IMG/VR virus record: IMGVR_UViG_3300046703_000103 | Coordinates: 1 to 49,744 of that record | Length of the DNA stretch: 49,744 nucleotides | Direction: 5' to 3' (one strand) | Source: a virus | In this document: piece after piece, positions 1 to 49,744 of the stretch | How positions within the stretch are numbered: position 1 is the first letter of the stretch | Layout of the letters: every line of letters begins with the position of its first letter | Translations under genes and position numbers: made by a program | Notes under the pieces: model-generated | Databases searched by the model: none | The model's input: the letters and a program-made list of their open reading frames with translations, nothing else | Told to the model about the DNA's origin: nothing

Positions 1-313
<313 letters not shown>

Positions 314-322
314 TGATTGATC

Positions 323-331
323 TGCTAGACT
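323..331 (+). promoter_or_regulatory. Extended -10 promoter for the capsid operon, leaderless start
   Basis: TGC followed by TAGACT (326-331); the GTG start of the scaffold gene begins 7 nt after the hexamer, exactly where transcription should start. No convincing -35 box and no Shine-Dalgarno are present. The same hexamer and spacing occur before the start at 43741. Confidence 0.5.
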
Positions 332-337
332 TATCGT

Positions 338-1639
338 GTGCCTCTTAAGACGGGTTCTAGTAAAGATACGATTTCCGAAAATATCGCAGAGCTTGTAAGA
401 GCCGGTCACCCGCAGGAACAGGCTGTGGCTATTGCCGAACGAATGGCGCGGGGCGATGGCGGAGAAGCGGACGGCTTGCGTTTCGATGGTGGGACACAGA
501 CTTTCGACGGCGAGGCCGCGCAACGGTGGGATTTTTCGCGCCTTAACAGTGCTAAAATCACGCACACGTCCCAGGGCTTTGCGCGTATTCCCGCAAATCT
601 GACGCGCACGGGTGTTTTCGTTTACAGAAACATGGACGGAACGGAAAGGCGTGAACTTCGGCTGCCTGAAGAAGTTTTCGCGCAAGACAGCCTGGACACC
701 CTGCGCGACGCGCCCGTGGTTTGGCTTCACCCCGCCATGGTGAATCCGCAGAATGTTAAGGAGCACGAAATCGGTCACGTATCCGGGACACCCGCTCAGG
801 CCGGTAAGTTTGCCGCCGGCAACCTCACTATTAAGAGAGCCGACGGCTTGGCCCGTGTTGATTCGGGCGAAGCTTCGGAACTCTCGTGTGGGTACAAGTG
901 CCACACCGAAGTAAGGTCCGGGACCTATCGAGGTGAAAAGTTCGACTGCATTCAGCGTGGGATTGTTTACAACCATGTTGGAATGGGACCAAAAGGTTGG
1001 GGGCGCGCCGGTAGCGATGTATCCTTGCGCCTGGACGGCCTATGTGCCACAATTGATTTGTTGCCCGAAACGGGCCCAGTTTTGGAGACATCAAAACCAA
1101 TGAAATGTAGATTTGACGGCCAGGAATTCGAATTCGGTTCCGAGGCACACGTCAACGCTATGCAAGCCAAGCTTGACAGCCAGGCAGGCACGTTGACCCA
1201 AACCACGTCCGAAAAAGACACGCTTCAGGCCAAGTTTGACGCGCAAACCGTGGACGTAACTAAGCTAACGGCTAACCTAGCCGCAGCGCTTGCTCCGGCA
1301 CGCTTGGACGCAGCCGTTGAAAGCCGCGTGCAGCTCGTGGTTTCGGCTGCCAAAGTTCTTGGCGCAAATGCCAAGTTTGATGGCAAAACTGATCGCGAAA
1401 TCAAAGCGGCCGTGATTGCTAAGGCCAAGCCTGCGATTAAGCTGGATGGCAAGTCGGATGACTACGTCACAGCCATGTTCGACGCCTGCCTCGACACTAC
1501 GGCACAGGCGTCCACCATTAACGGATTCAACGCGGCCCTTTCAAACGTTAAACTAGACGCCGATCCGGTCGTAGACGACAAAGCCCCCAAGCGTGAAGAC
1601 GCGTACAAACTCCCGCTCGCAATGAGCAAGGGCAAGTAA
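338..1639 (+). CDS. Scaffold/prohead protease-like protein (DUF2213 type)
   Basis: The 433-residue protein begins with GTG at 338, seven bases after an extended -10 box. Residues ~45-245 match what I recall of the DUF2213 phage family, including a PVVWLHP stretch, a GHVSG segment and SELSCGYKC; this family occupies the prohead protease position beside DUF2184-type capsid genes. Residues ~255-330 are rich in Ala, Lys, Leu and Asp and look like a coiled-coil scaffold segment, so a protease-scaffold fusion is likely. It is followed directly by the cement and major capsid genes. The catalytic residues are not assigned with certainty. Confidence 0.75.
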   Translation: MPLKTGSSKDTISENIAELVRAGHPQEQAVAIAERMARGDGGEADGLRFDGGTQTFDGEAAQRWDFSRLNSAKITHTSQGFARIPANLTRTGVFVYRNMDGTERRELRLPEEVFAQDSLDTLRDAPVVWLHPAMVNPQNVKEHEIGHVSGTPAQAGKFAAGNLTIKRADGLARVDSGEASELSCGYKCHTEVRSGTYRGEKFDCIQRGIVYNHVGMGPKGWGRAGSDVSLRLDGLCATIDLLPETGPVLETSKPMKCRFDGQEFEFGSEAHVNAMQAKLDSQAGTLTQTTSEKDTLQAKFDAQTVDVTKLTANLAAALAPARLDAAVESRVQLVVSAAKVLGANAKFDGKTDREIKAAVIAKAKPAIKLDGKSDDYVTAMFDACLDTTAQASTINGFNAALSNVKLDADPVVDDKAPKREDAYKLPLAMSKGK

Positions 1640-1643
1640 GACG

Positions 1644-2255
1644 ATGACTATTGCTGACGAATCTGTTCAGACTTCCTACGATTTTCGGCCCCCGGTCGCC
1701 CAAGAAGGCGCGCTTGTCGATTTTCAGACGTCCACCGACGGTCTGGAAATCGGCGATAAGGTTGCGACGGTTGCAATTCCGTTCGGCCGCGCGGTTTTTG
1801 CCGCAGCCGCGACGCCCAATATGTGCGCGCTTCCAACTTCAGCCGCTGAAGCCGCCCGAATGGTCGGTGTTTCCGTTCTTGACCAGAACGTGATTGGCCA
1901 GCTAGTGGGCAGTCAGCCCACGATCGGTTACCCAATCGGTAAGTTTGTGAACATTCTAGCGCGCGGTCGCATTTGGGTCCGTCCCGAAACGGCTTGCAAT
2001 GATCTTGACGCAGTGTACGTTCGTTGGGGCGTCACCACAGCACCCGCCGACAGACTGGGGACGTTTGCCAACGCAAGTAACGGTAATAACGTAATCGTGC
2101 CAGGTTTGCTTTTCCGCACGACCTGGACAGCTGTCGGACAACTTACCCAGCTTGAGGTTGCCCGCACGGCAGGTTCAGGCTTGATTGGCCCAACTGGCGC
2201 AACCGGCCCAACCGGCCCAACCGGCCCAACCGGCCCCACTGGCGCAACCGGTTAA
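1644..2255 (+). CDS. Capsid cement/decoration protein with collagen-like tail
   Basis: This 203-residue protein lies between the scaffold/protease and the major capsid gene, the usual place of a head-decoration (P22 gp24-like cement) protein. The body (residues ~1-180) is beta-rich with many Val, Gly and Thr. The C-terminus from about residue 182 is a short run of Gly-X-Thr triplets (GPT, GAT) ending at the stop, the same triplet type as in the long fibre. If displayed on the capsid surface it would give short collagen-like bristles. Family assignment is by context and general likeness, not by a diagnostic motif. Confidence 0.6.
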   Translation: MTIADESVQTSYDFRPPVAQEGALVDFQTSTDGLEIGDKVATVAIPFGRAVFAAAATPNMCALPTSAAEAARMVGVSVLDQNVIGQLVGSQPTIGYPIGKFVNILARGRIWVRPETACNDLDAVYVRWGVTTAPADRLGTFANASNGNNVIVPGLLFRTTWTAVGQLTQLEVARTAGSGLIGPTGATGPTGPTGPTGPTGATG

Positions 2256-2274
2256 TTAGGAGCGAGAAAGGACA

Positions 2275-3381
2275 ATGTTTTTCAGCGATTCAAGGCTTGA
2301 CGGAAACCCCGAGGCGATGCAACTGGCCCAGATTTTGGCCGGTGGCACTAGTGTTCGTTTCGATGCGGACCAAATCGGTGCGGCAACACTTTTCACCCTG
2401 CGGCAGCTGCAGTTTGTTCGGTCCAAGATTCAAAAGGCCTTGTACCCTGAAAATCGGTGCGCAACGTTCCTACCTCTGGCTACGGACATTCCAGCCCTCG
2501 TTGGCCAGTATGTCTACTACCGCAGGGACTATGCCGGACAAAGTCGTCTTCAGAACGGCAACGCAAAAGGCCCACTTCCGCGAATTGATAACATCAAAAC
2601 GGGTGAGTTAATCGGCCACGTGTACGCCCTTGAAGGTTCGTACGGCTGGATGCTCGACGAGTTACGTCAAGCCGCCCGCCTGGCAATGGATCTGCCTACA
2701 ATGAAAGCCGAAGCGGCCCGCGAAGTTATTGCCCGCGACACGGATGAAGTCTCACGTACAGGCACGCTACAGGTGCGCAACGACGACGGGACGGCCGAAG
2801 CCGGAAACCTACAAACTACCGGCAACTTGGGCGGCTTTGTGAACCATCCGAACGTCGGCACGGGCGCTACCGTCACGGTTGACGGCAACGTACTGTTGAA
2901 CAACGCGATTCACAAGTGGTTCTTGACCGCCGGAACAACCACGCCAGAGCAAATGGTTTCAGATCTGTCCGCGATTGCTCAGGCTGTCAACTACAACACG
3001 TTGACGCTTTTCCCACCTAAAACGATGTTGCTGCCGACAGCCATGTACAACATGGCCGCGACTACTAAGATGAGTTCCGCTAGCCCGGTAACCGTATTGA
3101 AGTTCTTTCTAGATAACAATCCGTATGTGACCGAGGTTGACCAGTGGATCTACTTAGACAACGCAGGCGTTATTAAGGACGCGCTCCCTAGCCACCGCGT
3201 CGTCTGTTACTCACGAAATCCAGACATTCTGGAAAACGTTAATCCGATCGACTTCGAAACACAACCCGCTCAGGTCGAGGGATTTCAATACATAATCCCC
3301 TGTCGCGGCCTAACTGGCGCGGTCAAGATTTACCACCCTAAAGCGATGGTCTACGTCGATTTTTCTAAGGCTTTGACCTAA
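2275..3381 (+). CDS. Major capsid protein (DUF2184 type, HK97 fold expected)
   Basis: The 368-residue protein has the length and position of a myovirus major capsid protein and resembles DUF2184 family members, which travel with DUF2213 and DUF1073 portal genes. Visible features are an N-terminal RFDADQIGA segment, a central region with YYRRDYAG and GSYGWMLDELRQA, and a C-terminal QVEGFQYIIPCRGLTG stretch typical of the family's final domain. It has a purine-rich leader (AGGAG and AAAGGA just before ATG), the strongest ribosome site in this operon, and is followed by a GC hairpin at 3391 that may stabilise its message. Confidence 0.85.
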   Translation: MFFSDSRLDGNPEAMQLAQILAGGTSVRFDADQIGAATLFTLRQLQFVRSKIQKALYPENRCATFLPLATDIPALVGQYVYYRRDYAGQSRLQNGNAKGPLPRIDNIKTGELIGHVYALEGSYGWMLDELRQAARLAMDLPTMKAEAAREVIARDTDEVSRTGTLQVRNDDGTAEAGNLQTTGNLGGFVNHPNVGTGATVTVDGNVLLNNAIHKWFLTAGTTTPEQMVSDLSAIAQAVNYNTLTLFPPKTMLLPTAMYNMAATTKMSSASPVTVLKFFLDNNPYVTEVDQWIYLDNAGVIKDALPSHRVVCYSRNPDILENVNPIDFETQPAQVEGFQYIIPCRGLTGAVKIYHPKAMVYVDFSKALT

Positions 3382-3390
3382 ACCCTGAAC

Positions 3391-3407
3391 GGGGCCTGAA
3401 CGGCCCC
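3391..3407 (+). terminator. GC hairpin after the major capsid gene
   Basis: GGGGCC, five-base loop, GGCCCC gives a perfect 6-bp GC stem 10 nt after the capsid stop. There is no T-tract, so it is more likely a partial terminator or an mRNA 3'-end stabiliser that keeps capsid expression above that of the downstream neck genes. Confidence 0.4.
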
Positions 3408-3420
3408 TAAAAGGCCTTCA

Positions 3421-3669
3421 ATGCGAGTACGTGTCATTAACACGGGTAGCGAACCTGTGAATGTTCCCATCGCAGGCGCGCAGGAACAGCTAGAAGCTAT
3501 TCTTGAGCAGCATGGTTGGGATGAGCGACTTCACACAGGCATGAACTTCGCGCGCACGTTGACGTGTGGCGAACAAGCCATCTATCCTGTGAAACGCTTC
3601 ACGCAAGAACAGCTTGAGGCCCTAGACAAACTTCAAGGGGACGGCAAAGTTACCGTAATTGTGGAATGA
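3421..3669 (+). CDS. Small protein in head-tail region, function unknown
   Basis: An 82-residue acidic protein between the major capsid gene and the head-tail connector. It starts with a likely beta-strand (MRVRVINTGSE) and contains two QEQLEA helices (residues ~22-30 and ~62-70). The stop overlaps the next ATG (ATGA), so translation is coupled. I do not recognise the family; a head-completion or small capsid accessory role is suggested only by position. Confidence 0.65.
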   Translation: MRVRVINTGSEPVNVPIAGAQEQLEAILEQHGWDERLHTGMNFARTLTCGEQAIYPVKRFTQEQLEALDKLQGDGKVTVIVE

Positions 3670-3959
3670 TTCTTGGCGCTATCGGCACGGCCGGTACTTT
3701 TCGAGATCTGTTCCAGGAAATGCGGACAGTACCCAGTGTTACGGTTCAGGGTTACCTCGACATGGCCGCTAACCGGCTAAGCGTTTCCGAACTTGGGGCG
3801 GGCTACGATGAAGCTCATGGCAACCTGGCCGCGCATTTGATCGCAACGTCTCCCGCCGGCGTGTCTAGTCGCATGGTAAACAAAGACGGGACAACAACCT
3901 ACAGCGCGCGCGTGGACGAAATCCGCCTAGCGTTTTGTCACGCATTTGGAGTGTTGTGA
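3666..3959 (+). CDS. Head-tail connector/adaptor (DUF4054-like)
   Basis: A 97-residue mostly helical protein. The pattern of an N-terminal helix followed by a helix-rich segment with GYDEAHGNLAAHLIA and a conserved-looking C-terminal tail is what I recall for DUF4054-type head-tail joining proteins, which form the ring beneath the portal. It is coupled by ATGA to the upstream gene and overlaps the next start by four bases (GTGA). The order capsid, small protein, connector, tail completion, tail terminator, sheath supports the call. Confidence 0.6.
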   Translation: MILGAIGTAGTFRDLFQEMRTVPSVTVQGYLDMAANRLSVSELGAGYDEAHGNLAAHLIATSPAGVSSRMVNKDGTTTYSARVDEIRLAFCHAFGVL

Positions 3960-4657
3960 GTGTCCGGGTTTCCGACCGGGACAACGGCCTAGCGGCGTAC
4001 AGAAAGCTGATTGCGCACAACGCGCACGTAACCGTCGGTATTCACGAAGCGGAAGGCTCCGATCCGAAGCTAGAGCCAGAGCACAGGGCACAAGAAAGGG
4101 AACAGGCCAAGCGTTTTCGCGAAGCGGGCCGCGAGGATACCCGGGCCGAGAAGATGTCCCGCAAACTTGCGAACTTCAAGGGCACAGCAAAGGCTCGGGC
4201 TAAGCTTGAGGCGGCAGTGGCTAGGGCGCGTGCTAGCCGCGAATTTATGGCGAGCCGTGCCAGCGGATTCGCGGCGGGCCGCGCGGCCGCGTCTGCATCG
4301 GGCATGTCCCTGATTGAAGTGGCCGAGGCCCATGAATTCGGCCTTGGCGTTCCCCAGCGGTCGTTTGTGGCCGGCGCTGTGGACGAAAACGAAGTGAAGC
4401 TGCAAGCTAAGTTGACGGCAGGCCTTAAAGCATCCCTCAAGCCGGGCGGTCGCGGGCCCGCGCAAAACCTTGAGCGTTTTGGGCTGTACGTTGTGGGCGT
4501 AATGCAGCGGCGTATTTCGGACGGTATTGAGCCTGAACTAGCGGAATCCACCAAGCGTCAAAAGAAAGCGCGCACGGGGGAGGCCAAAGACACACCCCTC
4601 ATCTTAACTGGGCAGCTTCGCAGCGCGATTAGGAGTAAGCTGGTGGTGGACGAATGA
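3956..4657 (+). CDS. Tail completion protein, HK97 gp10/Mu-type morphogenesis protein
   Basis: The preferred start is GTG 3956, overlapping the upstream TGA, with GGAG four bases before it; a TTG at 3935 is also in frame. The protein (233 residues) has a highly charged Ala/Arg/Glu-rich middle (residues ~40-120), then EVAEAHEFGLGVPQRSF, and the C-terminal PLILTGQLRSAI motif. EFG...P.RSF and the LxxTGxLRxSI signature are typical of phage virion morphogenesis/HK97 gp10-like proteins that act at the head-tail interface. The charged insert is longer than in most relatives. Confidence 0.7.
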   Translation: MSVRVSDRDNGLAAYRKLIAHNAHVTVGIHEAEGSDPKLEPEHRAQEREQAKRFREAGREDTRAEKMSRKLANFKGTAKARAKLEAAVARARASREFMASRASGFAAGRAAASASGMSLIEVAEAHEFGLGVPQRSFVAGAVDENEVKLQAKLTAGLKASLKPGGRGPAQNLERFGLYVVGVMQRRISDGIEPELAESTKRQKKARTGEAKDTPLILTGQLRSAIRSKLVVDE

Positions 4658-5268
4658 ACTACTGGGCCCAAATCGCACCGTCGATGCTGGCGCTGTTCAG
4701 CACACTGCCGACGGAAGATATGACCACGGCCTACCAAGAAGGGGTGGTCGTCTGGTTCAATCGTCAGATCCCTTTCATTTCGACTGAGACGATGGCCGGC
4801 ATTTACCTGCGCTGGCTTAAAATTCGGCTGACGTCAAAAACAGGCACGCAATGGCGCAACGTAACGCGCACGGTCAACGGCGTAACGGTGACGAATCTGC
4901 AACAGGACCAAAGAGTCTGCGGCCAAGCAACCCTACGCGTGCAGGTCAAGAGTTTGGAAAGTACGGATATTTCATGGGCTTTGTGGTACCTCACAAACAT
5001 CCAAGTTAATCTGTGGACGGAGGCGGCCCACGAGTACTTGCGCGAGCTCGGGTTGTCTGTCATAAATACAGAGGACGTAATTTCGAACGACGCACCTGTA
5101 GACGACCGTGAGGCTAGTATTGGAACTTTGGATATACACTTGAATTTCGCCTACACGGTAACCGGGGCTCTTGACACAGCAACCCTCGACAGTGTGTCCG
5201 GCGCCGCAACAGTTTCCAGCAACACCGTAACGGGAGGCACAATTTCCGTGCCAATTTCGGCCCCGTAA
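4654..5268 (+). CDS. Tail terminator/neck protein
   Basis: A 204-residue protein starting with ATG that overlaps the preceding TGA. Its position immediately before the sheath gene, and a core of alternating strands around residues ~45-170 (for example TLRVQVKSLESTD, then a long helix LWTEAAHEYLRELGL), agree with the tail terminator family that caps the tail tube beneath the neck (LIC_12616-like proteins of DUF3383 phages, from memory). No catalytic motif is expected. Confidence 0.55.
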   Translation: MNYWAQIAPSMLALFSTLPTEDMTTAYQEGVVVWFNRQIPFISTETMAGIYLRWLKIRLTSKTGTQWRNVTRTVNGVTVTNLQQDQRVCGQATLRVQVKSLESTDISWALWYLTNIQVNLWTEAAHEYLRELGLSVINTEDVISNDAPVDDREASIGTLDIHLNFAYTVTGALDTATLDSVSGAATVSSNTVTGGTISVPISAP

Positions 5269-5275
5269 CAAGAAG

Positions 5276-6655
5276 ATGTCAGCATCACTAGATAGTTTAG
5301 TCAATATTGTAATCACGCTGCAATCCGCTGGAATTTCAGCCGCAAACTTTGGCACGCCGTTGGTTCTTGCGTCCCTTTCTGCTGCTGTCGTGACCATCTG
5401 GGGTCCAGATGTCACACGCACCTACCGCACACCCGCGGCCATGCTCGATGATGGGTTCTTGACTACGGATTCGGCCTACAAGCTCGTTTCCGCGTTCAAG
5501 TCGCAGAGTCCGAGCCCTGTGTCGGTGGTTGTCGGTAAACGTGTTCTTAAACAGACCCAAACCGTTACCCTGACGCCTACCAACCTAACGCCCGGATTTG
5601 TGTACGGGGGGACGATCGCAGGCACAGCGGTGCCGGCGTCGTGGACGTATGCCGTGCCCGCGTCTCCCGGCAACACGTTGGCGGCCGTTTGCACAGGCGT
5701 TGCCGCGGCCATTAATGCGCTTGCCGCGGACGGCGTGACCGCCACGGGAACTTCCGGCACAGGCGTTTCTTGCGCAGCCACCCAAGGCATTTGTGCAGAG
5801 TACAAGGCCATGTCCGCGGGCCTTACGATTTCAGACGACACAGCCGAGCCCGGAATTGCCACGGATCTAGCAGCTGTTCAGGCCGCTAATCCCGGCTGGT
5901 ACGGCCTGGCAATCGACAGCTTTGGCAAGTTGGAAATCGAAGCCGCATCGGGTTGGGTGGAGGCCAACAAGCGCGCCCTTTTCGTTGCGCAGACAGCCGA
6001 CACGGCTGTCATAGCCGCGACTTACAGCTCGGTAGGAACCGATGTCGGCTCTTACCTTAAAGCTCACGGCGCGAAGCGTACGGCCCTTTTCTGGAATCAA
6101 GAAATGAGCCTCACCGGCAACTTGGCCGCGGGATGCCTTAGCGTTCATCTAACACTGACTCCGGGGTCGGATAACTGGCAATTCACAAACGTTACCGGCG
6201 CGGTAGCCAGTGACCAGCTGACTGATACGCAGGTCGGTTACCTGAACAGCAAGAACGTCAATTATTGCCAAACGATCGACGTTGGGCGGGTACTCGGCGG
6301 CGGTGTGGACGTTTACGGGGAGTACTGCGACAAAGTGCGTGGGCTGGACTGGTGGTACGCAACGGCGCAAGCCAACATTATCAACGCTATGTTGCAGGCG
6401 GCCCCCAAGAAGATTCCGTACACGGACGCAGGCGTACAGCGCGCGGTTGTTGGGCCTCTAATGCAAACCAACAAACAAGGCGTGGATAACGGCTTAATAA
6501 CGAACAACCCCGCGCCCACCATTTCGGTGCAAGCTGTTAAGGACGTGCCCGCGGCCACGCGCGAAACCCGCAACTTCCCGGACGTTGCTGTGACCTTCAC
6601 GCTGGCCGGAGCAATTAACTTTGTAGACCCGATTAACGTTTCGGTGCTGGTGTAA
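5276..6655 (+). CDS. Tail sheath protein (DUF3383 type)
   Basis: A 459-residue protein beginning MSASLDSLVNIVITLQ. The N-terminal segment resembles the DUF3383 family of contractile sheath proteins, and the C-terminal end (NFPDVAVTFTLAGAINFV) carries the strand that hands over to neighbouring subunits in sheath lattices. It is directly followed by the tube gene, as in other contractile tails. The middle (residues ~95-200) is an Ala/Gly/Thr-rich insertion likely to be a surface domain. This gene is the main evidence that the phage is a myovirus. Confidence 0.85.
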   Translation: MSASLDSLVNIVITLQSAGISAANFGTPLVLASLSAAVVTIWGPDVTRTYRTPAAMLDDGFLTTDSAYKLVSAFKSQSPSPVSVVVGKRVLKQTQTVTLTPTNLTPGFVYGGTIAGTAVPASWTYAVPASPGNTLAAVCTGVAAAINALAADGVTATGTSGTGVSCAATQGICAEYKAMSAGLTISDDTAEPGIATDLAAVQAANPGWYGLAIDSFGKLEIEAASGWVEANKRALFVAQTADTAVIAATYSSVGTDVGSYLKAHGAKRTALFWNQEMSLTGNLAAGCLSVHLTLTPGSDNWQFTNVTGAVASDQLTDTQVGYLNSKNVNYCQTIDVGRVLGGGVDVYGEYCDKVRGLDWWYATAQANIINAMLQAAPKKIPYTDAGVQRAVVGPLMQTNKQGVDNGLITNNPAPTISVQAVKDVPAATRETRNFPDVAVTFTLAGAINFVDPINVSVLV

Positions 6656-6657
6656 TT

Positions 6658-7092
6658 ATGACGATGCAAGTCTGGTCCGCGGCGGACATTAGTGTAAATT
6701 TCGGTGGTTTGGAAATCGATGAGGACCAAATCGGCCCCGATGATTTCCTAACGGTTGAGCAGCTGGCGCCCGATTTCAAACTGCGCAAAGGCATTGGCGG
6801 CGGGGCGACCCGGTCACAGTTGAAACACCCGGCAAAAAAGGTCACGATTAAGGTGCGTCAATGCGGAGATATTAACTCCAAACTCAGCGCTGTTTTGAAC
6901 CTGGACCGTGTAACGCCTGGCGGTGCCGGTGTGGTTCCCTTTTCGGCCAAGGACCGAAACGGCAACTTTGTGCTTGTGGACACTGAAGCTTTCATTGAAG
7001 GCGATCCGGCGTGGAAAGCCGCGGCCGAGGAAACAGACGTTGAATGGGTGATTTACCTGACCAGTCCTGATCAGTTCACAGGCGGCCATTAA
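6658..7092 (+). CDS. Tail tube protein (DUF3277-like)
   Basis: A 144-residue protein immediately downstream of the sheath. It has an alternating strand pattern (VSVNFGG-like start, a basic KKVTIKVRQ strand, then VPFSAKDRNG and a WVIYLTSPD end) as expected of the Hcp/tube fold. Size and position match Mu-like DUF3277 tube proteins. The stop overlaps the chaperone ATG by one base (TAATG). Confidence 0.7.
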   Translation: MTMQVWSAADISVNFGGLEIDEDQIGPDDFLTVEQLAPDFKLRKGIGGGATRSQLKHPAKKVTIKVRQCGDINSKLSAVLNLDRVTPGGAGVVPFSAKDRNGNFVLVDTEAFIEGDPAWKAAAEETDVEWVIYLTSPDQFTGGH

Positions 7093-7529
7093 TGTCAGCC
7101 ACCCCTCAAATCAAAACTTTTGAGGTCCGCGGCCAGAAATACCGCACGATCTTGCTACCTGCTACGCAGGGCAGGGGTTTCTACCTCCGGCTCATGAAAG
7201 CCTTCGGGGCAGGCTTGTCGGGCCTTGGCGACGGCAAGGGCGACAATTTCGCCGCAGGCTTGGGATTTGTGGCCGGCGCGATCGCAGGTCTAGACCAGGT
7301 GCTGCTTGACGATCTGTGCGAAGCTTTCGGGGTTGTGACGTTCGCACTTCGCACGAACGGCGAAGACAGTCTTAAGGGTGACGGATTCGATGCGCACTTC
7401 ACGGGCCGCTACGACTTGCTAACCGATTGGCTGGTCGAGTTGATTCGGCTGAACGGCATGATTAGTTTTTTATCCGAGATCTTGACCAGTCTAGGCGCAA
7501 AAACCGCCGCAGAGACCAAGACACCGTAG
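7092..7529 (+). CDS. Tail assembly chaperone, short product (lambda G-like)
   Basis: A 145-residue protein between tube and tape measure, the canonical place of tail assembly chaperones. A second frame (-1) continues to the tape measure start, and a T TTT TTA heptamer at 7466-7472 lies in the right register for a ribosomal slip. The unshifted product ends at TAG 7527. The chaperones bind the tape measure protein during tail assembly and are absent from finished virions in known phages. Confidence 0.75.
   Translation: MSATPQIKTFEVRGQKYRTILLPATQGRGFYLRLMKAFGAGLSGLGDGKGDNFAAGLGFVAGAIAGLDQVLLDDLCEAFGVVTFALRTNGEDSLKGDGFDAHFTGRYDLLTDWLVELIRLNGMISFLSEILTSLGAKTAAETKTP
7466..7472 (+). promoter_or_regulatory. 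Programmed -1 frameshift site T TTT TTA
   Basis: In the zero frame the codons are AGT TTT TTA; slipping back one base gives TTT TTT. The -1 frame is closed by a TAG at 7463-7465 just upstream and open from here to 7730, so the extension can be entered only at or after this site. This heptamer is one of the most efficient known -1 slippery sequences. Confidence 0.8.
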
Positions 7530-7732
7530 AGCTAGCAGCCCCAACCGGCGTGGACTGGGAATTGTGGCGTCCGGTGTTCTCCGAACCGCCCTTGGCGACA
7601 CTGCAGGAGCTTCGGACAGTCTACAGCCTGGCCGACTTGCTGGATTTTCATATTCTGCTAGATTTCAGGGAGGACCTGCAAGCGAAAGCTAGGTCCGAGG
7701 CCAAACGGCGGGCCGCGACAAATGGCACTTAG
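7472..7732 (+). CDS. Tail assembly chaperone, frameshift extension (lambda T-like)
   Basis: This is the -1 frame part of the chaperone: joined 7092..7472 then 7472..7732, it makes a fused protein of about 213 residues. The extension begins IRDLDQSRRKNRRRD and includes a helical C-terminal part (LDFREDLQAKARSEAKRR). An internal GTG at 7550 exists but has no convincing ribosome site. Its stop overlaps the tape measure start by 11 bases. The arrangement matches the conserved frameshift of long-tailed phages. Confidence 0.75.
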   Translation: MRDLDQSRRKNRRRDQDTVELAAPTGVDWELWRPVFSEPPLATLQELRTVYSLADLLDFHILLDFREDLQAKARSEAKRRAATNGT

Positions 7733-9365
7733 GGAAATTCTAGCGCATTTTGGCTTCGACATAGACCACGCCGAATTAAACAAAGGCGAGGCCGGAATCA
7801 ACCACATGGTTGAGTCTATCGGTTCCCTCAGCCGCAAGATCGGCGAGGCCTTTGCCCTTTACAAAATTAAGGAATTCGTTCAGCAGACGATTGAAGGGGC
7901 CCTGCAACTAAATCACGCCGCAATCGTGGCAGGCACCACGGCCGAGAAACTGCAAAGCCTACAGTTTGCGGCCGAGCAGTCCGAGGTCCCGGTCGAGGCC
8001 CTATCAATGGGCCTTATCCGCTTGCAGCGGTCAATGTTTGCGGCAGATAAAGGGGCTATGGGCGCGGGTGAGGCGTTTCATAAACTAGGCTTGAACGAAA
8101 AGGATCTAGCCAAGAAAGACACCACCGAGGCCTTCGTGGACGTGGCCGAGGCTATCGCCGGCATTCAAAATCCCGCGGAGCAGGCAGCCACGGCTATGAG
8201 AATCTTCGGCCGCGGCGGTGCGCAGCTAATGCCGATGCTTAAACTAGGGCGGGAAGGCGTAGACAAACTTCGGGCAGGGGTTAATAGACTGGGCGGCGGG
8301 TACACGCAGGACTACATAGCGCAGGCTAGAAAAGCGTACGACGCAAGTGGCGAGCTACATATGGCCTGGCGGTCTTTGTCCGTGATATTGACTGGCTATT
8401 TAGTGCCGGCTTTGACGTGGATTACGGACAAATGCACGGATTTCGTTAGTGGTTTGGGGCATCTCAACGAAACCGTGGACATTTCCCGCATCGGGATTGC
8501 GGCGTTTGCGGCTGTGGCCGTTGCGGGGCTGTCCCAAATCATTCCTTTGGTGACGGCGTTCGCCCTTAAATCGGCCCTTCCGATCGCCGGTTGGTTGCTT
8601 TTGGGACTGGCTATTGAGGACATAATCGGCCTTTTCCAGGGGGACAACAGCCTCACCGGTACACTGATCGACCACTTCTTCGGCGACGGCGCCAAGGATG
8701 TGTTTGTTGGTGACGTCACGGCTATGTTAGCGACGTGGCAAACGTTCGACGACGGCGTGGTCAACTTTCTCGGCACGGCCGGCGCTGGCATGACGGGCTG
8801 GATCGTAGACCACACAAAGTACTGGGCCGCGCTGTGCGAGTGGGGGTTGAAGTTCATTGATCTTTTAAGCCGAGCGCAAGCTTTCGTGCGTGGTGAGACC
8901 CCAGAGGGGTACAATGAGCGCATAGCAGGCGAACGCGAGCAAGATTTCGCACAGATCGGAAACACGTCCAAAGAGCGGTCCGAGGCCAACGCAGCTAATT
9001 ACCGATCGGAATTCGATCGAATCCGGGACGCGGCTGCAACGGCCAAGATCGCGGAACACCGCGAGGCTCAACTAGCCCAAGGCCTCCCGCAAAGCGGGGG
9101 CCAGACCTACGGTCCGGGCATCGGCACTTCAGAAGCGCCCACCTATGCGTTGCCAAGTGGCGCTAGTGTACCTGTTTCCCAGGGCGTGCCCCAGTATATG
9201 TCCTCACCACAATATTTCACAGACAAGTCCAGCACGGTAATTCAGACTATGCCGGGTACAACAGACGGACAGGCCAAGGCGATTGGCGCGGCCGTAGCCA
9301 AGGCCCGACGGGACTCCTCCGAATACCGCGCAACAGCAAACGCTCTTGAATCGGCGGTAGAGTAA
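7722..9365 (+). CDS. Tail tape measure protein
   Basis: 547 residues, the largest protein of the tail cluster, directly after the chaperones. Residues ~30-200 are helical (including a GTTAEKLQSLQFAAEQSEV region and AGIQNPAEQAATAMRIFGRGG, both typical of tape measures). Residues ~250-310 are strongly hydrophobic and could span membrane during DNA entry. The C-terminal 130 residues are polar and low complexity. At about 1.5 angstrom per residue the tail would be near 80 nm, which is short for a myovirus. The region may include internal domains I cannot identify. Confidence 0.85.
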   Translation: MALREILAHFGFDIDHAELNKGEAGINHMVESIGSLSRKIGEAFALYKIKEFVQQTIEGALQLNHAAIVAGTTAEKLQSLQFAAEQSEVPVEALSMGLIRLQRSMFAADKGAMGAGEAFHKLGLNEKDLAKKDTTEAFVDVAEAIAGIQNPAEQAATAMRIFGRGGAQLMPMLKLGREGVDKLRAGVNRLGGGYTQDYIAQARKAYDASGELHMAWRSLSVILTGYLVPALTWITDKCTDFVSGLGHLNETVDISRIGIAAFAAVAVAGLSQIIPLVTAFALKSALPIAGWLLLGLAIEDIIGLFQGDNSLTGTLIDHFFGDGAKDVFVGDVTAMLATWQTFDDGVVNFLGTAGAGMTGWIVDHTKYWAALCEWGLKFIDLLSRAQAFVRGETPEGYNERIAGEREQDFAQIGNTSKERSEANAANYRSEFDRIRDAAATAKIAEHREAQLAQGLPQSGGQTYGPGIGTSEAPTYALPSGASVPVSQGVPQYMSSPQYFTDKSSTVIQTMPGTTDGQAKAIGAAVAKARRDSSEYRATANALESAVE

Positions 9366-10189
9366 TGCCCTGTTATTTCTCCTGGACCAATGCCGATGGC
9401 TCCTTTGATCTCGTTCAATTGGACGTCTATGACTCCGAAACGCACGGTTTCGCGACGGAAGTCACGGATTTTCCGGTGGAAGATGGGCCCAACATTTCAG
9501 ACAACGTCCGGCGCAAGCCAAAAACTCTAGCAATCGAAGGTTACGTCTCAGACACACCTCTCCCGCAAAACGGGCGCGCAACCAACGCGGGCGCGGTGTA
9601 TGCCGAGCTGGGCCCGCACACCCTAAATCTGCCAGGCTCCACGCACTTCCACAACCAGTTGCAAACCCTGGACGTGCCCTCTAGCCCGCTGCGTCCCAAT
9701 TTGCAGGCCCTGGCCAGCGCCGGATTCAGCGCTCTGGCGGGCGCGCTTGGATTCGGCGGACCGCCCCAAATTAACGCACGCGTTCAAGATCCACGCAAAT
9801 CAGAAACAGCCACGGCGCAAATATGGACCTGGCCTAGCTGGACCAGCCGAGCGGGCGAGGCCTTTCGCTTGCTGGAAAAGGCCTACGACACTGCGGTGTT
9901 AATGAAAGTGGTGACGGACTTTAAGACTTACGATGGCATGGTGTTTGCAGACAACGGCTTACAGGTCCCACGTAAAGTTGAGGACGGTGCCGGTGCGCCT
10001 TTTTCGCTCAGCCTTAAACAGGTTCGAATCGTTAACTCTAAGACCGTAACAGCCCCCAAGCCCGCGGAAACAAGCGGCCAGCTCAAGAAGAGCGCGGGGT
10101 CCAAGGCCGGAAAGGATGAACCGGCGGACCACAAGAAACAACGCGACACGATTTTAGCGGCCCTTTTGGGCTTGGCGAAACCGTCATGA
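9365..10189 (+). CDS. Dit-like distal tail/baseplate protein
   Basis: 274 residues following the tape measure. The N-terminal segment VTDFPVEDGPNISDNVRRKP with IEGYVSDTPLP is the signature of Dit-like proteins of DUF3383-type myophages, which make the ring joining tube to baseplate hub. The C-terminal ~60 residues are Lys/Ala/Pro-rich and probably disordered. It is coupled to its neighbours by one-base and four-base overlaps. Confidence 0.75.
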   Translation: MPCYFSWTNADGSFDLVQLDVYDSETHGFATEVTDFPVEDGPNISDNVRRKPKTLAIEGYVSDTPLPQNGRATNAGAVYAELGPHTLNLPGSTHFHNQLQTLDVPSSPLRPNLQALASAGFSALAGALGFGGPPQINARVQDPRKSETATAQIWTWPSWTSRAGEAFRLLEKAYDTAVLMKVVTDFKTYDGMVFADNGLQVPRKVEDGAGAPFSLSLKQVRIVNSKTVTAPKPAETSGQLKKSAGSKAGKDEPADHKKQRDTILAALLGLAKPS

Positions 10190-10512
10190 TAATCCCCACT
10201 CTCTCCGATGGCACGGCGTTCTACAGCCAACGCACAAACCTGGACGGCGTGGACTTCCAACTGGATTTCCGGTGGTCCACGCGTGAGGCCCGGTGGTACC
10301 TCCGGCTGCTCGACACACTGGGAAATGTCCTAGTGGGGCCTATGAAGCTGATCGTAAACTGGCCTTTAATGCATTACTACCACACCCGGCCGGGCGTGCC
10401 TGCTGGTGAGTTTTGGGTTATGACTCTGGGCGTGTCCAACGATCCGCCTGGGTTGACGGAACTGGGCGAGGGGCTAAGGTGCGTATTGGACTACGTGCCC
10501 CCAGGGGAATGA
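10186..10512 (+). CDS. Baseplate plug-like protein
   Basis: 108 residues, beta-rich, with a DFQLDFRWSTREARWYLRLLD core and a short PLMHYYHTRPGVPAGEFWV stretch. The pattern 'LDG..Y.L.lrWN.r...W.l.l.D..G..l..G..l' is what I recall for the phage baseplate plug family that closes the hub channel. Its position between Dit-like and hub genes agrees. Confidence 0.65.
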   Translation: MIIPTLSDGTAFYSQRTNLDGVDFQLDFRWSTREARWYLRLLDTLGNVLVGPMKLIVNWPLMHYYHTRPGVPAGEFWVMTLGVSNDPPGLTELGEGLRCVLDYVPPGE

Positions 10513-11391
10513 ATGGGCGCCCTTTTCGATCGCCGTTGGTCCCTGACCGTTTCGACCCTGGAGGTTGACGCGTTCGCGATCCATTTCCGCGTCGAAAAGA
10601 CGATCAAGCCCGAGCCCAACAAGGTCCTGATTGAGGTAAATAACCTCAACGAAGAACACCGCGGGATGCTGCAGGAACTCGCGCCCGGTAAGCGTGTCGG
10701 AAAGAAAAAAGGCAAGGGCCGCACCGCGCCGAACCTTAAGGGGTCGGTTCCCGTGCGCCTCGAGGCCGGCTACAAAGAAGACGGCACGGACCTGATTTTT
10801 CTGGGCGACCTTCGGACCGTTGATTCTGAACTCAGCGGCCCAGATTGGATTACGGCCGTGACGTCTGGCGACGGCGAAAGGGCCTACCGAACAGCACGCA
10901 TTAACCAAGCTTTCGGACCTTGCACGCCCGTGCGCACGGCTCTCGCGGCTGCCGTCAAGGCTCTAGGGCTTGGCACAGGCAACCTGGCGAGCGTTGCAGC
11001 GTCCCTGCAACTTCAAGGAGCCGCAACGGTCTACGCCCGTGGCGTGGTTTTGTCGGGAAGCGCGGCCCGAGCCCTGTCCGACATTTGCAGAAGCGCGAAC
11101 CTGGAGTGGAGTATTCAGGACGGCGTGGTACAATTTGTGGACCTGAATAAGGCCTTGGCCCAGAAGGCAATCTCCCTCGCTAGCTCGACAGGTTTAATCG
11201 GATCGCCGAACGTGGACGGCAATGGCGTTTTGAAGGCTAAGACTCTCATGATTCCCGGCCTGATGTGTGGCCGCTTGGTCGTGGTTGATGCCCGCCAAAT
11301 TCAAGGCCAATTTCGGGTCGAGAAAATCATCACAACCGGTCAGTCACACGGTTCCGACTGGGGCCATGAAATTGAAGGTAAACGCTATTGA
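10513..11391 (+). CDS. Baseplate hub protein (gp27/protein D-like)
   Basis: 292 residues. The N-terminal half has the tube-like fold pattern seen in hub proteins (EVNNLNEEHRGMLQEL, then VRLEAGYKEDG), the second half resembles the late-control D/gp27 family with RALSDICRSANLEWSIQDG and a closing VEKIITTGQSHGSDWGHE. Hubs switch the six-fold tail tube to the three-fold spike, and the next gene is a Gp138-like spike protein, which fits. A TTGA overlap couples it to that gene. Confidence 0.75.
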   Translation: MGALFDRRWSLTVSTLEVDAFAIHFRVEKTIKPEPNKVLIEVNNLNEEHRGMLQELAPGKRVGKKKGKGRTAPNLKGSVPVRLEAGYKEDGTDLIFLGDLRTVDSELSGPDWITAVTSGDGERAYRTARINQAFGPCTPVRTALAAAVKALGLGTGNLASVAASLQLQGAATVYARGVVLSGSAARALSDICRSANLEWSIQDGVVQFVDLNKALAQKAISLASSTGLIGSPNVDGNGVLKAKTLMIPGLMCGRLVVVDARQIQGQFRVEKIITTGQSHGSDWGHEIEGKRY

Positions 11392-11933
11392 GCACACTTG
11401 AACCCACCCTTGGCGAGCTTGTACGTCGTGCATTTGCCGCGCAAATGTTGGAGGTGCATACTGCCTTACCGGCAAAAGTCGTGACCTACTATGCGGCCGA
11501 TTGCACCGCGGACGTGCAAATTGGCCCGGCGCGTGCAGTTCCTACAGTTGATGGTGAGGTTGCATATGAAAAGCTACCAACACTACCCAGGGTGCCGGTC
11601 CTGGCACTCGGAACAAGCCGATCGTGCCTTCAAGTGCCGCTCCAGCCGGGGGACAGCGTCTGGCTTCTTTTTTCTGAAGCAAGCGCGGCCGAATTTTTGG
11701 GCGGTTCCGACGCTTCGCAGCCTGGTGATCTGGCTCGTTTCAGCATGTCTAGCTGTTTGGCGATTCCTTTCGTGCGTCCTGGCCAAGTGCCGGGCGCGTC
11801 GCCGCTGGCGCTACTGAGCGACGTGCAGGCCGTAATTAACGCTATAACGCAAGCATCGTGCGGTGGATCTGGCGCACCACTGACTTGGATACCACCCACC
11901 CCAACAGGCACAGTCGAACTAGGAGCGAAATGA
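11388..11933 (+). CDS. Gp138-like membrane-piercing spike protein
   Basis: 181 residues starting with TTG at 11388 (overlap TTGA with the hub stop). The N-terminal OB-like domain shows PAKVVTYYAADCTADVQIGP and VPVLALG, followed by the PLQPGDSVWLLFSE segment characteristic of Gp138 N-terminal domains of central spikes. The C-terminus is short and would form the tip. Such spikes pierce the outer membrane, which suggests a diderm host. Confidence 0.75.
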   Translation: MSTLEPTLGELVRRAFAAQMLEVHTALPAKVVTYYAADCTADVQIGPARAVPTVDGEVAYEKLPTLPRVPVLALGTSRSCLQVPLQPGDSVWLLFSEASAAEFLGGSDASQPGDLARFSMSSCLAIPFVRPGQVPGASPLALLSDVQAVINAITQASCGGSGAPLTWIPPTPTGTVELGAK

Positions 11934-12073
11934 CCCCAGACCTTGCTGCAAACTACATTCTCGCCCAGACGTGGAACGCTGCGGGCAGGCCTCCGATCGC
12001 CAATTTAAAGCCCCTGTTTACTTTCCATGTCGATGGTTCGATCGAAAGCCACTTGTGGGGGAACAAGTGCTAG
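11930..12073 (+). CDS. Small baseplate-cluster protein, function unknown
   Basis: A 47-residue reading frame whose ATG overlaps the spike stop (ATGA) and has a good AGGAG ribosome site six to eight bases upstream. It ends within the start region of the gp25-like gene. The sequence (MTPDLAANYILAQTWNAAG start, WGNKC end) is not one I recognise. Tight coupling on both sides supports real translation. Confidence 0.5.
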   Translation: MTPDLAANYILAQTWNAAGRPPIANLKPLFTFHVDGSIESHLWGNKC

Positions 12074-12432
12074 GCCGCACACTTCCAGCAGGAGACCTGG
12101 ACGTTTCCACGGGCACCGTCGTCACGTTGACTGGCCCGGAGTACGTCAAGCAGAAAATCCGCCAACGCTTCAAACTTATTTTGGGTGAGTGGTTTCTGGA
12201 CACATCTAAGGGCGTGCCGTGGTTCGACAGCGTCTTGGTTAAGAACCCGAACCTAGAGCTGATTAAGAGCCTTTTCCGGGACGAGATCCTGGCCGTGCCT
12301 GGAATCGTTGGCGTTAAAGATATTGAAGCCCTCTACACGCCGTCGCTTCGCACGTTGAGCCTCGCGTACGTGGCTGTCTACGTGACTGGTGCTACACTTT
12401 CAGAAGTGGTCTCAAGCCCGGTGCCAGGATGA
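12067..12432 (+). CDS. Baseplate wedge protein gp25/W-like
   Basis: About 121 residues from GTG 12067, which has a GGGGGA purine run upstream; an upstream in-frame start would give a longer and unlikely N-terminus. The signature TGPEYVKQKIRQRFKLILGE followed by WFLDTSKGVPW is diagnostic for the GPW/gp25 family, whose lysozyme-like fold initiates sheath assembly on the baseplate. Confidence 0.85.
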   Translation: MLGRTLPAGDLDVSTGTVVTLTGPEYVKQKIRQRFKLILGEWFLDTSKGVPWFDSVLVKNPNLELIKSLFRDEILAVPGIVGVKDIEALYTPSLRTLSLAYVAVYVTGATLSEVVSSPVPG

Positions 12433-13589
12433 CAGTACCCAAAGAGCTTTGGGGCGTACAGCCGAACGGTTTCTACTGCCCCACAATTGAGGATATCGTC
12501 GCAGACGAATCGGCGGACCTGCGTGCGTACGTGGACCCGAATCTGGACCTGGATCCGGATGCGCCGGAAGGCCAGGTCGTGGGTATTCGAGCTCGGCAAT
12601 ATGCCCTGGCTTGGGAGGCCCTGCAAGTAGTACACGACGCCAACAACCCAGACAACGCTGAAGGCGACCTGCTAGACGACCTGTGCAAGCTGAGCGGCAC
12701 CGTTCGCCCCAACGCGGCACCGACTACCGTTGTGGCGCAATGCACGCTTACGGACGGAACCACCCTGGTCAACGGCGCGGCCTTTGCCAACGTGATTGGT
12801 AAGCCGGACATCCTTTTAACGCCTATCGCAGACTTCACGGCGCCCAGCGCGGGCACTTGGCCCGTAACCTTTGCGTGCGTGGACACAGGGCCCATCGCGA
12901 TTCCCGTAAACAGTTTGGAAATCAGTGCCCCGATTTCCGGGTGGTCTGCGATCGTTTCAGCGGCCGCGGGCATAATGGGCCACGACGTTTATGACGACAC
13001 GCAAACGCGCCTTTTGCGTGAAGCGGAAATCGCGCGGACGGGCTCGGCCACAACCCTGGCTATGCAGGCGGATATCCTAGCCGTCGCTGCCGTAATTTCT
13101 TGCACAGTACTCGAAAACGACGGCGCAACCACGGACAGTAACGGCTTGCCGCCCCACACCATCGCGCCGATCGTTTACGCTTCGGGCGCCTTGGTGACAG
13201 CAGATCTTGCGGCCGTGATTTGGGACAAAGCCGCGGGCATTGACACGTTCGGCACCGTGGCGATTTCGTTTGTGGATTCGCTGGGTGTAGTTCGAACCGT
13301 GCTCTACACCCCGGTTGAGCCCGTGCCGGTTACCCTCACGTACACGTTGGACACAACCACCGGTTACGTTGGCGCTCCTGCCGTTGCTCTGGCTGTGGCC
13401 GCCATCCTGGCCCAGATTGCAGCGCCTGGAACGCCCGTGCGCGCGCTGAAGGCCGCGGCTGCGGCCCTGGCCTCGGGCGGGGTTGTGGACGTTCTGTCCT
13501 TCACCCTGAATGGTGGAACCTCAAACCTAACGATAGGCCCGTTTCAAATCGCGACGTTCGACCCCGCAGATATTTCGGTGACACCATGA
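12429..13589 (+). CDS. Baseplate J-like wedge protein (gp47 type)
   Basis: 386 residues. The early motif DPDAPEGQVVGIRARQ and the following AWEALQVVHDANNPDNAEGDLLDDL segment are typical of baseplate J/gp47 proteins, as is the middle Q(T)RLLREAEIARTGSATT region. They build the wedges around the hub. Start ATG overlaps the previous stop (ATGA). Length is in the usual 350-400 range for the family. Confidence 0.85.
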   Translation: MTVPKELWGVQPNGFYCPTIEDIVADESADLRAYVDPNLDLDPDAPEGQVVGIRARQYALAWEALQVVHDANNPDNAEGDLLDDLCKLSGTVRPNAAPTTVVAQCTLTDGTTLVNGAAFANVIGKPDILLTPIADFTAPSAGTWPVTFACVDTGPIAIPVNSLEISAPISGWSAIVSAAAGIMGHDVYDDTQTRLLREAEIARTGSATTLAMQADILAVAAVISCTVLENDGATTDSNGLPPHTIAPIVYASGALVTADLAAVIWDKAAGIDTFGTVAISFVDSLGVVRTVLYTPVEPVPVTLTYTLDTTTGYVGAPAVALAVAAILAQIAAPGTPVRALKAAAAALASGGVVDVLSFTLNGGTSNLTIGPFQIATFDPADISVTP

Positions 13590-13963
13590 GCTTGCAAGGA
13601 TACGCCACAACGGTAAACCAGACAAACGACGTGGTATGCGCCTATGCTGCGGCCCCATACCAACCCGCGCCCGCCGTCAGTGACGCGCCGTGGGTGGTTC
13701 TTGGAAGCTTCACGGTGCCCGAAAACGTTTCCGCCCGGCTGTGTGTGGCCGGACTTAACTCGGGCCCCGCGGTGCTTTCTGTAGCCCTTTACGCGCCCGG
13801 CTTGGTTGCGCAATCCGCCGTGGCTGTGTCCAGTGCGACAGACGCTGAAGCGCTTTCCCGGCCACTTGATTTGGCTCCAAACATGAACTACCAAATTGCG
13901 GCCCAGTACCTAGGCGCGTCAGGCGTGGGCGTGGTTCGCACCGTCTCCTTAAGGGCACCATGA
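13586..13963 (+). CDS. Virion-associated beta-rich protein, unknown
   Basis: 125 residues rich in Ala, Val and Ser with a beta-sandwich-like periodicity (VVLGSFTVPENVSARLCVAGL). It sits between the J-like wedge and a collagen-like protein, with ATGA couplings on both sides, so a baseplate or fibre accessory role is likely. No recognised motif. Confidence 0.55.
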   Translation: MSLQGYATTVNQTNDVVCAYAAAPYQPAPAVSDAPWVVLGSFTVPENVSARLCVAGLNSGPAVLSVALYAPGLVAQSAVAVSSATDAEALSRPLDLAPNMNYQIAAQYLGASGVGVVRTVSLRAP

Positions 13964-14562
13964 CTGTTCTTCATCAAGCTACCGCATCAGACACAGGCAC
14001 CATTTACACCTGGACGGCGGAGTCGTATGACGCTGGCGCCGGATACACAGGCACAGGCACACCGGAGAACATTCTTGTTATCGCGGGTATGGGTCCGGGT
14101 ACTGGTCCGCCTGGTCCGACAGGCCCAACCGGGTCGGCCAGCGATAGCTACTATGTCGGGGTTAGCCTACAAAGTAGTCACATTTACGCAATTGGTCCGA
14201 TTGTGGACACACCCGCAGGGGTAAACCGGTGGATGCTGACTGACGTACTTGTGCGCATGGTTGAGGCTTGCGACGCAAGCGGCTCCGATCCCAGCGTGCA
14301 GCTCAAGATCGGAACGACCAATTCCGGCGAAAGTTTCGGCACAGAGATCCTTAACACTGTATGGGTTACCGACCTGTCAGTCGGGGACATAGCCGGCGGC
14401 CTGGACGTGAGCACGTTGGGGAGCAATCTGCAAGTCACGACCAACTATCGAGCCATCTACGCTGCTGGCCAAATCATTTACGTTACTGTGGACCTCATCG
14501 ACGATACCACGAACGCGGCAGGTATTGCGGGGATCTACTTTTTCTACAAGGTGCTGGCATGA
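13960..14562 (+). CDS. Short collagen-like fibre protein
   Basis: 200 residues: an N-terminal beta domain (~1-45), a brief Gly-X-Y linker (GPPGPTGPTG near residue 50) and a C-terminal ~140-residue domain rich in Ser, Thr and Val that may be a receptor-binding or trimerisation head. It is one of three proteins here with Gly-Pro-Thr triplets. Its place between the baseplate wedge gene and the spike supports a tail-fibre role. Confidence 0.55.
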   Translation: MTVLHQATASDTGTIYTWTAESYDAGAGYTGTGTPENILVIAGMGPGTGPPGPTGPTGSASDSYYVGVSLQSSHIYAIGPIVDTPAGVNRWMLTDVLVRMVEACDASGSDPSVQLKIGTTNSGESFGTEILNTVWVTDLSVGDIAGGLDVSTLGSNLQVTTNYRAIYAAGQIIYVTVDLIDDTTNAAGIAGIYFFYKVLA

Positions 14563-15089
14563 TTTGTGCATTTAGCTACTGTATGTACCGCGCACTAGCA
14601 CTAGCCCTAATCGTTTCGGCCTGTAACGCAGAACCTGCCACGCCCACGTCGGTTTATGATTTCCAGGCGGTCGGGTTCACAGCCGATGAACTCGTAGTCC
14701 TACAAACTGCGTCCGACCAATGGTGTGAACGTTCGGCCGGTACGCTTTGCGCGAACATCAGCGCTAACCCAGCGCAGAGCAAAATCGTCCTGGTCGCTAG
14801 TCTGCCAGGCGCCACTGAAGCCGGCGAAGTCCGAAACATGCCTCATTGCTCGGAACATGACGCGCGCTGGCTCGGCACCGAAGGCGTGACAATCAACGTG
14901 CGCGACTGGCGCAATGTCACGAACTACACCTGGCCCGATCTACTTGGAATGGTCACATTGCACGAACTTGGCCACGTGTTCGGTAAAGAGCATTCGACCA
15001 ACCCGGCGGACGTGATGTATCCTGATGGCACAACGCCGCTCAATTTGACTACAGCGGATTTATCGGGGGCGTGCCCCTGGAGACTTTGA
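14559..15089 (+). CDS. Matrixin-like zinc metalloprotease lipoprotein
   Basis: 176 residues from ATG 14559 (ATGA overlap). The N-terminus is a signal peptide with a VSAC lipobox (Cys about residue 20), predicting membrane attachment by lipid. Near residues ~134-144 is HELGHVFGKEH, the full metzincin zinc motif HExGHxxGxxH, followed by DVMYPDG, which supplies the Met-turn. The family cleaves proteins outside the cytoplasm. In a phage tail/lysis gene cluster it may degrade envelope or extracellular protein barriers at release, or be carried on the tail; neither can be decided here. Confidence 0.8.
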   Translation: MICAFSYCMYRALALALIVSACNAEPATPTSVYDFQAVGFTADELVVLQTASDQWCERSAGTLCANISANPAQSKIVLVASLPGATEAGEVRNMPHCSEHDARWLGTEGVTINVRDWRNVTNYTWPDLLGMVTLHELGHVFGKEHSTNPADVMYPDGTTPLNLTTADLSGACPWRL

Positions 15090-15091
15090 AC

Positions 15092-16906
15092 ATGACTGAT
15101 AGCATAACACTTGTGACAATTGACCCGGAACTGGCAAAGATTGACGGGCATATGCAAACCCCGATCTTGGTGGCGCCTGCACCGGGTACGAACTTTGGAG
15201 TCGATTATGCGGCGTACGTTCTCTGGCCTCCTCCCGTAGGCGATGCCGGGGCCTCGCTAAATGCCCTAATGACCGCCGAGAAAGCGCGCTCAAACGGTCC
15301 GCGCACAATCGTGCAAACTGCTGGCACATACACGTATACAACGCAAGTTGTATTGCAAGATGATATAGATTTGTTGACGCACGCATTGTCCGTAAACGTG
15401 AGCGCAATCCCTACACACGCAGAGGTTGTGGACGCCTGTTTCTACGGTCCGTATGCGATTGCGCTATTAACCGCAACGCTGGCCTCCGACGTCGCTGTCG
15501 GAGATGATCATATCACTGTAACCCCAGGTGCGACTGAAATTAGTGTGGGTGATAAGCTCTCATTAGTAAAGCAAGCATTTGGGCACTACGTCCCATTTTT
15601 CGTAACTAGAATAGACGGCTCTGTCGTATACGTTGATAGGCCTTTCTTGGAAGCTTTTTCCCACACTACACAAGGCACAATCACAGAATACGTTGCATAC
15701 CCTAAAAATATTACGATTCGCGGGAAGGGGTTGTTCACCGGCAGCGGAGGCTCGCGCTTTATCGAGATAGTTGCGGGCCACGAGTGCGCCATCAAAGATA
15801 TTTCAGTTGACGATTCACAAGGTTTTCCGGCTTTGTACGGAGGGTTCTGTTGTTCATTTGACAACGGCGGGACCAACAACCTATACGACAGCGTCACTCT
15901 CACTTGTCGGACATCAGACGGTGCCGCGCTCAACAAGATCGGATTGGGTCTAGAAGGCAATAGCCGCAGCGTTATACGCAACTGTACGTCAATCGGGTCT
16001 GGTACTGGCGCGACCATTAACGACGGAACCGAGTGCGTAGCAGAAAATAACACGATGTCGGCCAGGGGCGGATCTGCACTGGTATTAAGCACCGCTCAAG
16101 TTTCTGCGTATGATGCGGGGTGCGTGGATTGCAAAATCGTTGGCGGCGTCTACGGTGACACCGCAGGTAGCACAACATACGGGATATTGGCGGATCAGGT
16201 AGCAACTTTGACGATTGACTCTGTGACTGTTTTGCACGCCTCGGAAGTTCAAATTGCCCTTCGATCGACAATTGCTAATTCAAGTGTTCAGTTGATAAAC
16301 GCAAAACTGCTCATCGGCTCAAAACGCGGAATCTTGGTCAACGCGAACAATAGGCTACGAATTCAGGGGGGAACATTCGCCGGTGCTTATGTCGGTGGCG
16401 GCGGTGATGCTATCATGTTTGCCACCGGATCGAGCGGTTCTGCCGACGGTTTGACCGCATCGTTTGATTGTACATACGGGTTGTTTTTGCAGGCAGAAAT
16501 TCCCATTACAGCTTGTAAAATATCGTCATCCGGGATGCCGATTTTCTGGTACGCAACAGCGGGCCTTCTACTTGTTGATAGGTCTGAATTGCAAACTACC
16601 TCGACATATTATGCGATTGGCTGCGCCGGCGGAGCGAACAGCTCAACAAAACTAAGGGACACCAAGCTTGTACTTGCCGCCAATACATCAGGAGTGGATA
16701 TGACTGGAGCAACCGTCGGATCAAGTTTGACTTTAGAGGGTGTAACCACCTCGGGGTCTGCTGTAAACACCAAAGGAGTCGTGGGAAAAACAGGATGTCC
16801 TGTTGTGGTAGGCGGAAACAATAACCTCATCTCCTGTGCCGTTCAATATGACGCGAATGCTATAGCCAATGCGACGCACGTCGTCACAGCCACGGGGGTC
16901 GTGTAG
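15092..16906 (+). CDS. Beta-helix tail spike
   Basis: 604 residues from ATG 15092, with GGAG about eight bases upstream; a GTG at 15071 is in frame but overlaps the previous gene. The N-terminal ~35 residues match the start of the collagen-like fibre, marking a shared attachment peptide. From residue ~150 the protein shows repeated short strands rich in Asn, Gly, Ser and Val (for example NITIRGKGLFTGSGG, IRNCTSIGSGTG, ALRSTIANSSVQLI), the pattern of pectate-lyase-like right-handed parallel beta-helices. Such spikes bind or cleave surface polysaccharide. Catalytic residues are not identifiable. It ends with TAG TAA in tandem. Confidence 0.7.
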   Translation: MTDSITLVTIDPELAKIDGHMQTPILVAPAPGTNFGVDYAAYVLWPPPVGDAGASLNALMTAEKARSNGPRTIVQTAGTYTYTTQVVLQDDIDLLTHALSVNVSAIPTHAEVVDACFYGPYAIALLTATLASDVAVGDDHITVTPGATEISVGDKLSLVKQAFGHYVPFFVTRIDGSVVYVDRPFLEAFSHTTQGTITEYVAYPKNITIRGKGLFTGSGGSRFIEIVAGHECAIKDISVDDSQGFPALYGGFCCSFDNGGTNNLYDSVTLTCRTSDGAALNKIGLGLEGNSRSVIRNCTSIGSGTGATINDGTECVAENNTMSARGGSALVLSTAQVSAYDAGCVDCKIVGGVYGDTAGSTTYGILADQVATLTIDSVTVLHASEVQIALRSTIANSSVQLINAKLLIGSKRGILVNANNRLRIQGGTFAGAYVGGGGDAIMFATGSSGSADGLTASFDCTYGLFLQAEIPITACKISSSGMPIFWYATAGLLLVDRSELQTTSTYYAIGCAGGANSSTKLRDTKLVLAANTSGVDMTGATVGSSLTLEGVTTSGSAVNTKGVVGKTGCPVVVGGNNNLISCAVQYDANAIANATHVVTATGVV

Positions 16907-16937
16907 TAATTTTCAAATCGTGAACTAAGGACAAATC

Positions 16938-17264
16938 ATGCAACCCATCACTATCTGGACCTGGTTAGTTACCCTAATTCTCGCTGGTTGTACCGGCTCC
17001 CTCCCCGAGCCGGGTCTCGCACCCAGTACGACCCGTGCGCATTGCGTGGCACTGGACATTGAATCTGACTGGGGCGCGCCCGTGGGCGCGGGCCTAGGCG
17101 CAGCAAGTACGGGCCTGGGAACCATGGCCGCGATTGAAGGCGCACCATCCCGCAGCCTGAAGGTGACTGCGATCTTAATGGGTGCAGGCGCGCTTGTCGC
17201 TGGTGGTGTGGGTATGTATGCGTCCAAATCCTGGCACGAACAGTGCATAGTGGTGAAACCATGA
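16938..17264 (+). CDS. Small lipoprotein, possible spanin-like lysis partner
   Basis: 108 residues. The N-terminal signal ends in LILAGC, a canonical lipobox, so the mature protein would be lipidated. A later hydrophobic Gly/Ala-rich stretch (residues ~70-95) may cross or lie in a membrane. The gene precedes and overlaps the lysozyme gene by four bases, the position where outer-membrane spanin lipoproteins are often found, but the second hydrophobic segment is not typical of o-spanins. AAGGAC lies before the ATG. Confidence 0.5.
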   Translation: MQPITIWTWLVTLILAGCTGSLPEPGLAPSTTRAHCVALDIESDWGAPVGAGLGAASTGLGTMAAIEGAPSRSLKVTAILMGAGALVAGGVGMYASKSWHEQCIVVKP

Positions 17265-17893
17265 GACAATCAGTATTAGACATATTCTCGGCATTTAGTC
17301 GTAAATTCGAGGGCCGGGTACATTTTATGTACCTGGACTGTAAAGGCCTAGTTACTACCGGGGTCGGCAACCTGATTGACCCTGTAGGCGCAGCAATGGG
17401 ACTTCCGTGGATACACATTGCAAACCTAGGGCAGAAGGCCAATCGGGCTGAGATAGCAGCTGAGTGGAATAAAATGAAGTCCGACCAGACGCTCGCGCGC
17501 AAGGGCTATCAAGCGTGCGGCCGGATTGCATCGCTGATGCTGAATGATGACGGGATTGACGCGTTGGTAGAGAAACGCTTAGTTGCCAATGAGAAGTTCC
17601 TAAAGGTCACATTCCGTGACTGGGAAGAGTGGCCCGCCGACGCGCAGCTCGCGGTGCTTTCAATGGCTTGGGCCATGGGGGCCGGTTTCACGCATGTGTT
17701 CAAGCATCTCACTGTGGCGTGTTTAGCCCACAACTGGTCAGCCGCGGCAGATCCTAGGATGTGTAATATCAACAGCACGGGAAATCCCGGCGTTATCCCG
17801 AGAAACAAAGCCGACTGCGCGCTGTTTGCTTCAGCTGCCGACGTTGTGGCGACCGGGAAAGATCCGTCGTTGATTTACGGTTTTGTCTCATGA
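17261..17893 (+). CDS. T4-type lysozyme-like endolysin
   Basis: 210 residues from ATG 17261. Residues Glu17, Asp26 and Thr32 have exactly the spacing of the T4 lysozyme catalytic triad (Glu11, Asp20, Thr26), within FEGRVHFMYLDCKGLVTTGVG. The C-terminal region has WPADAQLAVLSMAWAMG, comparable to the second helical lobe of muramidases. It should cleave peptidoglycan glycan strands at lysis. No signal peptide is seen, so release would need a holin; candidate membrane proteins lie at 19505 and 19751. Confidence 0.75.
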   Translation: MRQSVLDIFSAFSRKFEGRVHFMYLDCKGLVTTGVGNLIDPVGAAMGLPWIHIANLGQKANRAEIAAEWNKMKSDQTLARKGYQACGRIASLMLNDDGIDALVEKRLVANEKFLKVTFRDWEEWPADAQLAVLSMAWAMGAGFTHVFKHLTVACLAHNWSAAADPRMCNINSTGNPGVIPRNKADCALFASAADVVATGKDPSLIYGFVS

Positions 17894-18465
17894 GTTACCA
17901 CATTTCGACCATCGAACAGATTGAGCCACAAGTCCGACCCGGTGACATCTTCGCGTTTTCAGGTCGTGGCCTTGTATCTGCAATTGTGCGCTGCGTAACG
18001 GGCTCGATCGTGTCCCACGTCGGAATCGTTCTTAGGGCCGCACCTGGGGCTCGCCTGGTCGAATCTACTTCTTTGAACGGATTCTCGGGTGTAACGGAGG
18101 GCTCATTGGTCGCACGCTGTGCGGAGTACGACGGATCTATTTGGTGGCTCCCACTGCGAACCGACTTGCGCGCCCGATGCAATAGGCTGGCAATAGCAAA
18201 CTGGCTTCAAGAACGTGAGCACCAGCAGTACGACACGTGGGGGGCTGTCGAATCGGCTCTTAGACTCGCGCACGTAGACTTGGGATCTCGCTGGTATTGC
18301 TCGGAGTTAGCTTTCGAAGCGCTGCAAGCTGCTGGTGTTATCGACCCTAAACAGCCTTCCGATTCGGTGCTGCCGTGCGATTTGTGCGGTTTGAGTGCTT
18401 TTTCAGGCGACTACTGGCAACTGAAGGGCACGCCGGAAACCATCAAAGAGTACCGAGTAGGCTAA
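17890..18465 (+). CDS. YiiX/NlpC-P60-like cysteine hydrolase
   Basis: 191 residues. The order of motifs RPGDIFAFSGRG, then SHVGIVL (His general base, about residue 44) and later RWYCSELAFEAL (Cys near residue 138) is that of circularly permuted papain-fold enzymes of the YiiX/YebB type. These act on amide or ester bonds, including peptidoglycan peptides. Placed right after the lysozyme (ATGA overlap), a role in wall degradation is likely. No signal peptide is visible. Confidence 0.65.
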   Translation: MSYHISTIEQIEPQVRPGDIFAFSGRGLVSAIVRCVTGSIVSHVGIVLRAAPGARLVESTSLNGFSGVTEGSLVARCAEYDGSIWWLPLRTDLRARCNRLAIANWLQEREHQQYDTWGAVESALRLAHVDLGSRWYCSELAFEALQAAGVIDPKQPSDSVLPCDLCGLSAFSGDYWQLKGTPETIKEYRVG

Positions 18466-18503
18466 CCGGCCTGTGCGTTTGCCCTGCGCGGCGCACCGTT
18501 GGG

Positions 18504-18512
18504 TGCTATAGT
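18504..18512 (+). promoter_or_regulatory. Extended -10 promoter at the papain-like gene, leaderless start
   Basis: TGC then TATAGT (18507-18512), and the ATG of the next gene begins 7 nt after the hexamer. A TTGCCC at 18479 is too far for a normal -35 (22 bp). GAGG lies only two bases before ATG, too near to be a useful ribosome site. Confidence 0.5.
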
Positions 18513-18518
18513 GAGGCT

Positions 18519-19508
18519 ATGAGCAAATTCATCCGGGCAACCCTCGCCCTGATTCTCGCGTTTGCATGCCAATCAGCGCCCCCCGCGGCCGTGCTTCTGG
18601 GCCCGGCGGCCATCGCTACTGTTCAGTTGTGGTCGGGGTGCGTACCCTACAACCCAGCAGGCGGTTCGGTTTCTGTTGGCGGCATGCCCGGCACAGGCGG
18701 TGCCAAGGCGACGGGTGGCAAGTCCGGCACAGGCGGTGCCAAGGCGACGGGTGGCAAGTCCGGCACAGGCGGAGCAAATGTGGCCGTACTGCCCGGCTGC
18801 AACACTGCAAGCATGGCGGCCCCCTCTCCGGCGCAAATCGAACAGCACCGAAAGGCGCTTCGGCCCCGACATAAGCTGGCAACGCCGGCCCTTTCCTTCA
18901 CCACAACGTTTACGGCGGTCCCCGCAACGGTTATGTGGGGCTCAAACGATTCCTTCTGCGGTGATCAGGGCAGTGTGGGCGCCTGTGTAGCGTTCGCCGC
19001 GTTAAGCGTGGCCACATCGCAGCCACGCGCTGTGTCGTTCACAACCGCGACCCTTTTCAATTCAGCGGCTTTGAATGCCTACACGTGGATCACCAATAAC
19101 GACCCCTACCCAGGCGCCTGGCCCGCGCAGGACACGGGTAGCGACACGCTAACGGGCTGCAAATGGCTGCTCAAAACAGGGTACGCCGTGAGCTGCACTG
19201 TAATCACCGGCAAAACTGCGGTGTTGGCTGCACTGCAAAGCGGCCCAGTCATGTCCGGTATGAACTGGCTCTCAAGTATGTTCACTACCGATTTGTGCGG
19301 GCATCTCACGGTGTCCGGTACTGTGGAGGGTGGTCACGACGTTGAACTTGTTGGTTACGACGCAAGCACGGACGAGGTCATTCAGCAGACCAACTGGGGT
19401 AATACCTTTGGCGTACACACACCCAACGGCCATGGTGGCTACATGCGCATAAAATCGACCGACCAGTTCGGCGCAACCCTTGACGCTGATTTCGTGGTAC
19501 CTAGATGA
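18519..19508 (+). CDS. Papain-like (C1) cysteine protease, secreted or lipoprotein
   Basis: 329 residues. An N-terminal signal (LALILAFAC) is followed by a spacer with 12-residue repeats of Gly-Thr-Gly-Gly-Ala-Lys-Ala-Thr-Gly-Gly-Lys-Ser (residues ~60-90). The catalytic domain shows CGDQGSVGACVAFAA, matching the C1 active-site motif with its Gln and catalytic Cys, later VEGGHDVELVGYD with the His, and QQTNWGNTFG with the Asn. So the triad is complete. The Gly-Thr repeat is like linkers in secreted proteins of some deltaproteobacteria. A protease aimed at envelope or extracellular protein is inferred. It has its own promoter-like motif. Confidence 0.8.
   Translation: MSKFIRATLALILAFACQSAPPAAVLLGPAAIATVQLWSGCVPYNPAGGSVSVGGMPGTGGAKATGGKSGTGGAKATGGKSGTGGANVAVLPGCNTASMAAPSPAQIEQHRKALRPRHKLATPALSFTTTFTAVPATVMWGSNDSFCGDQGSVGACVAFAALSVATSQPRAVSFTTATLFNSAALNAYTWITNNDPYPGAWPAQDTGSDTLTGCKWLLKTGYAVSCTVITGKTAVLAALQSGPVMSGMNWLSSMFTTDLCGHLTVSGTVEGGHDVELVGYDASTDEVIQQTNWGNTFGVHTPNGHGGYMRIKSTDQFGATLDADFVVPR
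18689..18772 (+). repeat. 36-bp tandem repeat in protease linker
   Basis: Two full and one partial copies of a 36-bp unit encoding a Gly/Thr/Lys-rich 12-residue block. Copy number could vary by slippage without breaking the frame. Confidence 0.75.
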
Positions 19509-19750
19509 TCCACAGCATCTATCACTGGATTTCGCTGCATCCCGCGCAAGCGTTGGCCCAGTTCATCATGGGCATGATGTTTCTTCAAACAACGTTGGAC
19601 AATTGGCACGTTAAATTAGGCTGGAACTGGGCCGGACGGCTCGCGCTTTTTCTAGCGAGTATGCCACTCTCCGGTTCAATGACGGGCATGGCGTCAGCCT
19701 TCAAAAGCTCCACACCTCTGCCCCCAATCGCGCCGCCCCCCGGAGACTAA
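19505..19750 (+). CDS. Small membrane protein, holin candidate
   Basis: 81 residues with two hydrophobic segments (about residues 14-32 and 44-65) and a short proline-rich polar tail. Its ATG overlaps the protease stop (ATGA). Position near lysozyme and two-helix topology make it a holin candidate, but no family is recognised; the next gene is an equally good partner. Confidence 0.5.
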   Translation: MIHSIYHWISLHPAQALAQFIMGMMFLQTTLDNWHVKLGWNWAGRLALFLASMPLSGSMTGMASAFKSSTPLPPIAPPPGD

Positions 19751-19975
19751 ATGAGTGGTTCGCTCGAAACGCAGATCCTGTTTAAACTTGTGGAAGTGGG
19801 TGAGGACGTGGCCACGATTAAGTCGGATCTCGGGCACCATTTAGAAGAGCACCGCGCGGCGCAGACAACCACACAATCGCGCATTGACGTGCGACGTAAT
19901 ACAGGGCGTTGGGTAGTAGGCACCTTGCTAACAGTGTCACTTTTGGTGCTGACTATCTTGCGAGCGTGGTTGTAG
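19751..19975 (+). CDS. Small C-terminally anchored membrane protein, holin/spanin-like
   Basis: 74 residues: a charged, probably coiled-coil N-terminal part (residues ~10-50) and one C-terminal transmembrane segment (RWVVGTLLTVSLLVLTILRAW). This resembles small haemolysin XhlA-type phage proteins that work with holins. It follows directly after the two-helix protein and before a tail gene. Confidence 0.5.
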   Translation: MSGSLETQILFKLVEVGEDVATIKSDLGHHLEEHRAAQTTTQSRIDVRRNTGRWVVGTLLTVSLLVLTILRAWL

Positions 19976-20550
19976 TGATACCCACCATTGATCACATCCA
20001 GGACGGGGCCGCCAAGGTAATATCCCAATACAGAAACAAACCTAAGTTTCTGCTGCGGCTTGCGTGCTATCTGAACCAGATTCAACACATAGAGGATGCG
20101 ATTTTCGCTCTACGCGCCGCATTCAATCCAGACACGGCCACAGGTTTTCGCTTGGACTGGATAGGGCGCAAAGTTGGCCAAGCGCGACTTGGCTCTGATA
20201 GCACGCTCCGACTCTTAGCTAAAGCGCGTATTCGTGTGAATCGAAGTCAGGGGAAAACGAGCGACCTGGCGGCTGTGGGTAACCTTCTGCTTTCCCTCGG
20301 GTGGACATATGATGAGTGGGGAACTACCATCCAGATCTACACCGCGGACGACCTAACACCCTTAATGATTGAGACGGTGCAGGACCTCCTGCAAGCCACG
20401 GCCCCTGGTGGTGTACCGGTTTTTCTTCTGCAGACGGCCGGTAGCCCGGCTTTCGAGTTTGCCGTAGAGGGTTCGGACCTAGCCCTGTCCGGCGGGTTCG
20501 ACACTGAAGCAGGCGACACAAACGCCGGCATTTGGAGCACAGTACAATGA
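19975..20550 (+). CDS. Baseplate/tail protein (DUF2612-like)
   Basis: 191 residues from GTG 19975, sharing one base with the previous TAG. The N-terminal pattern (LLRLACYLNQIQHIEDAIF, then TGFRLDWIGRKVGQAR) is that of DUF2612 proteins found at the end of myophage baseplate clusters, functionally near gpI/gp53-type wedge or fibre-connecting proteins. It is separated from the other baseplate genes by the spike and lysis genes, which is unusual. Confidence 0.65.
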   Translation: MIPTIDHIQDGAAKVISQYRNKPKFLLRLACYLNQIQHIEDAIFALRAAFNPDTATGFRLDWIGRKVGQARLGSDSTLRLLAKARIRVNRSQGKTSDLAAVGNLLLSLGWTYDEWGTTIQIYTADDLTPLMIETVQDLLQATAPGGVPVFLLQTAGSPAFEFAVEGSDLALSGGFDTEAGDTNAGIWSTVQ

Positions 20551-21311
20551 TAGTTCCTACGCAGATCCTACCGCGCCCCGCAACTGACGCCACGGTAACC
20601 GCAGGCCTGCCCGAGGCGGGTCTTGGCACGCGGCTAGACCCTAGTACGGCCATAGCCCAAGGTGTGATTGGCGGTCGCAAGTTCGGCGGCCGTGTCATGA
20701 ATTGGGTTCTTGGTGGATTCGGTGACTGGCTCGCGTACTTACGCGAGGCAACGCCCGTCACGCTGGAAACTGCGCCGCAAACTTTTCGGCTTCCCGCCGC
20801 AGGTGTGGCCGAACTGCACGGCGCAAAGTCAACTTTTTCGTTCGAGTTAGGGTCTAACCCTACCACAGGTTTACCGGAGCCCACTATCACACAAAATATA
20901 ACTAACTGCCTTTTTTGCGTTGATCTATCGGCATACTTACCAACCAACGGCATTCTGTACAGCATTAACGTAGCGGTACAGGCTTCAACCGCTTACGCCG
21001 CCATACCCCCTAGCGGGGAACTTCCCACCCTCGCCGTCTGGCAGGTACTCGCATCAGGCGATGCATCTATCTTAGGCACTGCTGAGGTAGACTCTTCAGG
21101 AGACTTGGCCGCGTACAAACTAAGGCACTTGATCACCAAAACGCTGGAAACGCCAACGGTCTTGACCAATGAGGCGCTTTTCGGCTCGGGGTCCAATGAA
21201 CAGCGCCGGCTCCTACTGATGCTGCAAGGGGGAACGACCAGTCCGCTCGCGCATCCGGTGTATTTCTCGAATTTTTGCGCTCACGTGGGGTCGGTTACCT
21301 GGGGCGGATGA
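20547..21311 (+). CDS. Putative tail fibre/virion protein, last late gene
   Basis: 254 residues from ATG 20547 (ATGA overlap). It contains a conserved-looking N-terminal GVIGGRKFGGRVMNWVLGGFGDWLAYLRE segment (long run split by function, probably attachment) and a beta-rich C-terminal domain. It follows the DUF2612-like gene, where fibre proteins are usually encoded. The gene ends 25 bases before the 39-bp repeat array. Confidence 0.5.
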   Translation: MIVPTQILPRPATDATVTAGLPEAGLGTRLDPSTAIAQGVIGGRKFGGRVMNWVLGGFGDWLAYLREATPVTLETAPQTFRLPAAGVAELHGAKSTFSFELGSNPTTGLPEPTITQNITNCLFCVDLSAYLPTNGILYSINVAVQASTAYAAIPPSGELPTLAVWQVLASGDASILGTAEVDSSGDLAAYKLRHLITKTLETPTVLTNEALFGSGSNEQRRLLLMLQGGTTSPLAHPVYFSNFCAHVGSVTWGG

Positions 21312-21336
21312 ACCACAGTGCATCGGCTGTGACATA

Positions 21337-21648
21337 AACCGGTCGCGAAGAATTCCCGTGGGAATGTTTGACGTGAACCGGTCGCGAAGAATTCCCGTGG
21401 GAATGTTTGACGTGAGCCGGTCGCGAAGAATTCCCGTGGGAATGTTTGTGCGAAACCGATCGCGAAGAATTCCCGTGGGAATGTTTGTGCGAAACCGGTC
21501 GCGAAGAATTCCCGTGGGAATGTTTGTGCGAAACCGGTCGCGAAGAATTCCCGTGGGAATGTTTGACGTGAACCGGTCGCGAAGAATTCCCGTGGGAATG
21601 TTTGACGTGAACCGGTCGCGAAGAATTCCCGTGGGAATGTTTGTGCGA
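21337..21648. repeat. Array of eight 39-bp direct repeats between convergent operons
   Basis: Eight head-to-tail units of exactly 39 bp, each AACCGGTCGCGAAG, then the dyad ATTCCCGTGGGAAT, then GTTTG plus a variable pentamer (ACGTG in units 1, 2, 6, 7; TGCGA in units 3, 4, 5, 8). Unit 3 has AGCCGG and unit 4 CCGATC variants. A partial ninth unit follows. It fills the space between two convergent operons (stops at 21311 and 21662). Open frames in it are a consequence of the 39-bp (3x13) period and are not taken as genes. Candidate roles: protein-binding array (origin iterons, partition or packaging) or a string of terminator-like hairpins. Confidence 0.9.
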
Positions 21649-21661
21649 AACCGGCGCGGTT

Positions 21662-22204
21662 CTAAGCAATACCGAGATTCGCAGCCCGGTTTAGGTACCA
21701 CTGCTCAGCTAACGTGGACGTGATGGGCCTTACGTAGGTCGAGTATGGCTCTGGCAGTGTGTCGCGGCCTAGCATAGCGCAGAACTCAACGTCGGTCATT
21801 CCGCGCGGACCGTTGTCCCTGCGTTCAGTCAGCATTGCCTGAATATCCCACCATTTGACGTCAAGGCGCGGAACCCCGAATCGTTCGGAAATCGCGTGGT
21901 GCCAACGCTCTTCTACGTTGTCTAGGGCCGTTGTGTGTTTGCGCAAAAGCGCCTTAAGGGGTGACGACTGGTCGCCTATGTACGCCTCACTGGCGTCGTG
22001 CAACAAAGCCCAAGGCGCTAGGTCGGGCGGACAAATCGCGGACACCAAGATGCAGTGCTGGGCCACAGAAAGGAACGAATCCCCAGCGCCCGTGAAGCGC
22101 CCCACACGCGCAAGGTGGTGCGCAATATCCCCAAGGCTCACATCCCCAGGCGACGGAGCTTCTAGGTCAACGATGCGACCGCTGTGCATTAGTGCGATTG
22201 TCAT
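21662..22204 (-). CDS. HD-domain phosphohydrolase (YfbR/DatZ-like)
   Basis: 180 residues. Motifs: an N-terminal IAHHLARVGRF segment, SVAQH, and the HD signature LLHDASEAYIGD followed by SPLK; these define the phage YfbR-type HD group of deoxynucleotide hydrolases. The group includes DatZ, which removes dATP in phages with diaminopurine DNA. Here it is coupled by ATGA to a MazZ-like gene, so both probably adjust the nucleotide pool for replication. It is the last gene of the replication operon. Confidence 0.75.
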   Translation of the reverse strand: MTIALMHSGRIVDLEAPSPGDVSLGDIAHHLARVGRFTGAGDSFLSVAQHCILVSAICPPDLAPWALLHDASEAYIGDQSSPLKALLRKHTTALDNVEERWHHAISERFGVPRLDVKWWDIQAMLTERRDNGPRGMTDVEFCAMLGRDTLPEPYSTYVRPITSTLAEQWYLNRAANLGIA

Positions 22205-22491
22205 TTAGGACTCGATTCGGGGTGCGCAAGTAGAAAGCATGCGTTGCAGGCTAGGTGGGCCAACGTAGGCAAGCCCGATTCATGGTCTCTGCAAAATAGG
22301 CCCTCTGTACGGTGTCTCTCGCCAAATTCAATGGCGTGGCGTAATAACGCTTCCACGTAACGCTGTGGCTCCACATTTTGCCAGCTATGCGCGGTATACT
22401 TTTGCGCGCCGAATTCCAGCACTTGAAGCACAGCGCTAACGGCCGGCCAAGGGAAAAGGCTTGGACGTAATTTGCCGCCGTCGTACTTCAT
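22201..22491 (-). CDS. dATP/dGTP pyrophosphohydrolase-like (MazZ/DUF5664 family)
   Basis: 96 residues. MKYDGGKLRPSLFPW, then VLEFGAQKYTAHSW, RYVEALLRH and ESGLPTLAHLACNACFLL follow closely the pattern I recall for the MazG-superfamily group named dATP/dGTP diphosphohydrolase (including MazZ). The Glu/His residues of ALLRH...E and the D/E-rich turn would bind metal. It would hydrolyse deoxynucleoside triphosphates to monophosphates. Neighbours are the HD hydrolase and recombination genes. No PurZ is found in the window. Confidence 0.7.
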   Translation of the reverse strand: MKYDGGKLRPSLFPWPAVSAVLQVLEFGAQKYTAHSWQNVEPQRYVEALLRHAIEFGERHRTEGLFCRDHESGLPTLAHLACNACFLLAHPESSPK

Positions 22492-23066
22492 TTGGACCTC
22501 ACGGATACTTGCGTGTCAATGTAAAATTCCACGCCGGGGACGTCGTGCCCAAGCGCCCGAATAGCCTTAATTTTATCGGGGTCTGGGCTGCATGCCTCAC
22601 GCGGCACTAAATCCGGGTTCACGACGCGAAACTTTTCGACGGTGCGCACACCTACGCCCTTGGATACATTCGGTCCGTCCGGCACGACCGCAAGGGCGGT
22701 AACGCCTGCTTGTTGGTTCCCCGCTTGAAACTGGGCCGCGGCCGCGTTCAGGGCCAGGATTTGTTCCCTTTGCTGGGCCAAGTGATACGTTCCGATTTTA
22801 GCCTTGCACACGGATTCTACTTGAGCGTATTTTTCCTGGCGAGGCTTGAACCATGCACGTGCGTTTGCTTCGGCCTGCCGAAGTGGAGCTGTGAACTCCT
22901 TAAGCTTAGTGTCTAGGACTTTGGTCCGGGCCTTGGCTTCCTTGGCAATGCCGCCGAAAGTGTCCAGCGAAGCCTGATCGGTGACCTGTGCGGTCTGGAC
23001 GTAGGCCAAAACGGCATCGCATTCCGTGATTTCTTGCCGGGCTTCCGCTACTTGGATATCGTTCAT
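22488..23066 (-). CDS. Coiled-coil recombination/replication-associated protein
   Basis: 192 residues. Residues ~1-110 are helical and coiled-coil-like, rich in Ala, Gln, Glu and Lys. The C-terminal part carries a KFRVVNPDLVPRE segment and a closing DKIKAIRALGHDVPGVEFY, a pattern I have seen in phage proteins encoded beside recombination genes, without an assigned function. It is coupled by ATGA to the MazZ-like gene downstream and lies next to a RuvC-like nuclease. Confidence 0.55.
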   Translation of the reverse strand: MNDIQVAEARQEITECDAVLAYVQTAQVTDQASLDTFGGIAKEAKARTKVLDTKLKEFTAPLRQAEANARAWFKPRQEKYAQVESVCKAKIGTYHLAQQREQILALNAAAAQFQAGNQQAGVTALAVVPDGPNVSKGVGVRTVEKFRVVNPDLVPREACSPDPDKIKAIRALGHDVPGVEFYIDTQVSVRSK

Positions 23067-23067
23067 A

Positions 23068-23628
23068 TCACCTTTTCAGGGCCCACAAAAGCAGGCCCAC
23101 TGCATCAATCGCGTTGTGGTCATCCGGAACAAGCGCGAGCTCTTCCGGGTCAAGCTTCGCCAAAACGCGGGCACCGTGTATGTCCTTCGGGACCTGCCCC
23201 TTCCACTGCCCGGGCGTCACAAGCGTCAAGCGGCCGGGCCGGCTGGACTCAATCAGGCGCCCGAGTCGAATGGCTGTGGATATCAAGTCGTTGCCGCGTG
23301 TAACCACGTCCGCGGACGCGTTAACGGGCCGGGCGTGCATCAGAAGGGGTTTCTCGGCTATGACGTGGTCCGCAGTGGTAGATTTAGCGGCCCCAAACCG
23401 GCACTGGACCTGGCGCCCGAATTCAACAGCCCTTACGATCAAAGCGTTGCCGCGGCCGATGATCGTGCCGCGACCTTGAACGCAGAGCCGGGGTCGATTC
23501 GCCTTAATGAAAGCAGTCATTTCTGGCGATGGGTTGTCTCGCACAACCTGGACGGATGACAGACGCGTGTCCACAGCGTCGGCTATTCCGCTGCAAATTC
23601 CGGGGTCAATAGCTCGAACGAGGGTCAT
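23068..23628 (-). CDS. RuvC-like Holliday junction nuclease
   Basis: 186 residues from ATG 23628, which overlaps the preceding stop. The N-terminal VRAIDPGICSGIA supplies the first catalytic Asp of the RNase H-like fold, and the C-terminal DDHNAIDAVGLLLWAL matches the closing DH.aDA.g.. motif of phage RuvC-like resolvases. Middle acidic residues are harder to assign. It probably resolves branched DNA before packaging. Confidence 0.65.
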   Translation of the reverse strand: MTLVRAIDPGICSGIADAVDTRLSSVQVVRDNPSPEMTAFIKANRPRLCVQGRGTIIGRGNALIVRAVEFGRQVQCRFGAAKSTTADHVIAEKPLLMHARPVNASADVVTRGNDLISTAIRLGRLIESSRPGRLTLVTPGQWKGQVPKDIHGARVLAKLDPEELALVPDDHNAIDAVGLLLWALKR

Positions 23629-23852
23629 ACCCGCACCAAAACGGCTGGGTTGAAGTAGGCCACATACGGTTGCCGGTTCGCGCCCAACCACACACATTGA
23701 GGCTCATTGGTCAGTTCGTGGAAGCCGTTCACAACCATTATAGGAGCGTCGTAACGGGTGATCCCATACACATCCTCGATAGCGCCCACTATCAGGCGCA
23801 CACTATCACCGACTTTGAAGCCGTGTTCGAACTTTGCAACTGTGTCTTGCAT
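23625..23852 (-). CDS. Small beta-rich protein, unknown
   Basis: 75 residues with FKVGDSVRLIVGA near residue 12 and a strand-rich remainder ending in FNPAVLVRV, suggesting a small SH3/KOW-like barrel. Coupled by ATGA to the RuvC-like gene. I do not recognise a family. Confidence 0.5.
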   Translation of the reverse strand: MQDTVAKFEHGFKVGDSVRLIVGAIEDVYGITRYDAPIMVVNGFHELTNEPQCVWLGANRQPYVAYFNPAVLVRV

Positions 23853-23894
23853 GGGATTTGCTCCAGTATGCTGTGTGTTGCGGCGAGTGTCAAG

Positions 23895-25790
23895 CTACTT
23901 GTGGTATCGAGGCCCAAACCAGCCAGCCGCGCCAATCGGAAAGCCCAAGGCCCAGCTCGGAAGGGTAACCATTAAGTTGTGCAGAAAGTCATACGCTTCG
24001 CGCCCAGCGCTGGCAGGGACGTCGCATGCAATCTCATCATGACAGTGCATAACAGGACACAGGCCCGCCGCTTCAGCTCTCACCAGTGAGTCGGCCATTA
24101 GGCACCGGCACATCGCCTGAATTAGATTTTCTACGAGCTTGCCGCCGTAGGTGTACTCACGTCCACGCGTACCCAAAAATTCAAGGGAACTGTCCGCGCA
24201 AATGCGCGGAGCGTTGTAGACGACGGGCCGCCCGCTTGGCAAAATCACAGCCAAACCCTGCCCGAAAGGTGCGAATTCGAAGGGACCGACCTTTGAACAC
24301 ACTCCGTAGCATGCGTCCCGCCAAGCTTTTTCCACGGCCGCCCACAGGGCTACGATCGGCGCGTGTAGCTGGCGCCAAGCCCTGACAGCCTCCTTGGCTT
24401 GCACCGGATCTAAACGCACGCGTCCCATTTTATACGCTGTTTCAACAAACTTGGCCGCGCCTTGGCCATAGCCGCAGGCCAGTTCAAGGATTTTGCCTAT
24501 GTTGTACTCATAGGTCCCTTTCTTGGCTTGTTCGACCGGCACACCAAAAACGTGCGCACCCATAATGCTGTAGGGGTTGGCGCCCGTTTTTGCGTCATAG
24601 GCCGAGAAAGCGTCCAAGGCCCTTTGATCGACGGCAACCCACGCCAAGGCTCGCGCTTCCACGCCCGTGAAATCACACACGACCAGTGTATTGCCTGAAC
24701 TGGCTGTCAGGCAGGCGCGTAACAAAACATCGATTTCATCCTGGGTGGCCAGGTGCCCGGCCTTGCACGCGTCGGCCCCGGCGCAAATCGCGTCAACCTT
24801 AAGATCTTCAAGGGCCTTGGCTGGACGTGGCAGGTTTTGCAGCTGCATGCCCCGGCCCGACCAACGGCCTGTGTGAGCTCCGTAATACAGGTGAGTATCA
24901 CGTAGGCGTCCGTCCGCGCTAACGTGCGCCAGGCCCGCTTCTAACTTACCCCGGGCTATTGACGCCAGGGCACCACGCGCACGCGCCAGAGGGTGCGCGC
25001 ATCCTTCCAAGGTGGCTTTCTGGGCATCGGGCAGTCCGGTCGCTTCGCAGAATTGGACAGGACTGCGCGCGGCCTTAGTAACGCGGTCAGCTGTCCAGCC
25101 CAATTCCGCAGCTACTTCGGCCACACTTGCATGGGCGTTTTCGGCATCGCACTGCAAAAGAGCGCGCACAAGGTCTGAATCCAGGCAAATTCCGCGATCG
25201 TTAACGATCGCATCCACATGGCGCACATCCACATCAAATTGAGCCCACCAGCTCAGCGTGGGCCAGGCCTCAACCAGCACAAGAACGTCAAGTGCGCAAT
25301 AGGGCTCCACAGTGGCTGCAGCTTCAGGTGTATAGGCGGCTTGCGTTCCCTGGACGTGCTTTTGGCTAGCGTCCAGAGTGGCCCACTCCTTGGCATTTAT
25401 GTGCGTGGGGCGCCTGCACGTCGAAAGACTTGTGGTGAATCGACTGGCGGCTTTGTCCTTTTCGGCCACACCCAGGCGGGCACTAAGATCGGCCAGGGCC
25501 CCAGGAAGTCCTGCGATGCGCGCTAGCTGGCTGGTATCCACCCAGCCCGCAGACTGGAATCCCAGTTGCTCCGCACCGAACCGGTCAAAGCCTTGAGCGT
25601 TATGCGCAGCCAATACGCGCCCGGCATGCGGCCAAGGCATGCCCGGGCGCCACATACCAGGCGTGCCGTCGTTCCACGCACAGCAAAGCGGCACGGTGGA
25701 AGCGTGGGCCCAGTAGTTGCGCCCACCCACTTTTTTGAGGTCGGCGCGCGATCGGGACTCAAAATCTACTATGACTGGTCGTTCGTCCAC
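23895..25790 (-). CDS. Family A DNA polymerase with 3'-5' proofreading domain
   Basis: 631 residues from GTG 25790, which has an AAGGAGGT ribosome site four bases upstream. Exonuclease motifs are present: VDFESRS (Asp/Glu of Exo I, residue ~10), HNAQGFDRF (Exo II) and YCALDVLVL (Exo III). Polymerase motifs follow: VCDFTGVEARALAWVA (motif A), GKILELACGYGQG (motif B) and HCHDEIACDVP (motif C). There is no 5' nuclease domain. It is the replicative polymerase of the phage. Its start lies 22 bp inside the Dam gene. Whether it prefers modified dNTPs cannot be told from the sequence. Confidence 0.9.
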   Translation of the reverse strand: MDERPVIVDFESRSRADLKKVGGRNYWAHASTVPLCCAWNDGTPGMWRPGMPWPHAGRVLAAHNAQGFDRFGAEQLGFQSAGWVDTSQLARIAGLPGALADLSARLGVAEKDKAASRFTTSLSTCRRPTHINAKEWATLDASQKHVQGTQAAYTPEAAATVEPYCALDVLVLVEAWPTLSWWAQFDVDVRHVDAIVNDRGICLDSDLVRALLQCDAENAHASVAEVAAELGWTADRVTKAARSPVQFCEATGLPDAQKATLEGCAHPLARARGALASIARGKLEAGLAHVSADGRLRDTHLYYGAHTGRWSGRGMQLQNLPRPAKALEDLKVDAICAGADACKAGHLATQDEIDVLLRACLTASSGNTLVVCDFTGVEARALAWVAVDQRALDAFSAYDAKTGANPYSIMGAHVFGVPVEQAKKGTYEYNIGKILELACGYGQGAAKFVETAYKMGRVRLDPVQAKEAVRAWRQLHAPIVALWAAVEKAWRDACYGVCSKVGPFEFAPFGQGLAVILPSGRPVVYNAPRICADSSLEFLGTRGREYTYGGKLVENLIQAMCRCLMADSLVRAEAAGLCPVMHCHDEIACDVPASAGREAYDFLHNLMVTLPSWALGFPIGAAGWFGPRYHK

Positions 25791-26551
25791 ACAACCTCCT
25801 TGGACCGGGCGCCGGCCACGCCGCGCATTTTGCCGCGCATGCCTGATACCTCGTGTGAGGGCCTGAAGGGCAGCCAATCAGCACCCTCCTGTTCGCACAC
25901 AACGACTTGGCCCGGCAACCGCTGGCACCAATCGGCAAGAGCCGGGTAGTTAATGCCTGCGCCGTGCAAGTAGCTGGTGTATTTAACGTGCTGATACGGC
26001 GGGTCAATGAACCACGTAGCTTCGGGCGCAAGTGCCGGATCAATTTGTTCCCAGCTCGCGCAAAACGCCTGCCAATGCTTAATCGTGACCACGGCGTGAA
26101 CCAGGTAATCCCGTGTGTTTTTGTGCCACATACCGGTGTTCCCACCATATTGGCCCACTCCGTGCGCCTGGCACCACGGGGATTCTCCCGTGGTTATGTT
26201 GCTTACGGTCCAGCTCGAACAGTGCCCCGTACGTTGCCAACGGCGCATTAACTGGGCCGCTCCGTCGGATAGGCCTAGAGTGCGTATGTCCGTTCCTTGC
26301 GTGAGACCTGTGACCGGCATAGCCGCAATTTCGTTCGCGTGGCCTTCGATAAGCCAGCTCCACAAGTCGATCAATTCCGCGTCCAGGTCTATCAGAATCA
26401 CTTCGCGGTCACGGTAACGCAATGAGTACCCGGCCCCACCAGCAAAAGGTTCGACGATCGTTTGGTACTTGGGCGGCGGGTAAAACTTCCCTGATCGGCA
26501 CTTCGAACCGAAGTATTTGAACAGGGGCAGCCGGCCGCGAAATTCGGTCAC
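25769..26551 (-). CDS. DNA adenine methyltransferase (Dam/D12 class)
   Basis: 260 residues from GTG 26551 (GTGA overlap). Motifs in order: LFKYFGSKCR near the N-terminus, VEPFAGGAGYSLRY (AdoMet-binding motif I, ~residue 37) and WFIDPPY (catalytic motif IV, ~residue 183). These define D12-class N6-adenine methylases. A phage copy usually protects genome DNA from host restriction; the recognition site is unknown. Located directly upstream of the polymerase in the replication operon. Confidence 0.85.
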   Translation of the reverse strand: MTEFRGRLPLFKYFGSKCRSGKFYPPPKYQTIVEPFAGGAGYSLRYRDREVILIDLDAELIDLWSWLIEGHANEIAAMPVTGLTQGTDIRTLGLSDGAAQLMRRWQRTGHCSSWTVSNITTGESPWCQAHGVGQYGGNTGMWHKNTRDYLVHAVVTIKHWQAFCASWEQIDPALAPEATWFIDPPYQHVKYTSYLHGAGINYPALADWCQRLPGQVVVCEQEGADWLPFRPSHEVSGMRGKMRGVAGARSKEVVWTNDQS

Positions 26552-26742
26552 AGTTCGGCCGCAGCCAATCCCGCGGCCTGTTCCCACGCACGCAATAGTT
26601 CAAACAATGCACGACGGTTGGCTGATGTTTCGTGCCGGGCCGCTGGGCAGATTTGGTCAAGCGAGGCTTCGTGCTTGGCCCACTCACACCGCTGTGCTTC
26701 GGGGATTGCGTCAAACGTGCGTTTTGCATCAAATTTCAACAT
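26548..26742 (-). CDS. Small protein in replication operon, unknown
   Basis: 64 residues, helical and charged, with CEWAKHEASLDQICPAARH in the middle and an Ala/Leu-rich C-terminus. It is coupled by GTGA to the methylase and overlaps the upstream small gene by seven bases. No family recognised. Confidence 0.5.
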   Translation of the reverse strand: MLKFDAKRTFDAIPEAQRCEWAKHEASLDQICPAARHETSANRRALFELLRAWEQAAGLAAAEL

Positions 26743-26903
26743 GACAAGTCTCCCCAGTCATTCACCAGTCGCGCAAGTGCGGAACACGTATCATCGTCGA
26801 TCTCTCCATCTAAGACGTCTTCTAAGTCTACATCCGCGAAGTACAGGGCCCTTCGGGTGTCGTTGGACAGGCGCCCAAATAGGGCTTTAGCAAGGTCGTT
26901 CAT
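26736..26903 (-). CDS. Small acidic protein, unknown
   Basis: 55 residues from ATG 26903, with an acidic central stretch (DVDLEDVLDGEIDDDT). Longer in-frame starts exist but reach back into an untypical basic leader. Such short acidic proteins are often DNA mimics or partner-binding peptides, which is only a possibility here. Confidence 0.45.
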   Translation of the reverse strand: MNDLAKALFGRLSNDTRRALYFADVDLEDVLDGEIDDDTCSALARLVNDWGDLSC

Positions 26904-26971
26904 GGGGATTTCCAGGTAAAAGCCTACGCGCCTGGGGGTCAAATTGGCCAGGCGCGTGAGCTGAAGTTTAA

Positions 26972-27502
26972 TTAGGTTGCGGGACCGTACCACTCACTGG
27001 GGTAGTACTTCTTTCCCGCATCGGGAGGATTGCCTGGTGTGACATCCACGCGTAGCTTGCCACCAATCAAATGGACAGGTAAGCTTGCGTCCGCAACTTT
27101 GGTGAGGGCTTCAGCTAAACATCGGTCAAAGAAGGGCCGAGCTTGCGCGAGTGCGCTTTCATCGTTGGGGTCAACGCCCATATTGCAGTACACGAATTTA
27201 GCAAAATACCCCTGCCAGCCTTTACCTGTTTGGCTGCGCACGTAAGAACTTTGCGCGCCGGATTGCACGCTGGGATTGTTCGATTCCACGACGTGGTATT
27301 CGACAATCACATTAGTAGTACGTATTTTATAGTCATCTACCTGCACAACGTAGCTAAAATTTTCGGGCAGCCTAGGCCGGCCCGATGCTGGGATTTCGAC
27401 GCTGCCTAGTCCGGCAAATGGGTTGGAAGCTGCGAAACCGTTGACGGGTGCTTGTGCTTGTGCTTGTGCTTGTGCTTGTGCTTGTGCTTGAAATGGGTTC
27501 AT
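26972..27502 (-). CDS. Possible single-strand DNA-binding-like replication protein
   Basis: 176 residues. It begins with MNPF and seven Gln-Ala dipeptides, then NPFAGLGSVEIPASGRPRLP and a beta-rich domain (FSYVVQVDDYKI, NVIVEYHVVESNN, GWQGYFAKFVYCNMG) ending KKYYPSEWYG. The fold pattern and place between helicase and polymerase resemble phage proteins thought to bind single-stranded DNA, but no diagnostic motif is seen. The Gln-Ala run is encoded by a hexanucleotide microsatellite. Confidence 0.5.
   Translation of the reverse strand: MNPFQAQAQAQAQAQAQAPVNGFAASNPFAGLGSVEIPASGRPRLPENFSYVVQVDDYKIRTTNVIVEYHVVESNNPSVQSGAQSSYVRSQTGKGWQGYFAKFVYCNMGVDPNDESALAQARPFFDRCLAEALTKVADASLPVHLIGGKLRVDVTPGNPPDAGKKYYPSEWYGPAT
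27449..27490 (-). repeat. Hexanucleotide microsatellite coding (Gln-Ala)x7
   Basis: Seven TGCTTG units on the plus strand (CAAGCA on the coding strand). Length changes keep the frame and only alter an N-terminal tail. Confidence 0.85.
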
Positions 27503-27567
27503 GTTTATCCTTGTTTGCGCTGGAAAATCCAGCGGATTCCTGAGTGTGACCTACAGCGCGCGGGCCG

Positions 27568-29283
27568 TCAAGGCCTTTTGCGCCAAACCGGATACGTTTG
27601 GGGGATATTTCCCCACTGAATGTCGGCAATGTCCAGCAACTGCGAATCATCACCCATCGCGCCGTCCGTCGCGTACTGGGCGTCCGCCACACATTGGCGC
27701 AAGTTGCTGGCGTGTTCCGCGCAACCCACAAACACGGTCACATCCACGCGTGTCGATTTTTGCCCGATACGAAACCACCGACCGAGGTTTTGCTGCATTT
27801 GCAGGTTGTTCGGCGGAGGTTGCATCAGAAGCCCACGGTGCCACCGTTGCAGGTTTCGACCCTCCCCGTTTGCGCGCGTTGACGCAACGCAGGCCGGGCC
27901 GCTAAACCCTTCAATCGAACGCCCCGCAACGTCCAAGCCTCCAGGGCCGAAAAACGGCACACCCGCGACGTGAGCCAAGGCATCGCTGAAGGCTGTGTTG
28001 TCACAGAAAACCACGCCAGGACTTTTGGCGATCCATTCGCGTGCGTAGGCAATGGCACCGCCGTCTATCCACTGGGCAACTGTCTCTGGCTTATAGGACT
28101 CGCGGATGGCGCGCCACTCAGTGACTTCAGCCGCGTCCGGAAAGGCTCGCGCAACCTCGTCCGGGCTGTCGTACCGGCCGCCCATTGGGGCACGCACAAA
28201 ACTAAAGTATGCTTTACGTTTTGTGAGCCAGACCTCGGGAGCCGGGTACTTCCACCGGAGCCAGTACCCCAGGGGCATGGTACGCACGTGGCGAGCCATG
28301 TCCAAGGCTTCCACGATTTCAGTGCCATCGGGCAGGACCCAATTCCTGAGGGAGTTAAAGGCATCGGTCACGGCCGGCCCCGCCTCTTGGACGTGTTCCG
28401 TTATGTGAAGCTCCGCGCCGATCGTGGATGCAGGCACACTGTAAATGACAACCCCGGGTGTCTCGGCTAAGCGCCGCCTGTAAGCTCTTCGAATAGCCCG
28501 AAGCTCGCCCATTTCTGCAACCTCCGCGGGATCACACCATTGAAGTAAAACCCCAGCCTCACACCGCGAGCCCATATCTAAGCGTTCGTCCAGCGCGTCC
28601 GCCCACTCTTCAACGGTTTCGATCCGTGTCGGCACAGGCGGGTGCGTCGGTAAGCACCAAGGCACAATGTGGCAGTAGTCCTTAATTGACCGTTTGGTGA
28701 TTGATCCTGTTCCACAAACCACAATCCGATCGGGATTCGCCTTACGCCACCGGCGAAATCGCGCGGTGCGGCTGGCGTGTGGGTTCTTAAAGTGATGGCT
28801 TTCGTCCACCAAAAGCACCAACGGGTCCAGGGTTTCCAATAGGTTTTTGCCGCTTACGGGGGAAATCGCGTCAAAGTGTATTGTTTGGGGTGGCGGAACG
28901 TTCCAGTCACGCAGGTACGCCACAATCTCAGCCTTGCGCCCGGTGTTGTCCAGACCGGCTTTAACTAGATGATACGTGCGCGCGACCACGCCGGGAAAAC
29001 GCATTTCCAAGGCCGCGGCAACCAGCAAGAACGCCAGTGTTTTGCCCGAGCCTACACCCATAGGCAAAAAACCCCCACGGTTTTGTAGGACCTCTCGCAC
29101 GGCAATGGCCTGCACAGGCAACATAGTTGCAGAGCTTCCTGAGCGCCTGAAAATCGGGGTCAACTCGCGTGAAAGGGCCTCGCCTTCGGCTTGTGTCCAC
29201 GTACGCCGCGGAATAGCAGACACACGATAGAATTCCGCGGACGCCATTACTGTGCGACGTTGACCGAAGGGGGTGGGGATCAC
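27568..29283 (-). CDS. Superfamily 2 DNA helicase
   Basis: About 570 residues. GTG 29283 overlaps the previous TGA (GTGA); ATG 29247 is the alternative start. Motif I GVGSGKT (Walker A), motif II VDESHH (DExH), motif III-like VVCGTGS, and C-terminal NLQRWHRGLLM and QNLGRWFRIGQ (motifs V/VI region with the arginine finger, SNF2-like RIGQ) show an SF2 helicase of the SNF2-like type. It probably unwinds DNA for the family A polymerase or at recombination. It follows a DnaQ-like exonuclease. Confidence 0.8.
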   Translation of the reverse strand: MIPTPFGQRRTVMASAEFYRVSAIPRRTWTQAEGEALSRELTPIFRRSGSSATMLPVQAIAVREVLQNRGGFLPMGVGSGKTLAFLLVAAALEMRFPGVVARTYHLVKAGLDNTGRKAEIVAYLRDWNVPPPQTIHFDAISPVSGKNLLETLDPLVLLVDESHHFKNPHASRTARFRRWRKANPDRIVVCGTGSITKRSIKDYCHIVPWCLPTHPPVPTRIETVEEWADALDERLDMGSRCEAGVLLQWCDPAEVAEMGELRAIRRAYRRRLAETPGVVIYSVPASTIGAELHITEHVQEAGPAVTDAFNSLRNWVLPDGTEIVEALDMARHVRTMPLGYWLRWKYPAPEVWLTKRKAYFSFVRAPMGGRYDSPDEVARAFPDAAEVTEWRAIRESYKPETVAQWIDGGAIAYAREWIAKSPGVVFCDNTAFSDALAHVAGVPFFGPGGLDVAGRSIEGFSGPACVASTRANGEGRNLQRWHRGLLMQPPPNNLQMQQNLGRWFRIGQKSTRVDVTVFVGCAEHASNLRQCVADAQYATDGAMGDDSQLLDIADIQWGNIPQTYPVWRKRP

Positions 29284-29858
29284 GTTGGGCGCCAAAACAT
29301 TTGCCGAATCCAACGGGCCACGTCAAGCATGTGCAGGGCGTCATCGAGCGCACGATGTGTCGCACCCACAAGCGCAGGCATATCCGAGAATTTGCACCCG
29401 TACCATTGCATTACAAGGTCACGCCAGGCCGAGATATCAAAGGCTCTGTGGCCCCAAAGGCGACGCACGCGCGGCAAGTACGCGGTCAGGAAATCGTTGT
29501 CCACACCGACGGCGCCTTGGCAACAAAACAACGTTGACTTATCGTCCGGGAAAATGCCGAAGCCTGCGGCCCACGTCACGAGGTAGTCCGAGAGCGCGTT
29601 CGTAGCTGCGGCGCGGTCCGTACACATTTTCATGGCATCGAAGTGCTCGGCCCAAAGTCCGTTGTCTAAGTGCATTTGTTGCACATACGGATTGGCCACG
29701 TCAAAAGCTGCGCGCGTGTCGGCCGGTACTAACTGCGAAATCTGGCCCAAAACCTTAAAGTTCAGGTCCGTTACCACAAGCGCAATTTCAAGCAGCGCGT
29801 GACCGGGCTCGGGTTTAAGCCCAGATGTTTCCGTATCAACCCAGAGCAGGGCGTTCAC
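29280..29858 (-). CDS. DnaQ-like DEDDh 3'-5' exonuclease
   Basis: 192 residues starting with GTG 29858. VDTETSGL (Exo I with Asp and Glu), then VDNDFLTAYLP (Exo II Asp) and HRALDDALHML (Exo III His and Asp) make a complete DEDDh set; the layout is like oligoribonuclease. It could degrade short oligonucleotides or add proofreading or end trimming. Start and stop both overlap neighbours by four bases. Confidence 0.85.
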   Translation of the reverse strand: MNALLWVDTETSGLKPEPGHALLEIALVVTDLNFKVLGQISQLVPADTRAAFDVANPYVQQMHLDNGLWAEHFDAMKMCTDRAAATNALSDYLVTWAAGFGIFPDDKSTLFCCQGAVGVDNDFLTAYLPRVRRLWGHRAFDISAWRDLVMQWYGCKFSDMPALVGATHRALDDALHMLDVARWIRQMFWRPT

Positions 29859-30007
29859 GAAGCCCTTGCTTTTCTAGCTCTGTTTCGGCTGGACTTAGTT
29901 TCGTACGCCTGCCGCGCTTCACGTTGCGCCGTGGGTGTTTCATGCCGCCGCGAGTGAAATCCTGCTTTTTTCGCCTCGGCGCTGCTGTTGAATTTCGGTT
30001 TGGTCAC
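29855..30007 (-). CDS. Small basic protein, unknown
   Basis: 50 residues, strongly basic (MTKPKFNSSAEAKKAGFHSR start, RNRARKARAS end), from GTG 30007 with GGAACG upstream. It overlaps the exonuclease GTG by four bases. A nucleic-acid-binding role is plausible from charge only. Confidence 0.5.
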   Translation of the reverse strand: MTKPKFNSSAEAKKAGFHSRRHETPTAQREARQAYETKSSRNRARKARAS

Positions 30008-30210
30008 GCTGCGTTCCTTTGCTTTCGCACACGCTTCATTGCGTTGCGGACGTAATGCGGTCCGACGGATGCTCTGCCTAAAGCCGAAGCGATGAAAAGG
30101 GTGCCGTCGTAGGTCTCACGGAAACAGATCTGCGGGCCTTGAACAGGCACGCCGCGCCAAACAACGCGCTCTTTACGTGGGCCCGCAGATCTCCGAGCTT
30201 TGCGGTTCAC
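30004..30210 (-). CDS. Small basic protein, unknown
   Basis: 68 residues from GTG 30210, which overlaps the stop of the upstream nuclease gene (GTGA). A basic N-terminus (NRKARRSAGPRKERV) and basic C-terminus (RNAMKRVRKQRNAA) flank a short strand-turn region. No family recognised; the longer start at 30234 would overlap the nuclease more. Confidence 0.5.
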   Translation of the reverse strand: MNRKARRSAGPRKERVVWRGVPVQGPQICFRETYDGTLFIASALGRASVGPHYVRNAMKRVRKQRNAA

Positions 30211-31631
30211 TGTCCGAGCGCTTTCTGTCCGCACGTCACGAGGGCAAGCGCCCGATCGGCAAGGTCCACGGCAGGGTGCGCGGCGAGGGTTGGATTCATG
30301 GCCAAGGCAACCAACAAGTCAAAAAACCGATCCTCATAGGTGGTTTCCACCGGTTCCGTGGACATAATCACGCCCGGTTGCGTGGATGTTTCTTTGCACT
30401 TGCGCGTGCGCTTGATGGGAATCACAGGCGCATTCGCTTCAGGTGTTACAACTGCCGCAGCCGTAGCGGGTTGCAGCCACTGTGGAGGCGCAGGAATCGT
30501 CGCAGGCGTTGGCTGCGGTGCAAAGCTTGGATCAACCACAGGCGCGGTTTGTGGCGCGGCAGGTGCTGTAAGCCAAACAGGAGATTGCGCTAAGGCCGCG
30601 GGTTGCGCAGGCTGCGCAACGGGTGCGGCAGTGGGGGGCCACGCAATAGCGGGAGGCTGCGGGGGCGTTTGAGGTGCGGGCGCGGGTTGGCCAACGGCCG
30701 CGATTTGGCTGAAGATGCTTTGGGTCATTTTATTTAGGAGCTCCTGAGTGGGGTCTACAATACAATGTGTGCCTTTGTACGGGCATCCGCCAAAGGCCGA
30801 ACAGTGGGATAAATTTGTCGGAAACGTGCTTGAGTCGGTCTGAGCGATTCGATGCGCTATCATGGCCTTGCCTACGCCCAAAATCAAGGAAAATCGTTCA
30901 AGGCATGTTTCGCGCTGAGGTTCCACGATTACCGGCAGGCACCTGTGGGGCTTATTTGCCGTCAAATACAGCCAAGACGCACGCACAGTTGGCGCGTTGT
31001 ACGCCAAAAAAGCGTGCGCGGCGTACACGATGGCCTGCGGATCAGTCTCTAACAGGTCCTTGGCCGTATGGGCATACGCTAGATTGGACGTAGTTTTGTA
31101 ATCGTAGATTTCTACACCATCGGCCGTAAAGGCCTCGAGGTCCTTCAGGAACTCAATTTCAAGGCCGTCGATTTCCCAGTTGACGCATCGCTCAGGTGTG
31201 GCCGTGCCAGGTGCCGGTGTGCACGCAAGCGCAGAATACGCAATCCGGCCAATGTACGTGGTCGTGTCTGGCGGAATTGCGTACCGTTGCCAGTTTTCCA
31301 GCACAGCGTGAACCAGGCCGCCCCGATCGCTGTACTCGTTACCCGGCCGCGGCACACCCCCAATCTTGTCTAGGGCCCATTGGCGCGGGCACTGATACAT
31401 GTACTGAGTCAACTGACTCGGGCTGACGTGCAATGCTCGGACGTTGACAAAGCCCAAAAAACCTAAGGCGGGCTCATCAGCTATTTGCACATTGTGCGTT
31501 TTCCGCACGCCAAACCGCACGCCACTTTGCGTCCGGCCATGCACAGCGTGGCCGTCCTGGCTTTCAATCACAGCCAGGAAGTCCCTAAACTGAACCTGAG
31601 AGCCGACGGGTAGATCGGCGAGGGTATTCAT
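30207..31631 (-). CDS. PD-(D/E)XK nuclease, RecB/Cas4-like, with Pro/Ala tail
   Basis: 474 residues from ATG 31631, with GAGAAG upstream. Residues ~75-290 form the nuclease: CPRQW with an early Cys, RGGLVHAVLE (the conserved His), EIYDYKTTSN (PD-(D/E)XK core, Asp and Lys) and a Cys cluster C-x(6)-CPYKGTHC that with the first Cys could hold an Fe-S cluster as in AddB/Cas4. Residues ~300-420 are a Pro/Ala/Gln-rich linker followed by a short helical domain, so the C-terminus may be a protein-interaction arm. It is the first gene of the replication operon and probably processes DNA ends for recombination. Confidence 0.75.
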   Translation of the reverse strand: MNTLADLPVGSQVQFRDFLAVIESQDGHAVHGRTQSGVRFGVRKTHNVQIADEPALGFLGFVNVRALHVSPSQLTQYMYQCPRQWALDKIGGVPRPGNEYSDRGGLVHAVLENWQRYAIPPDTTTYIGRIAYSALACTPAPGTATPERCVNWEIDGLEIEFLKDLEAFTADGVEIYDYKTTSNLAYAHTAKDLLETDPQAIVYAAHAFLAYNAPTVRASWLYLTANKPHRCLPVIVEPQRETCLERFSLILGVGKAMIAHRIAQTDSSTFPTNLSHCSAFGGCPYKGTHCIVDPTQELLNKMTQSIFSQIAAVGQPAPAPQTPPQPPAIAWPPTAAPVAQPAQPAALAQSPVWLTAPAAPQTAPVVDPSFAPQPTPATIPAPPQWLQPATAAAVVTPEANAPVIPIKRTRKCKETSTQPGVIMSTEPVETTYEDRFFDLLVALAMNPTLAAHPAVDLADRALALVTCGQKALGQ

Positions 31632-31679
31632 CTTGCTTCTCACGCGTAAGACCACTTGCCCACGGCAGCTAGTGTGCCC

Positions 31680-31707
31680 ACTCTAGCACGCGCAAATTAA
31701 AGTGCAA
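31680..31707 (-). promoter_or_regulatory. Promoter of the minus-strand replication operon
   Basis: On the minus strand: TTGCAC (31707-31702), 16-bp spacer, TAGAGT (31685-31680) preceded by TGC. This matches the extended -10 seen at other phage promoters. Unlike them it leaves a ~40-nt leader with a ribosome site before ATG 31631. Confidence 0.6.
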
Positions 31708-31719
31708 GGTCCCTTGCAC
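31702..31719. promoter_or_regulatory. Palindromic operator GTGCAAGG-TC-CCTTGCAC
   Basis: A perfect 8+2+8 inverted repeat in the 119-bp divergent gap. The complement of its left arm is the -35 box of the replication operon; its right arm contains the same TTGCAC facing the primase gene. A dimeric repressor here could shut both directions at once. Confidence 0.55.
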
Positions 31720-31750
31720 GCAGGTATCAAATAAGTCATGTTTACTGAGC

Positions 31751-33862
31751 TTGTCTGAAATCCCACCAAAACTGGCCGTTACCTACTACACCGGCCTTAG
31801 CGACAACGCCGGCACGCGTTACGCCGTGACGTGGCCGGAGCTTGTACATGCCCTATCCGTCCACGACATACGCCCAGACAAGGACGGGCCCCTCTTTACG
31901 TGTGTCGAGCATACCGGGCCGCGCCGCAAAGAGAATGTCACAGCCGTGCATGCCTTGGTGCTGGATATTGAGCACATAGACGCGGCGCGCGCTGATGAGA
32001 TCCACAATTGGCTTGAGCCGTTTACGTTCGTGATTTACAGCAGTCACAGATCACAGCACCGCGGCGGTGAGGTCCGGTTTCGCGTTGTCATCCCGTACAC
32101 TCGGCCCGTTACACCTGAGATCCACGACCGAATTTGGAGCATATTTAAGGCCTCAATTCCAGAAATGGATGACAAGTGCCGAACGCCTGAACACTTTTAT
32201 TACCTGCCCAGCTGCCCCCTGGACTACCCGCCCTTGGTTTTGGTCGGGCACGGTGTGACAATTGACGCAGATGCTGCTTGGATAAGGGATTTTCCAAGCA
32301 GTCCGTCCCGCGCCGTGTCCGACCAAAGCCAAGCGCGCCCCGTCCACGAAGTAGCTGAAGGGCGTTTCAAGCGTGTCCTTCAACAGCTAGCAAAATCGAA
32401 CAAGCCCACAGCCGCAGCCTTTGAACGCCTTTTGCGCGGCGTGCCCTTCGCGCAACCAGGCAATCGGGACACTATTCTGTTTCAGATGGTTTCGGAGCTG
32501 GCTGCGGAGCTTCCGAACGCCGATCCGCAATCGATTGCGGCACACTTCGCAACATCGCTTTCATTTATGGCTGTGGACGCGGCCGGAGCACCTAGCCCGA
32601 CCGACGTTGCCTACAAATTCTCGCGAGCCGTGGCCGCTCTGGCGGGTTCGACCGACAAGGTTGAGTTGCGCCGATCAACGTCTGGCGTGCCCGTTGCGTG
32701 CGACGCTAACATAAAGCGTATTTTACAGGGGGACCTTCAATGCAAAGGATGCTTTGCATTCAATGAGTTCTCGAACATAATTACCGTTGCCAAACCCGTA
32801 CCTTGGGGAGGCAAGGAAACGCCGCGCGAAATTGCGGACCACGATCTTGCAGGCTTTTCGTGCTGGGTTTACGAAAAATATAGCCTAAATGTAAAGCTCA
32901 GTATGATTTTGGTGGGTGCAGCGGCCGAGGCCCAGTTCCACAGCTGGCACCCCGTGCGCGATTATCTCTCAAGTCTGGTCTGGGATGGCACGCCGCGCCT
33001 GGACACATGGCTGATCGACCTTATGGGCTGCGCAGACTCCGAGTACACGCGCAAGGCCTCGCGTTGGTGGCTAATGCAAGCGGCTGCGCGCATTAAGGAG
33101 CCAGGGTGCCAAGCGGATTACGCGCTGCTACTGGTGGGTATGCAGGGCGTCGGAAAGTCCACGCTAGCAAAAACCTTAGCCGGTCACGCATGGTTCACCG
33201 ATGACGCCGGGCAAATTGGTTCCAAAGACTCGGCACTTAACGTGGCCGGCCGCTGGATTGTCGAACTTGCGGAGCTAAGTTCTGTCCGGAAGGCTGACAC
33301 CGACACCGTTAAGAGCTTCATCACACGCCAATGGGACAAATTCCGCGTGCCGTACGGCCGTTTGGTTGAGAGCTTTCCCAGACAGTGTGTTTTCATCGGC
33401 ACCACAAACGATCCCATGCCTTTGGTCGATCGCACAGGTAATCGCCGGTTTTGGCCTATCCAAGTGCACGATCGGGTGCTGGATGTTACTCATCTGGCCG
33501 CAATACGTGACCAGCTGTGGGCCGAAGCGTGGGCCCGCGTGCAGGCCGGCGAACAGCATTTCCCTGAAAGGGAGGACCTAGCCCTATTTGCGGCCGAGGC
33601 CGCCAAGTTTGAAGCGGACGACTCCCTGTCCGATTTAATCGACGATTGGCTTGAGAACCCTTTGGGTTGGACCGCAAGCGTCCGCCTTACCACCCGATAT
33701 GTTATGGGTCGCATTCTTGGCATAGATCGTGCAACCAGACAGGACGAGCTTCGCGCGATTTCCTGCCTCCTAAAAGCCGGATTCAAGCGCGATGGCAAAG
33801 TCTGGCGTCCGCCCGTCGGGTGGGCGCCTAAAGTAACCCAAACACTGTTAAGGGCTGTATGA
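31751..33862 (+). CDS. PrimPol-VapE-type primase-helicase
   Basis: 703 residues from TTG 31751. The N-terminal ~190 residues resemble archaeo-eukaryotic primase/PrimPol domains: HALVLDIEHID (first acidic motif), YSSHRSQHRGG and RFRVVIPYTRP. The C-terminal half is the VapE/SF3-like ATPase: LLVGMQGVGKSTLAKT (Walker A, ~residue 461), AGRWIVELAELS (Walker B-like), and CVFIGTTNDPMP with TGNRRFWPI (sensor motifs). This fusion primes and unwinds DNA at phage origins. TTG start without a clear ribosome site suggests a short leader. It is divergent from the replication operon and shares the palindrome. Confidence 0.85.
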   Translation: MSEIPPKLAVTYYTGLSDNAGTRYAVTWPELVHALSVHDIRPDKDGPLFTCVEHTGPRRKENVTAVHALVLDIEHIDAARADEIHNWLEPFTFVIYSSHRSQHRGGEVRFRVVIPYTRPVTPEIHDRIWSIFKASIPEMDDKCRTPEHFYYLPSCPLDYPPLVLVGHGVTIDADAAWIRDFPSSPSRAVSDQSQARPVHEVAEGRFKRVLQQLAKSNKPTAAAFERLLRGVPFAQPGNRDTILFQMVSELAAELPNADPQSIAAHFATSLSFMAVDAAGAPSPTDVAYKFSRAVAALAGSTDKVELRRSTSGVPVACDANIKRILQGDLQCKGCFAFNEFSNIITVAKPVPWGGKETPREIADHDLAGFSCWVYEKYSLNVKLSMILVGAAAEAQFHSWHPVRDYLSSLVWDGTPRLDTWLIDLMGCADSEYTRKASRWWLMQAAARIKEPGCQADYALLLVGMQGVGKSTLAKTLAGHAWFTDDAGQIGSKDSALNVAGRWIVELAELSSVRKADTDTVKSFITRQWDKFRVPYGRLVESFPRQCVFIGTTNDPMPLVDRTGNRRFWPIQVHDRVLDVTHLAAIRDQLWAEAWARVQAGEQHFPEREDLALFAAEAAKFEADDSLSDLIDDWLENPLGWTASVRLTTRYVMGRILGIDRATRQDELRAISCLLKAGFKRDGKVWRPPVGWAPKVTQTLLRAV

Positions 33863-34035
33863 ACGCACGTGAGCGCAAAAACGAACTTGCACGCGAACGC
33901 TACGCCAACGATCCAGCCTACCGCGAACGCAAAAACATGCTTGAGCGTAAACGCATACAAGAACCAGCCTGCCGCAAGCGCAAAAACGAACTTGCACGCG
34001 AACACTACCACCAAAAGAAAGACCAAAAATCATGA
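33859..34035 (+). CDS. Small Arg/Lys/Glu-rich protein
   Basis: 58 residues, ATG overlapping the primase stop and its own stop overlapping the next ATG (ATGA). It has an internal repeat, RKNELARERY...RERKNMLERKR...RKNELAREHY, of charged helix with a 'YANDPAYRERKN' pattern common in small phage DNA-binding proteins and N-termini of homing-type nucleases. Probably a coiled or extended nucleic-acid-binding helix. Confidence 0.6.
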   Translation: MNARERKNELARERYANDPAYRERKNMLERKRIQEPACRKRKNELAREHYHQKKDQKS

Positions 34036-35555
34036 AAATCGACCAAGAATTCAAGGACCTTATTCCGCCATTAAAACCCGCCGAGCGCGAGGCGCTAAAA
34101 GCTTCGATCGCCAAGGAGGGCGGGGCACGCGATCCGATCGTTTTGTGGGGTGAAACCGTCATAGACGGGCACAATCGCTTCGAAATCTGCACGGAGCTTG
34201 GCCTGCCATTCAACACCGTGGGCCGCAAATTTGCGGACCGGAATGCTGTCAAGGCCTGGATTTTAGCCAATCAAATAGCCAGACGCAACCTCGCGCCCGA
34301 TCAAGTTGTCATGGTTGCCGCGATAGGCGGACTTGAAGTGCCCCAGGCATACCGCGGATCACGCCTTGATACGTTGGCCAAGGAGCTGGTTGCATCAAAA
34401 TGTCCCGACATTTCCAAGGTGCTGGCCGGCACGCTAACCGTGCGCCTTGCGCTTTTGCGAATGAAGACTAAAACCGAGCGCTTCGCACGCAAATCCCCAC
34501 CTACTTTCGACGACCACGTAGCCAAAAGCAAACAAAAGGCCGAAGAAAGCCAAGCGAAAACGCACCTTAAGGCGGCCGTTGCGCGCATCGAAACGTTGCA
34601 AAATTTAGTGGAAAATCTCAGTGCGCCCAAGCCCCCGCCGGCCTTCTCAGTCGTGCGCCACTTAGGAAGTGACAAGCGCCAGGCTTGGGGCCTGAGCCTC
34701 TTAAGTGACGTGCATGCGGGTGCGTTGGTCGAGCCCACAGCCAGCGTTTGCTTTAACAAGTACGACCCAGCCGTCTGCCGCACTGGCCTGGACCGATACT
34801 TTGAGTCGATTCCTTGGCTGATTAAGGACGAGCACTCGTTTGACGTCGTGGGTCATTGTCTGTGGCTCGGCGGGGACCTAATTGACGGCCAACTGCACGA
34901 CGATCAAACCGAGACCTCCGAGTCGCCGCTTGTTACACTTAATTGGCTCGAACCCTTCCTTATGGGCCGGCTTGAGGCCCTGGCGTCCGAACTAGGCGAG
35001 CGTGAGCTGCGCGTTATATGCAGTTACGGCAATCATGGCAGGGACACGGTAAAGCCTAGAAATGAAACTGGGGCCGAGCACTCACATGAGTGGGCGTTAT
35101 ACCAGCGCCTAGGCCGGCACTTCGCAAGTCACAAAACGATTCGTGTACACACCGACAAAGCTAGGGATCAATATACGCAGCTTTTCAACTTCACCCTACA
35201 CGGCACGCACGGCGACACAGTGCGATCAAATGGCGGCATAGGCGGAATTACGATACCAATGCGCAAAGCTTATGCAGTATGGCAACAAATACGCCCCAGC
35301 TATCTGCACCTGACGGGGCACTTCCACACTCAGTTGGATTTGGGGGACGGCCTGGCTAACGGATCTGTAGTTGGCTACAACGCTTTTGCGCGCAAAATCA
35401 ATGCGCGACCCGAAGCGCCCCAGCAGATTTTCTGCCTCGTGGACAGCAAACGCGGCAAAACAAAGGTCAGCCCAATTTGGGTCCGCGATCTAGACAATCA
35501 AGAGCGCGTGGCACTTTCGGCCCGTACGCAGGAATGGGAGCAGCAAAACACATGA
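34032..35555 (+). CDS. ParB-like domain fused to calcineurin-type phosphoesterase
   Basis: 507 residues. Residues ~10-95 look like a ParB/Srx N-terminal domain (LKPAEREALKASIAKEGGARDPIVLW, then VIDGHNRFEICTELG). A helical linker with a coiled coil (~170-200) follows. Residues ~215-450 are a metallophosphoesterase with all signature blocks: LLSDVHAG (~223), LGGDLIDG (~279), YGNHGRD (~332), HGTHGD (~391) and TGHFHT (~428). Metal-dependent nuclease or phosphatase activity guided by a ParB-like DNA or NTP-binding module is inferred. I have not seen this exact pairing described often. Confidence 0.8.
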   Translation: MKIDQEFKDLIPPLKPAEREALKASIAKEGGARDPIVLWGETVIDGHNRFEICTELGLPFNTVGRKFADRNAVKAWILANQIARRNLAPDQVVMVAAIGGLEVPQAYRGSRLDTLAKELVASKCPDISKVLAGTLTVRLALLRMKTKTERFARKSPPTFDDHVAKSKQKAEESQAKTHLKAAVARIETLQNLVENLSAPKPPPAFSVVRHLGSDKRQAWGLSLLSDVHAGALVEPTASVCFNKYDPAVCRTGLDRYFESIPWLIKDEHSFDVVGHCLWLGGDLIDGQLHDDQTETSESPLVTLNWLEPFLMGRLEALASELGERELRVICSYGNHGRDTVKPRNETGAEHSHEWALYQRLGRHFASHKTIRVHTDKARDQYTQLFNFTLHGTHGDTVRSNGGIGGITIPMRKAYAVWQQIRPSYLHLTGHFHTQLDLGDGLANGSVVGYNAFARKINARPEAPQQIFCLVDSKRGKTKVSPIWVRDLDNQERVALSARTQEWEQQNT

Positions 35556-35701
35556 CACGCACGCAGTATCTGGAAATTCAAGAATGCCTCACCGAAATCG
35601 TGGACGCGGCAGGAAAGCGCCGGGCGCTTAAGGAAGCACTCAACGCGCTGTGGAACGAAGCCGAAGCTTTGCGCAACGAAAAGGCCACCCATGAAAGCTG
35701 A
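35552..35701 (+). CDS. Small helical protein, unknown
   Basis: 49 residues from ATG 35552 (ATGA overlap). A charged helix (EIQECLTEIVDAAGKRRALKE) dominates. It overlaps the next small membrane gene by 11 bases. No family recognised. Confidence 0.5.
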   Translation: MTRTQYLEIQECLTEIVDAAGKRRALKEALNALWNEAEALRNEKATHES

Positions 35702-35843
35702 AAACTTGTTGCGTGTTGAGGCGTGGGGCTGTCTAATAATACAATGTATGCTGGGTGTCTCAACAGGCTATCCAGCACTATGCATGCTAGGATTCCTTTA
35801 CTGGCTAGTGCTGTATGCGATAGCAGGCACCCATGAAAGCTAA
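35691..35843 (+). CDS. Small membrane protein
   Basis: 50 residues starting MKAENLLRVEAWG, followed by a long hydrophobic region (about residues 14-45) that could form one or two membrane helices. The start context CCACCC-ATGAAAGCT is repeated almost exactly at the next gene (35833), a sign of local duplication. Its stop overlaps that next gene. Confidence 0.5.
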   Translation: MKAENLLRVEAWGCLIIQCMLGVSTGYPALCMLGFLYWLVLYAIAGTHES

Positions 35844-36147
35844 AGAATACCCCGTCCTGGCTCGCGCCGTTGAAGACGGCGTAGCTGACGGCTACAGGCG
35901 CGCCCACAAGCACACCGGCAATCCCGTGCCCGGCACGGTCATAAACGAAATTGAGCAGGCCGTGCTGGGTGCGATCTGCGCGGTTTTCGAAATCGCCGTT
36001 GAAGATGGCGTAGCTGACGGCTACAGGCGCGCCCACAAGCACACCGGCAATCCCGTGCCCGGCACGGTCATAAACGAAATTAAGCAGGCCGTGCTGGGTG
36101 CGATCTGCGCGGTTTTCGAAATCGACCCCGATTCGGAGGCTGTGTGA
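35833..36147 (+). CDS. Protein with tandem 43-residue duplication
   Basis: 104 residues: a short head (MKAKEYPVLAR), then two nearly identical 43-residue units (AVEDGVADGYRRAHKHTGNP ... VFEI) differing by one Glu/Lys change, and an acidic tail. The duplication is recent, as the DNA copies differ at very few bases. Each unit looks like a small helical hairpin. Function unknown; it lies in a patch of small genes after the ParB fusion. Confidence 0.6.
   Translation: MKAKEYPVLARAVEDGVADGYRRAHKHTGNPVPGTVINEIEQAVLGAICAVFEIAVEDGVADGYRRAHKHTGNPVPGTVINEIKQAVLGAICAVFEIDPDSEAV
35866..36123 (+). repeat. Two tandem copies of a 129-bp coding repeat
   Basis: Copies at 35866-35994 and 35995-36123. The very few differences (for example GAC/GAT, GAG/AAG) show a recent in-frame duplication. 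Confidence 0.9.
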
Positions 36148-36371
36148 CTTTCCTGGCCGGGTTTGCCCTTGCCTGTTTGTCCGCTTGGTGGGCCACAGCT
36201 TGCCAAGCGCGCCGAGCGTGGCAAGCGGCCGCGTCTGAGGGCTTTTGGGCTCTGGCCGTAGTTGCGGGTGTGGGGGGTGCCGTACACGACCCGTGGTCCG
36301 CTTACCTGTTCGCGTTAGGCGCTGCGGCCGGTACCTGGCTTGTGATTTTTTGCGCGCGGCCCGCACCCTAG
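36144..36371 (+). CDS. Small membrane protein, three hydrophobic segments
   Basis: 75 residues from GTG 36144 (GTGA overlap). Hydrophobic stretches at about residues 3-20, 33-47 and 52-70 suggest two or three membrane helices. A holin-like role is possible, but it is far from the lysis genes; it could equally be a membrane accessory factor. Confidence 0.5.
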   Translation: MTFLAGFALACLSAWWATACQARRAWQAAASEGFWALAVVAGVGGAVHDPWSAYLFALGAAAGTWLVIFCARPAP

Positions 36372-36430
36372 GTTCTTCGTCCGGTCATTTTGCGACTGGT
36401 TCGGCTCGCAGGTTAAAGCTACGCTTTAGG

Positions 36431-36781
36431 GTGCATGATCTAGACTCGTACCTGCAGGAAGTCGCCGCGCGGCTCGAACGCTTCCCCATCAATGTGGTGA
36501 TTTGCTGGATTGATCCTGACCAAACGGGGGATGCTAATTTTGAGGACTGGGCCACGTGCTGCGCTCCGACCCGCGCTTGCCCTCTGTGGGTGATTGGTGT
36601 GTCCAAGCGCTTGTGCCGCGCGCCTAAGTTCGTCCTGCGCTGGCTGGTGCTGCATGAATGCCTGCACGTGCGCCTGCCTGGCACGCTAACTGGCGTTAGC
36701 CACCACTATTATTTTCGCCAAGCCGAGCGCGCACACCCAGACTATCTACGAGCCTGCACTTGGTTTGCCAAGCACCTCTAG
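36431..36781 (+). CDS. Putative small zinc metallopeptidase (SprT/YgjP-like)
   Basis: 116 residues if GTG 36431 is used; the frame is open further upstream (TTG 36350) so the start is uncertain. The motif LVLHECLHVRLPG (HExxH) followed by VSHHYYFRQAERAHPDY is like small metallopeptidases in which a third ligand follows in an H..F helix. Substrate unknown. The 3' end overlaps the convergent pentapeptide-repeat gene by 36 bases. Confidence 0.5.
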   Translation: MHDLDSYLQEVAARLERFPINVVICWIDPDQTGDANFEDWATCCAPTRACPLWVIGVSKRLCRAPKFVLRWLVLHECLHVRLPGTLTGVSHHYYFRQAERAHPDYLRACTWFAKHL

Positions 36782-37417
36782 CTCATCAGTTCGGAATTTG
36801 TCTCCCGCGGCGACAATGTGCCCAAGTTTAACACGTACAGGTACAATAGATTCGCTGGGGTAATGCACAGCGAGCCATTGTTGAGTGGCAAAGTAGATCC
36901 CCGGGTGACATGAAGAGCTTATGTCACGGCTTAAAACTGCCGTGTAGATGCCGGGCCTGTACTCGGTTGATCCGTTGTGCTGCGATTTTGCTGTGCGCCA
37001 CGCATACACGTAGCCGTCACGCACGTCAAAAGGTAAAGCGCCTGGATCCGGAATCTCCCCGCTTAAACATGTATCTACGAGGTGTGCGTCCCGAAGGTGT
37101 GCACCTTCAAGGTTTGCGCCCTGAAGGTGTGCGCCCAGAAGGTCGGCGCCCCGAAGGTGTGCGCCCTGAAGGTGTGCGTCCCGAAGGTCGGCGCCCCGAA
37201 GGTTTGCGCCCAGAAGGTCGGCGCCCCGAAGGTTTGCGTTCCGAAGGTCGGCGCCCTGAAGGTTTGCGTCCCGAAGGTTTGCGTCCCGAAGGTCGGCGCC
37301 CGGAAGGTGTGCGTCCCGAAGGTCGGCGCCCCGAAGGTACGCGCCCTGAAGGTACGCGCCCTTGACATTTAAAATCACTTGTCTAGCTCTGTTTCTAATT
37401 TCCATACTTTTACTCAT
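36746..37417 (-). CDS. Pentapeptide-repeat protein
   Basis: 223 residues from ATG 37417. Residues ~18-115 consist of about 20 pentapeptides of the A(D/H/N)L(R/Q)(G/D) type (GADLRDAHLPGADLRDANLR...), which fold as a right-handed quadrilateral beta-helix. The C-terminal ~105 residues are a globular domain (DGYVYAWRTA, RPGIYTAVLSRDISSSCHPGIYFATQ). Members of this class can mimic DNA or bind gyrase; here neither is shown. The DNA has 15-bp periodicity, so repeat number may vary. It ends the HTH operon. Confidence 0.75.
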   Translation of the reverse strand: MSKSMEIRNRARQVILNVKGAYLQGAYLRGADLRDAHLPGADLRDANLRDANLQGADLRNANLRGADLLGANLRGADLRDAHLQGAHLRGADLLGAHLQGANLEGAHLRDAHLVDTCLSGEIPDPGALPFDVRDGYVYAWRTAKSQHNGSTEYRPGIYTAVLSRDISSSCHPGIYFATQQWLAVHYPSESIVPVRVKLGHIVAAGDKFRTDELEVLGKPSAGS

Positions 37418-37613
37418 GCACACTTTGTGCCCACGCCAAGGCCGTGACATAAACCGGTCGCGACATAAGCAGGGCCTGCACCTCTGGCGGTGCAGCGCGG
37501 TACGTATTCACGACCTGCTTAAGGCTACGCACCGCGTAGCCTTCAAGACGCTGTGCGTAGGCTTCAGGACTCAAGGTCACGGATCGGTTGTGTAGGCGAA
37601 GAGTCTGTTTCAT
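37410..37613 (-). CDS. Small protein, unknown
   Basis: 67 residues from ATG 37613, with AAGGA six bases upstream. Helical, with a central YAQRLEGYAVRSLKQVVNTYRAAPPEVQALLM region. Near the C-terminus its DNA contains GTGACATAAACCGGTCGCGA, identical to the left flank of the 39-bp repeat array. Overlaps the pentapeptide gene by eight bases. Confidence 0.55.
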   Translation of the reverse strand: MKQTLRLHNRSVTLSPEAYAQRLEGYAVRSLKQVVNTYRAAPPEVQALLMSRPVYVTALAWAQSVHE

Positions 37614-37632
37614 TGAGGTCCTTAAAGGTGCG

Positions 37633-38475
37633 TCAAAGGCCAAGCGCGTCCGCAACACCCGTGTGAGGCGTCCAGCCTAATTTAACCAGGCGCTTCTTTG
37701 CTGTGTTGTAGGGCACGCCCCACACATGGGCGGCTTCACCAATTGATTCCACGTTGCGCTTGCATACGTGCCCCATTGGGTGCGTGTCGTCAATGCCGTT
37801 GCGTAGTTCGTCAACCCATGCGGCGCGGTTTTGAGCCACAGCCGAGTCGGGATCGTGTTCCGTGTGTCGTTCAAGTCCAAATTCTGGGTTGATTTCGAAT
37901 TTTCTCCAGGCCTGGCGCAAAAAACTTTCCGTGACGCCCAGCTTGGTGGCTATGTCCTTGACCGTAAAGCCTTCGCTGAGCCAGGCCTGTGTTTGCACTC
38001 CGTTGTGCTTGAAGTTCATCTCCGCACGCGGAAACTCCGCAGGTCTTAAAGAAATAGCTGGTGTTTTCACGCCATACAAGTCTAAGCACACCCTAGCAGC
38101 CCAAACGTCAACCCGAAGATCGGCCGCTATGTAATTGCTGGACCACGTGTGCGCGTGCTGTTTAAGGTAGGCACCAAGGTCTGGATTCTGGGCGTGGGCC
38201 GCTTGCATGGTGGGTATGTCGTTGTCATGCAGCCAAAGTGCGTAGGTGTCGCCGTGGGATTCAAAACTGTAAAGCGCCCAATGGCGCGCCAGCAGGTAAA
38301 GGGCGCTCACGTCCGGAAAAAAACCTTTCAGGGCGTCCCTGTTGCGCGCCACTTCAACCAAAGGGCGGGGGTTGGGCCTAGGACGTGGGCGGGAACAGAA
38401 GATCGCCACGTCAGTTTTGAAGGTTTCTAGGTCGGCCCGTTGGGTGTCTCTCCATTTAAATTCGCACTGTAGCAT
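37633..38475 (-). CDS. Helix-turn-helix protein, putative regulator
   Basis: 280 residues from ATG 38475, which sits at the predicted transcription start of a strong promoter. A predicted HTH lies at ~residues 182-205 (WLSEGFTVKDIATKLGVTES) and a second HTH-like stretch near the C-terminus (SIGEAAHVWGVPYNTAKKRLVKLG). The N-terminal half (residues ~1-150) is unlike known families to me. Divergent from the terminase genes; it may control the divergent region that contains two mirrored 22-bp elements, or it may be a homing-type DNA-binding protein. Confidence 0.6.
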   Translation of the reverse strand: MLQCEFKWRDTQRADLETFKTDVAIFCSRPRPRPNPRPLVEVARNRDALKGFFPDVSALYLLARHWALYSFESHGDTYALWLHDNDIPTMQAAHAQNPDLGAYLKQHAHTWSSNYIAADLRVDVWAARVCLDLYGVKTPAISLRPAEFPRAEMNFKHNGVQTQAWLSEGFTVKDIATKLGVTESFLRQAWRKFEINPEFGLERHTEHDPDSAVAQNRAAWVDELRNGIDDTHPMGHVCKRNVESIGEAAHVWGVPYNTAKKRLVKLGWTPHTGVADALGL

Positions 38476-38481
38476 AGGTAT

Positions 38482-38510
38482 ATAGTAGCAGGCCGGGCCA
38501 AGGAAGTCAA
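38482..38510 (-). promoter_or_regulatory. Promoter of the HTH gene, leaderless start
   Basis: Minus strand: TTGACT, 17-bp spacer ending TGC, TACTAT, six bases, then ATG 38475. No ribosome site intervenes. Confidence 0.65.
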
Positions 38511-38523
38511 GTTGGCTAACGAC

Positions 38524-38545
38524 CCGGTTAGCAGTAGTTAGGATC
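38524..38545 (-). promoter_or_regulatory. 22-bp element upstream of the HTH promoter
   Basis: CCGGTTAGCAGTAGTTAGGATC lies 13 bp upstream of the -35 box at 38510. The inverted copy at 38650-38671 (20 of 22 bases the same) lies 13 bp from the -35 box of the opposite promoter, so it is probably an activator site. Confidence 0.6.
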
Positions 38546-38649
38546 CAAGGTTTCAAAGTAGTGGTTTGTGCACCTGAGCATAGTACAGATGTTAGATTTG
38601 TAGATTCACACTATGGGGGGGATCACATTCTTAGATCCTTGAGCGGGCA

Positions 38650-38671
38650 GATCCTAAATACTACTAACCGG
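38650..38671 (+). promoter_or_regulatory. 22-bp element upstream of the terminase promoter
   Basis: Inverted copy of the element at 38524-38545, 13 bp upstream of the TTGACC at 38685. The spacing to each -35 box is the same on both sides. Confidence 0.6.
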
Positions 38672-38684
38672 CCCGGTACACGAC

Positions 38685-38713
38685 TTGACCTGGCGGCTAG
38701 CACGTGCCACAAT
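38685..38713 (+). promoter_or_regulatory. Promoter of the terminase operon, leaderless start
   Basis: TTGACC, 17-bp spacer ending TGC, CACAAT, six bases, then GTG 38720 as start codon of the small terminase. No ribosome site. Confidence 0.6.
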
Positions 38714-38719
38714 GAAGTC

Positions 38720-39343
38720 GTGCCCTTAATCCCGCGGAAATGGCGCAAAAGGCCGCTGCCCACACCTGAAATGGCTGAGTCCGAGGCTGTTTTACGATCC
38801 GACCCCACCCCGGCTGAACAGGCTTTGGCCTTGATTGCGCCTGAAATGTTGAACCTGGCTACAGGGCTTGCGCGTGCGTGGGAGCCGCAGCCCAACGAAA
38901 CGGCGCAAGGCTACGCGGCGTTTTTCCTTTGGCTGCGGGGTGGCCGAGAGTGCCCTAACATCCCTGAAGCTCGCGCAGGACGTTGGGTGCAGCGCCGGAT
39001 CGCATACGAGGCTTGCGGCCAGCCACTAGCGGCCACGCCTGAAGCCATGGATCGGATCTTTAATGAGTGCCTGCAGATCGCCGCTATGTGGGCCTCGCAC
39101 GAACTGGCCAAGCATCTGGCCAACGCCTTGGGCACTCCGCAACCAGGGGCGACCGCGGGTGAGACCGTGCGCGTAGCTAAGGAGGTCATCACGTTGTACC
39201 GTCTGCTGGCCGGCCAGTCCACTGCGAACGTCAGCCTGAGAGACGGCACGGGGCATGCACGTGATCTAACCCGGCTGAGCGACACAGAGCTGGCTCAGCT
39301 GTTAGCTCTTGAAACTAAAGCAGAAACGAATGATCAAAAATGA
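38720..39343 (+). CDS. Terminase small subunit-like protein
   Basis: 207 residues from GTG 38720 at a predicted transcription start; longer in-frame starts would be upstream of the promoter. The helical protein (residues ~30-160; FLWLRGGRECPNIPEARAGRWVQRRIAYEACG looks like a helix-turn-helix region) and a C-terminal GTGHARDLTRLSDTELAQLLALE segment resemble small terminase proteins. It precedes a certain large terminase by two genes. The pac or cos site is not recognised. Confidence 0.6.
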   Translation: MPLIPRKWRKRPLPTPEMAESEAVLRSDPTPAEQALALIAPEMLNLATGLARAWEPQPNETAQGYAAFFLWLRGGRECPNIPEARAGRWVQRRIAYEACGQPLAATPEAMDRIFNECLQIAAMWASHELAKHLANALGTPQPGATAGETVRVAKEVITLYRLLAGQSTANVSLRDGTGHARDLTRLSDTELAQLLALETKAETNDQK

Positions 39344-39575
39344 CAACGGGTTTTTCTGCCTTACGCCGGCTGAGTTTGCGGCGCAATGCGAGGCCGCGGG
39401 TTTGGTTCCGCGCCTAACCGCAGTGGGCGAAGCGCAGGAAGGCGCTGGGCTGCGTGCGTGGCCTTCGGGCCTTTTACCCTGGTGCGAGAAAACCGAAAAC
39501 ATCCACGTTCTGGCGTGGCCCGACGGCAAATGCATGGTCTCGCTTGAGCTGTGGAAGGCTTTAGGTGGGGCGTGA
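39330..39575 (+). CDS. Small protein between terminase genes, unknown
   Basis: 81 residues from ATG 39330, overlapping the small terminase by 14 bases. Contains FFCLTPAEFAAQCEAAGLVPRL and LLPWCEKTENIHVLAWPDG, a compact alpha/beta pattern. Its stop codon lies inside the first of two 39-bp repeats. No family recognised. Confidence 0.5.
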   Translation: MIKNDNGFFCLTPAEFAAQCEAAGLVPRLTAVGEAQEGAGLRAWPSGLLPWCEKTENIHVLAWPDGKCMVSLELWKALGGA

Positions 39576-39649
39576 CCGGTTTCGCACAAACATTCCCACG
39601 GGAACTCTTCGTGACCGGTTTCGCACAAACATTCCCACGGGAACTCTTC
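39572..39649. repeat. Two 39-bp repeats of the array family, inverted, before large terminase
   Basis: Two head-to-tail 39-bp units, reverse complement of the array unit at 21337, differing at two bases (TCACGA for TCGCGA and GAGTTC for GAATTC). The central TTCCCGTGGGAA dyad is kept. A five-base start of a third unit follows. Confidence 0.9.
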
Positions 39650-39738
39650 GTGACTTTTCTGCGTACTCCTATGATCCGAATGTCAGCCATAAATGCCGCT
39701 AAAAGCCTTGGCCCGTGGGCTACCGCGACAGGCCGATC

Positions 39739-41253
39739 ATGGGTTTAAGCCGACTTGAAGAGGCGCTAGTTGAGCGCGATCGTCGGCTGGTGACTGCGCA
39801 TGGCTTGCTTGCATTCGGCACGCTCGCTTGGCCGGTACTCTTCCCGGGACAGGCGTACGTCCACGGCTGGCACATCGAAGAGATTTGCAAGCACACTGAA
39901 GCAGCGTATTTTGGCGACGGCTACGAAATGATCCTGAATGTGCCCCCGGGCACGGGTAAAAGCGTGTGGGTGAGCACGCTCGCAGATGCTTGGGCCTGGA
40001 CCGTTGACCCGACGTTCAGTCCCCTTAACTTCAGTTTTGATGAGGACAACTTGGAGCGTGACGCCGCACGCGTTATTACGTTGGTGCAGAGCCCTTGGTA
40101 TCAGGCGCGCTGGCCTAACATCCAGCTGCAGAAAAAGGACCCCGCAACCAAGTTCTTCTATAACACTTTAGGCGGGTTCAGGTACGCCTCCACGGTACAC
40201 GGCAGGGGGACAGGCAAACACGGAAATGTTCGCAAGTGTGACGACCCGATCAAACCCAATGACACTGTTGGGGCCGCGGCCACCACTAAGGCTGAGCTTG
40301 ATTTCGTGAGCAACTGGTGGGATGTGACCATCAGCACTCGAACTAAACCTACGGAGATCCCTAGGTATCTGGTAATCATGCAGCGACTGCACGAAGCCGA
40401 TCTTGTGGGCCACCTTATCGATATAGGCCGCCCTACTGTGTTGCGCCTGCCCATGCGCTACGAGGCCGACAAGCCGTGCGTGACACCGTACGGCGGGGAC
40501 TGGCGTACAGTCAATGGTGAGCTGCTGTGGCCAGCGGCTTACCCCGAGGCCAAAGTTGCGAAGTTGGAAGCAGCTCTTGGGATTTTCGCTAACGCGCAGC
40601 TGCAGCAGAATCCCACTAACCCCCTGGGTGAGGTCTTTAAGGCGGAGACGTTTAGGCGCTGGGCTAAGATTCCGGACTTGAGCAACACCATCTTAAGTGT
40701 GGACTGCTCGTTCAAGGACAAAGCTGGGTGCGACAACATTTCCATCCAAGTATGGGGTACCGACGGTGTGGACTTCTACGGGCCACTTGCGAACGTGACG
40801 TGCTTGGCTGGATGCGACGACACGATACGTCTCTGCAAAGGCGTTCTGCAGGCATGGCCTGGCGTGCGCGATAAGCTTGTGGAAGACAAGGCCAACGGCT
40901 CGGCCGTGATTGAGGCTTTGAAACGCGCTGTTCCAGGCGTGATTGAAGTGAACCCAGAAGGGGGTAAGATTGCGCGCGCCAATTCGATAACATACCTGTT
41001 CAAGGGCGGGAACGTCTACTTCCCACCGGACGATTACGCGCCGTGGGTGGGGGCCTTCGTGACGGAGGTTTTGGGCTTCCCGAAGGCCAAGCACGATGAC
41101 CAGGTGGACGCCATGACTCAAGCCCTTGGGTACCTTGCGGCGAATTTGTCCACAATGTGGGCGTATTTGAGCGCGCAAATGAAGGTTGAACGCCCGGTTG
41201 TCGAGCCTGAGTTTCAAAGCCCATTCGATCGCGGGCCTAGATTGGTGTATTGA
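39739..41253 (+). CDS. terL: Terminase large subunit
   Basis: 504 residues from ATG 39739 (GTG 39715 also in frame). The ATPase half has NVPPGTGKSVWVS (Walker A, ~residue 67) and an arginine-rich adenine-binding region; RKCDDPI may be the Walker B region. The nuclease half has SVDCSFKDKAG (first Asp, ~320), LVEDKANGSAVIEAL (second acidic motif) and AKHDDQVDAMTQAL (closing motif, ~452), the RNase H-like set of TerL proteins. It cuts and pumps DNA into proheads. Two 39-bp repeats sit just upstream. Confidence 0.9.
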   Translation: MGLSRLEEALVERDRRLVTAHGLLAFGTLAWPVLFPGQAYVHGWHIEEICKHTEAAYFGDGYEMILNVPPGTGKSVWVSTLADAWAWTVDPTFSPLNFSFDEDNLERDAARVITLVQSPWYQARWPNIQLQKKDPATKFFYNTLGGFRYASTVHGRGTGKHGNVRKCDDPIKPNDTVGAAATTKAELDFVSNWWDVTISTRTKPTEIPRYLVIMQRLHEADLVGHLIDIGRPTVLRLPMRYEADKPCVTPYGGDWRTVNGELLWPAAYPEAKVAKLEAALGIFANAQLQQNPTNPLGEVFKAETFRRWAKIPDLSNTILSVDCSFKDKAGCDNISIQVWGTDGVDFYGPLANVTCLAGCDDTIRLCKGVLQAWPGVRDKLVEDKANGSAVIEALKRAVPGVIEVNPEGGKIARANSITYLFKGGNVYFPPDDYAPWVGAFVTEVLGFPKAKHDDQVDAMTQALGYLAANLSTMWAYLSAQMKVERPVVEPEFQSPFDRGPRLVY

Positions 41254-41345
41254 TTGCGCAAGTTGTGCAAACATGCGCAATTAGGATGCACGCGAAGCGC
41301 ACCCACAGTGTAGCTACACGGCATTTTTGCACTGGCACGCTTCAA

Positions 41346-41362
41346 GCAATAGTATCTATTGC
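41346..41362. promoter_or_regulatory. Inverted repeat GCAATAG-TAT-CTATTGC
   Basis: A perfect 7+3+7 palindrome in the 198-bp gap after the large terminase. No T-tract follows, so a protein-binding site is more likely than a terminator. A second palindrome, GTGTAGCTACAC, lies ~40 bp upstream and is followed closely by TTTTT. Confidence 0.45.
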
Positions 41363-41406
41363 AAGCCCACGGGGGCAGCAGGATCGACGGCTTTTCCGGC
41401 GAGGAA

Positions 41407-41426
41407 TGACCCCTCCTACGGGGTCA
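41407..41426 (+). terminator. Hairpin TGACCCC/GGGGTCA after terminase gene
   Basis: 7-bp stem with a 6-nt loop, 26 bases before the next ATG. C-rich rather than T-rich downstream, so it may slow transcription or protect mRNA ends rather than terminate. Confidence 0.35.
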
Positions 41427-41451
41427 CCCCCCAACCCCGAAAGGCGCTACA

Positions 41452-41682
41452 ATGAAACGTCATCTAGATCCGCTGGAAATTATGCTTCTCGGCCTCGTAA
41501 CCGTGGCTTTGCTGTTCTCCATTTTCGCCCTTATGGCTCGCCAGGCTGTTGGCGCACCTATGGTCGTGCTTCCCGAGTTAGTGATTCGTGGCCGCACGCA
41601 CGCCGCACCCGCCCCTTCGGCCCGTCGAATTCTAACAGGCGTCTGCTTTGAGCGCGCGGACGGGATTCGAATCTGTAACTAA
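41452..41682 (+). CDS. Small membrane-anchored protein
   Basis: 76 residues. AAAGG precedes ATG. Residues ~9-31 form one hydrophobic helix (IMLLGLVTVALLFSIFALMA), followed by a short exported-looking domain with two Cys (GVCFERADGIRICN) that may form a disulfide. Most of the gene lies in the 210-bp repeat, whose second copy carries a headless version at 42070. Function unknown. Confidence 0.55.
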   Translation: MKRHLDPLEIMLLGLVTVALLFSIFALMARQAVGAPMVVLPELVIRGRTHAAPAPSARRILTGVCFERADGIRICN

Positions 41683-41714
41683 ATGGCACAGTTTGTGCAA
41701 AGAGTTAAGTCATG
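41505..41714 (+). repeat. 210-bp perfect direct repeat, copy 1
   Basis: Identical over 210 bases to 42070-42279 (offset 565). It contains most of the small membrane gene, a GTTTGTGC-AAAGAGTTAAGTC leader split by spacing, and ends in an ATG that starts the next gene. Confidence 0.95.
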
Positions 41715-42053
41715 GAGCCAGATCCGGACGTATCCGAGGGCAAGCTCAGAACCAGGTTTAGGATCAAGTCGTACACCAAAGATCCGGCCTTCGAACACTG
41801 GATCGTAGAGGTGTGGCAGTTGAAGCGGTTCGGCATCGGTCACGACTTTTGGGTCCTCTCGCACCTAGTGCGCCTAGAGAATCCCCACTGCCCCGATTGG
41901 CCGCAAGTTGAAGGTGTTCGGTTGAGTCCCAAGCACTTCGACAACAACCTCGGAGCCGCCCGGAAGTGCGCAGAAGAAAGAGCAGACCTCTTGGGGCGGT
42001 ATTACGAGCCCGGTACGCAGTGGACCCGGGAGGACTTTCCTCTGACGACTTGA
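41712..42053 (+). CDS. Inserted small protein, unknown
   Basis: 113 residues, soluble, charged, with VEVWQLKRFGIGHDFWVLSHLVRLENP and EERADLLGRYYEPG. Its ATG is the last codon of repeat copy 1, so its ribosome site is supplied by the repeat. It occupies nearly all of the DNA between the two repeat copies and looks like a gene carried in by a duplication-type insertion. Family not recognised. Confidence 0.6.
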   Translation: MEPDPDVSEGKLRTRFRIKSYTKDPAFEHWIVEVWQLKRFGIGHDFWVLSHLVRLENPHCPDWPQVEGVRLSPKHFDNNLGAARKCAEERADLLGRYYEPGTQWTREDFPLTT

Positions 42054-42069
42054 TTGATCTTCGATCTTG

Positions 42070-42247
42070 GGCTTTGCTGTTCTCCATTTTCGCCCTTATG
42101 GCTCGCCAGGCTGTTGGCGCACCTATGGTCGTGCTTCCCGAGTTAGTGATTCGTGGCCGCACGCACGCCGCACCCGCCCCTTCGGCCCGTCGAATTCTAA
42201 CAGGCGTCTGCTTTGAGCGCGCGGACGGGATTCGAATCTGTAACTAA
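42070..42247 (+). pseudogene. Headless second copy of the small membrane gene
   Basis: The second repeat copy begins inside the membrane-helix codons of the gene at 41452 and keeps the frame to its stop, but lacks the original start and first ~18 codons. An in-frame run from 41966 exists, so a fused product cannot be excluded. Confidence 0.7.
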
Positions 42248-42279
42248 ATGGCACAGTTTGTGCAAAGAGTTAAGTCATG
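42070..42279 (+). repeat. 210-bp perfect direct repeat, copy 2
   Basis: Second copy; its final ATG starts the gene at 42277. Recombination between copies would delete 565 bp including the gene at 41712. Confidence 0.95.
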
Positions 42280-42462
42280 ACAAGTCTTGAATCACGCATT
42301 GTTGTCCGAACCTTTCGCGCCGTGGCTGCCGAGCGCACGTCCAGTGTGAGGCCCGGGCGGTCACGCCGTGCTCATCGGCATTCGGCGCGCCGAGCAGCCA
42401 CACTGCGCATGCGTGGAGTGGAGTTCCTTTTTCAGGCCTTTGCGCCGGACTGTGTTGTATGA
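42277..42462 (+). CDS. Small basic protein, unknown
   Basis: 61 residues, Arg-rich (RTFRAVAAERTSSVRPGRSRR and following), starting at the ATG that closes repeat copy 2. Its stop overlaps the next ATG (ATGA). This was presumably the original neighbour of the membrane gene before the insertion. Confidence 0.5.
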   Translation: MTSLESRIVVRTFRAVAAERTSSVRPGRSRRAHRHSARRAATLRMRGVEFLFQAFAPDCVV

Positions 42463-42632
42463 ACACTTTTCTGATTGAGGCCGTGGCCGAGCTTGCGCGC
42501 GCTAAGGGGCTCGACCCGTGGCAGGCGAGAGCACACATGGTGCTGACCCTGGCGCTTATGGATCGGCACAAAAGCGTCTATCTGGCCGTTGAAGACGCGC
42601 AAATGCGCAGGTGGAGTCGGGTGTACCGATGA
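42459..42632 (+). CDS. Small helical protein, unknown
   Basis: 57 residues, MNTFLIEAVAELARAKGLD start, helical throughout. Overlaps neighbours by four bases on both sides. Not recognised. Confidence 0.5.
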   Translation: MNTFLIEAVAELARAKGLDPWQARAHMVLTLALMDRHKSVYLAVEDAQMRRWSRVYR

Positions 42633-42832
42633 GAGTCCCCTTCAATCAATTAGGCGCAACTCTCTTGACGCTGGGCGATGACTTGTACCGAGGTGAAATC
42701 TCGAGTGAGGTCTACAACACTGCGTACTCGGACTTTCTGACAGCGTGTGGCTGGACGATGGCCGAGTTTGTGCAAGCTGTTGACGAAAACTGGGATCTTA
42801 GCTACACAGAGGTTAAAAATCCTAAAGCATGA
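42629..42832 (+). CDS. Small acidic protein, unknown
   Basis: 67 residues from ATG 42629 (ATGA overlap), with GDDLYRGEISSEVYNTAYSD and a Trp-rich C-terminal helix. Overlaps the glycosyltransferase start by four bases. Not recognised. Confidence 0.5.
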   Translation: MRVPFNQLGATLLTLGDDLYRGEISSEVYNTAYSDFLTACGWTMAEFVQAVDENWDLSYTEVKNPKA

Positions 42833-43710
42833 AACTGGCGTATTTTCACTCCAATACTATTCGATCGTCGTGGTCGCTCTGGGCATCTGCACGCGCATTG
42901 CGGCGCCTCGGGCACGATGTCATAGACGTGGCCGTACCCACTGACTGGAATGGGTGCGTTTGCGCAGGGGAGCCGGAAAATGCACCTACATTAGAAACTT
43001 TGCGTGAGTGTACTACACTCGTTCTAGGTCCAGAGTTCATCGACGGTTGGTTGGCCGTTTACTACGGCCGGATAGCGTGGGACAGGCTGCCTAAAATTGG
43101 ATTTGCAGCGGAGAGCACACAGCGGCGAGATCTCCTGCTGGATTGGGGTGCACGTATACACTACACCCAGTGGTTCTGGCCTGATCCGTCGGACGTTAAG
43201 ACTTTTGGTGGGCGGCTACATGAGCCGCACGTAGATATAAACGTTTTTCGGCCCGCACGTGGACACAAACGTATAGACGTGGGCTTTGCAGGTGTGCTGT
43301 ACGCAAAGCGCAAAGCGTTTCTGTCGGATGTGCGCACGCCAATCAACTTGCAGCAGGCGTTTGCCTACACCGCTTTCGGGGAGGCCCACGAGGAGTGGAC
43401 GGCTTGTTACGTGAGGTCGCTACAAGCCACTAAAATTAGTGTTGATTTGCCGTCAAATAACCCTATGCAAACCAGCAGACCTTTTGAGGTTATGGCCGCG
43501 GGGTCTTGTCTTGTGACGTGGGCCGCGCTTCCCCCGGATTTCGTGGAAGGACTGGATTATAGGCGCTATCATACAGCTAAGGAACTAGACGACGTGCTGG
43601 CCGATTTGTTGGGTGCAGGAACTTGGAAGGCTTTGGGGGTGAACGGTTGCAGGCGCGTTCGAGCACACGATTCTTATGCTGTGTGGGCTCGTATGCTGGC
43701 CTTGACTTGA
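42829..43710 (+). CDS. Glycosyltransferase-like protein (GT-B, CgeB-like)
   Basis: 293 residues. An N-terminal Rossmann-like start (MKLAYFHSNTIRSSWSLWASARALRRLGHDVIDV) and the C-terminal nucleotide-sugar pattern SNNPMQTSRPFEVMAAGSCLVTW (the E of the conserved 'RPFEVMAAG' motif contacts the donor) point to the GT-B fold, similar to CgeB/group 1 transferases. It is truncated in the N-terminal acceptor domain relative to typical 350-400-residue enzymes. It sits directly before the portal promoter. Acceptor could be virion protein or DNA; unknown. Confidence 0.7.
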   Translation: MKLAYFHSNTIRSSWSLWASARALRRLGHDVIDVAVPTDWNGCVCAGEPENAPTLETLRECTTLVLGPEFIDGWLAVYYGRIAWDRLPKIGFAAESTQRRDLLLDWGARIHYTQWFWPDPSDVKTFGGRLHEPHVDINVFRPARGHKRIDVGFAGVLYAKRKAFLSDVRTPINLQQAFAYTAFGEAHEEWTACYVRSLQATKISVDLPSNNPMQTSRPFEVMAAGSCLVTWAALPPDFVEGLDYRRYHTAKELDDVLADLLGAGTWKALGVNGCRRVRAHDSYAVWARMLALT

Positions 43711-43734
43711 CCCCGTCCGCAGGTCCGCTAGACT
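43707..43734 (+). promoter_or_regulatory. Promoter upstream of the portal operon, leaderless start
   Basis: TTGACC, 16-bp spacer, TAGACT (43729-43734), six bases, then GTG 43741. The hexamer is the same as before the capsid operon at 326. Confidence 0.65.
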
Positions 43735-43740
43735 AAGACC

Positions 43741-43848
43741 GTGCTTCATTCACGACAGTTGCGAGCAGGCCCGCGGGACGCCATACGCGAATCGTGCGTT
43801 CGAATGCCCGGCCTAGAACAGGGACGAAGCAAATCAGGCGGCCAATGA
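43741..43848 (+). CDS. Short leader ORF before portal gene
   Basis: 35 codons from GTG 43741 (the predicted transcription start) to TGA 43846, which overlaps the portal ATG (ATGA). Basic peptide, LHSRQLRAGPRDAIRES start. It probably couples leaderless initiation to the portal start; a function for the peptide itself is not evident. Confidence 0.45.
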   Translation: MLHSRQLRAGPRDAIRESCVRMPGLEQGRSKSGGQ

Positions 43849-45422
43849 GCGGACATCTAGGAAACGTTACCACACATCTCGACAATTTGACGGGTTTTCA
43901 GGGCTTTGACTCTGTAAATTTCAGCACGAACCCTGGACGTTCGGGCGTCGGTTGGGCCAACGCTGCGACAGGAATGGGCACGCCACGCGACAAAACCACT
44001 TACGGGGTCTTTCACGGGTACTCGCCGATCGACTTGATTTCGCTTTCGAACCTGTATCACGGTTCGGACCTGGCTAGCCGAATCGTTGACGTCCCGGTCG
44101 ATGAAGCTTTTCGCCTTCCATTTAAGGTGAGCGCCGGGGATGAGACGGTTGACAAAGCTCTGGCACAGGCACTCGAACGCCTGGCCGTGCATGATCGGTT
44201 TCTCGAGAGCTGCGCTTGGGGACGGCTGTTCGGCGGTGGCTGGACAGTTATGGGTGTGGACGATGGCCAGCCCGCATCTGAGCCGCTGGATTTGGACCGG
44301 GCGGGCGAAGTGCAGTGGTTGCAGGTTGTGGACCGGCGGTTCATGTGGCCGGTTTCGTGGTACAAAGATGGGCCTAAAGCGGGAACGCCCGATAAATACA
44401 CACTTTCTCAGACATGGGTAGGCGTTGCCGCAGGCGCGTACACGATTCACGAATCGCGAATGATTCGCTGGCCGGGTGTGCGCACAGCGCAACGGGAGCG
44501 CAACATGAATGCGTCCTACGACTACAGCGTCCTGGATAAGTGCTGGCCCCAGTTGCGTATGTTCGAAACGCTTTGGAAGGGTGTTGAGCTGCTGATTGTC
44601 GAGGGCCCACAAGCCGTTTACACTGTCAACGGTTTCGCGCAGAAACTAATGGCTAACAAAGGCCAGGCTTTAATGGAGCGCATGCAAATGGTGGACTTCT
44701 ACCGATCCGTGCTGCGCGCTATTGTCATCGACACCGATGAGAAATTTGAGCGTCAACCTATGAGCTTGGCCGGCATTCCGGCCCTACTTTCGCAGGCCGC
44801 ATTCCGTATTGCAGCCACGGCGCAAATCCCCATGCTGGTCCTCTTTGGCCAGGACGCGGCCGGATTTTCGACCGGGGAGAGCTCACTTCGATGGTTTTGG
44901 GACAAAACTAAGGCCTATCAAACGAACGTCGTGGGCCCGCGCATTAGCGATTTGTGCAAGGTGATTCTGCAAACCCTCGGGCACACAGACGAAGTGGACG
45001 ACGTGGTGGTGACGTTCGAGCCCCTTTACACCCCTTCGGCGCTCGAACGTGCGCAAGAGATCGCGGCTATGAGCAACGCCGACAAGAACTACGTGGATAT
45101 GCAGGCCGTAACGCCAGAGGAGATCTGCCTTAGCCGCTTCACAGACCAGAACACGTGGAGCGACGCGTGGAAAGTGGACCTTGAGACCCGCAAGAAGCTC
45201 CTGGCCGATATTGTGCGCAACCTCACAGCCGGCGCGGCTCCGGGCGCACCTGAGGTTGCGGATGTAGGCCGAACACCCACAGCTAAGGACGTGCGCGGTT
45301 TTGCGGTGCCTGAGGTCCTGCCTGAACACGTGCCACCGCCGGGCACGGGCGGAGCGATCAATCCGGCTAAAGGCCCCGGCACGCAGAAGGGCAACGGTGG
45401 CACGAAACCCGCAAGGAAATAG
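43845..45422 (+). CDS. Portal protein (DUF1073-like)
   Basis: 525 residues from ATG 43845; an in-frame GTG at 43794 lies within the leader ORF. The region with LYHGSDLASRIVDVPVDEAFR, WGRLFGGGWTVMGVDD and the QIPMLVLFGQDAAGFSTGESSLRWFWD motif is typical of DUF1073-type portals of DUF2184 capsid phages. The C-terminus is Pro/Gly/Lys-rich. It forms the DNA entry ring and anchors the terminase. Glycosyltransferase genes flank it on both sides, which is not usual. Confidence 0.85.
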   Translation: MSGHLGNVTTHLDNLTGFQGFDSVNFSTNPGRSGVGWANAATGMGTPRDKTTYGVFHGYSPIDLISLSNLYHGSDLASRIVDVPVDEAFRLPFKVSAGDETVDKALAQALERLAVHDRFLESCAWGRLFGGGWTVMGVDDGQPASEPLDLDRAGEVQWLQVVDRRFMWPVSWYKDGPKAGTPDKYTLSQTWVGVAAGAYTIHESRMIRWPGVRTAQRERNMNASYDYSVLDKCWPQLRMFETLWKGVELLIVEGPQAVYTVNGFAQKLMANKGQALMERMQMVDFYRSVLRAIVIDTDEKFERQPMSLAGIPALLSQAAFRIAATAQIPMLVLFGQDAAGFSTGESSLRWFWDKTKAYQTNVVGPRISDLCKVILQTLGHTDEVDDVVVTFEPLYTPSALERAQEIAAMSNADKNYVDMQAVTPEEICLSRFTDQNTWSDAWKVDLETRKKLLADIVRNLTAGAAPGAPEVADVGRTPTAKDVRGFAVPEVLPEHVPPPGTGGAINPAKGPGTQKGNGGTKPARK

Positions 45423-45425
45423 GGT

Positions 45426-46328
45426 GTGACCCACGTCTGCCTTAACATGCTCATCAAGAACTCCGGCAGGGTGTTGCGCCGGAGCCTTGAAAGCGCGTTG
45501 CCTTACGTGGATTCGTATGTGATCTTGGACTACAGTTCGACTGACAACACGCGCGATTTGATCGCGGACGTGTTCAGGGACTTGCCGGGGGAGGTTCATG
45601 TGGGGCCGGCTTGTTGGGACGTCGGATTCGGAGCGTTGCGCCAGCTGAACTTGGACCACGCCCGATCGTTTTTGTGCCAGGTTGATGGCGCTTACGTTCT
45701 GTGGCTCGACGCTGGGCGGCAACTGACTGGGGACCTACGCCAGGACCTGACCGCGGACGGCTACACGGCTAACGTTGTGTGTCAAGGAGGCGCATACGAC
45801 TTTCCGCGGGCGCATTTGATTCGAGCCCGTGCGCCGTGGGCGTGGAAGTACCGCGCGCACGAAACGCTCGTTGGGTGTGTGGCCGTGGAGCCGTGCGGGC
45901 TTGAGGTTCACGAATGGCGTGAAGGCCCAACCGATCGCGAGAAATACATCAAAGCCGCGGGCCTGTCCGAACAAGACCTAGCAGACTTCCCGGACGACCC
46001 GCGAGCTACGTTCTACGCGGCCCAGAGTTGGTACGATGCGGGCGAATACCAAAACGCGCTCCACTATTATGGCCTGCGCGCGGCCCAAGGCGGCTGGCTG
46101 GAAGAGGTGTGGTACTCGGCCATGCGGTGCGGGATGTGCTGGGAGTGGCTAGGTGACAAGCGCGCGGCCGCGCAGTGCTACCAGGAGGCGCACAGCTTGA
46201 ACAGTGCGCGCGCCGAACCCGCCAGGCACTTGGCGCGCATGTTGCAAAGTCGAGAGTGGACCGCAATAGCGGACGCCATTCCGGCGCCGGATTCGGGGTT
46301 TTTTGTGGAAAGGGCGGCCTATAAATGA
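45426..46328 (+). CDS. Family 2 glycosyltransferase with TPR-like tail
   Basis: 300 residues from GTG 45426. The N-terminal part VCLNMLIKNSGRVLRRSLES and DSYVILDYSSTDNTRDLI match the start of GT-A family 2 enzymes that use NDP-sugars (here D-Y-S-S-T-D-N-T stands where D-x-G-S-x-D-x-T is common). VLWLDAGRQL may supply the metal-binding acidic motif. Residues ~195-285 form TPR-like helices (YAAQSWYDAGEYQNALHYY, CWEWLGDKRAAAQCY). Coupled to the next gene by ATGA. Possible substrates are virion collagen-like proteins; see findings. Confidence 0.75.
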   Translation: MTHVCLNMLIKNSGRVLRRSLESALPYVDSYVILDYSSTDNTRDLIADVFRDLPGEVHVGPACWDVGFGALRQLNLDHARSFLCQVDGAYVLWLDAGRQLTGDLRQDLTADGYTANVVCQGGAYDFPRAHLIRARAPWAWKYRAHETLVGCVAVEPCGLEVHEWREGPTDREKYIKAAGLSEQDLADFPDDPRATFYAAQSWYDAGEYQNALHYYGLRAAQGGWLEEVWYSAMRCGMCWEWLGDKRAAAQCYQEAHSLNSARAEPARHLARMLQSREWTAIADAIPAPDSGFFVERAAYK

Positions 46329-46489
46329 CACGCGATGAAATAGACGATTTCGAGGAGTGTATGGCGCGAAACGCGCGAGCACTCGCAGACGAGTTTAATT
46401 GCACAGCTGCGGACGATGCGCGAACGCAATTAGTTGAAGCCACCATTAAAGTCTTTTGCTCTTGGGCGCGCTTGCAGGTACACGCGTGA
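46325..46489 (+). CDS. Small acidic protein, unknown
   Basis: 54 residues, ATG overlapping the glycosyltransferase stop and TGA overlapping the MuF GTG. Acidic helices (RDEIDDFEECMARNARALADEF). Not recognised. Confidence 0.5.
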   Translation: MTRDEIDDFEECMARNARALADEFNCTAADDARTQLVEATIKVFCSWARLQVHA

Positions 46490-47406
46490 TTACTCACAGC
46501 CGTCTTGCTGAATTGCGCACTCAACTCTTTGGACGCAAGTTAGCCAAGCGCCCGAAGCTCCCGAATGATGCAGAACGCCTGTACCTGGGTGCGGCGCGCG
46601 TGTATGCGGACGATTTTCGGGCGATCGTGAGCGGTGCCATTGCGGAAACCTACCCTGAGCTCCTGGACCCGGCGAACGTGCGTGAAGACGCCGTGCGCGT
46701 CGGGCCCTTAATGCTGGGTAAGAAAGCTAACAAGATCCTGAACGGTATCACGAACCCCTTGCGCGAAGCCGCCGATCGGATTCCTCTAGGCCAGGTTGCG
46801 GGCACGGTGCGCGGGCACGTGGAGCGTGACGTTGTGCGCTACATGCCCGGGCTCAGAAACACGGACCTGTTTTTGGGCGGCCAGATTGCGGGCTGGCGGC
46901 GAGAAAACACAGATTTGGTCACAGGCATGACTGAGGAAATGCTTGAGAAAATCTCAGACCTTTTGGAGGATTACGACGGCCTGCGCGTTGAAGACACAGC
47001 CACAGCGCTTGAAGACACGTTTGGTCTTACGCGTGCGCGCGCGGAGCTTATTGCCCGCGATCAAACTCTGAAGCTTAATGCCGACTTGAACCAGCAGGCC
47101 CAGACAAATGCAGGCGTGGACAGATACCGGTGGAGCACGTCGCAAGACGGGTCCGTCCGGGACGACCCTAAAGGTAAGGGCGACCCAAACCACGCGATTT
47201 TGGAGGGCACTGTTCATAGCTGGGATGATCCGCCGGTCACGTGCGAACGTACGGGGGATACAAATCACCCCGGGCAGGACTACCAATGTCGGTGCGTTGC
47301 GATTCCTGTTCTGGAGGAATTTGATGAGCCGGTGGAAGAAAGCGAAACGGGCGGCGGAAGCGAAGAGCTAGACGGCGGATTTGATGAAACATTGCATCCA
47401 CGCTAG
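46486..47406 (+). CDS. MuF-like head morphogenesis protein
   Basis: 306 residues from GTG 46486. The C-terminal region has the SPP1 gp7/Mu F signature: ARAELIARDQTLKLNADLNQ, RYRWSTSQDGSVRDD and the closing Cys/His block (DPPVTCERTG, then HPGQDYQCRC). These proteins ride the portal and enter the cell with DNA in some phages. The reading frame ends in LHPR then TAG, and continues with PAGSAAGGQFAGGG in the same frame, a motif normally continuous with the Arg in relatives. So the amber may be read through (see next entries). Confidence 0.85.
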   Translation: MITHSRLAELRTQLFGRKLAKRPKLPNDAERLYLGAARVYADDFRAIVSGAIAETYPELLDPANVREDAVRVGPLMLGKKANKILNGITNPLREAADRIPLGQVAGTVRGHVERDVVRYMPGLRNTDLFLGGQIAGWRRENTDLVTGMTEEMLEKISDLLEDYDGLRVEDTATALEDTFGLTRARAELIARDQTLKLNADLNQQAQTNAGVDRYRWSTSQDGSVRDDPKGKGDPNHAILEGTVHSWDDPPVTCERTGDTNHPGQDYQCRCVAIPVLEEFDEPVEESETGGGSEELDGGFDETLHPR

Positions 47407-47427
47407 CCGGCCGGAAGTGCAGCCGGC
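47404..47427 (+). promoter_or_regulatory. Amber codon with downstream GC hairpin, candidate readthrough site
   Basis: TAG followed by C. GCCGGC at 47406-47411 and again at 47422-47427 can pair (self-complementary 6-mer, 10-nt loop). The frame stays open for 198 codons after the TAG. A C after UAG is a weak termination context. Confidence 0.4.
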
Positions 47428-47502
47428 GGACAGTTTGCCGGGGGTGGGGCTTCGCAGCAATCCGGCGGCCTAACAATACGCAATCCGGACAGGGTTCAGG
47501 CT

Positions 47503-48000
47503 GTGGCGCGTGGGCTTTTCGGCAGGGATTTGACGCATCAGGACATACAGAATCTGACTGCAGTGCATCATTTGGACGTGCCTGGGGCGCATACAACTGA
47601 ATTGGAGCTAGCGCCTCATGGGTCTGACGGGTTATCCTACGCCGCGCGCATTAAGGATGCGGAGGGTAAAACGTTGGTGGAGGTCAAGCGCCAGATCGAA
47701 ACTAATTGGGAGAGCGGCAAGCGCGAAGTGGAAATACATCATGATTTAATGACTGTGGCCGAGCATTTGCAGGGTGAAGGGCTAGGGTCTAAGATTTTTG
47801 ACGCACAGCTTAAGGCGTATCAGGCGTGTGGCGGTATTGATCGCATTACCACAGACGCTGCCTGGGTGGGTATGTATCAATGGCCCGCAGTAGGCTTCGG
47901 CCTTGCACACGACGGCGTGCTAGATGGTGGCACGGGCGTTGCATTAACTGTAATAGCAGCAACAAGTTGCGGAAAGCAAAATCCCTCATGTCAAAGCTAA
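47503..48000 (+). CDS. Acetyltransferase-like (GNAT) domain in frame with MuF
   Basis: 165 residues from GTG 47503, but the frame is open from 47407, directly after the MuF amber. The domain resembles a GNAT fold: strands GLSYAARIKDAEG and TLVEVKRQIETN, then EHLQGEGLGSKIFDAQ (acetyl-CoA-binding loop with G-x-G-L-G), and a closing GMYQWPAVGFG where GNAT proteins have a Y..xGF. The GTG has only a weak ribosome site (CAGG three bases away). Either it is separately initiated, or made by readthrough as a MuF C-terminal effector domain. Substrate unknown. Confidence 0.55.
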   Translation: MARGLFGRDLTHQDIQNLTAVHHLDVPGAHTTELELAPHGSDGLSYAARIKDAEGKTLVEVKRQIETNWESGKREVEIHHDLMTVAEHLQGEGLGSKIFDAQLKAYQACGGIDRITTDAAWVGMYQWPAVGFGLAHDGVLDGGTGVALTVIAATSCGKQNPSCQS

Positions 48001-48314
48001 GTCCACGTCTTCACAGCACTTTCACGGTTCGCATATCTTTCGCCAAAATGCCCTGTAAATGTTGGGGTAGGTACGTGCATGTAGGCGTTGTAGAGCGTTG
48101 GGCTCCCGGCCCTGTGCAAGCATTAGTTAGTGATAGCATGCAGATGTTGGTTTTCTATCGCGGGCGCCTTAATGACGGCACAACTGAGCGCTGTGCATCC
48201 GCAAAGGCATCAAAACTAGCCGGTTTGGTCGTGAAACGCATGCGTGCAGAGTACGTAGAGAAGCTTTCGGCTGGTTATAATGCATATATTAGCGAGCGCG
48301 TAGATGAAATCTGA
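47988..48314 (+). CDS. Small protein, unknown
   Basis: 108 residues from ATG 47988, overlapping the previous frame by 13 bases. Beta-rich N-terminal part with a Cys pair (AKMPCKCWGRYVHVGVVERW) and a helical C-terminal part (RCASAKASKLAGLVVKRMRAEYVEKL). Not recognised. Confidence 0.55.
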   Translation: MSKLSPRLHSTFTVRISFAKMPCKCWGRYVHVGVVERWAPGPVQALVSDSMQMLVFYRGRLNDGTTERCASAKASKLAGLVVKRMRAEYVEKLSAGYNAYISERVDEI

Positions 48315-48570
48315 GCGTACCTGTGGCGCGGGTTTGAACCCTAGTTCGGCTACGGATGGGGGTTCATCTGTGATTTTACCGCCACTTTACAGGCATTCTG
48401 TGTATCGCATGCATGATTTAAGACTTGCGTCGATGCAACGGCGCTATCTGGACGCCGGGAACTACTGGGCGTGCGAGCAATGCGTGTTGGCACGCAAAGG
48501 CGACACGGGGGCGTTAGCCGTGTGCGCAACGTTCCCTGAATACACATCGCCAACCATTCATCACACATGA
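48304..48570 (+). CDS. Small Cys-containing protein, unknown
   Basis: 88 residues from ATG 48304. Contains YWACEQCVLARKGD (a single CxxC) and several further Cys; a zinc-binding or redox role is possible. It is the last plus-strand gene before the convergent fibre gene. The first ~25 residues are low-complexity and the true start may be the Met at about residue 36. Confidence 0.4.
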   Translation: MKSERTCGAGLNPSSATDGGSSVILPPLYRHSVYRMHDLRLASMQRRYLDAGNYWACEQCVLARKGDTGALAVCATFPEYTSPTIHHT

Positions 48571-48579
48571 TCGGCCTGT

Positions 48580-48597
48580 CCTGTTTGCGGGGTTTTT
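48580..48597 (+). terminator. Possible weak terminator between convergent genes
   Basis: CCTG, TTTG loop, CGGG (one G-U pair), then TTTTT. The stem is short, so confidence is low; it is well placed after the stop at 48570. Confidence 0.3.
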
Positions 48598-48621
48598 GCT
48601 ATGAAACGTTGCGCAAATATG

Positions 48622-49744
48622 TCAAATCATAGACACAGTCAGGCTCGGGCATACAGCTGCGGTAGACGCGGCGATTAACGCGCCAGTCCAAGGTCCGGCG
48701 GTCGAGAATGCGGCTCCCCCAACCGCGGTTAATACATGCCCTTGACTCATGTCCAGGGACAGGCCCCAGACTGCGCCGGGAGTCGTTGCTGCGACGCGAA
48801 TACCTGCCCAAAGATGCGTGCCACTTGGTATCGACGTGCTGAAAGCCGCGGTATTGCGCTTGACGCCTGTTGACGTGATTGCTGTTGTGGTGCCCGTATA
48901 CGTCAACTTTGTCAAGCTTTGTGCTGCTTTATTCGGCGCGGCCGGGCTTGAAAATAGTCCCACTTCGCACGTAGTAACCGTTGCGGCTAATGTGCTTTGA
49001 TACCACTCAAGGTATTTGGGAGTCATTGTCTGCGTTGTTCGGCCTAAATAAACGAAATAGCAATTTGTCGTTACTAGCGTGAAGGCCGCTAACGATGGTA
49101 ATACGGACGCAAAGATGTTTTGGCTGTTGTCCGGTTCTATGTTAGTACCTCCAGCTGGCCCTGTCGCGCCGGTTGGCCCTGTCGCGCCGGTTGGCCCTGT
49201 CGCGCCGGTTGGCCCGGTTGGCCCTGTCGCGCCGGTTGGCCCGGATGGCCCTGTCGCGCCGGTTGGCCCTGTCGCGCCGGTTGGCCCTGTCGCGCCGGTT
49301 GGCCCGGTTGGCCCTGTCGCGCCGGTTGGCCCGGCTGGCCCTGTCGCGCCGGTTGGCCCTGTCGCGCCGGTTGGCCCGGCTGGCCCTGTCGCGCCGGTTG
49401 GCCCTGTCGCGCCGGTTGGCCCGGTTGGCCCTGTCGCGCCGGTTGGCCCGGCTGGCCCTGTCGCGCCGGTTGGCCCGGCTGGCCCTGTCGCGCCGGTTGG
49501 CCCGGCTGGCCCTGTCGCGCCGGTTGGCCCGGCTGGCCCTGTCGCGCCGGTTGGCCCTGTCGCGCCGGTTGGCCCGGCTGGCCCTGTCGCGCCGGTTGGC
49601 CCGGCTGGCCCTGTCGCGCCGGTTGGCCCGGCTGGCCCTGTCGCGCCGGTTGGCCCTGTCGCGCCGGTTGGCCCGGCTGGCCCTGTCGCGCCGGTTGGCC
49701 CGGCTGGCCCTGTCGCGCCGGTTGGCCCGGCTGGCCCTGTCGCG
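48622..49744 (-). CDS. Collagen-like tail fibre, shaft and C-terminal head
   Basis: Continuation of the frame that starts at 291. From 49744 to about 49153 it encodes roughly 200 residues of uninterrupted Gly-X-Y (GAT, GPT, GPA). The remaining ~175 residues ([17 protein letters not shown] onward) form a Ser/Thr/Ala-rich beta domain with [21 protein letters not shown] and [19 protein letters not shown], a likely trimeric receptor-binding head. The stop is TGA at 48622-48624. The gene is opposite in direction to the structural genes on both sides. Total length is a minimum because repeat units may be missing at the contig ends. Confidence 0.75.
49153..49744 (-). repeat. Gly-X-Y coding tandem repeat, right contig end
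   Basis: About 590 bp of 18- and 27-bp units encoding [15 protein letters not shown] and GATGPTGPT; one unit has GGATGG for GGCTGG on the plus strand. In-frame unit gain or loss would change only shaft length. Confidence 0.95.

Follow-up and report, generated by a model that had tools for sequence, protein, structure and literature searches.

An eight-unit palindromic repeat array at the convergent operon junction of a contractile-tailed phage, a possible transcription boundary

Why would a phage carry eight copies of a palindromic 39-bp sequence at the place where its two main operons meet? The window analyzed here is the whole 49,744-nucleotide stretch of IMG/VR record IMGVR_UViG_3300046703_000103, a 49.7-kb virus record of a contractile-tailed phage with recognized genes for sheath, tape measure, baseplate, portal, terminase, a PolA-like polymerase and a primase-helicase. 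The plus-strand late structural genes end at 21311 and a minus-strand block of replication and nucleotide-metabolism genes ends at 21662, so the two main operons do meet where an earlier note on this DNA had placed their junction. No gene-free stretch on the gene list is longer than the gap between them (21312-21661, 350 bp), in keeping with the claim that no other exceeds 300 bp, and the array nearly fills this gap, beginning 18 bp past one stop codon and ending 3 bp before the other:

20532..21311, plus strand: gene that closes the late (structural) operon, upstream of the array; its homologue in the related genome G3 (described below) is 41% identical
21330..21658, plus strand: array of eight direct 39-bp units, AACCGGTCGCGAAGAATTCCCGTGGGAATGTTTG followed by either ACGTG or TGCGA, plus another half unit on the right
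21662..22204, minus strand: final gene of the early operon, which converges on the late one; a member of the deoxyribonucleoside 5' monophosphate phosphatase family (phrog_318), for which G3 yielded no homologue

As a protein query against viral contigs and phages, the last late gene found no relative. The two contig ends (1-209 and 49169-49744) share a collagen-like (Gly-Pro-X) coding repeat, and since both lie in this one repeat, the genome is probably circular or circularly permuted, with the map broken there.

Tandem Repeats Finder, run on the whole 49.7-kb window, reports the array at 21330-21658 with period 39 and a score of 510, while the best score in 20 Markov-1 sequences of window length was 65. 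The eight direct units are of exact length, as had been described, and the near-palindrome ATTCCCGTGGGAAT is present in 8/8. Its dyad has perfect 6-bp arms and a 2-bp center in all array copies, and the 14-bp core is unchanged in every unit. The constant part of the unit, AACCGGTCGCGAAGAATTCCCGTGGGAATGTTTG, shows two single-base changes across the eight units. An ACCGGT site had been ascribed to every unit and is intact in six; unit 3 reads GCCGGT and unit 4 ACCGAT. The last five bases had been said to alternate between two variants, and here the description fails: the variable block takes three forms, in the order ACATA, ACGTG twice, TGCGA three times, ACGTG twice and TGCGA, that is, in runs (E A A B B B A A B, with ACGTG as the A type and TGCGA as the B type), and ACATA occurs once, at the left array edge. 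With these small corrections, the observation of the array is confirmed. Tested as a CRISPR array, the locus has no unique spacers; the units abut with at most the 5-bp block of three forms between them.

The unit is also found elsewhere in the window. The related inverted pair that had been noticed near 39572, beside the large terminase gene, lies at 39571-39654, and we identified a further partial copy at 37440-37463 that the earlier note had overlooked:

37440..37463, plus strand: 24 nt that copy the left edge of array unit 1 with one mismatch and lack the dyad, located within a small, conserved protein-coding gene on the minus strand
39309..39575, plus strand: orf88; its G3 homologue (63%) overlaps the terL start
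39571..39654, minus strand: two identical 39-bp units plus 6 bases, B type, between orf88 and terL
39715..41253, plus strand: large terminase open reading frame, likely ATG start near 39739; 61% identical in G3

The first bases of the inverted pair supply the TGA stop of orf88, and a TATGAT hexamer lies about 15 bp downstream of the pair, before terL. The unit of the pair is identical to a B-type array unit at 37 of 39 positions, with two substitutions, and each of the two loci is homogenized within itself. The partial copy encodes SRPVYVTA, with ARPVFVAA as its G3 counterpart in the shared context PPEVQALL.(S/A)RPV.V.AL.W, and as part of a conserved coding gene it was rejected as a regulatory site. 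Its position in that gene points instead to the left edge of the array as a copied piece of coding sequence, in which case at least that edge arose by copy-and-join. We likewise rejected a GTGACAT operator family comprising this site and an inverted pair at 36905-36928, because the site is coding, the pair lies inside the pentapeptide-repeat gene (36746-37417), and the 7-mer shows no clear enrichment (9 occurrences, 4.5 expected).

Four relatives, G1, G5, G2 and G3, were located through terminase, portal and baseplate proteins, G3 through a baseplate protein. G2 (12.9 kb) holds structural genes only, most of them 66-91% identical. G3 (50.6 kb) has the core gene order of the window, with most shared proteins 40-77% identical; G1 (48.1 kb, TerL 47%) and G5 (13.5 kb, near G1) are more distant than G3. 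At the convergent junction of G3 the array is absent, and the final genes of the two operons, late at 47791-48615 (minus) and early at 47535-47807 (plus), share 17 bp. Gene content there also differs, with no phosphatase gene in G3 and a different small gene in its place. The array may therefore belong to a larger segment that was exchanged, and not be a simple insertion. The comparison is cleaner at the orf88-terL locus: both genes are kept in G3, where they overlap by a few bases and no units precede terL, and in the window about 163 bp lie between them, half of it the inverted pair. Moreover, nothing in G3 matches ATTCCCRYGGGAAT within two mismatches. With the G3 genes overlapping at both places, this comparison indicates that both unit loci are extra, lineage-specific DNA relative to G3, and that the array is dispensable at its places in a relative of the same group. 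Upstream of terL, long 18-nt coding-type repeat arrays are present in G1 (L116 5921-6852, about 1 kb) and G3 (L128 7778-9784, about 2 kb).

No related array was found in the phage, plasmid, viral-contig or genome records searched; near relatives could still exist beyond these records. An exact 24-mer of the unit had no match in phage and plasmid collections or IMG/VR. A 20-mer had a single match in 85k bacterial and archaeal genomes, on a cyanobacterial contig with no repeat, and we attribute it to chance and reject a host repeat as the source of the unit. Tandem repeats near distant relatives of the DNA polymerase gave nothing alike, viral contigs with paired TTCCC..GGGAA dyads (L106-L114) were set aside for their different units and spacings, and our literature search found no described 39-bp array of this kind. 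One IMG/VR phage contig, L110, carries three 34-bp units at 9331-9410 with the extended palindrome CTTTGTATTCCCGTGGGAATACAAAG; these share the 14-bp core ATTCCCGTGGGAAT with the window dyad and belong to a phage of 44% GC with no detected kinship.

The position of the array between converging operons raises the possibility of a terminator, and the earlier note had suggested serial bidirectional terminators. Against dinucleotide shuffles, the array folds strongly on the two strands (z -8.6 and -5.0). Most of this energy is due to tandem repetition itself: against tandem arrays of shuffled units the array falls in the low tail (1/60 and 3/60, about 1.8-1.9 standard deviations). Taken singly, the units are no more stable than shuffled sequence (z +0.8 to -1.4), short of an intrinsic terminator hairpin, no U-tract or T-run follows the stem, and no terminator-like site occurs in the array on either strand; one by one, the units are therefore poor intrinsic terminators. 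The sole terminator-like site touching the inverted pair (39636-39652) is within the chance number, and Rfam gave no meaningful match to RNA families. At the same junction, G1 has one 14-15 bp hairpin of about -30 kcal/mol (z about -5), also with no clear U-tract, and G5 keeps it; the two share 91% identity here, and the substitutions between them do not break the stem. This hairpin is not homologous to the array, and it makes a boundary function at the junction plausible in this phage group. Serial bidirectional terminators may thus still apply at the junction, which has a parallel in G1 and G5, although the individual units are weak candidates.

We tentatively regard the array as a locally amplified, lineage-specific palindromic repeat whose function, if it has one, would be that of a transcription boundary. 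A palindromic repeat would have been amplified locally in non-coding junctions, and the copies at 21330-21658 would then separate the convergent late and early operons as a boundary. RNAs reading through from one operon or the other would cross a 330-nt self-complementary stretch, so transcription might stall or RNA 3' ends might be shaped; any such effect on termination or RNA ends is our inference. The fit of the array to the convergent gap, the G1/G5 hairpin, a parallel in phage tf and the folding of both strands support this role. Against it, the inverted pair apparently falls within the terS-orf88-terL transcription unit, where a terminator would be unexpected; the G3 junction has no spacer at all; and the array owes its folding energy mostly to repetition of units that are individually weak and end in no T-run.

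The boundary role is only slightly favored, and it is nearly as likely that the array is a functionless, satellite-like repeat, in which slippage or unequal crossing-over multiplied a 39-bp unit where extra DNA was harmless and a copy moved to the orf88-terL junction. Such an origin would agree with both loci being extra DNA compared with G3, with homogenization within each locus and with 24 nt at the array edge that duplicate part of a conserved coding gene, the mark of a copy event. The window is also rich in fresh duplications, among them 15-nt and collagen-type repeats. A 129-bp tandem duplication (98%) at 35865-36122 doubles a 43-residue segment of a small protein, and a 210-bp stretch occurs twice between terL and the portal gene (41505-41714 and 42070-42279, 565 bp apart); at 100% identity, this second duplication is very recent. 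A purely neutral repeat sits less easily with a 14-bp dyad that is invariant throughout the array, or with conservation of the whole unit at 37/39 between two oppositely oriented loci, and tight phage genomes usually shed useless DNA. By comparison, a coding function seems very unlikely, and the array is most likely non-coding, as had been claimed. A period of 39 would keep frames open for a 13-residue peptide repeat on one strand, and open reading frames of 121-162 aa do cross the array, but these overlap real genes and have no G3 counterpart, and the small-gene frame (SRPV..KHSHGNS) runs into stop codons in the inverted pair. Replication origin iterons or a packaging (pac) signal are also improbable. 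Direct repeats near replication genes, a copy beside terL and a local maximum of cumulative GC skew near 21-23 kb would suit either, but G3 lacks the array despite having the same order of replication and packaging genes. The earlier note had proposed an origin, partition or packaging site and had named absence from a close relative with the same gene order as evidence against it, which is largely what G3 presents. In the GC-skew check that the note had proposed, a skew switch does lie near the array, but the skew follows the coding strand, and the local maximum fits a terminus better than an origin. Plasmid-type iterons would have whole-turn spacing of about 20-22 bp and an AT-rich unwinding region; here the period is 39 and GC is about 0.56-0.57 across 21-23 kb.

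The dyad might alternatively be the operator of a dimeric DNA-binding protein, clustered at the end of the late operon with a two-site copy before terL and serving regulation, partition or titration. We consider such a putative protein-binding array less probable than either a boundary or a neutral repeat. The candidate binders are:

34032-35555: fusion of an N-terminal ParB/Srx-like domain with one of metallophosphoesterase type (phrog_284)
37633-38556: HTH protein (regulator); G3 homologue 43%
38561-39343: TerS-like protein; G3 homologue 42%

The perfect arms and short center of every array copy, and the position of the inverted pair just upstream of the TATGAT hexamer, are what an operator would look like, and the window encodes both an HTH protein and one with a 'ParB/partition'-related N-terminal domain. 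However, a dyad with 6-bp arms is expected by our estimate about once per 15-20 random 39-mers, and a 39-bp period is not a whole number of helical turns. G3 keeps the HTH and TerS-like proteins and has no dyads, which speaks against either as an obligate binder unless its specificity has changed; the same comparison makes an essential origin, pac site or operator conserved in the lineage appear unlikely. Between the HTH regulator and TerS-like genes, at 38476-38719, there is a divergent promoter-like region with extended -10 type matches on both strands, and in G1, at 27399-27508 (L116 7399-7508), three direct GTGACATGG repeats lie opposite three inverted ones across 46 bp, a clear palindromic cluster that resembles an operator or origin.

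The ParB-like domain allows a more specific version, in which the phage gained the ParB/Srx-type domain-phosphoesterase fusion together with a multi-copy loading site, the array, as a partition-like centre, both of them missing from G3. The N-terminal domain is 54% identical over 89 aa to a Methanoculleus virus protein, and related phage proteins are annotated as partition/ParB. The homologue in G3 begins with a different N-terminal sequence, and no copy of the domain turned up in the rest of that genome. The A-type junctions match the bacterial parS consensus TGTTTCACGTGAAACA at 12-13/16 positions, the best in the window, where one such site would arise by chance in about 1-in-3 windows by our estimate; the B-type junctions, the only type in the inverted pair, do not match it. 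The Methanoculleus virus has no such array, and an AlphaFold model of the fusion from one sequence has a mean pLDDT of 38. We think a partition-like centre improbable; if true, it would occur in a phage with no sign of a plasmid lifestyle.

Whichever reading holds, the convergent-operon junction appears to be rebuilt quickly in this group: the genes overlap in G3, one strong hairpin occupies the junction in G1 and G5, and eight palindromic units fill it in the window. Should the array insulate transcription, repeats would be doing the work of a lone terminator; should it have no function, it cautions that a tandem dyad array need not be an origin or an operator. Among known systems, the neisserial dRS3 element, ATTCCC(N8)GGGAAT (PMC3898611), has 6-bp arms identical to those of the array dyad, ATTCCC/GGGAAT, and also forms intergenic arrays. 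Unlike dRS3, with its spacer of 8, the unit has a 2-bp spacer in 10/10 copies and occurs in a phage genome, at two loci only, with a tandem 39-bp period; the likeness is probably chance. Cluster A mycobacteriophage stoperators (PMC6550527, PMC9283540) are a family of phage repressor sites, asymmetric and spread genome-wide. The array resembles them in that short elements recur within non-coding stretches of a phage genome, and differs in its symmetric dyads, which are putative operators only, gathered in one tight array and one pair. Phage tf has a convergent operon pair separated by a predicted bidirectional terminator (PMC3517423). Like that terminator, the array stands between the ends of converging transcription units and has dyad symmetry; in place of a single rho-independent hairpin, it offers eight weak direct units over 330 bp with no T-runs.
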